The notes beneath the pieces were generated by a model. That model saw nothing but the letters and a program-made list of their open reading frames with translations. It had not been told where the DNA came from and did no database searches. From assembly GCA_021234155.1 (NCBI GenBank), contig JAJEKV010000110.1, positions 2,138,338 to 2,202,337 on the forward strand: DNA of 64,000 nt, given 5' to 3'. Below, one piece after another: positions 1 through 64,000 of this stretch (positions are counted from its first letter, which is position 1; every line of letters begins with the position of its first letter). Source of the stretch: Isoetes taiwanensis. Its lineage: Eukaryota; Streptophyta; Lycopodiopsida; Isoetales; Isoetaceae. Both the position numbers and the translations under genes were made by a program.

Positions 1-3000
1 TAGCCTCTACAAGGCTAGCTTGCAATCCAATTGAATTCGGCTGTCAAACAGAGCAATTCGAGCTTTTTCTCTCTTGTGTTTGGCAAGAAAATAGTTTTAA
101 CAGAAAAAGGAGGTAAAGACAAAAAAGCCAAGAAAGAAGGCGCATTTTTTAGGCGCTCAAATTCCCCTATCCCCCATTGTTAAAAATCCTTGGTTGCTAT
201 TCCGATCACTTGTTGCCATGATTTCCTAGAAGGATTCTTCATGAGCACCTACATGTAGCTATTTGTCATACCTTCAAATCAAGAAGACAATAGTATAGTC
301 TAATTCCGGGCTTATGCTGAATCAAGAAGATACGAGAGAAATCTGGTAGCAAAGCTCCTCCATAGTGCAAAACATTTGAAGTAGAAGCCCTAAAGAAGAT
401 GCCCTCGATGCCTGCATGTCAGGGATGAGAAGGATATCAAAATGCATACATGTGAAAATACATAGAGGCCTCAACCATAGTGGAAAATGCTTCCAAAAAG
501 GGCAAAAAAAGTCTTGCGACCTAGGAATACATAGAATATATGACAAGTTAAATCGTGGCTGAAACTATATGAGAACCACTATGGAAAAGGCAGTGTTAAT
601 GTAAGTTTTGGAAGAAAGCATTTTTTGTGTTATTATAGCTTCAAAGCTATGAAATCGGCCTTAAATTACCAGAGAGAGACCTTCACATTTCTAATAGAAA
701 GATTGGCCATCCCAAAAAGCATACACCTCAAAATTACATCCTGATATCTGAAGCAACGTCGTCCTTTGCTCCTTTTAGGGTGTCGATTTCTTGGAACTTC
801 GATGTGTTAAATGCAAGAAAAATAAATTACATTTGTTAAATCTATACAGTACCTATAACTAAAAGCCTATAGGAGGATGCCATAGCCCAATCAACACAAA
901 TCCAACACCTGGAACTAAACAACCCAATTTAATCCTCCACATTGCTACAAGTACCGGTTTGGCAGAAATCCAGTTCTAATGCGGCAAAAACTTGAAGCAA
1001 AAGACAAACCTATTTGTGTAGATAAAATTAAAACAGAGCCTAAAACATTACCTTCATGATCGCTCCATGGAAACTGCCAAAATATCGAAGCAAACAAAGT
1101 GGCTCGTCCTTGCAAATTTTGTTATCAATATCTATCAATTCACATGCTTAACTAATCCCTAAATGCTAGGTGGCATTGTTAGGTCAAATTTAGCAACACC
1201 TATAACTTGTTGTTTGGATTCTATAACACTTGAACTACTACAAATGCTATAGTGAGATGCACTTTGTGTAAATCTACTTCATCGTCATCTCCAACATGCC
1301 TTTAGTTTCCCCTTAAAAAATGAATATACGTTCATTGTGTTGAAGTCTATTATAAAATATTTCTATTGTATCTACAAAAATAACTATAAGCTACAAGAAA
1401 TTTATCGCGGCGGCCAAGGCCGCTAACATTCTCTTCCTCGTCCCTTTGTATTTGGCAAATTGAATCGGAGAAGGGGAATACTCTGGGGCAAAATCTCTCT
1501 CTGATCCATTTGGTAATAGTGAATACCTATCGATCTAGAATAAGCAAGATTGGGACACGTGCTGGTGCCTGGTGTCTAAGAATACATATTCAATTTTCAT
1601 AACCACCATAGGCATTTGGGCACAATCCCCTTGTTTAGGGTTTTATAACATCATCAATATTTATTTTCCATGTATAGCAACTTTGAGGCAAAAATCATAT
1701 TTCACAAAATTTGGATTAGTGGGAACTTTATTGCTAGCCAGTCCAACAAAAGTCCCTCTGAATCAAACAATCGGATTCAAATTAAAGCATTGAATCAAAC
1801 AATCGATTCAAATTAAAAAGTTTAGGTCCGGGATATATGGTCCACTTGAAATATTCTAGGATATATGACCCGGTCCACAAAATTTGCGTACGCTATAGGA
1901 AGAAAAGACGATCCACATAAGAAGGCAATCCAAGAGTGCTTAAAGAGCACTCACTTGTCTAAAATTTAAACCAATTAACTAAGCGACTCAATTAGGTTGT
2001 GCATGCTAGGAAGAAGATTCTAGACTAGCCATGGGCTTAATTTCCAATATACATCCCTGCAATGAACTTAATGATTGAAATATCGGCAATCGAGTCCAAC
2101 TTTTAACAACACAAATTCAAACCGAAGCGTACAAGGATTTATGGATGTTGCCTAAAAGACACCTTAACAGTGAATTGAATATATTTGCAAACTACCTTTA
2201 GGGAAAATGGCAACTGTTCATATCTCCTTGCCTTGTTTACCCGAGGAATATAAGAAAAGATTTTCATCTCTTTCTATCTTTTATAAGTTGAAGCCGCAAG
2301 CTTGAGCCATCTAGAATGCCTAATGGCATATCTTTGCAATTACAATTATCTACAAAATACGGTTCCAAATTTATTCCACACTTCTCCAAAGCACAAGTTA
2401 TCCTTTCTTTTGATTCTCTGCGGGCCAAAGTCCATCGGAGATACCACAATGGCACCTGTATAGGACAATCCGGTGATCTTCCGACACCACTATAATAAAA
2501 AACTCCTCCCGAGCTCAGATCACGGTTTCTTCAATCGATCATCCATCTAATTTTTTTTCTTGATTCATCCGAAATCGGCCATGAGATGGCTAATTTGGCC
2601 ACGAGTCCCAAAGCGAGCCCCTTTCCCGTCGATCACGACTCCAGTACTTACTATAAGCCCCAAAAGCAGCCAAATCTATGAGCTTGCCTTTCAAATCCAT
2701 GGAGAAAAGCTCCGCCACAAAGAAAAGCGTAGCGGCAGGAAGGGTCAGCCGCAGCTTGCAATACCTTAATCAAGCACGGCTCTCGACGTACGGGACTGCC
2801 CAAAAGCGTAGATTCAAAAGATATCAAAGCAGCCCATGTGCAATTGGCCGTTTGACGCATCCCGATGTAGTCTCCGTGGTCGGAAGGAAGAATCGACTAA
2901 GGCTTTTCGTGACTTCATGCCGCCAATGCATTACCGCCACCATTAACGGCCATTGCTGCTGGCCGATTTCGGCCATCGGGCCATTTGGATTCAACAATGT

Positions 3001-3902
3001 TGTCTTAAGTCCTCAGGAACATAGTACTGAATTCAAGCATTTGCGTAAGTAGAAAGAAATGCATTACATGCCTCCGGCCGAAGTTAAAAGGCAAGACATT
3101 ACTAGTGAGCGGACAAACCATGATAAGGTACCTAAGTAGAAAAAGAGATGGGCTATGTCGGGCTGCTGATTCGCCTGCACACGAAGCCTTTTGCTGATTA
3201 CTTACCTTTAGGCAAACAATTAATGGCAGTAGCAAAAAAAAAGCTCCGGGGCCATTTGTATCTCGATTCGGACACTTTCAAGTTTAAAATAAAGAGAAAG
3301 ACTATCTTAGAAATGCACCGCCATAGCTCGCCAATCCGGGTGATACTTTTGGTCTTTGGGGCTTCAAAGGGCCATTTTCAACACGGTGCTGCCGGCGTCA
3401 AGAGGTTTCGGATTCGTGTGCGGAGATTATCCACAAAATTCACGATATTGCGTGTAGAAGCGCAGTTACCCGGCCCGGACTTGTTCTAATCCATCTAAAT
3501 CGTGGCAAAAGCGGAGGTTTCGGATTAAGCGTCTGAAGAAACTATTCAAAACGTGGCAACAAAACTACCCAAAAGCGTGGCAACAAAAAGGAGGTTTAAA
3601 TTCTTGGTAGCAGAAAAATTCTTGGGAACAAAAATGGAAAATGGCAAACTCAATTATATATGTTGTGATATTTGAACATAAAAGAAAATAAATAGATGGC
3701 AAAACACCATATAACTAGTATTTTTCATCATCTCCCTCTCTTGATGTTGCATTGTACATTATGTGAAAAGTCCCACAAAAAGCTTTTAGGGCACACTTTA
3801 ATAGGTAACAAATGTGACATTCCCATATAATGTTATGACATTGTCATATAGTGTAAATATCATAATTTCATACATCAAGTATATTATGGCCCACATCATA
3901 TA

Positions 3903-3962
3903 TATCCCATAGGTCGATTGGCCTCAGTGGACGATAAAAAATCATTCTCATTCTCATTCTTA
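3903..3962 (+). repeat. LINE-type 3' end with CATTCT tail (copy A)
   Basis: The segment contains GGTCGATTGGCCTCAGTGGA followed by an A-rich tract and repeated CATTCT units. The same block closes the minus-strand LINE at 19,334, where a related GGCCAATTGG..GTGGA block is followed by ATAAAA and (ATTCT)n. I read it as the 3' end of a truncated LINE, or of a SINE that shares the LINE tail, inserted on the plus strand. No coding part of the element remains upstream. Confidence 0.55.
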
Positions 3963-5166
3963 GCCTTTCACATATGATAGCTTAGATTGGAAATTTTGGC
4001 GCATAGTTTTTTGGCATTGGGGTTTCGTCAATAGTTCACATGTGAAGTCTTGAAGCTCCAAATCTCGTATGTTCCACTCACGCTCCTTTAGAGGAACCAT
4101 CTATTGTAATTTTTATAGGGAAAGAGCTCTGCCGAAGGTGTCTTCCTAGCACCGGTTTTGCTCACAATCATAGCAGGGGTCCTTTCACAATTGTTTCATA
4201 AAGGCGGTGCATGATGGAACAATTCAAGGGCTAATTATTGACTATGGTTCATACGTAGATATAGGATGACACATTCCTTTTCCTTGCTGCCGATGTTGAT
4301 AACTTTCAAAATGCAAAACATGCTTTTGATGCTTTTTCTCCTTGCATCTTCCTCTTTCCATTCTTATCTTATCTTTGCATACATACAAAGGGCAAGTATG
4401 AGTAATCTTACCTGGACCATGCTTCATATTTTACACACTTGATTGTCTTTAAGTTAGGGGCCAAATGCCATTTCATTTTATATTCCATAGCTTTTGCAAC
4501 TAAAAGATTTTGCCAACACCATGAATAGAATAGAATAGAGGCAACCAATGTTAGGGTTAGTGTCTGTTGAAAACCCACTTCAAAATGTTTGTGGTTCTCT
4601 TGTAAAAATTGAAAGAGCCCAATCCTCTAGAAAAAAACCTATTTTCATCCACTACTTTGAAAGTTCCATGTTCATAATGATACTTTCCCCTTGATTAGTT
4701 ACATTTTAACCAATTTTAGTACAATCCACAACTTTTCGACATTCCTCACCCTTAATGACAAGCCAACAAGCGCAACATGCTTGTAATATCTAATCAACAT
4801 TTATTTTTACACAACAACAAAATGAGCATTTAGCAACGCGTGGGATGGTTTGTCACATGATGTTGCATTTACGGCGTGATCGGATCGGCGTCAACATCAG
4901 GCGATACATGACAAATGTGATATCACGTTCGCTATACCATGCGGCATTACTTCATGCCACCGCGGCGACGACAAAGCGGATGTTTGACACCACGTCACTA
5001 TGATGTTGTCACAGTTGTCATGCCATGGAAAAAAGCTCCTCTAACTCGGTATTAAATACATGCTTGTTGGCATATAAGACACACAAGTTATTTTACGGAA
5101 ATACAAGGTCCCGAAAGCATTGGACTCACACATTGCGGACTAGGCTCGGAAAAATACATTATAACA

Positions 5167-5461
5167 ATGCCTAGAAAGAAAAGTAATCTTAATTATGCCA
5201 CAAGGAAGAGGATAGTCAGATGAGAAGTTGAAAGGATATTCCAATATAGAAATTGTGAGTTTTCCAAAGATCTGCCGGGCAGCAATCTGACAAAAAAAAA
5301 GATAGCCAGAAGGGAAGAATGATATTAATTGTCATGTTGAAGCGGTTGGAACTATTCAAAGCAACATTGATGGAGGCCGGATTACATACAACAGCGTTCT
5401 TTGCTAGCGGTCTGAAGACATTCAATGGAAATGACTAATGCCACCGGGTCATCCTACAAAG
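5167..5461 (+). pseudogene. Possible exon of an unknown protein (copy A, frame broken)
   Basis: This is the copy-A version of the frame at 27,640-27,932. It opens with the same MPRKKSNLNY start and ends at an AAAG/GTTTG donor-like site. The middle is shifted by small indels around CTG and CAG words. I do not recognise the protein. Confidence 0.25.
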
Positions 5462-6669
5462 GTTTGATAGTATTATTTTACATTCCATAGCATAATACTT
5501 GAAAATATGGTAGGAATAGATCCATACAAGTTCCTATTAAAAGCTAGAAGATATAACCATGGTTTATAAAATTTGAGCATTCATGCAATAGTGGTAAAAT
5601 GCTATATGTCTTAGTATAGCTAATATTATTGATTAGATGGTAATTGTCAATGTAAAGTACATTAGTCCTAAGATTAAAGAGAGAAGTTGGATGGGATGTG
5701 CTGCTCACTTTAAAATAGTAAGATCTGAGTAATTCAATAGAAGATATGATATGTAGATCTAAAAGTGATAAGTGCTGCTTGCATAGCATCTTGCTTGCCA
5801 TAAAAAAGCGGAAGAGCTGGCAGATCCAATGCATCCATAAAGAATAAATGACTATAATCTTGAGCACAAAGTGGCCGGATTATGACAACATAGTATTGAT
5901 CAAATCTATTGGCAAAAAGCCTAAATACTTACATAAAAGGGGATAACCTCAAAGAAACCCATGACACCGATATCCCTTGCATTACAACCATTCTTATGCT
6001 TGTTTTTTTTGTTTGTGGATGCAGTAATGTGTTTTCTTTGTTCTATCCCGGTATTTTTGTTCATTTTGGACATATATTTAAATGTTAGAAGATGAAGGAA
6101 TACGGTTGGAAATATAGTTGAGAAACAATTTCTTATGATTACAAGTTGTCATTATAATGATTTTGGAATATATTTTTTTATGATTACAAGTTGACATTAA
6201 AATGATCTATATGACTTGAAAGTACTTCTAAAAATATACATGTCACGGCTTAAAAATAAAACATGATTATGTTTTAAAATGCGCATTTGATCTACTCATT
6301 TTGCCTTCAAGGTCTTGGTGAGATGATAGATACATTTTACATATTAAAAATTTTTTTTAATTTATTAAAAGCTATATGCATCATGATCAATAGGGGTGAG
6401 TAAGAAGAGACCCTAATAAGTATAAGATCTAATATCCTCATAATCTCCCCAAAAAATTTAATATATGTAGGTCAAATGCATAGCATGGCATCTCTAAGAA
6501 AACAATAAATGTTTTGTGTTGATAAATTTTCTAGTGACTTGGTTTTATATTTATTATTGTATTTGGGTGACAATGGACCCAAAATCTTTGTGAGACCGTC
6601 GATATATTTTAAAGTGCATGAAATACAACACCATTAAATGCCATCTTTTAACGATGATGGATGGAATAT

Positions 6670-7198
6670 CAGGCAAAAGGCATTGATGTTCATCGATGCG
6701 AGATTTGTTTTGTTTGTATAATAGGTGTCTCAAGCATCTTTGTAAAGCATTTCGTGTTGGATAAGCATCCCCGAGAATACATATTTAGAAGCATCTTGGC
6801 ATGATATGATTCTAATGCTCTTGCTGCAGGTAAAATAGAGCGAACAAAACCCTTTTCCACGGCAACCATCTATGCCGTCTCAAACCATGCCAAAATGCGG
6901 TTGGATTATCTAACTAACGAGAATATCACATTTCAGAAATAGATTTTCTTACCATAGTTTGATGGATTTTGAATCAGGTCGAGGAAGAAGTTGTAGATGT
7001 CTACATATCTAGGTTAATCCACAGCAAATTTAAGCTTAAAGAAGGCGGTGAAGATTGAGCGTAATTGAAACTTTGTGCTTCTTGATTTTGCATATGTCTG
7101 ATCGTTCTGCTTTGATACAAAATTCTCATCCATAGCGAGACAACCAATTGGGGAAGAGAAACTCTGATATATTCGCCCACACTTCATATAATTCCACC
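6670..7198 (-). pseudogene. GDSL esterase/lipase, last two exons, degraded (copy A)
   Basis: Copy-A version of 29,149-29,677. The same blocks can be followed by eye (WDSFHPTQ region near 6,740, PPIGCLP region near 7,150), but several indels and substitutions break both exons. Upstream exons are absent. LINE sequence follows directly upstream and then the assembly gap. Confidence 0.75.
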
Positions 7199-7239
7199 GT
7201 AGATTAATGTAGAAGATTACAATTTGTTTTGAGCGAATA

Positions 7240-7848
7240 CTCCAAACCAGTCATTCTAAAGCATGCATTAGGCTCAAGTCATTCATCAATTCAAATAGAC
7301 TCACTATATCTTTCCTTTCTTTCCTGAATGGCCTTCACGTAAATAGAAAGTATTGGCATTGAAGATTTTTAGGGTGGTTTGGCGAATACCATATCTATAC
7401 GGAATATTAGCATGAAGCTGCGTCTCGAAAATGCATGCTCTTACATTTCAACTAGCTCTAAGCATCCATAACAAAACATAAGTTACAAGGTACCATTCCA
7501 CTTTCCGGTCTCTATATGAAGTAAGATAAAGAAGACAACTTTAGTTGAGAAATGAGCATTCGATTTCTTCTATCTGCTGAGAAAGAGATATTTGTTCTCT
7601 ATATTCCTTGTAAATCATTTACCTTGGTCCCCGGATAAAGCTGCGTTTAACATCTTCGACTCAAATATCACGATCCTCTTCTACGATTATTTAAGCCCGT
7701 GCAAAACAAGTTGAAGTACCTAGCGATATATGTGCCCATTGTTTAACTTATTGAAATACCAACCTTTGAATGTGAAATTGCTGAGAGCCAATTAGAAATC
7801 TATCATGCTCCATGTGTAGCACCCTATTATCATAAGTTATGGTCCTGC
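7240..7848 (-). mobile_element. LINE 3' part (copy A), cut by the assembly gap
   Basis: Copy-A counterpart of 29,720-30,345: the C-terminal region of a LINE polyprotein with frame damage. It stops at the gap; in copy B the element continues for another 3.4 kb. Confidence 0.75.
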
Positions 7849-7850
7849 CC

Positions 7851-7856
7851 NNNNNN
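7851..7856. other. Assembly gap (six Ns)
   Basis: Six unknown bases directly follow the point where copy A stops matching copy B. The sequence to the right begins with an unrelated GGAA-rich microsatellite. Six is probably a placeholder length, so the true distance across the gap is unknown. Confidence 0.99.
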
Positions 7857-7883
7857 GGAGGGAGGGAAGGAAGGAAGGAAGGA
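7857..7883. repeat. (GGAA/GGGA)n microsatellite
   Basis: Short purine-rich tandem repeat immediately right of the assembly gap. Simple repeats at a gap edge are common where assemblies break. Confidence 0.85.
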
Positions 7884-10734
7884 TATTTTTAACGTCCGCC
7901 TTAGAGCCAAGCTGGCCTATAGGGGCAGAAACATTACAAATATCTGATAGAAATAATAATAAAGTGTGTGTAAGCACGATGAACTAAAATAACAAACCAT
8001 GGGTTAAGGGCCGCGATCTCTCGAATAATAAGCATGCCTCCCAGAATGAAGCTGCCCACTTCGCTTTCATGCCCTGGCCTTAGCACCTTACACAACTCCA
8101 CAGCGTCGTCTGGTGAAATTTGAAGTGGAGAGAGATCCTCTGAGCCCGAGGCCCAGGTGTCTTTTAGATGACTTCCATGATGAAGTACATCTGACTGTCA
8201 CATGGGCTATTGTTGCCGCAGCGATATGGGAACAGTGCGGCCTCTAAGCCCCAATCTTTGTGACTGTAACAACGGTGGAGCCTCACGAATATGCATGACA
8301 TCTGTAAAGTTAGCTACACCATTACCGGCATGTCAAGGCGGGGTTGCCTGCGGCTCACGGCACCTGTAATTCAGCTTACATCACTTTAAAATGCAGGTGG
8401 TCTGCTGCGTTCCCGGGGTCCATATCACGCATGAGTATGATCCTTTGCTCTTGTGTACCATCATGATCTTTTACGCCATCTCTACATCAGCAGTCCCATA
8501 GGCACTCTGTTTGCATCTGTGCCAATGCATGTGCTCTCTTGGGTCTGGATTTGGGCATCAGTGCAGAGTTTTGGGTAAGAGGAGGAGACGACAAGATGGC
8601 GGAGTAGAGCAAATTCGATGTCTGACCTGACTTACCATCAAGGGAAATGAGTCGGGCTGCCCGGAGATGCATTCGTAAGTGTCGAGAAGAAGATCTTTGG
8701 TCAGTAGGGGCAGGCGGGAGACGGGTACTTGAAGAAGAGGCATCTTGGTTTATGAGATCAAATTCTTGAAAGCGAAAATCTTCAAGCCATGTATTACGCA
8801 AGAGCACCGCACGGTGAAGTTATAGCGGCGTTGGCGATGCTTAGCCGCGGGTGGTTTGATGGGGTTTAGCTTGCAAGCAGGTTGTGAATTCTCTCAAACA
8901 AATGAAATTTAACGTTTAAAATTTTAGTCTGGTCTGTCTAAACTCTAAGCTCTATGTTAGTGGCCTTAAAGCTACATGCTAGCCAGTACGAATTGTATGA
9001 ACTCTAAGCTCTATCTTTAGCAACTCAAAACTCTATGCTAGTCGGGGCGGAAGTGCTAGCTAGGGAATTGGCACATGAAGAATTGGTCACTAGCTGTCAA
9101 AATAAATGAGAAAGCAACTCCAAACGTCACCGTCGCTTAAAATTGCGGATAGGGGTCTCTGTGACCTTGGGGGCTTCTTCAGAACAAACTGAATCGGAGC
9201 TAGCAACTTGGTATTTACTTGGAATTACTAGGGCATGGCCTTTGAGATGTCGGTCAAATTAGGACTTGGTTTGCCAACTCTCCTTCTTTGAGTCGGCCAA
9301 TTGAAGATGTTTGCTATGGTATTGCCAAATCCACAGCTTCTTGCGTCATGCTTCCCAATGCATTTGCGTCTTAGTGCTTATAGCGATGCTACCCCCCTCT
9401 GCATTCTTACATGAGGCTAGAGGGGCTGGGCTACAAACCTGGGCCTCACGCCAAGCGACAAGCGGGGCGGCGGGCAAGCCGGTTCATTGATGTTTGATAT
9501 TAATGATTATTATTGATGTTTGGTATGTCTTATCAAATTGCAATTAACCATATTGCTTTATCACAATTTAACGATACTCAGCGATTATCCTCCAAAAGGC
9601 TTAATGCACATAATCTATCCACTTAAAATGTAGTCTTTGAATCCCATTATCATAGAAAATAGCATATTTGGGTAGTCAATCTTACATCAGGATTGACCAT
9701 AGAAACTCATGCTCTACAAATTAATGCGGCAACATGGGCATTCACATTATCTGTAGGAGAAGTGAAGATATGGGCGAAGCATCAAAAAGTTCCACATTAG
9801 GCTCCTGTGTCCCCACCATGTAAGATGTATATTTAAAGTTACTTGCATGAACTAAATAGGTGCCAATGACCGGGAAGAAAGTTTGTGCTTTCTATATACG
9901 TGCTTATCCTTAATTACTTCTAAAGCGTGAAATTTATGTCTTTTTAAATTTTTCTGCTTTAAAGGTTCACTTGGCCCACATGTTCTTTATAAAGCATTAC
10001 TAAAATCCATCCTTTTTAATGCAAAAGTTAATGCTTTGATGATATATCGTAGACATTTTTTAACAACAAAAATATTTACGTAAGCAAATCATGACCACCA
10101 TTTAGAAAGCGTCAACATAATATTCTCAAATTTTTTTATTTTTATTTTTTTGAGAGAGAAGGCAGAGATCTTTTTATATTATATGTAAGGATAAGAAATA
10201 CAATGCTTCAACACACATAGAGAATTACTAAATTAAATCTCAACATCTTCATTCTCATGTCTTTGAAGATGTGAAGGATTTCTCAAAAATTGCCGATATA
10301 TCAAGTAAAAACAAGCTAAAGAATAGAATAGAATAGAATAGTTTTTTTTAGATCACGACAATAGTCATGCAGGACAATCTCAGGGCAAAAACCGTTTGAA
10401 GGGCATTTTTAGTTATTTTCACAAAATCTAAAGATATTTTATTAATTTCCTCAAAAGGCATTAAAGGTCCACATATTAAAGCAACAATTGGGTATTGCAA
10501 AAAAAAATAGACAAACAAAATTCACATGCATGTCACATCCAAAATAGTCCATACATTTTTCACAGACCATCCCACAACATTAGGGCAATTTAATTTATGT
10601 ACATGTCGTATCCATCATCATAAATTGCAAAATGGTTCAACATTTTCACACCATCAAAAATCGTCACAACCTTTTCTTGGAAGTAGCTCAAAGACATCGC
10701 CAATTACTACGGTATCTATCAATTAGGAGCTAGT
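7884..10734. other. Largely non-coding stretch, with short internal repeats
   Basis: Apart from the exon-like frames at 8,030-8,720, I see no gene. Short dispersed repeats of AACTCTAAGCTCTAT occur three times in 8,938-9,045. A pair of TTGATGTTTG(A/G)TAT words lies near 9,490-9,525. At 10,318-10,342 there are a few ATAGA units next to a poly(T)-like run, similar to the tail of the LINE at 19,334, so a LINE remnant may be present. Confidence 0.6.
8030..8720 (-). other. Exon-like frames of an unknown gene (fragmentary)
   Basis: Several short minus-strand stretches have protein-like composition. At 8,735-8,630 the frame reads MPLLQVPVSRLPLLTKDLLL and ends at a GTAAGT donor. At about 8,180-8,030 a frame contains PDDAVELCKVLRPGHESEVG. 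The stretches do not join in one frame and I recognise no family. They may be remnants of a host gene or a long-decayed element. Confidence 0.25.
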
Positions 10735-11430
10735 GGTCATGGGGACAACCTTAAAAACATATGGAGAAGTGCTTGGGTGAAATACCTCCCTCTACAAATC
10801 AATGCTTTCTTTTGTAGAGTGATTCACAGGGTCCCAAGGTCAACCATCTAGTCTCCAAATGGGACAATAATGTGAGCCCACTCGCCCCATGTGTGAAGAG
10901 GAAGAGAATCCATAGAACATTACCTAGTGGAATGTGAGAAGGCGCAAGAAGTATGGGCACGGAGTCTGGATGGCTTATTACCCATTAGGAACCAAAGAAT
11001 TGTTATTGGAAATTCTCCTGTAGGATGATGTCCTTTCACATAGCTAGGGCGGAACAATTTGGTCAATATGGAAAATTCTCCACAATAGGATGATGTCCAA
11101 TAAAGATGATGTGCTTTCACATAGTTAGGGGCCGGACAATTTTGGTCAATATGGAAAAAAAGAAATGCTTTAATCTTCGATATGAGAATCAAGAGGAATT
11201 CATATCATCAAACCATCTACTCCCACATGGTACTAAAAAAGACTCAAAAAATTTAAGCTAACATTTGAAAGTGAAGAAGAGGTAAAGAAAGCAATATGGG
11301 GCAGCTATTTAAATCTACTCTAGGTGAAAAGATAATAGTACAAGCTGGACTATCCCTTCTCGTATTTTTAAATAGCTTGCACCCCTACCAATATGGCTTT
11401 GTATCATTCTATCTATATAAATAAAATCTG
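10735..11430 (+). mobile_element. L1-type LINE C-terminus (zf-RVT region), fragment
   Basis: The plus-strand translation shows the typical end of plant L1 ORF2: LPLQINAFFCRVIHRVPRST, then a degraded cysteine region ending VECEKAQEVWARSL, then WSIWKKRNALIFD. These match the zf-RVT pattern (W..LP.KI..F.WR, C..C..E....H, then IW..RN..IF). Stops and shifts are frequent. A local tandem duplication of about 70-85 bp (11,010-11,160) repeats the GGATGATGTCC..GGTCAATATGG block. The 5' part, including RT, is absent. Confidence 0.75.
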
Positions 11431-11924
11431 TTTTTATTTATCGATTACTACCCTGAACATTGGTATAACTCAACATGTAAAAACCCCTTTAATCCCCCAA
11501 ATAAATTCCCCTTATTTTTGCTTTCAGACACCAGAACCAGTTTAAAAATCTATTTAGGTCATAAACAATCAAAACATCTTGTTGACAAAATTTAGTTCCT
11601 CCCGCATCCACAATTATTATTCTGAAGCTAAACAATATTTACGAATCATTTCATACAGTGGGTCCTAAATGTTGAGAACAGAATAAATGTCTAGATCTAA
11701 TATTAACAGGCAAATTTTTGACACAGTATCATGATGCTTGATTAATGGAAAAGTAGCACCATTCAATGATGCGAGTTTGGCTCCCTTTAAGTTAGAAGAG
11801 ACTTGTTAAAGCTGATGTAAGGGATGACATGATAAATGCCCGTATAGAAAAGAGTTAATTTAACTTTTCCATGGAAACTGTCTTTCAACCATAAAAAGTT
11901 CAGCTTCCATTGTGAAAAGCTGAT

Positions 11925-15101
<3,177 letters not shown>

Positions 15102-18100
15102 AGCTTCGATCTGAAAAAAGGTTAAGCTAGGGAAGCACAAAAGGAATTGTGCTAAAACAGAGAGATCCACTCAAACACTGGCAAATGGATAGGATCCCAA
15201 GACTTCGACGATGAGTGTAATCGCCGGAAGCGGCTATGGCAGCGCGGTGGTTGGCGCTACACGAAGAGACCCGCGACCCGCGAGGTAAGAAGAAAGGCGT
15301 CACTACAGTTTAAACTGAAAATTAAAATTAACCAACCAATAATTTTTGCCCGGTTGGACTTTGGGCAAACATATCCACTCAGTGCCGAATCAAAAGGCAA
15401 GGATTCACCTGTCCCATCCACAACCGTTGAATAGCGGCCTTTGGAAAGGTCGTCCCGGCAGAGAATCAATCCTTGCATTGCAATCACTGCGTTGCGAAAA
15501 GTGCTAAATTTACGCTGCTGGTCAAGTTTAAAACAAAAATTGTTCAAATCCATTTCCATCGCGCTATTTTTTGGCGATGGCATCCTATGGTAAAAATCAT
15601 GGATTATTGATGGAGCTCCATGGTGCTCATGGAAAACATTGCCCAGATTTGTGATGTATTCCTATGGCGTGTCTATGTATTTTTATTTTTGCCTCTGCCG
15701 AAGTGTGATAAGTCAAAACTCTCGGTGTGCCCAATGCCGACCCTATTCTTGCCACGTATTTATTTGGTTTTGCCTTTAGTGTGATTTCGCCCCCCAAGAA
15801 AGGAAAATTCTGGGGCAAAGGCGTATGTTGATTTTGGAAAGGTCGTCCCCATCGTTCATCTAAAACATCCATATCGCCTATTTATCATACTTGTTATACG
15901 CATGGTGATGTTACCTTCTCATTCATCTAAGATTACTTACTTGTTTCTCGCATGGTGAAATTGGAAGATCTAGTTATCCATGACGCCAGATCACGTAAAT
16001 GTCGGTGGCGTAATTTAAACCTCTAGTCCAATGTTGTCTTTGCCATGTGGACTATATTCTTTTAGGCAATGTTGACCTTCAAACTCATTTTTATTTTGCT
16101 TGCAATTGACATTTTTTACTCTACATTCCAAAAGTGAGCATTTTTTACTTAGCATTACATGAAAGTTTTTATCCGAGCATTCTTGAAGTCCGCGAATGTT
16201 AAGTGGAAATTTCAAAGCCAAAGTTCTGATTCTGACCACAAATACACATCATCAAGGAGATAATGAGCTCAAATAAAACATTGTATTACGACAAAATTGA
16301 TATAATAGTTTGAAAGATAGAAATGACAAGATCACAAATTATGGAAATGCTTTTTGATCATCCAAGACCAAAAGAACTTTTACATTATCTTGCTTTCAAT
16401 ACCCATAGCCTCGGCAATAACTTGCTTCACAAACTGGCTATGGCGGCGTCAAAGCACCTTGCATGCCCTTTTAACATCGCCGAAATCATCTTGAGCTTCT
16501 AAGATTCTTTTTCCTCTTCTAATATACTGTTGATGCGCCAAAACAACACCAAGAAAACCTGCATCTGTAAAAAAAAGAAAGCATTAGCATCACAAAGCTT
16601 AAAAAGAAACAAAGAATCTTTGAAATCTTACCAAGAAAGCCTTCTAAACTTATCATCACGCTAAACATAACCGATTTCATGCCATAATATTGCCTCTTGC
16701 GGTGCCATAGCCAGCCAGAAGATAAAGAAGAAAAAGATAGGCGTGGTTTTGCACACATAATCCAAAAGCCGCTTACATCTAGCTACGGCGCCCTACCTAC
16801 AAATGACCTCCAAATACCATAGCCATAGCCTGAGCTTAGCTAGAAGGCCGGAAGATACATAGATGACAACGTAAGCATCTTTTTCCACAACTAATGCAAA
16901 AGCCGGGCCATCAAGCTACGGTAGCGTCACCTTAACACCGCAAAATGGTCCATCGCCTTTATGGCGCCCACAGCCATGGCGGGGAGAATTCTTTGTGAAG
17001 AGAAGAGAAAGCAATGTGAGAAAATGTAATAAAGCTTCTTTTTATGCCATTTAAGATGCCACGTCAGAAATTACGCCACGACATTCATGTTACGGGGAAT
17101 GCCCCTTACGGTTAAATTCCGTGAAAACATTTTATTGCCTCGTAGGCGTCGGCAAACGTTGACCCCCGCAATTTAACCCGTCAATTCCATTCTATATCAC
17201 GTCTTTCCCATTGGGACCTTGAAATTCTTAGAATTAACTTTTTGGTTTATTTGCAAGAATCTTGTTTGTGTTGTTCGAATGGTTACATCGATCCGTTTAA
17301 TGAATTTTGGGTCCCCGGATCATGTATTGTAGCCTCACGGATGTGGAAATTTACTCGTCCCGTAAACACCGTCAGGCGATGCCACGAAGTGGCTAAGCGT
17401 TGCTCGTGGCAACTCCTATGGGTTTACCATGGGTAACCTCCTTCATCCAGGAGGTTACTATGCACATACATTGATTGCCCATTCTCACACCCCACTGTAA
17501 TGCTTATCGTAGGGCCCCTTGGAATGCGCTCCCCCTAATTTCCATGATCTTATACATGACAATAGTTCTACCCAATTGCAATAAGCAACATGGACTTTGC
17601 CTTATGAAACTCGATACGTTACATGACTACTTTTGGAAACAACGAGTCTCATGTAATCACAACACTCAACCACATATGTGTGGCCGGCAATGCCGAGCAT
17701 TAATCATGGACTTGTGAAATGGGTAGATGAGAGTTTGTAAGTTGAATTAAAATGTTGTAGATGTAATCCTACCTTAGATGGAATTGAGTACTAACATGTG
17801 AATAGTACTTTGGCCTATTGTAATGCCAATATCACCTCTCCATATGTAAAATCCATGAGAGGTGAAAAGGGCAGGAATGCAACAAAATGCATCAAGACTA
17901 TCCTTATTAGCAATGGCATCTATTGCTCATTATTCACAATGTTTTTTGGAGAATAAAACAGATTTCTTAACGTCTATGAAGACCAATAGGCCATGGGACC
18001 CATAGGCGGTCAATAAGAAATCAATTTGTACAAAAGAAGATAATGGTATTTGCCCGCTACCGCTCAAAGAATTGAAGATGCTAGAAGAGTATCCTAGATG

Positions 18101-18195
18101 ATTCTTGTTTGGTACTATTGTACACAAACTCTATCAGATGAATATAGTCATCTGATAGCCACCTCACTTAGATTGCTTGTTCTACACAGAATTTC
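15102..18195. other. CDC48 upstream region and non-coding stretch
   Basis: 15,102-15,260 would be the 5' leader and promoter side of the CDC48 locus, but I see no clear motif. At 16,560-16,390 a short minus-strand frame reads DAGFLGVVLAHQQYIRRGKR and continues, with one TGA, to about 60 residues. It may be an exon fragment of unknown origin. I see nothing else that I can defend. Confidence 0.5.
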
Positions 18196-18199
18196 TCAA

Positions 18200-19030
18200 C
18201 ATGTCTCCCAAGATTCTATTGGTGCACTCCATCTAACCGGCCCATCCGAGGGATGATATGACCATAAGCTTTAACCCTTATTTCTTGCATGGCGACTCCT
18301 CTCGTTGCGGTCTTATACATCGCCACTAGCTTGTTTTTATATAGATCGAGTAAGGTAAGCATTAATGTTGTTGTTAGAGCTTCCTTGAGCTTCTCGAATG
18401 AAGCATGCACCTTTTCTTCCCAATGTTTTATCAAATCTCTTACCTTTTGTCCGTTGTGAGGTGTGAAAGCGAGTTATCCACTTGGCGCATGCCCTTAAGG
18501 AACTTTTATAATACCCAACTAAGCCAACATGAACATTCTTGGGCGTCCAGCCATTCTACGATGATTTTGACCTTATATATGGATTGGTAGAGATGTCTCT
18601 CGCGGACATTACGTGGTCCAAATACTCCGATTACGCTCGTCAAAAGTGGCACTTTGATGACTTGGCATAGAGTCGATCTTTGCCTAATGCTCGACATGAT
18701 CCCGAAGGGACTTGTACACTAGAATATCATCAAGGAATATGATAAATAAATTCATCCAAAAACTCTCTAAACATGCCGTTTATTAGGCACATAAATGTCA
18801 TCCGCACATTATATAGGCCAAAAAGGCATAAATGTAAACTCATAATGGTCGTTACCACATTCTAAAAAGGATCTTATGGATGTCCTCTTCTTTAATTCTT
18901 ATTTGATGATATCCATTAAATTGATCCATTAAAAGCATCTGCTCTTGACAATATTTTTTACACATTCTTAGGCTCGTCCTTCTTCCTTATGAAGAGTATC
19001 GTGCCCCAAATGGTTGAAGAGATTTCTTAG
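18200..19030 (-). mobile_element. Ty3/gypsy pol fragment (RT to RNase H), heavily decayed
   Basis: The minus-strand translation, with stops and shifts, passes through recognisable Ty3 pol landmarks in order. They are an HYEFTFMPF block (RT, near 18,820-18,850), a degraded catalytic region, KVKIIVEW (near 18,560), and the RNase H entry FEKLKEALTTTLMLTLLDL at about 18,345-18,400. No LTRs are visible at either side. It is an old fragment of about 0.8 kb. Confidence 0.75.
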
Positions 19031-19215
19031 AATGTTCTTGCGCAAAGTAGATTGGATTAAGACCCCGGATAGAGTGAGTTCTTTGATTGGAAGAGTTCCA
19101 TCAAGTTTTATCAAACTTGGCATTCCATTTTTTGAAGTAAAATTGGGTATTTGCTTTAATGGTCCCCTGTTCTATAACAGTTATGACAATATCTTGACTC
19201 CCACATTCTATCACG

Positions 19216-19333
19216 AAGAATAGAATAGAATAGAATAGAATAGAATAGAATAGAATAGAATAGAATAGAATAGAATAGAATAGAATAGAATGAGAATAGA
19301 ATAGAATAGAATAGAATAGAATAGAATAGAATA
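19216..19333. repeat. (ATAGA)n pentanucleotide array, tail of the adjacent LINE
   Basis: More than 20 units of a five-base repeat, with one interruption near 19,290. On the minus strand it reads (ATTCT)n and directly follows the 3' end of the LINE to its right, so it is best read as that element's tail rather than an independent microsatellite. Confidence 0.9.
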
Positions 19334-22290
19334 AAATTTTATAGATCCACGAGTCCAATTGGCCTATAAGACCCAAACAAAAAGAGAGCAGCGAACGTAT
19401 TATTGTTGTCATGATTAAAAATCCATACGAAGAGTTTTTGGGAAAACCTTAGCAATAATAAGTATCTTTGGTATATTTTGTAAATTGTATAGGACAATTC
19501 AATCTTGTCTCTGGAGGACACAACCGGTCCGGTATCCATAACCTCTTGGAGGTATGACCCCAACAAAGCCCACCGACGGCCGTATTCAATAACTCATGCA
19601 AAGACTGCCTGGGCACAACTAACCGAACATACCACGCTCGGATATGGGCAAACGTTGGGCAGCTGGAGGGCATGACATTCATCTTCAATGGCGCCCTGGT
19701 GGCAACACTGACAAAGCCTATCCTCCCTTGCTTCCCGAGTCCAACGTCCTGTCTCAATGCGGAGACGATGTGTACCCCTGGAAATGGAAGCTATAAGTCT
19801 GTGCTTCTTCATTTGGCAAACGGGTGCACAAGTACTAATGTGGGGCTCTCGTGAGCATAGGATTAACTTGCTTCTGATAGTGTGCCATCTTAATGTGTGT
19901 CAGAGCATCTACATCCCAGAGCTTGCGACGGAAACTAGCATATAGGTACAACTTTAGTGCATTGTGATCCTCCTTTGTCCGTACCTGCATGCATCTGTTT
20001 GCCTGTACATCCCAACGTGAGAACCACTGAGTTTGCTTGTCCTTCCAGCAGGCTTTGAGGCGTTGGGGACCTATTGCTATGGCTAAAGCAAGGTTGGACA
20101 AAAGTGTATCATCCATAGCGACCACCTTCTGGAAGGCGTCCAATGCAGCCCGTTGAAGTGGTAGAAAACCTGTCTCCTGGAGTAGGATCTGGTATGGAAC
20201 TATGGATTTTATCCCAAGGGCTCGTGCCAAAAAGGCTTTCTACACCTGCTCGAGATCATTCCAGGTGGTGGGGGATATCATCAGACCCCACACCTCTGCC
20301 CCGTACAGGAGAACCATCACCAAGGCCTAAACATGTGTGATTGGTTGTCCCAGGCATACAACTCTACCTTGTGGCTATTGCTCTGCATGGCATATAGTGC
20401 TTTCCAACCCGCCGTGACACGCAACCTGATGGCTGCATCCCAGTGGGTGGTAGTAGAGAACTTGATCTCCAAATACTTGTATGTCGGAGCCACCTCTACA
20501 TCTTGTCCCTGATAAGTGAATGAGAGAAGCCTTGGCTGACGGGATGACGAAACTAGTAGCACCCTAGTTTTGGCCAAGTTAACTCGCATGCCAGTGAATT
20601 GGCAAAAAGTGTCGAGAGCATCCATGTGACGTTGCATGTCCTTTGGAGTATAGGCCGGTTGACATCGTCAGCATATATGAGTTGCCAGATTGTGTGATGC
20701 ATGAGATGTGTGCCCGCACCCCCGGCTTTCGAAAGCCAGATCTTCAAATGATCAATGTATAGGCCAAAGAGTGTGGGGAGAGGGGCAACCCCTCGACGCA
20801 CTCAATACCACGACTCACCGGCTATCCTGATCATGTGAGACATCTTGAGCATGCCTCATATAACCTGTATATTGTGGTCTGCAAGTCAATGGGGGTCCCT
20901 AGCTACTGCAACCTGTCCCATAACTTGTCCCGGGGCACCGTGTCAAAAGCTTTGCCAAATCTAATAAAACAACAAGACAGGTTTTGTGTGGGAGATTTAC
21001 GCTATCCTCAATCAGTGTGTGCAGAGTGAAGATATGATCAATGGTGGAATGCCTGGGCCGGAAGCCTGCCTGTATCAGAGCCCATACATCGCCTCTTACC
21101 CCCATATCGTCCATTATTTGCTCAAGGATGCCCGACCAACAGTTTTGCAAAGGAGAGTTGGCCATAATAGTAGATCGCGATAGTTGGTCGGACATTGAGG
21201 GTCACACGCCTTGTATATGGGCACAACTCTATTAGTGGTCCACTGCAGAGGGAAGCCTTCTTGGAGTTTTACATTGAATAGTGTCGTGAGGACAGGCACC
21301 ATTGAAGACCCAACCCACTTTATAAGTTCTGCCTGCATGCCATTTAAATCTGCTGCCTTCCCATTAGCTAGGGTTACTTGGCCGAGGCCCATGATGATAT
21401 CCCCTCCTGTGATGACCAAAGCCAGGCCCATCTGTGGAAGCACTGTTGCCCGACCCCCAAACGGATCGTAAAGCTATTGCAATTACTGTACCCATTGCTC
21501 CGAGGTGATATTTCCTGTGGGTTGTACAACCTTGCTCAATAATCCAGGAGACTGAACATTTGTTGCTGGTGCTCTGCGAGGTATCCGGCTTTCTTGTTCT
21601 TGAGGAAGGAGCGGTATTGATCGCATGGCCTCGTGGGCGGGTGGTGGAATCGCTGACTTGCGAGCTTTTGCATTTGGCCTTTCAACACTCATCATCGAAC
21701 CATCCGGTGGGGAAAGGTGGTAGCACCCGAGGTCCCCTCCGTGTGAATGGCCTCTCCCAAAGCATCATTCAGCGGTTGTCGGAAGCGGTGAGTCACCGGG
21801 ACCGATTGTTTGTTGAAGTGTGGGGAGGCTTTAATAGTTCCTCGGATCATGCTCAAGCATCCCCGGGCATAGATCTACGCGACGATTGTAATCCATCTTG
21901 CCCAGCTGGGGCACCTGGTGTTGAGGCAATGGATGCCGCGGGGCCCTCGCCAATGTACATGCAAGAAAAGGGGTCAGTGGTCCGAGTCCACTTCCTTGTC
22001 CCGAAGTGTGTTCCAATGCAAAATGGATAACCAAAAAGCGGATCATGTTCTGTACCAAATCGTAATCCACCACACCGGAGCCATCGCCTTGGTTCTCCTG
22101 TCTACAAGTCCAAATGGCGGAAGACGGCCATTGTGCCAACCCGCTACAAATAACCGTGTCAAAGATACGCCCGCCAACAATAAATGCACATCAGAGCATG
22201 AAATATGGTTGTTCAAGATTCTTTGTTCCAATGAACTCTTCCAACCAAGAATCAATGATTTGAATTTCAAATTCTTCACAACCCGGACAA
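19334..22290 (-). mobile_element. Non-LTR retrotransposon (LINE), near-complete ORF2 region, decayed
   Basis: Domains run from right to left. An endonuclease-like region is at about 22,280-21,760. An inter-domain WFDDEC-type block lies near 21,690. RT blocks follow: NGMQAELIKW (21,330-21,350), AGFRPRHSTIDHIFTL (near 21,050), a RRGVAPLPTLFGLYID block (near 20,790) and the catalytic IYADD at about 20,665-20,680. A thumb region ends in GFLPLQRAALDAF (20,130-20,170). The C-terminal motif CQCC..EDECHAL lies near 19,676-19,725. Many one-base shifts divide it into at least six frames. The YADD residues are intact. The 3' end is the GGCCAATTGG..ATAAAA block followed by the pentanucleotide array. It is the same clade as the LINEs at 29,720 and 42,300. 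Confidence 0.88.
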
Positions 22291-25200
22291 AAGAACACTC
22301 ACGAGTAAAAATTATTATATGGAAAGGATCTCACAGAGATGAGAGGATTCCACAAATCGATGAAGAGTTTTCAAGAAAACCACAAATCAATCTATTCCCT
22401 TGTTTTATGATTGTAAAAATTCTGGTATCCATAGGTAGATCTCAGCATCATAAAATTAATGAGATGCTAGCCTCTACAAGGCTAGCTTGCAATCAATTGA
22501 ATTGAATCCCTACTGTCAAACAGAGCAATTCGAGCTTTTTCTCTCTTGTGTTTGGCAAGAAAATAGTTTTAATAGAAAAAGGAGGTAAAGACAAAAAAGC
22601 CAAGAAAGAAGGCGCATTTTTTAGGCGCTCAAATTCCCCTATCCCCCATTGTTAAAAATCCTTGGTTGCTATTCCGATCACTTGTTGCCATGATTTCCTA
22701 GAAGGATTCTTCATGAGCACCTACATGTAGCTATTTGTCATACCTTCAAATCAAGAAGACAATAGTATAGTCTAATTCCGGGCTTATGCTGAATCAAGAA
22801 GATACGAGAGAAATCTGGTAGCAAAGCTCCTCCATAGTGCAAAACATTTGAAGTAGAAGCCCTAAAGAAGATGCCCTCGATGCCTGCATGTCAGGGATGA
22901 GAAGGATATCAAAATGCATACATGTGAAAATACATAGAGGCCTCAACCATAGTGGAAAATGCTTCCAAAAAGGGCAAAAAAGTGTGCGCGACCTAGGAAT
23001 ACATAGAATATATGACAAGTTAAATACGTGGCTGAAACTATATGAGAACCACTATGGAAAAGCTGTATTAATGTAAGTTTTGGAAGAAGCATTTTTTGTG
23101 TTATTATAGCTTCAAAGCTATGAAATCGGCCTTAAATTACCAGAGAGAGACCTTCACATTTCTAATAGAAAGATTGGCCATCCCAAAAAGCATACACCTC
23201 AAAATTACATCCTGATATCTGAAGCAACGTCGTCCTTTGCTCCTTTTAGGGTGTCGATTTCTTGGAACTTCGATGTGTTAAATGCAAGAAAAATAAATTA
23301 CATTTGTTAAATCTATACAGTACCTATAACTAAAAGCCTATAGGAGGATGCCATAGCCCAATCAACACAAATCCAACACCTGGAACTAAACAACCCAATT
23401 TAATCCTCCACATTGCTACAAGTACCGGTTTGGCAGAAATCCAGTTCTAATGCGGCAAAAACTTGAAGCAAAAGACAAACCTATTTGTGTAGATAAAATT
23501 AAAACAGAGCCTAAAACATTACCTTCATGATCGCTCCATGGAAACCGCCAAAATATCAAACAAACAAAGTGGCTCGCCCCTTGCAAATTTTGTTATCAAT
23601 ATCTATCAATTCACATGCTTAACTAATCCCCTAAATGCTAGGTGGCATTGTTAGGTCAAATTTAGCAACACCTATAACTTGTTGTTTGGATTCTATAACA
23701 CTTGAACTACTACAAATGCTATAGTGAGATGCACTTTGTGTAAATCTACTTCATCGTCATCTCCAACATGCCTTTAGTTTCCCCTTAAAAAATGAATATA
23801 CGTTCATTGTGTTGAAGTCTATTATAAAATATTTCTATTGTATCTACAAAAATAACTATAAGCTACAAGAAATTTATCGCGGCCAAGGGCCAGCATGAAT
23901 ATTTCTCTTCCTGTCCATCAGATTTGGCAAATTGAATCCCAAGGGGAATACTCTCCGGCAAAAATCTCTCTCTTCGATCCATTTGGTAATAGTGGATACC
24001 TATCAGTCTAGGAATAAGCAAGATTGGGACCTGTGCTAGTGCCTAGTGTCTAAAGAATACATATTCAATTTTCATAACCACCATAGGCATTTGGGCACAA
24101 TCCCACTGTTTAGGGTTTTATAACATCATCCAATATTTATTTTCCATGTATAGCAACCTGAGGCAAAATCATATTTCACAAAATTTGGATTAGTGGGAAC
24201 TTTATTGCTAGCCACCGTCCAACAAAGTCCTACGACTGAATCAAACAATCGGATTCAAATTAAAACGATCAATCAAACAATCGATTCAAATTAAAAAGTT
24301 TCGGTCCGGGATATATGGTCCACTTGAAATATTCTAGGATATATGACCGTCCACAAAATTTTGACGCATCGCTATAGAGGAAGAAAGACGATCCACATAA
24401 GAAGTAATCCAAGAGTGCTTAAAGAGCACTCACTTGTCTAAATTTTAAACCAATTAACCCCAAACGACTCAATTATGCGTTGTGCATGCTAGGAAGAAGA
24501 TTCTAGATGCCCATGGGCTTAATTTCCAATATACATCCCGCAATGAACTTAATGATTGAAATATCAGACAATCCGAGTCCAACTTTAACAACACAAATTC
24601 AAACCCGACGACACAAGGATTTATGGATGTTGCCTAAAAGACACCTTTAACAAAGAATTGAATATATTTGCAAACTACCTTTAGGAAAATGGCAACTGTT
24701 CATATCTCCTTGCCTTGTTTACCGGAATATAAGAAAAGATTTTCATCTCTTTCTATCTTTGCGAAGTTGAAGCCGCAAGCTTGAGCCATCTAGAATGCCT
24801 AATGGCATATCTTTTGCAATTACAATTATCTACAAAAATACGGTTCCTTGTTTATTCCACACTTCTCCAAAGCACAAGTTATCCTTTCTTTTGATTCTCT
24901 GCAGGGCCAAAGTCCATCGAGGAGATACCACAATGGCACACTGTATAGGACAATCCAAACCGGGATGTCGCGACACCACTATAATAAAAACTCCTCCCAC
25001 TCGGATCGTTTCTTCAATCGATCATCCATCTAATTTTTCTTCGATTCATCCGGAATCGGCCGCAGAGATGGCTTAATTTGGCCCAAAGCCAAAGCCCTTT
25101 CCCCGGCCGATTCGTTCCGCAATTTACTATCGCCCACAAGGCGACCAAATCGAGCTTGCCTTTCAAATCCATGGAGAAAAGCTCCGCCACAAAGAAAGGG

Positions 25201-26374
25201 GCGTATATGCGTAGGGCCGCCGCGGCGACAAGACACAAATCAAGCACGCTCTACGACATTCGGGACTGCCCAAAAACGTATTCAAAAGATATCAAAGCGC
25301 CTTTACGGGCAATTAGCCGATTGACGATCCCGATGTAGCTCCGGCAGATCGGGAAGGAAGAATCGACTAAGGCTTTCTTCGGCTTCATGCCGCTCCACGA
25401 TTCTCGCCCACGATTCTTTATTCTTTTGGCCCGCTGATTTCGCCATCCGCCACCGGATTCAACAATGTTGTCTTAAGTCCCGTAAACATAGTAATCAATT
25501 CAAGCATTTGCGTATAGAAAGAAATGCATTTACATGCCTCCGCCGTGAAGCGAAAAAGGCAAGACATTACTAGTGAGCGGACAAACCATGATGAGGTACC
25601 TAAGTAGAAAAGATGAGGTCGGCTATGTCGGGCTGATTCGCTTCCGCATTTAAGCCTTTGTTGATTACTTACCTTTAGGGCACAAATGAATGGCGTGGCA
25701 AAAAGCTCCAGCCATTTGTATCTCGATTCGGACACTTCAAGTTTAAACGAAAAGAGAAAGACTATGCCTAAATGCACCGCCATAGCTCACCACCATCGCG
25801 TTGATACCGGGTCTGGCTGGGGCTTCCAAAGGGCCATTTTCAACACCAAAAGAAATGGCGTCAAGAGGTTTCGGATTCGTTATGCGGAGATTATCCACAA
25901 AATTACGATATTATGCGTGTAGAAACGACTGATTACCCAAATGGACTTGTTCTAATCCATCTAAATCGTGGCAAAGAAAACAGAGGTTTCGGATTCGGCG
26001 TCAGAAAAACTATTCAAAACGTGGCAACAAAAACTACCCAAAACGTGGCAACAAAAAGGAGGTTTAAATTGCGGCGCAGAAAAATTACTGGGAACAAAAA
26101 TGGAAAATGGCAAACTCAATTATATATGTTGTGATATTTGAACATAAAAAGAAAATAAATAGATGGCAAAACACCATATAACTAGTATTTTTCATCATCT
26201 CCCTCTCTTGATGTTGCATTGTACATTATGTGAAAAGTCCGACAAAAGCTTTTAGGCACACTTTAATAGGTAACAAATGTGACATTCCCATATAATGTTA
26301 TGACATTGTCATATAGTGTAAATATCATAATTTCATACATCAAGTATATTATATGGCCACATCATATATATCCC

Positions 26375-26428
26375 ATAGGTCGATTGGCCTCAGTGGACGA
26401 TAAAAAATCATTCTCATTCTCATTCTTA
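26375..26428 (+). repeat. LINE-type 3' end with CATTCT tail (copy B)
   Basis: This is the copy-B version of the 3'-end block at 3,903-3,962, nearly identical to it. It shares its core with the LINE terminus near 19,334-19,385 (minus strand). Confidence 0.55.
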
Positions 26429-27639
26429 GCCTTTCACATATGATAGCTTAGATTGGAAATTTTGGCGCATAGTTTTTTGGCATTGGGGTTTCGTCAATAG
26501 TTCACATGTGAAGTCTTGAAGCTCCAAATCTCCGTATGTTCCACTACGCTCCTTTAGAGGGAACCATCTATTGTAATTTTTATAGGGAAAGAGCTCGTCG
26601 AAGGTGTCTTCCTAGCACCAGTTTTGCTCACAATCATAGCCGAGGTCCTTTCACAATTGTTTGCTAAGGCAGTGCATGATGGAACAATTCAAGGGCTAAT
26701 TATTGACTATGGTTCATACGTAGATATAGGATGACACATTCCTTTTCCTTGCTGCCGATGTTGATAACTTTCAAAATGCAAAACTTATGCTTTTGATACT
26801 TTTTCTCCTTGCATCTTCCTCTTTCCATTCTTATCTTATCTTGCATACATACAGCGTGGGCAAGTATGAGTAATCTTACCTGGACCATGCTTCATATTTT
26901 ACACACTTGATTGTCTTTAAGTTAGGGCCAAATGCCATTTCATTTTATATTCCATAGCCTGCAACTAAAAGATTTTGCCAACACCATGAATAGAATAGAA
27001 TAGAGAGGCAACCAATGTTAGGGTTAGTGTCTGCTAGAAAACCCACTTCAAAATGTTGTGGTTCTCTTGTAAAAATTGAAAGAGCCCAATCCTCTAGAGA
27101 AAAAACCTATTTTCATCCACTACTTTGAAAGTTCCATGTTCATAATGACAGAGAGTACTTTCCCCCTTGATTAGTTACATTTTAACCAATTTTAGTACAA
27201 TCCACAACTTTTCACGACATTCCTCACCCTTAATGACAAGCCAACAACTGCAACATGCTTGTAATATCTAATCAACATTTATTTTTTTACACAACAACAA
27301 AATGAGCATTTAGCAACGTGGGATGGTTTGTCACATGATGTTGCATTTGGCGTGATCAGATCGCGTCAACATCGCGTATACATGACAAATGTGATATCAC
27401 GTTCGCTATACCATGCGGCATTGATTACGATGCCACGACGCGACAAAGCAGATGTTTGACACCACGTCACTATGATGTTGTCACAGTTGTCATGCCATGG
27501 AAAAGCTCCCTCTAGAACTGTCGGTATTAAATACATGCTTGTTACATATAAGACACACAAGTTCTGCTGGAAATACAAGGTCCTGAGCATTCCGACTAAG
27601 CTTCTGTTGCGGACTAGGCTCAGAAAATCTGTTATAACA

Positions 27640-27932
27640 ATGCCTAGAAAGAAAAGTAATCTTAATTATGCCACAAGGAAGAGGATAGCTGATGAGAAGT
27701 TGAAAGGATATTCCAATATAGAAATTCTGTAGTTTTCCCAGCATCTGCTGGCAGCAATACAGCAAAAAAAGATAGCCAGAAAGGGAAGAATGATATTAAT
27801 TGTCATGTTGAAGCAGTTGGAACTATTCAAAGCAACATTGATGGAGACCGGATTACATACAACAACGTTACTGCTAGCAGATCTGAAGACATTCCAATGG
27901 AAATGACTAATGCCACTGGTCATCCTACAAAG
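27640..27932 (+). other. Possible coding exon, unknown basic and polar protein
   Basis: An ATG at 27,640 opens a lysine- and arginine-rich frame (MPRKKSNLNYATRKRIADEK at the start). It is broken once near 27,729. A second frame then stays open from about 27,765 and encodes a polar stretch with GDRITYNNVTASRSEDIPME, ending at an AAG/GTTTGA donor-like boundary. One or two single-base indels near the A-run at 27,764-27,770 would join the two parts. The composition looks protein-like rather than random. I know no family for it. It could be an exon, a captured gene fragment or chance. Confidence 0.3.
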
Positions 27933-29148
27933 GTTTGATAGTATTATTTTACATTCCATAGCATAATACTTGAAAATATGAGTAGGAATAGATCCATGCA
28001 AGTTCCTATTAAAAGCTAGAAGATATAACCATAGTTTATAAGCTGAGCATTCATGCAATAGTGGTAAAATGCTATATGTCTTAGTATAGCTAATATTGGA
28101 GTTAGATGACTGTACGGTAACAGTACATTAGTCCTAAGATTAAAGAGAGAAGTTGGATGGGATGTGCTGCTCACTTTAAAATAGTAAGATCTGAGTAATT
28201 CAATAGAAGATATGATATGTAGATCTAAAAGTGATAAGTGCTGCTTGCATAGCATCTTGCTTGCCATAAAAAAGCGGAAGAGCTGGCAGATCCAATGCAT
28301 CCATAAAGAATAAATGACTATAATCTTGAGCACAAAGTGGCTGGATTATGACAACATAGTATTGATCACGTCTATTGGCAAAAAGCCTAAATACTTACAT
28401 AACGAAGGGGGATAACCTCAAAGAAACCCATGACACCTGATATCCCTTGCATTACAACCATTCTTATGCTTGTTTTTTGTTTGTGGATGCAGGTAACAGG
28501 TTTCTTTGTTCTATACTCAGTATTTTTGTTCATTTTGGACATATATTTAAATGTTAGAAGATGAAGGAATACGGTTCTGAAATATAGTTGAGAAACAATT
28601 TCTTATGATTACAAGTTGTCATTATAATGATTTTGGAATATATTTTTTATGATTACAAGTTGACATTAAAATGATCTATATGACGAGTACTTCTAAAAAT
28701 ATACCATGTCCTGTGCTTAAAAATAAAACATGATTATGTTTAAGACTGCATTTGATCTACTCATTGCCTTTCAAGGTCTTGAGCAGATGATAGTCTGTTT
28801 TACATATTAAAAATGTTTTTTTTTTTTAATTTATTAAAAAGCTATATGCATCATGATCAATAGGGGTGATGCAAGAAGAGACCCTAATAAGTATAAGATC
28901 TAATATCCTCACATAATCTCCCCCCCAAAAAATTTAATATGTAGGTCAAATCGCCCATGGCAACATCTCTAAGAAAACAATAAATGTTTTGTCGTGATAA
29001 ATTTTCTCGTGACTTGGTTTTATATTTATTATTGCTATTTGGCTGACAATCTGACCCAAAATCTTTGTGAGGCAAATCGATATATTTTTAAAGTGCATGA
29101 AATACAACACCATTAAAATGCCATGCTGAATTGCTGATGGATGGAATA

Positions 29149-29677
29149 TCAGGCAAAGGCAGTGATGTTCATCTGATGCGAGATTTGTTTGTATAGTAGG
29201 TCTCCAAGCATGCTGTAAGCGCTCTGTGTTGGATGAAAACTGTCCCAGAATACATATTTAGAAGCATCTTGGCATGAATATGATTCTAATGCTCTGCACA
29301 GAATTGAAGCAGACAGCAAACCCTTTCCACAGCAACCATCTATGCTCGTCTCAAACCATGCCAAAATGCAGATTTAGATTATCTAACTAACAGAATATCA
29401 CATTTCAGAAATAGATTTTCTTACCATAGTTTGATGGATTTTGAATCAGGTCCAGAAGAAAGTTGTAGATGTCTACATATCCTAGGTTAATCCCTGGCAA
29501 ATTTAAGCTTAAAGAAGACAGTGAAGATTGAAGCGCGTAATTGAAACTTTGTGCTTCTTGATTTTGCATAGCAATACAGTCGTTTCTGCTTTGATACAAA
29601 ATTCTCATCCATGGCAGACAACCAATTGGGGGAAGAGAAACTACAGCTATATTCCGCGCCCCTGCTTCATATAATTC
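29149..29677 (-). pseudogene. GDSL esterase/lipase, 5'-truncated (exons 4 and 5 only)
   Basis: The two blocks match exons 4 and 5 of the intact gene at 61,667-63,244. Exon 4 (29,677-29,425) follows a CAG acceptor, encodes [13 protein letters not shown] and ends at a GT donor in the same phase. Exon 5 (about 29,355-29,149) carries the C-terminal catalytic block WDSFHPT and ends at a stop after ITAFA. It lacks the hydrophobic tail of the intact gene. The exon 5 acceptor has lost its AG: CATG stands where CAGG is expected. Exons 1-3, with the GDS serine, are missing, and a minus-strand LINE lies immediately upstream. A truncated, non-functional paralogue is the best reading. Confidence 0.85.
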
Positions 29678-29719
29678 CTGTAGATTAATGGCATAGAAGA
29701 TTACAATTTGTTTTGAACA

Positions 29720-32700
29720 GAATACTCAAGACAGTCATTCTAAAGCATAGGTAGGCTCAAAGTCATTCATCAATTCAAATAGACTCACTATATCTTTCCT
29801 TTCTTTCTAGATAGCCTTCACGTAAATAGAAGGCGTATTGGCATTTTAAGAAGATTTTTTAGGGTGGTTGCTTGAATACCATATCTATCTGGAATATTAG
29901 CATATGAAGCACGTCTCAAAAATGCATGCTCTTCTGTTTCAACTTCTAGCTCTAAACATCCATAACAAAACCTCTGATTACAAGGAGTACCATTCCACTT
30001 TCCGGTCTCTATATGAAGTGAATGCGAAGACAACTTTAGTTGAGAAATGAGCATTCGATTTCTTCTATCTATATGAGAAAGAAGATATTGTTGTTCTCTA
30101 TATTCCTGTAAATCATTTACCTTGGTCAGATAAAACTGCGTTTTAACATCTCTTTCTGACTCAAATATCCACGTCCTCTTTACAGTATTTAACTGATGTA
30201 GGCTAAGTTGAAGTACCTAGCGATATATGTGCCCATTGTTTAACAGCGAAATACCAACCTTTAGATGTAGACTGCTCTAGAGCCAATTTAGGAAATCTAT
30301 CATGCTCCATGTGTAGCACCCTATTATCATAAGTTATGGTCCTGCAAAGAGTCTCCACCTCTAGTGGAAGCATACCCGCTTCTGCTAATAACATCTCATA
30401 TGGTGTTTGGGATTTACCAAGAACCTTTTCTGCAATTTTTCTATTTCATTCCAGCTCTTCCTTGACAAGCCAGACCCCCAAATAGGACTCCCATAGAGAA
30501 TTATCGGCTTCACTTGCACGCCAAATAGCAACCGGCTCAAATACCAGTGGTCAAAATTATCAATCTTGCACTGGTGAAGCATACCGTATAGAGCTTGCAG
30601 ACCTCCTGAGGCTCTCTTTTGGGCTGCCACATTCTACCTGTAATTGTGTAATATTTCAACACCAAAATACTTATACTCTTTCACTTTCTGCACGAGTATT
30701 CCTCTGATAGAAAACACTGTATTATCATGCCCGCCAAATACCATAATTTTTTACTTTTGTACATTAATATATATTTGTTTCTCAGCACAAAAAGCATCTA
30801 GGACATTCAGATGATGTTGTAAGCCACTAGCTGATTTGGAGATTAATACTATGTCATTTGCAAACAATAGTAGCTGAATAACGTATTTTCCAAGTCTAGC
30901 TCCAATACCACCAAGTCTGGCTAACCAACTCTCATGCTCATCAATAAATAACCCAAAAAGTGTACGAGAACATGGGCAGCCCTGCTTTACACCAATTGTA
31001 TTAGCAATTTTTCTGATTCAACAAATGGAAATGAGAGTTCTACTAATACCTGGTTATACAAACAAGCTACGACATTTTTCAGATCCTCTGGAACATTCAA
31101 ATCATTCAGCCTTGAAGGAAGATCTTCTATATTGACCTTGTCAATGCCTTCGTTAAATCTATAAAAGAAATATACCTTTTGTTTCCAGCCCCTTTTGCCC
31201 CCTCTGTCATCACCTATAAAGTTGCTAAGTGATCTAGTGTCGAATGGCTACTTCGGAAGCCTGCCTGCCCAACATCTCTACTATCATGTTGATGAGCCCA
31301 AGAGGAGATTTTATGTTCCAGCATTGATGCAAAAATTTTAGCAAAAACATTGCTTACCAGGATTGTTTGATAATTTCTCACTTTGATCTTGCTTCACGAT
31401 TTATGATTAGGAATAGTCCTATTGATACACCATTCATCTGGAAAATTGCCCATTAATAGGCATTCATTGTATAGATCATTCAGCGGTACATGGATTTTAT
31501 CTTCTCCTCACTTAGATAGTTCAATTGAGAGGCCATTAGAATAGTCTTTCCCATTATTCATTCTCTTAAGAGCATTTTTTACATCTGCCACAGTGAATAT
31601 TTCTTTGGCCTCACCTTCAAATATCATTTGTTCTACTTGGAAAGTACTATAAAGCTCCTTCACCCAATCTAGAAGCTCAGTTCTTGAGATGTCACCTATT
31701 GTCCCCATAGTTTTAGAACACTACCAAAATCTTTTGGGATCAATTTTTTCAACGTACATCATATTTTCTTGATGCCTCCTATACCAGTCTCTTTTATTAT
31801 GTTTAATCAGTCTCTTGTATTGCTTGACCATAGTAGGGTCCCCTGATTTGGCAAACTTTTTAGCAGTGAAACATTCTGCATCAAACCATTTGCTTCTTGC
31901 CCAATTATGCTTTTTTTCCTTAATAAAATCACAGCTGATTGCATAATTAAATTAGTCAAAACCTCAATTTTTTCTTCCAACATGCCAGGTCAGCATACAA
32001 TGCATAATTTTTCTTCAAGCAATTGCTTATAAACTAGAGCTCTTTCATAAGTACGCTTCAATTTGGGCGGTGGTACTTCTAATGGCTTCTTATGTTTTAT
32101 AACTTTTAAAGTAAATCCAAGAGGTGCATAGTCTGAATCAGGATTTCATGCTAAAACTTTAAAATTTGAAATAGTGTCAATATCCTCAGGCTCTCCTATC
32201 AAATAATCCATAACACTGCTGCCATCGGGCTGGTGACAAATATAAGCATGAGATCCTGGAAATTGTATAGCACCATATTAAAAGATTCACACATAGAGAT
32301 TATGTGCTTGCCCATCTTATTTGATATCATATCGGCTGAATTACGGAAATGGATACACTATCCTCTGTTTTCAGAGAGCCATAAAGCATTTCCTTCTCCA
32401 GAAAAAAGTGATGCATGTTTACTGCCTATGCGACCATTAAGGCCTCCTGTAATGAATACATGCCCAAGTTCTTTCAAATGTGCAATGTCATATGACAAGT
32501 GTATCAAAGGATCATCTGCATTTAGTCCATCTATTGAGTAAATTGATGCTGGATGCAGATCTAGAGGTGCAAAATATACACATGCTACATAGCAAACAAA
32601 GTCAAAACTAGCAACTTTTATCCAGATAAATTGATTATAATTATTTTTACTTACAACAGCAACATACGCGGTTATATCATCCTTCAGGTAGCATGCAATT

Positions 32701-33720
32701 CCACCCTAGCCTCTTCTACTTATACCCTGCATATTCCAGAATCAAGTAAACTAAAGCCCGGGATAGCTAAAAGTCTAATGGGCTCCTGTTTCCACGTTTC
32801 ACTAGCAGTAAGTCATAAGATTGAAATAGATCCCCGTTGGCTAAAATTTTAGACATACCTAAACCATGAATGTTCCAAGAAGGTACCTTGAGGGCCTTGC
32901 CTTCCTGTTTTCTACTACGGACAATCACTTTGTTAATCATTATATAAGCATTTTTTCCATCTGCTTTCAATTTCTTTACTTCCTCCAACATTAGTTTCTT
33001 TTCGGATTGTTGTTGCACTGTCAAATCATCATTTGACCATATCTTATAACCTGTCAGGTTGCCTCTATGCTGCATCACTCTAATTTTTGCATCCATAGTA
33101 GCAAATTTGAGCAATACTAGTCTATTTCTCCCCGTAATCCTCTTGCCAATGCGTCTACATGCAATAAAGCCAGGATCTATCAAATGCATAGTTTCTCGGA
33201 AAAAATAGTCCATTACCTCTTTGGTATTTTCTGTCTCATTCTCTGAAAGCCCAGCCACCTCTACATTCTTTTCTCTTGCTACACGATCTTCATGTTCTGA
33301 CAATCTTTGTTGTTCCTGAGCAAAGAGATCGGAAACCTTTATTTCAACATCTAATGTAATTTTAGCAATCCATTGTTCAACGTTCATTTGTGTAAAGAAA
33401 TCAGAAACATTTGCTTCAATGTCTGAAGTAATATTAGAAATATATTGCTCAGAATTTGCAATTGCCTGCCCATACCCGTCCTCTTTATTCACTGATCCCT
33501 CGTCATCTAGTTCTGCTATTGCGTCTTGGAGTTCTTCAACATGGTATTTTATGATACGATTTCTTCCTAACTGCCTTAACTTCCTCCCTTGTTAATCTAA
33601 TTTCGTTTCTGGCTGCCTTCAATTCATTTTCGAGATGGAGGATCAGCCGAATCAGCTCCTGCATGATATCAGTGGACTCATCGATGAACTCATCGGTCCC
33701 TTTCTTAGAAGAAGACATCC
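29720..33720 (-). mobile_element. Non-LTR retrotransposon (LINE), about 4 kb, decayed
   Basis: The 5' side at 33,720 starts with a charged, helical N-terminus (MSSSKKGTDEFIDE). A 241-residue frame at 33,492-32,767 follows. It has a coiled-coil-like start and an RRM-like ORF1 region (VEVAGLSENE, RNRLVLLKFA, YKIWSNDDL), and runs into the endonuclease start WNIHGLGM. RT blocks follow: MNNGKDYSNGLSIEL (31,510-31,570), GVKQGCP (near 30,980-31,000), and the catalytic box, which reads FAND instead of F/YADD (near 30,850). The C-terminus has QRFCYGCLELEVETEEHAFL near 29,930-29,980. The 3' boundary is unclear. The element directly abuts truncated GDSL exons, and copy A contains only its 3' end before the gap. 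Confidence 0.88.
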
Positions 33721-33739
33721 TATCTATGGTCTGTGTTCA

Positions 33740-34190
33740 GCCAAACAGCTAAGCATGGGACTTGTTGTTTCGAAGCTTTGATACTCCCACATGGCATTAC
33801 AATCGTTTGAAGCAACTTCTAAATGGAAGGTACGAGAGAAGTGGGATCATTTAAAAAAACATCGTTACTTTTCTCTTTCAAAGTCATTCAAAGGTTTCTA
33901 AGTGTTAATTTTTGGGTTGCCCGAAGGGGCAAACACAGTGCAAGATACTTTTCTGTGCATTAACTTCGCAAAATTCTTGGCCCTTATAGAGAAAATCAGA
34001 GTAAGCTTAGTGTGGAATTTTCTCCCTCAGTTGATCGGAATCAGCTGGCAAGTGAAGCAGCTAGTAATGAAGGAGAAAGTAGGGCGGGCACCACATCGAT
34101 GGGCTCGCTTGCATCTGGCAAAAAAATCAGCCAAAACTGCGCAGTAAGCCATTAACTGTGTAGTTAACTGTGGGATTTCGGACGAGGGGA
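33740..34190. other. Unassigned stretch between LINE and Ty3 fragment
   Basis: About 450 bp lie between the LINE start and the first recognisable Ty3 RT residues. Short open frames occur but none looks like a known protein. It may hold part of the Ty3 element upstream of RT, too decayed to read. Confidence 0.5.
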
Positions 34191-34194
34191 TTTC

Positions 34195-34893
34195 ATGTGG
34201 AGATTCCGGAGGACGGAATTTCTACCTCCGGGATCCTTGAAACCAGGTGTTTTGCCTTTTGGAGCTCCCATCTTATTTGTTGAGAAGAAGGATGGTACTT
34301 TGTACATGTGTATTGGTTACCGCCAGTTAAATAAGCATACTATCAAGAACCAGTATGTATTACCACAGGCCGATGACTTTATGGATCAGCTGCAAGGAGC
34401 TAAGTATTTTTCCAAGATAGATCTTCGATCTGGCTACTATCAGATAAGAATTAAGGAGGAGGATATTCATAAGTTCGCTTTTCGAACTCGCTATGGGCAT
34501 TATAAATTCACAGTTATGCCTTTCGGACTCACAAATGCCCCAACAACTTTCATGCGTCTCATGAATGATGTTTTTCGAGATTATTTGGACGCTTTTGTCA
34601 TTATTTTCTTTGATGACATTCTTATCTATAGTAAAACTCTGGAGGACCATGAATGCCATCTTTGGTTGGCTCTCCAGAAGTTGCGACGCCGCCAACGATT
34701 TGCCATGTTCTCCAAATGCAATTTTGCGACCACCAGAGTCGAGTACTTGGATCATATTGTTTCTGCTGATGGTATTGCTACCGACCCAACAAAAATTGAG
34801 GCAGTCAAAGATTGGCCAGCTCCTACAAATGTTTCCGAAGTTAGGAGTTTTCTGGATTTGGCAGGATATTATCGCAAATTTGTTAATGACTTT
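34195..34893 (+). mobile_element. Ty3/gypsy reverse transcriptase, left part, interrupted by a LINE
   Basis: An open plus-strand frame encodes the standard Ty3 RT order: [67 protein letters not shown], then the catalytic [10 protein letters not shown] box and [20 protein letters not shown], ending [10 protein letters not shown]. It is unbroken for about 230 residues, so this RT is younger or less damaged than its neighbours. Protease and gag are not visible upstream. The sequence resumes at 36,182 after an inserted LINE, at the next expected residues. Confidence 0.92.
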
Positions 34894-36081
34894 GCCAATA
34901 ATATTATCACAAATTTGTTTGATACTAATGGCATTATTCCCTTTGACAGATCGACTTTGGCAGAGGAAGGAATGCAGGCCAGAACCCTTTATGACAACAT
35001 CCTTACTGCCATCATTCATAACCACTGGACTAATGAAGAGAATTCCTGGCTAAATGACAGCAAGAGGGTTATGTAGTCAGGAGAGCCTATAAATATCTCA
35101 TGAAGGGAGAAAAAGTCACTATCCATACAAAATGGGAGGTTCAATCGGATAGATGCATTAAGAATCTGAGATTTATGTGGAAGAGTCCCATTAATCCGAA
35201 GATTAAATCATTTATGTGGCAATTATGGCATAAAGCTTTGGCTACTAACTCGAAAAGATACACGTTATCTATGGCCAATTCAGATATCTGTGAAAGATGC
35301 CTTGGAGCAAAGGAGGATGAAAATCATCTTTTTAGAGGGTGCCTTTGGTCTGAGTGGACTTTAGAGCTTGCCTCAGGAATCCTGGGCTATGATCTAATTC
35401 ATCTCAGTGAGAAGGACTTTTTTATGCCAGAGAACCCCAATGATTGGAGAATCTTTGTCCTCCTCTGGAGGATCTGGAAGGGCAGGAACTCCTTCATTTT
35501 TAATTGTGAAATTATTCCACCAGAAGGAATAATTAAACAGTTTCAATTTGATGTTAAGTGGATTCAAGAGATTAATGGGTGATTCTATGATTGCAGGTAC
35601 TCTATTTCTGCTGGTGCGCAAGCTTAAATGGAGGAAGATGGATCTAAACACGAACAATGAATGGATAAAAATATTCGGGGCAGCTAAAGTGTTGGAGCAC
35701 ATGGAACAGTGCCGATGTGGATGCTGTTGTGACCAGAACTACAACATCAGAAGGGAGTTAATGCCAGGGCAAAAGATTGGCGAGGGGCGGTTCAATATGG
35801 CTAAGGCAAAATCATGCATGTGCATCTATTGCACTTTTCATGAGAAGACAAAGGGAAAGGCGAGGAAAACCAAGAATCTCCATCTGAAATCTTACCACTG
35901 AATGCTCTATCTACTTTGAAGATACACACTTTTTTTAGCAAGTTATTTATAAGTATTTATCAGTATTCTCTATGTATGAACAAGTAAAGGTCGATCCCTG
36001 ATATAAGATCAGGTTTCTTTTTGGATCACCTCTCTATTTTAGGGGTCCTTCTCCCTTGAAAAAGGAGTTTTTGTAAAATCT

Positions 36082-36162
<81 letters not shown>

Positions 36163-36181
36163 GCCTTCAATTAAAAAAAAA
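34894..36181 (+). mobile_element. 5'-truncated L1-type LINE inserted in the Ty3 RT
   Basis: The fragment has the end of a plant L1 ORF2. [14 protein letters not shown] leads into a zf-RVT region (FMWKSPINPKIKSFMWQLWH, CERCLGAKEDENHLFRGC, LLWRIWKGRNSFIF), then a 3' part with a (TA)n tract and a short A-tail ending at 36,181. The Ty3 frame stops at VNDF on the left and restarts at DFPKIAAPLTDL on the right. GACTTT is repeated at 34,888-34,893 and 36,182-36,187 and extends to nine bases with one mismatch (GACTTTNCC). That fits a target-site duplication. Its first codons stay in frame with the Ty3 RT, giving a 293-residue chimeric frame. Confidence 0.88.
36084..36159. repeat. (TA)n microsatellite
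   Basis: A 76-bp uninterrupted TA dinucleotide repeat lies inside the 3' untranslated part of the inserted LINE, about 20 bp before its A-tail. Confidence 0.97.
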
Positions 36182-36303
36182 GACTTTCCCAAGATTGCAG
36201 CACCCCTCACTGACCTCACAAAGCATGAGAAGGTCAAAGACTGGGCAGCCCATTGGAAAAACAAGATTTAGGAAGGCTTCCAACAGTTGAAGGACGCCTT
36301 AAC
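36182..36303 (+). mobile_element. Ty3/gypsy RT C-terminus, right part after the LINE insertion
   Basis: The frame continues the Ty3 element from 34,893: DFPKIAAPLTDLTKHEKVKD, then FQQLKDALTS. This is the standard connection between RT and RNase H. An internal stop is present. The Ty3 similarity ends near 36,303, where copia-type sequence begins. Confidence 0.85.
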
Positions 36304-36665
36304 CTCAACTAATCCTAGACAAGACAGGTTCATTGGACAGCAAAAGTGGTTTTGAAATATTTAGAAGGAACTAAAGATTATGGGTTGTATTCAAAGCAGA
36401 ATGATATTGGTGTGTTGACATTGATGTTGACTGGGTAGTTGTCCAGACACTTTTTGTTAGGGGCTCTTTCTATGTTGGGAACTCCTTAGTTTCTTGGATG
36501 AGCAGAATGCAAATTATGTTTTAGTTTCCACTACAGAGGCATAGTATTTTGTTGCATCTATTGCCAGTCAGGAATTGCTTTAGTTGCAATGGCTGATGGA
36601 TTGTTTAGATCAAATTTAGGTGGGAGCCACTCTATGTGTGATAATCAAAGTACCATTGCATAACG
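36304..36665 (+). mobile_element. Ty1/copia RNase H fragment, decayed
   Basis: The frame begins HWTAKVVLKYLEGTKDYGLY, the typical start of copia RNase H (H..A..VLRYLKGT..YGL). With frame changes it passes a WASSLVS-like and TEAEY-like region and ends near a CDNQSTIA block. No copia LTR, integrase or RT is visible. It directly abuts the Ty3 fragment, so the junction is a breakpoint or an old nested insertion. Confidence 0.8.
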
Positions 36666-37875
36666 AAGAATGAGGTTTTCCATTAGTTTAGTGTCCAGCG
36701 TGACCACAGTTGGGAGCAAATGCAAACGCTTGCAAGCTTGCAAATGTTTGCAATGTTTGCAAACGTGTGCACCAAAGGTGCAAAACATCTTTGTTGCATC
36801 GGCTATTACATGGTTACATAAAATACTGTATAGTTCAGAATTTCAGAATTTTAAAGAGCTCATAAACATGATTACGATCCAAAGATTTCATAAAGTTAAT
36901 ATGTCAACAATACTAAAACTTCACAATTCAAAAAGTTTCAAAGTCTCAGAAGCTCTCAGAGATTATAAGCATGTGAAACATCTAAAAATTTCAGAAATTT
37001 CAGAATTTCAAAAATGTCTAAAGCTTAATGTTCATAAATACTAAAGCTGAATAGTAAGGCAAATCTCTTCTTCAACGTCTTCATCGGGTTCTGGACATTC
37101 ATTCTCGTCGTTGACACCATCTTCAGAAGATGTTTCCAGCTCTGAATCTGCATCCCTTTCCTCCTCAACATCTTCTTTATGTGTTTTCCTTATCAATGCT
37201 TACGCTGGGATGCGAAGGCAATTCTTGACCTCTGGAGTCAGAGGCAAGAGGTCATTCTTAAAACGTGAATGTAAGCTAACTCAAATTCTTGCAAGTAAAA
37301 TTGGTAATGTAGGTTAAATTTGCTAGAATGTGTAGTAAAACAGCGAGAATGAAGGTAGAACTACCCCGTAATGCCGCGGTAAAATGAAGAAAAATTAGGT
37401 TAACATTTGTAAAAATGCATGCGCCATGTGTCATGGCATGATTGAATCCCATGGCAAGAACTTGAGTTACCTTACATTTACGTTGTCTAAGTTCTTGATG
37501 TGGTACATGCATCTCTATGCTTTTTGGATTGCCCCATGTTAAGAGGCAATTCATTAGGGAGAAACATAACTTTGGGCATCCACGAGGCTTATTCTAGGCA
37601 TATCTAATTATCTATTGGCTAACATGGTGGTTCTTTTTCTAGCGATGGAAAATATTTTTGTACTTTTCTATATGAAGTGGTCCTAAGGCTGTCCGAAAAA
37701 CTCATTATGCCCTAATCGATAATTGATACTTGTTATAATCGGGTTTTTTACTTGTTTTTATACACCTTAGCTTACTGCGTATATTTTAGCCCCATTTCTC
37801 ACTTACATAATCTAGAAACATTGGTTTGGTTATGTTAGACAACATGAACCATATATTGTTATATGGAATTTAAAG
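36666..37875. other. Unassigned stretch with short internal repeats
   Basis: At 36,715-36,770 a TTTGCAA/TTGCAAA word recurs with small changes. At 36,835-37,020 TTTCAGAATTT-like words recur. An open frame at 37,111-37,317 starts with a serine-rich stretch but resembles no family I know. No gene is supported. Confidence 0.5.
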
Positions 37876-37890
37876 TTTGATTTGATTATC
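37876..37890. repeat. Target-site duplication of the L1 insertion, left copy
   Basis: TTTGATTTGATTATC immediately precedes the 20-T run that represents the poly(A) tail of the minus-strand LINE. The same 15 bases occur at 40,346-40,360. Confidence 0.93.
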
Positions 37891-40345
37891 TTTTTTTTTT
37901 TTTTTTTTTTGGACGACAAACTCTTATTCAAAATTCGGGAAGAAGTACACACATAGATCACGAGAGAGGGAATAAAATCTCGCCAGACAAAGATAATCCA
38001 CTTGAGTCACGACCACTGTCTATGCATAAGATAAGATACCCAAATATTCCTCAAAAATCAAACGCGTTTTTTCTCGGGAGCAAGGCGAGAACATAAGTAT
38101 CACCTTCACCAATCTATCTTGCGCCTCGTGAAGAAGTTGGTCGACATGAATTGATAAGCCCTTGAAGATATACTTCCGCCTTCTTTTCCAAATAGACCAC
38201 AACAACCACTGAAGCTAAGTGGAAAGCACATTTCTTTGCAAAGTTTGTTCAAGTGGAAGGATAAATGGCGAGAAGCACTGGCGGCTAGTCAAGACCACAT
38301 GGAAGAGATAGTAACCATGACCAAAGCCGGCTGAACTTGGTCACATAGAAAAAAGCGATTAACCGATACTCTCAACTTGCGCTTACACGGCAAAGTTCAA
38401 AATCTTGGGGATAAAACTTATGAACCGACACATTAACCCACAAACATCTGTGAAGGAGTTGCCACCATAAGGTAGAAACTTTGGGATGCAACAATTTATT
38501 CGGACCGGGACCACATACACTTCCACCGAGGAGGGAATGCGGGTGCCACCCGGCCCAGGGGGACAATGTCAACATCAACTAACTTTTGATATAGCGAATG
38601 CACAAGGCGTTGTGCATTAACAATTGGGGACCAGTCCAAATAGGCATATCAAGCGATTGTGAAGGAGCGTCTGCCGAATGCCGACCGACTTTACCACGAG
38701 TTACGTCCCATCGAGGCGGCATAAACTTAGTCACGAAAAGCATCCCAAGTCAACAAGTGTCACGCCTCATACCAAGCACCAAGCGTGAGAATACCAACAC
38801 GCCTCCAAGCGCCGCCGAGTCAATGGATGTGCGGTAGCACACGAGAGGCATGTGGTTATCGGAGGAATCCACCAACCACGAGAACAACACTTTGTGGACA
38901 TACACACGGATTAATCTTAAATAGCACCTGCTGTCTCCCAAGAATCAAGCGGTCCCTTCAAGAAGGGGAAGCATTCGGATATGGGCCGAAGGCGATAAAA
39001 GAGACACCAAGGAAGAAGCGCCTAAGTCTTTGGTTTCCCAAAGGAATACAACGCCCAAGTGCTTGCGCAACCAATCTCATTCGGTGCGAATGTACCATAC
39101 CCACCAAGTAGCGACAAATGAACTTAGATATCATAATTTTACTCTACAGTAAATGAAAGTCAATCATATCTAGACCTCCGGCAATTTTGGTTTGATACAT
39201 GTGGACCACGCGACCTTCACAACTACACTGTCTCAATACACGCCCAAATGAAGTTTCTGGGACAATTCGCGACAACCTCTTGAAACTTTGTTTGTGAGGG
39301 CAAGCACGGCAGAAGCCATATACACATGAGTGTTCTTTGAGAGCGTGCTTAGCAACTACTATCATCCTGCGAGGAAAAAGCTTAGGCGTATTCCACCAAA
39401 AAGATACTTACACAGGCCTTCCACTATAACATCCCATGCATCCGGTAGAGATATGTATACCTCTGAGGGAATGCCCAAGAGTTTAGTGGCCTTCCCTTGA
39501 GGAAGCACTTTCCCGCGGATACTAAATAAACACAAGGAGGAACATCCACATCCAAAGTCCATAAAAGCGAGCACTTTAGCCACCCAACAAGAACCCACGA
39601 TGCGGGGAGAAAGAGTCTAGCAAAAGCTTAGCATTACGAAGATTATCATCCTCGGCCACTAGAAGAGAAATGTATCATCGACATCGCGATTACACACTTC
39701 TTGAGAACCATCCTCCATAGTCAATCCACGAATTCGCCATCTTGAGTAGCCCGAAGAGAATAGGCAGGGGCGATACCTCGCCACAATGGTGAACAATAAC
39801 GGGGCAAGGGGACATCCTTGTCGAACTCCTCTACCAACGAGGAAACCACAGCCCGGCGGTTCTCCCCGAAAAAGCCACGATGAGCCAGAAGCGGAAAGAT
39901 GGAGCTTCATAACATCTCTAGTAAACAACTCTCCAAATCCCAATGTCGAGAAGGCATTTTTGTAGGAAAATCCAATCCGATCTTGTCATAGGCTTTAGCA
40001 AAATCAATTTGAGATATACAATCTTGGCCGACCCTTAAAGGCCCGCCCAATACATCCCCTCATAGCCACATTATCAAGAATACAGCGCTTAGGTAAAAAT
40101 CCTGATTGCGTGGAGGAGATAGACTCTGCCAAGATTTCCCTCACTTTCTCCGCCAAGGCCTTAGCAAAGATCTTGTACACCATAGATAACAAAGTTATAG
40201 GGCGCCAATCCGAGATAGTTTTAGGCTCTTTGCACTTAGGAATAAGGGAAATGCAACCAGTGTTGATGATCTTATCCAAGCTCCTGAACCGGCGAAACTC
40301 AGAGAAAGCATTGAAGACATCATCACCAAGCCAATTCCAATAAGC
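37891..40345 (-). mobile_element. L1-type LINE, 5'-truncated, with poly(A) tail and target-site duplication
   Basis: The 2,455-bp insertion is bounded by perfect 15-bp repeats. The low-coordinate end has 20 Ts (poly(A) on the minus strand) followed by a 3' UTR. The element starts inside the RT palm: DKIINTGCISLIPKCKEP, DWRPITLLSMVYKIFAKAL and TQSGFLPKRCILDN at 40,050-40,290. GVRQGCPLAPLLF follows near 39,800-39,830 and a catalytic box reading DVDDTFLF near 39,670-39,685. The C-terminal zf-RVT region is near 38,380-38,560 (WWQLLHRCLWV), then IWKRRRKYIF near 38,170. Several shifts break it. Endonuclease and ORF1 are missing, as expected for incomplete reverse transcription. Confidence 0.95.
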
Positions 40346-40360
40346 TTTGATTTGATTATC
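40346..40360. repeat. Target-site duplication of the L1 insertion, right copy
   Basis: This is the second copy of TTTGATTTGATTATC, at the 5' end of the truncated L1. The pre-insertion sequence can be followed from 37,875 straight into 40,361. Confidence 0.93.
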
Positions 40361-41264
40361 TGACCTAAGGGCCAAGTTTTAGTTTCATATTGTCCAAGCT
40401 TTGTACTCTTTTCATTAAGTTTGGTAATATTCTAGGTTGTTCTAGCCCATTGTATGGGTCCCATGGTGTGTAGCAGGTAGATACCTAGCCTTTTGAGGAA
40501 ATTCCTTCTGTTATAATACATAACCTAGACATCTTGAGCTCTGCTTGTTTCTGCAGGTGGTTTCATCAATCACTCGAGTTGTTGTTATTGACATATCTCG
40601 GGTATTCAAATGGGCAAACGCAGTCATAGTTGTAGCTATTTCTGAAAACAATCTTGAAGATATTATTTCTAAGTATGAACATATATCTCAATTACGATTA
40701 TCAAAAATTGAAAATGCATAAAAATTTAACATTCCTTTCTTCATCTCCTTCTTCGACAAAATTGTCTCTTGCCCACAATCTCCCCCTCGAAAATCTGCGG
40801 TTAGAGGTTTGGGCGAGGGAAGTTCCGAGGGAAAGTTATGGCATACATGGATGACCGAAAAATGCTTGTGAAAAGAAAGCTTTTAGCCATATTACGGAGA
40901 TTTCTTTTCCTGCAAAACAATTAAAAGGGGTTGAAGAGGAGGGGCCCACACACAGACTGTTGATCATATGGATATGAAATTTTTCTAAGGTAGCATGAGA
41001 GCATGTCGATCTTAGGCATCTAATTTGAATCGTTATCTACTTGTACTTGCTAAAGATTATCCCTTGCTCCAAATGTTTTCTTGGAAGACGTCGAAAACTA
41101 AAAATTCATCTTCCTTATTCTTATTCTTATTCTTATTCTTATTCTTATTTCTATTAGCTCAGCATTCATATAACACCCAAAACATTTTCAAATAAAGCAA
41201 TTAACAGATGAGACAATTGAATCAGTGAAGTTTATGGTTAGACAACGAATTCCAATCATTAGAA
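40361..41264. other. Unassigned host DNA
   Basis: No gene, transposon end or RNA gene is recognisable. A (TTCTTA)n run at 41,112-41,150 is the only ordered feature, and it resembles the short-unit tails of the LINEs in this window. Confidence 0.5.
41112..41150. repeat. (TTCTTA)n microsatellite
   Basis: About six tandem copies of a six-base unit. It may be the tail of an otherwise lost LINE copy. Confidence 0.9.
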
Positions 41265-41790
41265 CCAATGCAAGTTGTGTTCTGTAGAATTTTGAAGAAT
41301 ACAAAAATCTTCATTTAGGTAAGAGAATGTGGTTAGTTCTTTCCATTGGTGGATTTCAAGTAGATCATGTTCTTAATGATCATCTAATTCGAACATTCTT
41401 TTATCATGATGCTTTTGGAAGCTAATCAATTATTCAATGCCATCTCAAAGTCAACTGGATATACATGGGCAACAATTCTTTTTGGACGTGTTAAGATTGG
41501 ACAAGGTATAACTACGCTTGAATTGTGCTATAGAATGGAAATGAGCCTCAAGATTGACAAGCATCTATATTTTACAGTTTTGAAGGCATATATTATATCT
41601 AAAAAATTTTGCAAGGAAGGATAATACATCTGCATTTCATTGAATGTGGGTCAGATATTGCTGTAAGAAGCAAACTTGTAGACATGTATAGAAAATGTGA
41701 AGGTCTCATGAAAGCATGCCTACTTTTTATAAGCATGCCCAAGAGGAATGTGATCTCATGAAATGCATATTATAGTATATGCATAACACA
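41265..41790 (+). pseudogene. Pentatricopeptide repeat (PPR) protein remnant
   Basis: The plus-strand translation, with stops, shows PPR-type repeats: VDHVLNDHLIRTFFYHDA, LFNAISKSTGYTWATILFGR, then a repeat with FTVLKAYIISK, IIHLHFIECGSDIAVRSKLV and MYRKCEGL, and finally MPKRNVIS. These match the PLS-type organisation of plant organelle RNA-editing and processing factors (VLKAC..G..IH..I...G...D.....LVDMY.KCG....A...F..MP.RNV.SWN). Only about five motifs remain, and at least three in-frame stops interrupt them. It is a dead fragment. Confidence 0.75.
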
Positions 41791-42299
41791 GAAAAGGTTT
41801 AAAGAATAGGAAGAAAGAGATACAATAATGGATACTAAAATAAAATAAATTAATAAGTCATGCCCCTTTGAACCTCAAGGGTCATGGAGCAGCAACACAA
41901 TACATCAATCTTATCATAGCTTAAATAAAAAATTTGTGTGCATGTCTACCTCTTTAATGTAACATCTTAAAACCTTTTTTTCATAGAGAACAACAATGCC
42001 TGTAAATTATTATAGCATACATGATACCGCTCGCCAATATTTTCAAAAGAAGGACAATCTTCAACCTGCTACATATCACAAAGCAAAAAAACACAATCTC
42101 TCTTCTTTTGGAATCTTAGCCTGCCTCCCCGACTCAATATGCAGTGAGCTCGATATAAATCAAGAAATTACCTATTCCAAATGTGGAGATATATGACCAT
42201 GCAAGTCATTTTGACAGGTATAGATTAGCATCAGGTTAATCTCATTCTGATAAAAAGCAAGCCTCAAATCCTTTATTGTCCAAAGCTTATCTATAGCTA
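41791..42299. other. Unassigned stretch
   Basis: No recognisable gene or repeat. Short open frames show no family features. Confidence 0.5.
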
Positions 42300-43650
42300 G
42301 AGATTGTATCAAGTCCTGAACTCCTACAATTGTAACCGGTCACTTTGCCTCAGAAATACTCCATTTTCCTGCCCAAGACATCACATCCTGATACCATTAG
42401 TGTTCGGATTCAAGCCCATCTTCGATCACCTGCCCTCATCCAATTTTCTCAACCTATTTACAAAATTAATTGTTAGGTAAAGGGCATTTGCTTCTAAAGG
42501 TATCATGCCAGGCTCAGCTAACATAATTGCAAAAGAAGTTTGTGATTTAACACCCCGCTCCTCATATAAAAAGATTTTCAATATGGATTCAAACTGACAC
42601 CACATTTTTACTGAAATAGAGGGCCCCCAAATCGGAATGCCATACAATAACACAGTCTGCACTAGTGTTTTGAAAAGCATTTTCTTAAGTCTAAAAGTAG
42701 TCAAGGAGGCTTTATGACACCTATAAAGCATTCCATGAAGGGCTTATCTACCACCAACAAGCCTCTTGTGCCACACACATTCTTTCCACTTAAATTTTGA
42801 TAGTACCTCCAATCCCAAATATTTACAGTACTTAACCGTTTCAAGGAGCTCACCTTTGTAATAGAATGTTGATGTCTTAGAAGACGCAAATATCATTATT
42901 TTGAATTTGCACATGTTTACCTTCATCTTGTGTGCCTCACAAAAGAATTCCAAATTATCAAGGTGTTTATGGAGACCATCTGAATTTTTAGAGGTAAGCA
43001 CAACATCATTAGTATAAAGAAACAATTGGAAAACAGAGTATTCTAAACACAAACATGCCTATCGTCTTACTCTCAACCACTCTTCTAACTCATCAATGTA
43101 GAGTCCAAAGAGGGTTGGAGAGAGTGGACAACCTTGTTGGACTCCAATTGTACTTTAGACCTCTGTTGGTAATTGAGCTGATAGTTTTGCAAATAACCTC
43201 TCTAAGAGAAGAAGGAACTTCAAGACATTCCATGCATGCATGAAGACCTTCTCGAGGCACTGCATCAAAGGCATTCGAGCTGTCAGTAAAGAGTCCTTGG
43301 CTTTCTTGCCTGCTTTATAAGCAATCTCAAGCTAAGCAAATGATCGAGAGTACTATGTTTCTTTTGAAATCCAGCTTGGGCAGCAGATCTCTTACTATTA
43401 GTATCAGCCCAATCACTAATTTTACTTTTCAATAATCCATCTAGTAGCTTAGAGAAAGTGTGTCCAACCATGATAGTGCGATATTTTTTTTATATCGTGT
43501 TTGTCCCCTGACTTATAAATCGAAATAACCCTGCATTCCTTCTAAGCTTTTGGCAATCCCTACTGAACTTAAGCATTTAATGGCTGGTAACTATGTGGAT
43601 GAGTTCCTTACCACCCCCTTTTTATCGATTCAATAAAGATGCCTCACCTG
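42300..43650 (-). mobile_element. LINE RT fragment, decayed
   Basis: RT blocks run right to left: VGHTFSKLLDGLLKSKISDW with AGFQKKHSTLDHLLSLRLLI (43,280-43,470), a degraded QQGCP-like region near 43,120, a catalytic box reading YTND instead of YADD (near 43,005-43,020), then YCKYLGLEV and the C-terminal thumb IPIWGPSISVKMW and LAEPGMIPLEANALYL (42,480-42,650). It belongs to the same LINE clade as the elements at 19,334 and 29,720. Both ends are missing. Confidence 0.85.
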
Positions 43651-43734
43651 CATAGCGAGCAATCCCTTTTGATCACTTTCAAATGAAATGGTATCAGGAC
43701 CAGCTTCAAGTAAATCTCCCCATCTCCTTCCAAT

Positions 43735-44470
43735 TTAATCCTGCAAACGTAAATTAGTATGAATATAAACAAGCTTCTCAACATTGGGAGGTGATAACCG
43801 ATTCCTCCTCTTGGTATGAATTACACCAAAACTGCTCCAATTTCTTTCACATGGGTTGCTACTTGCTCCTTGGCTCAATACTCTCAAAGCGATTTTCTTT
43901 AAATGAGGAAGACTACTACCATAAGCGTCCCACCACGAGACTGCCCTTCGTAATGCACCTGAAGAGCTAGTAGATAAGCTACTTAATTCATGCGAGGGAT
44001 TGCAAAACTTTTGGAGTTGCTGGGTTAGTTTGTCTTCAAGATCTTCATCACCATTACAGTACTTATAAACGTAAGCAAAGTCTGAAATATAAAACAAAGC
44101 TGCAAATATAATAAATAAATCATACATCAACATGAATGTTTTCCATCCTTGCATTATTTCGTCATCATTCAGTACCTCCTCATGCTTTTCATCTCTATAT
44201 AGTGGATGCAACAACAGTCCTACAGCATGCAATGGTGAATGCAACATAGACCACCTACCACTCCAAGCACCCTCATCATCCTCCAGCATAATCAACTTCT
44301 CTATAGCATCAATCTTCCACTCTTGGATATCCTTTTTCATAGACCTTAATGCCTCGTTCATTGCGTCCATCAGCTCATAAAGGAATCCCATTGTAGCACC
44401 TTCTCCATCTACAGCCTTGAGCATTATTAGAATAAGAGCAACGATGTAGTGGATCTTTTTCGCATTCCTG
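43735..44470 (-). pseudogene. hAT-family transposase C-terminus (dimerisation domain), fragment
   Basis: A 229-residue open frame ends at 43,735. Its C-terminal part has the hAT dimerisation pattern: WWDAYGSSLPHLKKIALRVL, SQGASSNPCERNWSSFGVIH, KRRNRLSPPNVEKLVYIHTN. Upstream, AKKIHYIVALILIMLKAVDG and MGFLYELMDAM fit the central hAT transposase. The N-terminal BED finger and the first catalytic residues are absent. It lies outside the terminal repeats of the large transposon that follows, so it is an older resident and forms the flank into which the Ty3 element inserted. hAT termini are not visible. Confidence 0.8.
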
Positions 44471-44570
44471 AAAATGCATCGCTCCTCTTAATGTCATAAA
44501 CTGTGACGTTCCTCGAGCCTATATGATGCTCCCATCGTATACGTACGGGAAATTCACCTCCCATGGCGAC

Positions 44571-44580
44571 TGTCATGAAC
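44571..44580 (-). mobile_element. First 10 bp of the Ty3 3' LTR, separated from the rest by a DNA transposon
   Basis: TGTCATGAAC here is identical to the first ten bases of the intact LTR at 57,118. The LTR resumes at 54,041 after the 9,460-bp insertion, with TCATGAAC duplicated. The bases left of it belong to hAT-derived or unknown flank. Confidence 0.9.
44573..44580. repeat. 8-bp target-site duplication, left copy (TCATGAAC)
   Basis: It is identical to 54,041-54,048. The intact LTR at 57,118-57,130 contains the sequence once, which shows these bases were duplicated by insertion. Confidence 0.95.
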
Positions 44581-44593
44581 CCCGGGGGGTGCA
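44581..44593 (+). repeat. Left terminal inverted repeat of the large DNA transposon
   Basis: CCCGGGGGGTGCA, a perfect inverse of 54,028-54,040. Identity stops at base 14 (G against C). Confidence 0.95.
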
Positions 44594-45218
44594 GCTAATG
44601 TATAGTCTATAGGGCATGTGCGTGCACAGGGTTAAAGAAAAAGGTCCTTATACGGTTAAAATACTAGAAAAAATCCCCTTATACGGAAATTTAAAGAAAC
44701 TCTAGGTACACCCCCTACCATATATGTACGCTGAGTTCTGTAAATTCCTCCAAACCCCCTACCATATTTGTACAATTTATCTAAATTCAAACATACCCCC
44801 TACCATATTTTTATAATCAGTTTCATTTGGACAGAGACATTATTCTATAAGTCGTTACGACGCCGCTACAAGCCCGTCCACAAGTGCTCTCGATAGGGGT
44901 TGTGTATACAGTTGACTACTTGATTGACCGGGTTGAATGTTAAGTAGCCATAATTTAAGGCTTAACCCGGGTTTAACTTGGGGACGAAGGACAATCATAA
45001 CCCTCGAGGTAAATCATATCACGTGAACCATTGGCTTATTTATTGCCATGTAAATTGGTCAGTTCTTGAACCTTAAGGGGAAAGTTAACGCATGGTCTCG
45101 CACATGGTCAAATAACCTATAGACAAAATAGAAAGTATTCATAGAAATCTAGTATTCATATTTGTGACACCCCAACACCAATTGCATCTATACATTTTCC
45201 TAATCCATGCAGTCAATT

Positions 45219-46020
45219 ACAAATTCATGCTCACAATGGCCCCTTGCCACCCACTAAAAGGATTTAGTTAATTATTGGAATGTTATTTCAAGATGGAATT
45301 TTCACATTTGAATAACAATGGTTTAATTGAACTATTAGTATTCATAAGGGATTCAACTCAAAAATCCATGTGAATTGCTTCAGTATATAATGAGCAAGTA
45401 ATTGTGGAAACCTTGCCCATGTAAACCTTACCCATGCAATGGTTGTTAGAAAAATCAAGCTTCAAACCATTCCTAAGCAATAAGTTTATTTTTAATTGGT
45501 ATTTGCAATCAATGAACCACAAGTGCGGGTTTCAAAATAATAGGCTAAGGGCCATTGAAGTTTTAATGCAATACACGGGGCGATAGCATTGAAGCTCAAA
45601 CAAAGCACTATCCACACAGTGCACTATTCACCTACAAATACATGTCTACAACGGCCCTTTGCCACCCACTGGAAAAGGATTTAGTTATTTATTTTCTAGT
45701 TCTTCTAAGGTTTGCACTTAGAATGTTATTTCAAGATGAAATTTTCACATTTGAATAACAATGGCTTCATTGATATATCGGTTACCCATAAAGGGATTCA
45801 ACTCAAAAATACATGTGAATTGCTCTAGTATATAGTGAGCAAGTAATTCCGAAAACCTTACCCATATAATGGTTGCTATAAAAACCGGGATAAAAACCAA
45901 GCTTCATTTCTAAGCAATAAGTCCAATTTTAATTGACCACAAGTGCAATTTTTAGAATAATAGGGTAAGGGCCATTGAAATTTTAACGTGCAATACACTA
46001 TTCACCTAGTGCACTGTAGC
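45219..46020. repeat. Tandem duplication, two units of about 415 bp
   Basis: Unit 1 starts at 45,219 (ACAAATTCATGCTCACAATG) and unit 2 at 45,634 (ACAAATACATGTCTACAACG). They stay similar through the GCCACCCACT, AAGGATTTAGTTA, TTCACATTTGAATAACAATG and GGGATTCAACTCAAAAAT words. It lies in the non-coding left part of the transposon, downstream of its gene. Point differences and small indels show that the duplication is not recent. Confidence 0.88.
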
Positions 46021-46884
46021 ATTCGATTTCAATCTGCTATAGCCTAAGTGGGATGTTCTTCTTCCAATAGCTTCCGTTTTCACCATCCTAGACAAAAACC
46101 AGCTTGTTTCCCAACAAATAACCTGTATCAAATAACCATCCTAGACAACCCGGTAGATAACGTGTATCATCCACAATACAACCTACTTCGACATGCTCTT
46201 TTTTTTTCTCAAACCATGATTTTATTTAACCTCTGCCCGATTACTTCTAGATGCACTAAAGAACTTATACCTTGCATGTCACAAAATTTGGAAAGAACCT
46301 AAGACATGGATTTTGAAAAAAGCGCAAAGGCTGCAAAAAAACACAAAAAAGGCGCAAAAAAGGCGCAAAGGCGTATGGTAGGTATCGGATGATCTATTCA
46401 ACATTTAACATCACAGTTTCATCATAGTATGTCAATCGGCGGACATTTAACATCCGCAGTTTCATCAACCTAGACTAAAAAAACCTTTAAAACCACAAGT
46501 AAAATTCATTGTAGCTCAAAATGTAAATACATCTAAAGTCTCCAAACACCAAATCGTCCACTACACCTAGTACATACCGAATAATGTTTTGAACATTCTT
46601 ACGAATATCTAATGCGATCTTAGAAAACTAACATAACACTACTGGATCAATGAACTTGGTGCTTGTTGCTCGCATGTCACGTGTAACCAATAAAAGGAAC
46701 TATTCGAAACTAAAATCGAAACTACTTATTTGCTTATCATGTTATTCAAATCGAAATTATCCATACAAATTTTATTTAGTTTAATATGACATGTACCTCC
46801 ACAGCCTCGATTTATCTTCGTATTGAACCTATCTTGCCACACGTTTCCCCTTGGCCTCTGCAAAAAGTTTAGGCAGGCAGTTAT

Positions 46885-49800
46885 TTAGTAACCAACAAAA
46901 TAAAATGCCAAGAAATACTTACGAGATTTCAAAAATTCATCAAATTTTGTCTTGTCACCGTCACATAGTTCGTACTTATTGGTAACAGGGCTGAATGTGA
47001 AATTGGCAAGCGAAATGATACTCTCTAACTCTACAATCTGGTTCTCCAACAAATCGTACGTGTACAAATGACGGGAATCGCCTAGCACCTTATCAAATTC
47101 TCTGTACCAGGCCATGTTCACCTCAACAGCATAGGATGGCCTACTGGCTAAGTCAACGGGTTCTCGAGTTTCTCTCCACGACCTTCCAACCTTCTTCCTC
47201 ATGCTAAGCACCCGACCAACATACCAAACAGACTTTGGTGTTTTCAATATTTTCTTCGAACTCCTTGTCCCTCTTCTACTTGTCTCTTCTTCCACTTCAA
47301 GTTCAAAGTAAACAGCTGCATCACTACCTATGCCCAAGCTTGTCCCTGCATCAATATCACTGGAGTCTTCACTGGTCACAAACCTAGATTTGACCTTGGT
47401 TAATCTGTCCTTTGACAGCCAAGGATTACCATTAAGTTGGCTAACTAATGTACTCTTGCAAATAACTTTCCCTTCCACCATCACATGGTGCTGCACCTTA
47501 TGTTGGATTCCTTCTGCGTGATCTACCATCTCATCGAATACATGTTTCAATTGTGACTGATCGGCTGCAACCTCATCATCCTCGGTGCTTGAGGCAGGTG
47601 GCATCCAGGGAATAAATTACTAATCATATATTTCTTATTAGCCAGAATAACTTTAGCTAAACTTGCTCTATATTAATCCCAAAACTTTATGTGGTCTAGC
47701 TAAACTCTACATATTTTTCCTCTCATACTTTCTTGCATTTAGCTAAACTAACCCAAACATCATCCCAAAAATTTCTATGATGTGGCCAATGAAAATTGTT
47801 AAGTCAAATTACTACACTGTTTTTCAATTGTTTCCACTTCTTTTAGTCATTTCTTTGTGAAAACATTCTAAAATAATGCTAACTAGCAAAATCTATGACT
47901 CAAATTAATTTATAATGCTAGAAACTAAACTACTAATCATATATTTCGTATAAACTAGCCCGAAGTTCATTCTAAAAGCTTCTATGGTTTAGCTAAATAA
48001 TACAAAATTTCACTCTCTTACTTTCTAGTGTTTGGCTAAAGAGCTCTAGGGTTGGTGCAGTCCCGAAAAAAGTTAAGCTAAAATTATTATTTTTTCCCCA
48101 ATTTTTTCCATTTACTTTAGCCAAATTTTTTCAAAAATGTGCTAAAAAATCGCCAAATAGCTAAGTTTAGCCCTTAAATTATTCCATGGTGGCATCTCTA
48201 GTTCATCACATTCATCACTGGTCGGGCTTGCATCAGCTACCTCGCGTGCAAGTTGAAAGAATTTCTCGTGTAGCCATGGAAAATCCCACCATTCCGTTCC
48301 TAACTTTGGCTCCATTCCACATTTCTTGCAAAAGGACTGTGCACTTCTAAGTCCTCTTTGTAGCAAACCAATGACTAATTCATCTGTAGCTACAACCCCA
48401 TAATCTCCCAAGTTTCTTTCTTTGCCATACTAACTTGACCAACAAATTGCGTTTCTAACTTGAACCAAATATTCTCCATTTTAGCGTGTGCTTTGGGGAA
48501 AAGCAAATCAGCTTGTGCCTGGTACTCTGCTACTTTATTCAATGCACCTGCACTATGGAGAAGGTCTGCCCCATCATAACTACGCTCGTTCCCAACCATA
48601 CCACCTACTTTAGAGAAAAAGTTCTCACAACAGTCGCTGCCCGTCAAATCAAGTGGAACCATTAGGGTTGGGAAAAAATCTCTAAAATACTTCACCAGCA
48701 AGACTACAAAATGGCAAGAGATCTCTATGTCCACAAATGTCTGTTGACTGATGAAATTCTCCTTCACTGAATAAACATGGTGATTAATCAACCACAATCT
48801 CCACAATCTGGATTATGAAAGCAAGGACAACAGTTATTGATTATCTAAAACACTATATGACGGAAACTAGAAGTACCTAAAGAAGAAGGCAACAGTTGCT
48901 GCAGCCTCAACTCGAGCTGCCAAGTCCTTGTACGGGGATAAGAAAATGTCTATGTACAAAGCTACTACCTTCAGATATATCTCCGTTCCAAGATTATTCT
49001 CTCTTTTTGTGTTGTTCTCTTCTCTCAAATATGTAAAGGCCTTTGTTGAACCACTGCGACTTGCAAGTCGTTGCCGCGACTCTCAATTGACGATCCACCC
49101 GCTTGACATCACCTAGCTCCAGACCATGCTCATCACACTTCTCAAAGACCGCCCAAATGTCATTTAATGTGACCAACCACTTCCCTAAGTATAGTCGTCT
49201 TGCTTCACTATCAAGAGCATTCACTAATTTTTTACCATTGTGAATGTAGTCACGATCATCTCTGGACACGAAACCTTTGCCATCACCTCCACGTTGTCCC
49301 TTTAAAACCCAACCGCCCCATGGAATGTCAAATGAAGAGCCCGATCTACAATAATCCTCAAGCATGCATTTTCTTCTTACGCTATCACCGTCACTAGCAT
49401 GGCCAATTAGAGGGCCAAGAACGCCCTCAAGATGCTTCCGCCATATAGATCTTCTATTCGGCGCCAAAGACACTTGCATCAAACTTGTTGCAAGTTAGTT
49501 GAATTGCCAAGACTAGCCTAGGTAGCTTAGGATGTAGAGGGTTCACTATTATTACCGCGAGCATAGTGCGCCAATGGCACATTCATCATAAGCTCGGCTT
49601 ACATTTCAAAACCCTTCAGCTCCTTCACCAACTTTTACCACAAAAACTCATCACAAATGTGGTTGTGCTTCGACCCCGAAACCACGCAACACATCATCCC
49701 GAGCACACCATCGATTGCCTTTTTAATAATAGTCTGCGTCTTGGCTGACCAAACATGGCACTCATGGTGGATGAAGACCTAATTTGTCCATCTTCTTCTT

Positions 49801-52800
49801 GTATGTTCTAGCCACATCTCAAAATTATCCTCGCGTATACCAACCCTATATTGATCTTTGAGTTCTACATCTCCGTTTAGTAGTGGAGATATGTGGCCCA
49901 CCAAAATTACTTGCTCAAGAAGTCGTGCATTCTAGCACCACCCCATATCTTTACGATTTCAAATAAGCGCTTAGTGGTTTCATGGTATCTCTTACTCACA
50001 CCAGGGCTTGTTTAAATTGGAAGCTAAATCCACTAAAAATTCCAAAGTCCTTGCTTTCCCTCAAACTTACCATTCCTATAAGCTTGTTCTATGTCCCCTG
50101 CAAAATTTTGAGATATCCTTCCTCTTCATAGATTCGGTCCGCGGTCTCCGCATAAAGTCCTGCATACGATTGAGAGGGCAAGACATCTTCTCTTGAGCGA
50201 AAATTCTCCTTCTTTAAGTAACGTAAAGCTCTGGCGTAGGATTGAGCGATGATGAAGGAGCTGGCACTGTTGTTAAATAACCAAGCGATTCTAGACTTGG
50301 TGGACCTACTTCCTCGCCTTACATCTTTTTGTTCTTTGCTGGATACTCTCATCCCAAGTCTCTCTCCTTTGGAATGGTGGAACAAGGCATGCATTGGTGA
50401 TTGTTAGGCGAGATCTGAAGGCAACACTCATGCGAACGTTCCAACTATTAGCTTTTCTTGGCCGGAATGCTAATCCTCACATCGCGGCTCACTATACCAG
50501 TTCACTCCACGCTTAATGTCCCCAAGAAAAGGCTTTAAATCCACTGTTTTATTATTATATCACGTACACCCCTTGCCAATAACCCCAACACAAACTTGAT
50601 AGAAGCATCCTACACGGTTTTACATTGAATACTCAATATCATTAACTAACACCCACCCTAAACTTACTTATTTACCTACAAACAAAAATGACAACCACAT
50701 CTAAGTACTTACTTTCATTTGCGGTTACTTTCGTCCACCTTATTATCCACGCACCACTTGGGCCTGCTCCACTGGTGCCATCACTAGCAGACACTGTAAA
50801 GAGAGAAACAATAAATAAACTATAAAGAGAGATAAATTTAATGGTACTATGATTTAAATGCATAACAACAAAGAAGATTGCCGAGCGGCCAATTCAAATG
50901 CACAATGAATGGTCGTGCGAGAACCATTGCTTTGGAGTGTGGAAACAAGAGCCATAGAAAGCTTCGAAGGGTGCTTTGGCGGGCTTTGGTAATGGCAATA
51001 ATTAGACCCGGACATCCAAAATGTCACAACATAACATGTTTAAACGACTACATTTTAGCCTAGCAGAAAACTCTTTCAATCATGCCTAGCAGAAAACTCT
51101 TTCAATCATGTATAAAAGAAGTCATCTATCAATCTCTACTTTAAGAAACATTGCCAACCAGATCACATCATACCTAAGAAATGAGAGACAATGGTTTCTG
51201 TTGTATCTCATTGTAATGAGATGTCAAGTAGACAGGTTTACTCTCGGCAGTTTAATGCAAAGGGATGGTTCAAGAAGTCGATTCGATGGCAAAAGAATTC
51301 TTATTTTCAAGAGAGTCTAGGCCTTGAGCCGTCTTACGAGGTGATAATATCCTCCTTGCACTACATTATTTTTAACAACGTTTTTGGCCATTTGCTCAAT
51401 CAATTGGCGTCTTCTACTTTTCGGCATAGAAAAGTAACTCTATGGGGTCTGACATGTGAATGAATCGGGAAGCACCCTTTTTGCCATCATTTCTCAAAAT
51501 AATGCATCTCTCAAAATAATGCATCATTTCTCAAATTAAACTGACTGTATCTCCAAAACCTTTCTCAATCATTTGCTGGACCATGCTTGGTGCCCACGAA
51601 GCTTTAAAATCTATCTCCCATGTGGGATTCAAACTTTTACCTCAAGTATTCTTCTGCAAATTCAACTTTATGACGCCAAAGAGAAAGGAAAAGAGGAGTG
51701 ACCTATATTGTATTGGAAAAGAGCAGTGACCTGTGTATCCATAGGCGGAAACATAATGAAGCACCACTACTGCCTTGGCTGACTGTAAGGCCAACCTTGA
51801 AGCTGCCCTAAATCGTTTAAACCTTTCCTTCTCTCACGACTCCCATTTTAGCCTCAAGTCCTTAACTTCAGATATATATGATGATCCCTATTACTGGCTA
51901 TTCTATGGCTATTTGAATGCATTCATATCAGTTGTTCCTCCTGCTATCAGTTCATTCTTTAAATATGCTTGCACACAAACAAAGTAGGAGATTAACAAAC
52001 CTCGTGGTAAGAAGGTAAACAATGACTGCTGTTTCGCTTCCAGTGTGGAGAACTTGGATGGTCGACCAAGTTTTTTGCGATTTTCCTCATACTTTTTAAC
52101 ATGAGCTTGGGAGGTGATATGCTCCGTCGCTGAAACTATAATATCACCTGCCAAAGATACATTTAATCCTGTAAGAAGAAGACGGAGAAGAAGAGCGATT
52201 GAATAGAGACATCAAATTTGGCTTCATCACCATGACCAAGGAGGGAAAAAAGTTTACCGCTTGGTGGAAAAAGTTTCGAGACCCCTTGAACAAATGTCAC
52301 AAGTGATGAGGATCCCGTTAAGTTCTCTTGTAGTCTCCAACGAAGGCGTCACAAAGGTGAGAATGGCGTGCCATTCTCCATTGACCATTTCGCAAGCTCA
52401 CCCTCCAAAGAACCCTTGAACTTGTTTCTTATTTGCTTCCAACACAAGCTTTACACGTTCACACATGTAGCGAATAATTAGGAGATAGTTAGGGAATATA
52501 AAACCTAGAAAACTCTGGAGCAAAAAATCAGAAATCCAAAAGTGCAGACCTGGCCTAAGTTTTTCATCCTCATGGCTCATCTTGACTCTAGCAAAATATT
52601 TATCCAAATGGGCCTTCGTTTTGCAATCTTGAGGCAAAAAAGTTGTACCACATATCTTCACTTTGCCCCCATATTCATCAAGTTACATTCCACGACAATA
52701 GATCTTGAACTTGGCTTTACCATCCTCGTCGCATGAGGTGAGCTCAAATTTGTCATGCCTGTTGATTGCCACAAGCTTTCTCCTCACTTTTTCTATGCGC

Positions 52801-53564
52801 CGTTTATACACTGCTACTTCTCCAGGCCTTGCAAGCTTTGATTGCATCCGGCTGACTTGTCTTGAACCTTCTCCTTCACCTTCACTAAAAGTTCTAATAC
52901 AGCAATATGGAGGATTAATACCACAACTAAAAAATACAAGAAAAAAATTGTAGCGCAAGTGAAGTTATATACCTTTACGTCACGCTTTACGTAGTACTTC
53001 TCGGATGATTCTAGTGATCCCACATCGGTCGAGGGTTCAGATCGAGGTTTCTTAAAAGGCGGCATGGCATATTCATCAACGATATCACACTCTTTATCCG
53101 CTTCAAATCTGAGGTTGCTTGGGTTGCTTCACGACCAACTCATTGGCAAATGCCACATCGGCCAGAGGTTCAGATCGAGGTTTCTTAAAAGCTGGCATGT
53201 CACATTCATGCAAAAGTTCAAGATCAGCAAGGATATCACACTCTTTGTCTGCTTCAAATACAGGTTGCTTGGGTTGCTTCACAACCAACTCATTGGCAAA
53301 TGCAACTTCTACTGTGTTCTCACGACAAAAATGCCTCTCTTCCCTTTTTTGAAGTGAAATAGGAATCCGTCGTAAACCCAGGAAGCAAAACTCTTTGCCC
53401 TTCAGTGCATCTAATTCATCTACTTCTATCTCCCTTCGAACCACACTATAGCTGCAGTTTGGTGGGCAATGCACGTACCCAATCTCATTTTTCTCCAAAA
53501 AAATAAACACTGGCCTGACTGTATCCTCATGTGACATTGGAATGAGTTCAAAAACAAGAAACAA
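46885..53564 (-). CDS. Putative transposase gene of the unclassified DNA transposon, multi-exon, damaged
   Basis: Exon-like blocks, all minus strand, run from right to left. 53,564-52,978 is an N-terminal region with coding tandem repeats; a GTATAT donor follows. 52,900-52,560 has an IYCRGM block and a C..H block. 52,430-52,260 has ITCDIC, and 52,124-52,030 has EHITSQAHVKKYEE; together they could form a CCHH zinc finger split by an intron. 50,394-50,089 is a middle block. 49,482-48,890 has GHASDGDSVRRKCML, DYIHNGKKLVNALDSEARRL and a DVKRVDRQ block. 48,806-48,142 has NFISQQTFVDIEISCH and LTGSDCCENFFSKVGGM. 47,604-46,885 has VICKSTLVSQLNGNPWLSKD and WYVGRVLSMR. Conserved Asp and Glu in the core could be a DDE-type triad, but that is inference. 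TAA at 52,683-52,685 and several shifts break the frame. The blocks give me only an impression of uncharacterised eukaryotic proteins seen before. Confidence 0.65.
47620..48140. other. Intron-like AT-rich stretch with repeated TTTAGCTAAA words
   Basis: It lies between two coding blocks of the transposase gene. TTTAGCTAAA or close variants occur at least five times. It may be an intron enlarged by a small MITE, but I cannot define ends. Confidence 0.35.
50400..52000. other. Transposon interior without readable coding blocks
   Basis: Between the zinc-finger block and the middle block, no minus-strand frame shows conserved features. Plus-strand open frames at 51,108-51,463 exist but look like chance. 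This part may be a large intron, or it may contain a second damaged gene. Confidence 0.4.
53021..53303 (-). repeat. Coding tandem repeat in the transposase N-terminal region
   Basis: Two units (53,021-53,153 and 53,154-53,303) encode repeats of the form AFKKPRSEP..DVAFANELVVKQPKQP, the second with an extra segment of about 17 bases. The repeat is Lys/Pro-rich and probably unstructured. A partial third KKPRSEP copy follows downstream. Such repeats often vary in number between copies of an element. Confidence 0.8.
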
Positions 53565-54027
53565 ATCTTGATGGACTTTATATGAGAATGAATGCAGCCC
53601 CCTTAAACTAGAACGGATTCAGTCCTCTTAGAACAGATTTATAGGGTCTGTAGCAATGCCCTAGCAATGCACAGAACAATGCATTTCCCTGATTCGATTC
53701 TAACTACGATAATCAAACCACGCTACTAAACCTCCAAAAACTACCTTACCTTGCAGTTGTAGCTTCGGCAACACGTCACGGGCTTTTCTCGATGGGCTCG
53801 ACCTCGAGGAACACAAGATCCGGAGAAGACTTCGAGGGAGCTCGTCGATTCCAAAAAAAAATTTGTTTGGGCCCCTTCATTATACGGACCGGGGAAGCAT
53901 TGAAGGTACCCCCTCAATGTATGCATAAAAACCAACCCTTAGAACCGTCGAATGCGATATCGTACGGATTGCCCTAAAAAGGGACCCCCTTCCGTACACG
54001 CACATGTATGGGGGTCCCAAGAAGATG

Positions 54028-54040
54028 TGCACCCCCCGGG
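54028..54040 (-). repeat. Right terminal inverted repeat of the large DNA transposon
   Basis: TGCACCCCCCGGG, the perfect inverse of the left end at 44,581-44,593. It is followed at once by the second TSD copy. Confidence 0.95.
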
Positions 54041-54048
54041 TCATGAAC
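54041..54048. repeat. 8-bp target-site duplication, right copy (TCATGAAC)
   Basis: Second copy of the target site; from here the LTR continues normally with CTACTCGAAAAC. Confidence 0.95.
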
Positions 54049-54404
54049 CTACTCGAAAACAAGGAAAAATACGTAGAAAATATGCAAGAAATACGGAAGA
54101 AATACGCCAAGATCGGCAAAGAATCTGATATATGAACAAGAATCAAGAATACAATGGCCTGAAGGCAAGCAGGAACAGGAGACAGATGCCTAGAAGGCTC
54201 AAGACTGGCGTTGAACCAGGAATGGTTCGACAAGAAGGAGGTGCCTCCTTATATATCTAGATCAACGGTCAGGACCGCGCCACTCCAATGGATGAGATCG
54301 CGCCAAGTGTCGTGCATGCATTTAGGTTCTAGAATATTCTAGAACCTCCTGGAGATAGTCCCACATATGAGGAAGACGTGATGGAATGTCTTCAACAAAT
54401 ATTG

Positions 54405-54478
54405 GTAGTGCACTTGGCAAGGGTGTATGACTCGCAACTAGAAGATTGCGAGTTCAAACCCTATCTTGTGCAACTACT
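54405..54478 (+). repeat. tRNA-like segment within the 3' LTR
   Basis: GTAGTGCAC at the start can pair with GTGCAACTAC at the end. CTCGCAA and TTGCGAG form a central 7-bp stem around an 8-nt loop, followed by GAGTTCAAACCC, a B-box-like word. The layout resembles a decayed tRNA. The other LTR keeps most of it at 57,500-57,575. It is probably a tRNA-derived or SINE-like insert, not a functional tRNA gene. Confidence 0.4.
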
Positions 54479-54559
54479 CTTTTGCATCCGTGTGACGACC
54501 ATCTCTTGTACATACGAGTATAATGTTCGTATGATACGAATATCTGTATGGTCGTCACA

Positions 54560-54580
54560 CCATCCCCCTCCTACGACGGC
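54560..54580 (-). promoter_or_regulatory. Polypurine tract of the Ty3 element
   Basis: On the minus strand, AGGAGGGGGATGG lies immediately before the LTR start. The PPT primes plus-strand DNA synthesis in LTR retroelements. Position and composition support the call. Confidence 0.8.
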
Positions 54581-54689
54581 GACGAGTCCTCGGAGCTGGG
54601 GCCGGAGTACTCAAACTTGGCTTGTTCGGGTAACGTCGGTGAAACTCCGCAATTTTGTCAGGCGCATTAGTCAGATTCTCGGCAGGCTC

Positions 54690-57063
54690 TCAGGTTCTAT
54701 CACTTGGCGAGTAATCTTCCCAATCGACAAAGTAATACAATCGTCGACGAAGAAACTTGGAGTCCAGAATCTCTCGAACCTCGAACTCCTCATGATCATC
54801 AATTTCTACTGGTGGTGGCGGCGGAGGAACGCGATCCGGGAAAGTGTTAACTATGTAGGGCTCCAATAGAGAAACATGAAATACTGGGTGGAGCCGAACA
54901 GCTGGAGGGAGCTCGAGCCGGAATGCCACATTGCTGATTTGAGCCGTGATCCGATAGGGACCAAGGCGACAATAGTCAAGCTTGTTGCAGAGACATGAGG
55001 TAGGAAGCTCCTTACGAAGAAGCCAGACAAGGTCACCAACATGAAATTTAGGAGCTTCCTGACAATGCAAATTAGCATAATGCCGATAACGTTCCTGTGC
55101 TCGGTAAAGATGATGCTGAAGATCTGATTGAAGAGCTTGGAGTTTCTCAAGTCGAGACTCGGCACTAGGATTGACAGAGTCACCGCCAGTGACAGTAAGG
55201 GACCAACGAGGATGCTGACCAAAGTTCAGAAAGAACGGAGTCTGGCCAGTGGAGGCATGTACTGAGTTATTATAGGCAAACTCAGCTAATGGAAGATAAT
55301 CGACCCAATCATCCTGCTGATAACTGATAAAGCACCTTAAATATTGCTCCAGAGTCTGATTAGTGCGCTCTTCCTGCCCATTACTTTCTGGATGATGACT
55401 AGATGTCAGTGAGCGGTCGATATACAATAACTCCAAAATCCGCTTCCAAAACCCTGCGACGAACTGCGGTCCACGATCGCTGACGATAGTGTCGGGCAAG
55501 CCATGAAGTCTGACTACTTCACGAAGAAGAAGATCCTTGTTCCCTCACTGGTGATGGTGATGTTGCAGGGAATAAAATGAGCCATCTTAGAGAAACGATC
55601 AACAACAATTATGATGGCATCATAACCCCGAGAGAGGGGCAGCTCCGGAATAAAGTCTATAGAAATGCTCTTCCAAGGTCCATCTGATACCGGCAATGGC
55701 TGAAGAAGGCCATGAGAAAATGTCTTGGAACCTTCGCTCGACAACAGATGTCACATGGTCGAATAAAAGCTTCAACAGAGCGACGAAGCCCAGGCCACCA
55801 ATACTCTCGACTAATAAGTTCAAGAGTCTTGGCTACTCCAATGTGTCTGGCCATAGGTGAATCATGGCAAGCCTGAAGAACCCGAAGCTTAGAAGCACCA
55901 TCTGGCACATATAGAAGCCCATCACGGAGCAGGAGTCCATCTCGAACCTCAAAACGATCATAGTCTGATCCTATTTGCTGAGAAGAGGATGCAGCGCCAA
56001 TGTGTGAGAATACATCTTGAGCCAATGGATCGGAGGGCAGAGATGCTCGAACAGACTGCAACAAGGCTGTATCATGAGGCCTCTCAAACACAGTGAGAGC
56101 CATAAGTTGGAACCGATCAGGCCCTAAAATAACCTGTGATTGCGTATCAAATGCAGGATCACCTAGTTTGGGTTCAAGGTAGGAGCGTCGAGACAAGGCA
56201 TCAGGCTTTCCTTGGAGGGATCCAGAACGGTACTTGATCACGAAATCAATCCGGGATAATACTTGAGTATGCCACCGGGCCTGGCGACGGTTGAGCACTC
56301 GAGCAGACTGAAAATATTCTAGATTTTGATGATCTTTGTAGACTGTGACCTTATAAGGAGATCCCTCCAGGAAACATCTCCACTCCTCGAAAGAATCCAC
56401 TATCGCCAACAACTCCTTGTCATAAATGGGATAGTTGATTTCAGCAGCCTAAAATTTTCGTGAGTGATAGGCGATTGGATGCAATTCATGGTCATCCCCC
56501 TCCTGTGACAGGATCCCACCAAGTGCAAAATCAGAAGCATCTGCTTCGACAACATATGGGGGCAAAGGATCTGCATTAGCAAGAACTGGCGTCGTGGTGA
56601 ACGCATGCTTCAGGGTAACAAAAGCAGATTCCGCTTCCACAGTCCATTTAAATGGCACGTCCTTGACCGTGAGGCGCGTCAAAGAAGGGCAATGTCCGAA
56701 TAATCCCGAATGAAACGTCGATAGAAATTGGCAAACCCAAGAAAACACTGAACATCTCGAATGGATGAAGGTGTTTGCCACTCCAGAACAGTGTTGATCT
56801 ATGAGGGTGGAGCTGGATCACAAGCCTGATCTGATTCAAAAACCACGGAGCTTGGACCGAGTGCCGTCAAACTTCTCTGGCAGGCTGATTTTAGGCTCTG
56901 ATAGCCTCAATCTAGAACTAGAAGCAGATTCATGTGAAGCAACACGTTCCTTAAGCTCTTTATTGTCCAACTGCAACTGCTGGCATACTTGAACAAGCTG
57001 CTGGACCTGCTGTAATAACATCGAAACCTCCTCCATAGATATGAAGTCACCAAATACGAGCAA
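54690..57063 (-). mobile_element. Ty3 chromovirus internal region: gag start fused to RT C-terminus, RNase H, integrase, chromodomain
   Basis: Order on the minus strand is as follows. Gag start at 57,063 (coiled-coil-like, then EPKISLPEKFDGTRSKLRGF). An abrupt switch near 56,800 to the RT C-terminus (FKWTVEAESAF near 56,650). RNase H with YVVEADASDFALGGIL. An in-frame TAG at 56,449-56,451. NYPIYDKELLAIV. The integrase zinc finger (H..H..C..C, ending [11 protein letters not shown] near 55,760). The integrase core with [26 protein letters not shown] and NGQEERTNQT giving D, D and E. Then HPVFHVSLLEPY and a C-terminal chromodomain (YYFVDWEDYSPSDRT). Most of gag, all of protease and the RT catalytic YVDD box are gone, so this is an internal-deletion derivative. 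Two shifts lie near 55,505 and 55,700. Confidence 0.92.
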
Positions 57064-57117
57064 AAAACTGCTTAGGATCAGAGCAGGAAAGAACCGGTAA
57101 GGGATTCTGGTTCAAAC

Positions 57118-57676
57118 TGTCATGAACCTACTCGAAAACAAGGAAAAATACGTGAAAAATACGCAAGAAATACGGAAGAAATATGCCAAGATCGGCAAAG
57201 AATCTGATATATGAACAAGAATCAAGAATACAATGGCCCGAAGGCAAGCAGGAACACGAGACAGATGCCTAGAAGGCTCAAGACTGGCGTTGAACCGGAA
57301 TGGTTCGACAAGAAGGAGGTGCCTCCTTATATATTTAGGTCAACGGTATCGCACCACTCCAATGGATGAGATCGCACCAGGTGTCGCGCATGCATTTAGG
57401 TTCTAGAATCATGCATTTAGGTTCTAGAATATTCTAGAACCTCCTGGAGATAGTCCCACATATGAGGAAGACGTGATGTAATGTCTTCAACAAATATTGG
57501 TAGTGCACTTGGCAAGGGTGTATGACTTGCAACTGGAAGGTTGCGAGTTCAAACTCTGTCTTGTGCAACTACCCTTTCGCATCTGTGGGATGACCATCTC
57601 TTGTACGTATGAGTATAATGTTACAGATGACCATCTCTTGTACGTATGAGTATAATGTTTGTACGATACGAATATC
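57118..57676 (-). mobile_element. Ty3 element 5' LTR
   Basis: It starts TGTCATGAACCTACTCG and matches the 3' LTR. It carries two short tandem duplications absent from the other LTR: CATGCATTTAGGTTCTAGAAT near 57,390-57,430, and a CATCTCTTGTACGTATGAGT block near 57,590-57,655. The last 12-14 bases expected from the other LTR are missing at the outer end, where the next element's LTR begins directly. No clear primer-binding site starting TGG follows the LTR on the minus strand. Confidence 0.92.
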
Positions 57677-58085
57677 TGGCGTGGAAAATACAAAGATACG
57701 TACTTTATTATAAAACAGAGGAGATTACAATCAGATCATCAGATCAAAAGTTTTGGACCTGAGTCCTTTCACACAATAATATAGAAGACACATAACAAGG
57801 TCCGCAGTGGACCATAAGGAACACACATAAGAAAACACAACATGGCCCCTAAAGTGAGCCGTCAAAGAACTGCAGATGCCGCCGTATGCACTACTCACCT
57901 GCAGGATTACAGTACATCAGTACTCAATATAATTATACAAAGTTGTGGTTGAAGAGATCACCCACTTGAGAATGAAAATGAGAAATGAAAATGAGGGAAT
58001 CCTATGATGCCTAAGGCTTAGCATTATAGCAGTAGACGGTTCCATCCTAATATGCTTATATGCAAATCCCCAATCCTAGGATGCA
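57677..58085 (-). mobile_element. 3' LTR of a second Ty3 chromovirus
   Basis: A 409-bp segment begins TGGCGTGG and ends at TGCA. It is bordered on the element side by a purine tract on the minus strand (AAAGGGGTTGGGGTAGA, polypurine tract). An AATAAA signal on the minus strand lies near 57,704-57,709. The 5' LTR is not in the window, so the assignment rests on position, TG..CA ends and the PPT. Confidence 0.7.
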
Positions 58086-58127
58086 TCTACCCCAACCCCT
58101 TTGCATGATCCCTGTCGGATCTAATAC

Positions 58128-59537
58128 TCAACTACATACCATTGGAGTTGGAATCGATAGCATCGTAGATAGTTGGACCCTGGCATTGCCGAAGTCGTGG
58201 TAAGCCTTATCAAGGTCTTGTGTGGCATCCTTAGGCAAGTGTTTCCACTTAACCAAGTACTGCAATATCTGGGTTCTTCTCATTTGCTTAAATGACCTGT
58301 CGAAAAGAGCTTCTGGGAGAATTTCTAATTGCTCGTATGTCATCTCCAGGAATGTTGGCGTATCAAGAATCTCGTGTGCTTCTTCAAAAGGCTTACGTGG
58401 AAAACTTTATGGACCTTGAGATGAGCAGGTAAATTTCAACTTATAGGTTTGGGGACCTATTCGTTCTATAATCTGGAAGGGTCCCACCCATCGTGATGCC
58501 AGTTTCTTACAATTACCAATTTGAGCTTGACCTGCTTAACTTTAATTTTCAACAATACGGATTCACCAACTTGAAATTCGCGCGGCGTGCAGTGTCTGTC
58601 TGCTAAACTCTTTTGTCGACTCCCTGCTGCCAATAGATACCGCGCGCATATTCGTAAGCAACTGCTGTGATACTGCCACCTTGGAAATGGGGTTATGGTA
58701 TCTGGAGTAAGACATTGATATCCATAGGTGATCATGAAGGGAGACATCATCGAGGACTCCTGCTTAATACTATTATAGGTAAATTCCACCAAGTGAATGT
58801 AATCTACCCATTGAGATTGCTTATACCAGAGGTAATTGCGTAGCATATCCTCAATAATGCGTTTGTACGCTCTGACTGCCCATCTGTCTGAGGGTGATAT
58901 GCTGTACTCATGGCAAGCTTAGTTTATATAGTGCTAAAGAAGTCCTTCCAAAAAGCACTAACAAACTTAGGATCACGATCCGAAATAATGGTTCTTGACA
59001 TCTTATGGAGCCAAAAAATCTCTTTGGAGAACAAGAGTGTCGTATTCAAAGCAGTGTTAGTGGTGCGACATGACAAGAAATGCGCCAGCTTAGAAAGCTT
59101 GTCGACTACCACCATCAAGGCATCAGATCCTCTAAGTGTCCGTGGAAGACCCACAATGAAGTCCATGGTAATGACATCCCATTTTGCATTGGGAACGTCT
59201 AGAGGTTCAAGTTCGCCTGGAGTCCTTAACTACTCGGCTTTTGTCTGCTGGCAAAGTTGGCACTGCTTAATGTAGCGGGCAATATGCTTCTTCATACTAG
59301 GCCAGAAATAACTGGATATTATCTTGAAATATGTCTTCATGAATCCAACATGACCCACAATGGGACTTCTATGTGTGTCATGGAGCCTCCTAACTCCTGA
59401 TGACTCGGGTACACACAACTTATCTCGGTAATACAAAAGATTACCGTCCCTCTTATAATGCCTGTATGGTTTCCCTCTCCTTGTCTGTCCTGGCCTCCTT
59501 AGAAAGGCTGCCCACACACCACTGAATTCGGGATCAG
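58128..59537 (-). mobile_element. Second Ty3 chromovirus: integrase and chromodomain, 5' part missing
   Basis: From right to left: DGNLLYYRDKLCVPESSG, the integrase zinc finger (HRSPIVGHVGF, then CQLCQQTKAE), MDFIVGLPRTLRGSDAL with VVDKLSKLAHFL, IISDRDPKFVSAFW, and YHPQTDGQSERTN (D, D, E present). The C-terminal domain follows near 58,480-58,560, and a chromodomain-like end (QILQYLVKWKHLPKDAT) near 58,230. The frame is broken in several places. Upstream of 59,537 the element is cut off and palindrome-bearing DNA begins. Gag, protease, RT and RNase H are absent. Confidence 0.88.
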
Positions 59538-59560
59538 TTGGACCCTCCCCACCTTTCCTT

Positions 59561-59602
59561 GGAAACCTCCCCAACTTTCCTGGAAAACCAGGGGAGGTTT
59601 CC
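59561..59602. repeat. 42-bp palindrome 1 (GGAAACCTCCCC arms)
   Basis: GGAAACCTCCCC at 59,561-59,572 and its inverse GGGGAGGTTTCC at 59,591-59,602 flank an 18-nt loop that is itself partly palindromic (TTTCCTGGAAA). Two further half-sites follow at 59,616-59,627 and 59,638-59,649. Confidence 0.93.
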
Positions 59603-59787
59603 ATATACGAAAACAGGGGAGGTTTCCATGGAAAATTGGGGAGGTTTCCCATAAAAATTAGTAAAAAAGCCCCTCCACGATCTGCCTTGATTCACGTGCT
59701 TCTTTAATAGCCACCTCGGTGGTTGTGTAAACATGCCCTTATTAATTACACCCGCCTTTATTAATTATGGCCTTCTATTTTTTTAAT

Positions 59788-59829
59788 GGAAACCTCCCCA
59801 ATTTTCCGAGGAAACTAGGGGAGGTTTCC
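59788..59829. repeat. 42-bp palindrome 2 (GGAAACCTCCCC arms)
   Basis: The arms are the same 12 bases at 59,788-59,799 and 59,818-59,829, again around an 18-nt loop with a different sequence (TTTTCC-GAG-GAAA core). Confidence 0.93.
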
Positions 59830-61112
59830 ATAGAATGTTTATAGTATAGTAAAACAAAGCAAAAAAAACAAAACAAGTTGCTAAGATCGGATTGAAGAGC
59901 AGAGTCTTATGAGTCCCTTAAAACTGGCCGACATCCATGTTTTATAGTCTAATCCTTAGAATTTAGGGATTCAAGCTTCAGTATGTTTGATTATGGCATA
60001 TGGGGCAATATGAAGAGATATGTGGATAACAATCTCTCAATAACCTTACCTTTTGGACTACGACAAAAGAATGTAAATCAAAGTAGAATTGCCATGCTCA
60101 ATGCTCAGTGGATGTAACCATTCGATGAGCTTTCTACCATTCTAGAAAAAGGGGGGATTTTTGGAATATAAATCCGACGATGAGGGTTTTGCTTCTCAGA
60201 TTGTGGATGCTTATCATTTGTTTGCTTCATGGCCCCATCACCCTGCTCCAAATCCTGCTGCAAAAAATGGTGCCATCAAAACTGAAGCTGCGGATTGAAT
60301 TCTGCTGTGTAATACGGAGGCCGGATCTGTACAGTAATTTTGTGAGAAGGATTTTGAGCTCCCTTATCAATTTGTTGAGCTCTCAAAAATCTAACTTTCC
60401 TTCTCGGGCCCTTTTGGCTGCTTAGTTTTTCTGTCATGAAAAGATTTGATGATCTGTTTATGCCGATGTTCTTCATTGCCGCTGTTGCACCTTTGTGCAG
60501 ATCTGGTGATAATAACACCTCTTTGCTCTAGATCATTTGCATTTCCAGATCAGTTTTACTTGTTACTAAGAAAAAAATTCTAAATCTGATGAGAAAATTT
60601 GGAGCAGGTATTTGCTGCTGCAGATGCGCCTGATACTGAGAATAAGCCGAATTTGGATGCAAAAAATTTCTGTGGAGCGATTGGTTATGGCACGAGTCGC
60701 CTATTTGCTCATCCAGATTTCTGACCAGATGCCGCTCGTCCAGAGGCTCGATTTTTAGTCCCCTGCTCAATCAAATCAGAACAAACCCTGCTTGAATCGA
60801 TTTTCACTCCCCTGCTCAATCAAACCAGAACAAACCCATTTCTAATCTATCAACCACCATTTTTCCACGAAAAGCAACATCAAAATCGGCTGGGCAGATG
60901 ATCGAAGAGGACAAATCCGCCAACAATCTAATAACACTAACCCCCCAACAAACTGAATCGCTCTAGATGCGGCTCCAATGCTTCAAGAATGTGCATGTAG
61001 AACTGGAATAGGAAAGGCATACGAAAAGCTTCTTTAAATTTTGACGTTCATTATGGTTCATTATGAATAGCTGCTCGTCATAAATAGAAAGACTGTATTT
61101 TTAGAATCCTAT
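59830..61112. other. Stretch between palindrome clusters, no recognised gene
   Basis: About 1.28 kb with several short open frames on both strands, none like a known family. A 30-bp unit around CCCCTGCTCAATCAAA is repeated near 60,761 and 60,809. It may be the interior of a foldback or MITE-like element bounded by the two palindrome clusters. Confidence 0.5.
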
Positions 61113-61138
61113 GGAAACCTCCCCAGGTTAGCAATATT

Positions 61139-61180
61139 GGAAACCTCCCCAGGCTTTAGCCGAAAGCTGGGGAGGTTTCC
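61139..61180. repeat. 42-bp palindrome 3 (GGAAACCTCCCC arms)
   Basis: The same arms lie at 61,139-61,150 and 61,169-61,180 around an 18-nt loop (GCTTT..AAAGC core). A half-site lies at 61,113-61,124 and a one-base variant arm at about 61,193-61,205. TTGGAC at 59,538 and GTCCAA at 61,217-61,222 could be outer inverted ends of a foldback-type element of about 1.69 kb. Confidence 0.9.
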
Positions 61181-61666
61181 ACAGAAGAAAATGGGAGAGG
61201 TTTCCAGTCCTTGGGAGTCCAACCCAAATCGGGCAAATATAATTTGAACGTAATGGAATAGTTTGTTCAAACAAAGAAATATTGGACTTTAGAATTGCTT
61301 GCAAGAGTAAGTTTGTAACAACTTTTTTTTTCAGCCACATTGTTTTATATCTAGACTAGATATTTTGGATAGTAATTGGATGAATAAGAACCTATGCACC
61401 CATATAGTGTGCACCTTCTACCAATATCAAGGCAGGGGATATATTTTAATAATCACTTACAGGGGGCAAACAATATGAGGCATTTTCCAATTGAAAATTT
61501 CTTAAACCCAACTCCTCAACAAAAACAAAAAAACATGTATTCGTGGAATATGCTGTTTCTGACATCATCATGGGAAAAGTCATCTGCCCAATGTCCATAG
61601 CATAGATGATGCTTTTGTTTATGACGTCCCTTTGTATTTCTAGAAAGAATTGAATGAAAAGCCTCA

Positions 61667-63244
61667 TCACGTAAAGATGATGCTGGAAACCACAATCGAA
61701 GCAACAATAATGAAGGCATTTATATTAAGTCTGAAGTGCAAATTAGTCATGTTATTATTTCTGGACTGCGGATTAGGCAAACGAGTAGTGTTGGTGGTAT
61801 TCATCATCCCCTGCAAAATTTGTTGATGCAAAACTTCTGCCATCATCCTATAAGTCGTTTGTGTTGGATGAAAACTATCCCAGAAAACGTACTTAGTTGC
61901 ATTCAGGCAGCTAAACCCTTCCAAAGCTTGGCATAAAACTGAGGCAGAAGGCAAACCCTTCCCACAACAACCATCTGCACTTGACTCAAACCCTGGAAAA
62001 CAGATTAAGAATACATAAATAATCTAAGAATAAATTTAAACACAAATCCTAGCAAACACAGACTAACAATAAATCCTAGCAAACACAGACTAACAATAAA
62101 TGACCTAAACATCAATCTTACACAATTAAACGAGGATCTGCTAAGAACATTACCGTACTTGGTCGGATTCAGAACGATCTGAAGAAGAAAATCATATATG
62201 TCCAGATATGCTACCTTCAATCCAGGAAGGTTGAACCTCAAAGATGATAATGCCAATTTAAGGTTTTCGTTAGATTCTTTAGCTTCTTCATTCTGAATTG
62301 CAACACATTCCTTTCTGCTCTGGTATATGATTCTCATCCATGGAAGACATCCAATTGGGGGAAAAGAAACTACGGCAATATTTCGGGCCCCTTTCTTATA
62401 TAATCCCTGTAAGTTTACAAAAATTACACTACAGCTATATCTAACCTAATTCAAGGAGTATTTACCTCAATGTTAGCCACAACAGCAGAAGTAAGATGAT
62501 CCTGAAAAGTATGAAGGTCTCTCGGAGTCTTGCTAAATGGATCCATATAATAATTCAGAATATAATCGTTTGCCCCTGTGCTTATGAGATATAATGCATT
62601 TGCAATAGTAGATTGAGCAAGCATTGGACCGATCTCAAGCTCTAGATTCTTTATATATCCCTCGTGCCATTGCATTTGCTGAGAAAAAGAAACTGCATGC
62701 TATATGTATACATATATGAAGAAAACAGAGGATTAGGTTTAAAATTTTATCATGGATTGTAACTGTGAAACAGGATCTAAAATTTCTTACCAAGGCAGCC
62801 GATGTGGAGTCCAAAAATCCAGAACCAGCTGATGCGAAGCTTATCCCATGAATAATTTGTCGACCTTCAGCTTCCGGAGATAAAAAGGCAGGAGGATATG
62901 GCAGTCCCAACTTAGAAGCTGCAAAATCCACAGAATACATCAGAAGAACGGAATTCTTAAACATTGCATATAAGATCAAGGAATATGAGAGATTTACCGA
63001 GAAAATCCACTGCCAAAAGACCATTTGAAAATCGGCCTGTCGGCTCTCCAGCATTGTGATCTCTTCCATAAGGAAGGAAATTTGCTTTGAAAATGGTATG
63101 CATGTAATTGTTGTTGCCTACATCAACTGTAGAATCGCCAAAAACAATGAGGCAGGAAATATTATAGCTCTGTGCCATATCAGACATCCAGATGATGATA
63201 GCTGCTGTAAAAATGACCGCCGAAGCGGGCGATCTGCACTCCAT
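61667..63244 (-). CDS. GDSL-motif esterase/lipase, five exons, 388 residues
   Basis: Exons (minus): 63,244-62,998; 62,918-62,791; 62,678-62,466; 62,406-62,154; 61,992-61,667. All introns have GT-AG ends, and the exons sum to 1,167 bp with every phase matching. An ATG at 63,262 would add six residues; I chose 63,244 because its N-terminus fits a secretion signal (hydrophobic residues 8-20). SGNH-hydrolase blocks are complete: FGDSTVD with nucleophile Ser38, GRFSNG at 70-75, oxyanion-hole Asn162 in GANDY, and Asp319 and His322 in WDSFHPT. Such enzymes hydrolyse ester or lipid substrates, usually in the apoplast or endomembranes; the substrate is unknown. The last 17 residues are hydrophobic ([16 protein letters not shown]), uncommon for the family. 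This is the only clearly intact gene in the window. Two truncated relatives lie at 29,149 and 6,670. Confidence 0.95.
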
Positions 63245-63262
63245 TTTTCTGAAACAGACCAA

Positions 63263-64000
63263 AGCGCTCTAGGACAGCCTGGGTTTTGATATCTAACTTT
63301 TAGTGGGAGGGAAATAGGCCTATTTTGGTTTTTCGCTAATTCTCGTGCATTAGATCAGGGAATATTCCTGGTCTCATGCCTTCTCATACATTCATATCCA
63401 TACCCCAGTGTTTTTTTGACGGGGTCAAACCCCATTATCCACGCCACACTATGATTATTCAACCATGACCATGAAGTCAAGATAAGTTCGAGCCAAAATA
63501 TATATGATCCTTGTAACATTGAATAGCAACACCAGATTCGCAAAATGCCTCTCAAAGGATTTGAACCCGCTACCAAAATAGGCTGCACCACAAACTTTGA
63601 AAGTAAAAGTGAAAGTAATGGTGCAAGCCATCATCCTTCTAGTGTGATTTTTGCTAGTTTTTTTTTTCCCCTCCATTAACTAGAAAACAACAAGTACGTA
63701 TTGCTGCCTATAGCGTTGTTTTGTAGCGCCCTTCTGTAACATCATTGTCAAATAGCATCGTGAAGTATGATGAGGGGGCAAAAGGGAAGCAAAAGGAAGT
63801 CGGAGGATGAAGAGACAATCATGAGCATGCTTCAGAACATGAAAAACGAAATGATAAAACCTGGACTTACAATACATCATTTAGCGACTCAGAATCATAA
63901 ATTAAGGGCATGCAAGAAACTGAACTCAAACCTCTCCTATCCAAAATGATTCATGATTCTGAGATAACAAAGCAGGATATATACTGTACACTTGGAACTG
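63263..64000. other. Upstream side of the GDSL gene, no further gene
   Basis: This should contain the GDSL promoter, but no clear TATA box or cis element can be singled out. A T-run at 63,659-63,668 and tRNA B-box-like GGGTTCAAATCC (minus strand, 63,560-63,571) hint at an old retroposon. I see no open frame with family features. Confidence 0.5.

Follow-up and report, generated by a model that had tools for sequence, protein, structure and literature searches.

The window, a stretch of 64,000 nucleotides of the Isoetes taiwanensis genome, contains a real and precisely bounded DNA transposon. It is younger than the Ty3-type element that holds it and belongs to a large family of cut-and-paste transposons. 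Very probably, it is a dead copy from a family whose transposase is a distant relative of the P element transposase, and which would move by the mechanism proposed below. This transposase is P-like at its active site, although we do not class the element as a canonical P element.

Insertion site and element boundaries

The element measures 9,460 bp between its target duplications (44581-54040). The following features define the insertion:

44571..44580, no strand: LTR remnant left of the insertion (TG + TCATGAAC), from comparison with the sister LTR
44573..44580, no strand: 8-bp target duplication, left copy (TCATGAAC), sequence match
44581..44593, plus: 13-bp terminal inverted repeat (TIR), left, sequence match
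54028..54040, minus: 13-bp TIR, right, sequence match
54041..54048, no strand: 8-bp target duplication, right copy, sequence match
54049..54546, no strand: remainder of the interrupted LTR (far end approximate)
57118..57678, no strand: sister LTR with a single uninterrupted site (far end approximate)

The left TIR, CCCGGGGGGTGCA, and its reverse complement at the right end each occur once in the window. The 8-bp duplication is exact and directly abuts both element ends; its sequence is otherwise found in the window only at 57120, within the sister LTR, which carries the target site once and uninterrupted. When the two flanks are joined minus one duplication, their alignment to the sister LTR at 57,118 runs through the junction, and the right flank matches that LTR over about 500 bp. 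The insertion point is 2 bp inside the LTR start, such that the left remnant consists of TGTCATGAAC only (10 bp; 12 bases match the sister). The first ten bases of the sister LTR are the same as this remnant. Upstream bases differ, as expected.

Thus, the perfect TIRs, the 8-bp duplication, and the pre-insertion sequence described in the initial annotation are all present. Its claim that the element moved after the Ty3 insertion also holds. The description of a complete 9.46-kb transposon stands for the boundaries, which are exact, but not for the contents: the gene is broken and the element is not intact.

Over 474 ungapped positions, the two LTRs show 26 differences, which sets an upper bound on how old the insertion can be. 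Matches in the surrounding retroelement are of Ty3 type and comprise integrase zinc-binding, RNase H, and Tf2-type SH3 domains, together with a chromodomain match just under the Pfam cut-off. Less than 100 bp left of the element ends a frame (43735-44487, minus strand) that encodes a hAT C-terminal dimerisation domain (PF05699, E 6.3e-13); it is the remnant of a different transposon. Elsewhere in the window is a reverse transcriptase frame (PF00078, E 8e-30; 34168-35073, plus strand). An Rfam scan of the window gave no match.

A large family with shared ends

The initial annotation proposed a genome-wide search for the 13-bp ends. In the 1.66-Gb genome, the exact 13-mer CCCGGGGGGTGCA occurs 563 times (279 + 284), compared with two occurrences (1 + 1) of a reversed-pattern control. 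Both exact ends are found at 35 places as short copies of 250-272 bp (MITEs), with none for the control. These MITEs, three elements of 3.6-4.4 kb, the L039 element, and the window element make up 40 end pairs, 38 of which have an exact 8-bp duplication (the exceptions are L056 and L073). Other genomic copies end at the same TIRs, as seen in the MITEs and at the right end of the closest coding copy (C1053). Median nearest-neighbour identity among MITEs is 97.8%. L044 and L060, located on contigs C107 and C974, carry one and the same MITE within shared flanks and probably represent a single insertion counted twice, perhaps owing to retention of both haplotypes in the assembly or to a duplication.

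Of 82 ends (70 from MITEs and 12 from larger elements), 75 have a 12-bp subterminal repeat, CATGTGCGTG(C/T)A, at a distance of 34 bp from the tip; in the remaining seven, the best match is at another position. The window element carries it at both ends:

44615..44626, plus: 12-bp subterminal repeat CATGTGCGTGCA, left end (34 bp from the tip)
53995..54006, minus: 12-bp subterminal repeat CATGTGCGTGTA, right end (34 bp from the tip)

Aligning the duplications, also proposed at the outset as a test for target preference, revealed no strong motif across the 8 positions (0.49 bits, p 0.016 against random 8-mers from the window). We also considered the 3.6- and 3.9-kb elements as simple internal deletions of the window element. 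This was rejected, as what they have in common with it is ~360-420 bp of the left end and short pieces.

Other coding copies

At least 150 transposase matches were scored in the genome (500 candidates), and 23 of those 150 lie in an uninterrupted frame of at least 500 aa. The closest copy, C1053, is 92-98% identical to the window element in the five largest aligned blocks, with homology that reaches the right TIR and ends there exactly. The left portion of this copy has been rearranged, and a search for the left end found none. Similarly, no right end of L040 was found in the stretch examined.

Two further elements could be delimited. L039 (7,855 bp) is bounded by the ends CCCGGGGGGTGCA and CAAGGGGGGTTCA and flanked by the duplication TATTGATT; C1042 (6,213 bp) is bounded by the ends CAAGGGGGGTTCA and CCCAGGGGATTCA and flanked by the duplication AGTGAACC. 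A joint score of end and duplication served to locate the right end of L039 and the far end of C1042, so the L039 duplication is not independent evidence. Family members can begin with CA (CAAGGGGGGTTCA), and the initial use of ends not starting with CA as a diagnostic trait is thus abandoned.

The ratio dN/dS is 0.10 for L010 versus L014 (555 codons), 0.30 for L026/L033, and 0.53 for L019/L026; five other pairs are saturated. These values indicate that the transposase evolved under constraint.

The window gene is broken

In agreement with the initial annotation, the gene lies on the minus strand; it spans roughly 53.5 to 46.9 kb. It is broken by stops and frameshifts, with 21 stops within one 1.5-kb tblastn alignment. 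A nested insertion of 582 bp, which is flanked by a 9-bp duplication (GGTGGCATC) and has no counterpart in L010 or L011, splits it further. The first catalytic motif reads SQDAD in the window copy versus AEDET in relatives. The window copy is a dead element. From 5' to 3' of the gene, its parts are as follows:

53259..53516, minus: first N-terminal transposase piece
52596..52874, minus: N-terminal transposase piece (zinc-finger-like region of relatives)
48870..50602, minus: RNase H core, broken by stops and frameshifts; retains GHASDGDS as second catalytic motif, with SQDAD as the first
48447..48809, minus: transposase exon with third catalytic motif GSDCCENFFS
48193..48414, minus: transposase segment that separates the E motif exon from the nested insertion
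47606..48187, no strand: nested insertion, 582 bp, duplication GGTGGCATC at 47597-47605 and 48188-48196
46918..47592, minus: 3' portion of the transposase frame, comprising the linker and the C-terminal domain; open in the window copy
46951..47355, minus: BAH-like domain (residues 88-222 of ORF 46885-47616)

A Pfam scan of nine frames of the window element gave no useful match, and a distant DNA search of plasmids gave none. Two internal repeats were also observed: a tandem duplication at 45275-45986 with ~440 bp spacing (repeat families D5, D8, and D10), and a repeated stretch in the N-terminal part of the gene at 53017-53309 with 133-150 bp spacing (families D9 and D12).

The transposase is P-like

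We aligned 43 relatives of the transposase (39 of 42 proteins from one protein set and 4 of 12 from another). For comparison, 28 proteins out of 156 P-type proteins (120 of them listed) were aligned. The predicted transposase aligns with residues 132-567 of the Drosophila P transposase (PDB 6p5a, 6pe2) over 407 residues at ~13% identity, and profile comparison also places it beside P elements. The catalytic residues of P transposase, D230, D303, and E531 (PMC7776569), correspond to D269 (37/37 relatives with a letter at this position), D388 (42/43), and E621 (24/24). The P residues D339, H342, K345, and N349 are largely kept. The family has the 8-bp duplication, the TIR with subterminal inverted repeats, and the RNase H-fold D-D-E domain of the P superfamily.

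The putative cofactor site differs. Among the eight GTP-contact residues named in the available text of PMC7776569, D528 is kept in 23 of 24 relatives, D444 is acidic (D or E) in 27 of 32, and S409 is S in 13 of 37; K385, K400, V401, F443, and N447 are mostly replaced by other residues. The GTP-binding insertion region is helical in the model and falls within the range aligned to P.

Known P domains were sought by several routes. THAP, the N-terminal domain of animal P members, was detected in none of the 43 relatives at E 0.1 (several relatives are without an N-terminus), nor in the N-terminal frames of L039, L041, and the window element at E 1. The Pfam P-type model PF21787, one of 13 Pfam families touched among the relatives, is touched by six of 43 with a best E of 0.0022, which does not place them in that family. 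Precomputed Pfam annotation lists no domain for 41 of 42 relatives and PF13359 for the remaining one. A PF21787 profile search of the genome returned 0 matches, but so did all 14 of its controls, which makes it uninformative. PDB sequence searches with one ORF and two profiles gave no transposase match. Since neither THAP nor the Pfam P models were matched and the putative cofactor site differs, we do not class the element as a canonical P element. The observation that the initial annotation named as refuting its reading, a profile match to a known superfamily, has been made in part: fold and profile place the transposase beside P. This takes away the reading as an unknown superfamily; what is left is an unusual lineage, for which the superfamily question is answered to the level of "P-like".

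Two observations concern other domains. In the relative P0051, one predicted protein combines the transposase with a PF13359 (DDE_Tnp_4) segment, which may be a fusion or a nested transposon. The SOSEKI DIX-like family is touched by two of 43 relatives (best E 0.019), with no match in the L041 frame itself; the N-terminus (L041:770-1522 and relatives) may be a beta-grasp/DIX-like domain.

By fold, the C-terminal domain is of BAH type. Comparison of its sequence with BAH profiles and with solved BAH chains gave no match. A Foldseek search with this domain alone returned mainly ribosomal proteins (E 0.055 and worse), with ZMET2 at rank 42. It looks like an unexpected chromatin-domain candidate.

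Proposed mechanism

We propose that the transposase would bind the 12-bp subterminal repeat 34 bp inside each 13-bp end, pair both ends, and cut them with its RNase H-fold D-D-E active site. Joining of the ends to target DNA with an 8-bp stagger would generate the 8-bp duplication. The short derivatives (MITEs and the 3.6-4.4-kb elements) may have been moved in trans, and the BAH-like domain probably tethers the complex to chromatin.

Alternative explanations

The family could already be a named superfamily under another name, such as Novosib or an entry that Repbase files under P or leaves unclassified. Novosib elements likewise have 8-bp duplications, and a family this old and widespread may well have been met by curators. 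We found no description of it in the open-access literature, a search that lies outside Repbase, and regard a prior name as conceivable, if somewhat unlikely.

An aberrant hAT element would account for the 8-bp duplications of the family, the short ends, and the abundant MITEs, all of which are usual for hAT; the available text of PMC10741241 gives plant hAT TIRs of 5-27 bp and duplications of 8 bp. A hAT dimerisation domain also lies just left of the element (43735-44487). However, none of the 43 relatives has a hAT transposase or dimerisation domain in the same scan that detects this neighbouring fragment, and the transposase differs in fold and profile. We consider a hAT origin very improbable.

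A KDZ/Zisupton-type element, with 8-bp duplications and a large transposase, would fit the duplication length and the large elements, and KDZ elements can be very large according to the available text of PMC12477816. We give this reading very little credence: KDZ is absent from the 13 Pfam families touched by the 43 relatives (in a scan without a KDZ positive control), and the fold and profile match P (in a comparison without a KDZ structure or alignment).

Although single 13-bp ends and one 8-bp match can occur randomly, a chance inverted repeat around unrelated coding remnants is refuted by the genomic counts of ends, the both-end MITEs, and the exact duplications, and the fixed distance of the subterminal repeat leaves it practically no room.

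Significance

P elements served as a founding model for DNA transposition and have mostly been treated as elements of animals. The 563 exact ends and the 150 or more transposase matches of a P-like lineage in a single plant genome would mean that standard annotation misses a group. The available text of a 2023 review names seven TIR superfamilies in plants and does not list P (PMC10741241), which agrees with the initial placement of the element outside the commonly annotated plant superfamilies. The accessible portions of other papers describe a plant genome without the P superfamily (PMC11939994), P as mostly restricted to Drosophila (PMC5791352), and THAP domains as not found in plants (PMC7776569). 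We found no report of this transposon family in the open-access literature (Repbase lies outside that search), and the only literature match to the end sequences concerned a proteomics tool.

We tentatively raise a broader reading, which we consider less probable than not: an ancient lineage sister to P, present in land plants, brittle stars, and metagenomes, which is without THAP and GTP-independent, and which gained a histone-mark-reading BAH domain for choosing or tolerating chromatin targets. With a BAH-like domain on its transposase, chromatin reading by a cut-and-paste transposon would become directly testable. Because most GTP contacts are replaced while the D-D-E triad is intact, the family also offers a natural experiment on the GTP need of P.

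Comparison with known systems

Plant hAT elements resemble the family in their 8-bp duplication, short TIRs, and MITEs, but differ in transposase fold and profile. The BAH domains of Arabidopsis EBS, poplar SHL, ZMET2, and DNMT1 have no sequence match with the domain described here, and BAH is absent from the P-element domain list in the available text of PMC7776569.

Drosophila P shares the RNase H fold with its D-D-E triad and the kept residues D339, H342, K345, N349, and D528. It also shares the 8-bp duplication and the TIR with a subterminal inverted repeat (P features as given in the available text of PMC7776569). In contrast to P, the family has no detected THAP domain, has five of eight GTP contacts mostly replaced, carries a BAH-like C-terminal domain, has other end sequences, and shows ~13% identity in the structural alignment.

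The zebrafish THAP9 transposon likewise has 13-bp TIRs, 12-bp subterminal inverted repeats, 8-bp duplications, and internally deleted copies, as far as the available text of PMC7776569 describes it. Unlike that element, the family has no detected THAP domain, and its subterminal repeat lies 34 bp from the tip, whereas the zebrafish spacers are ~400 bp (PMC7776569).
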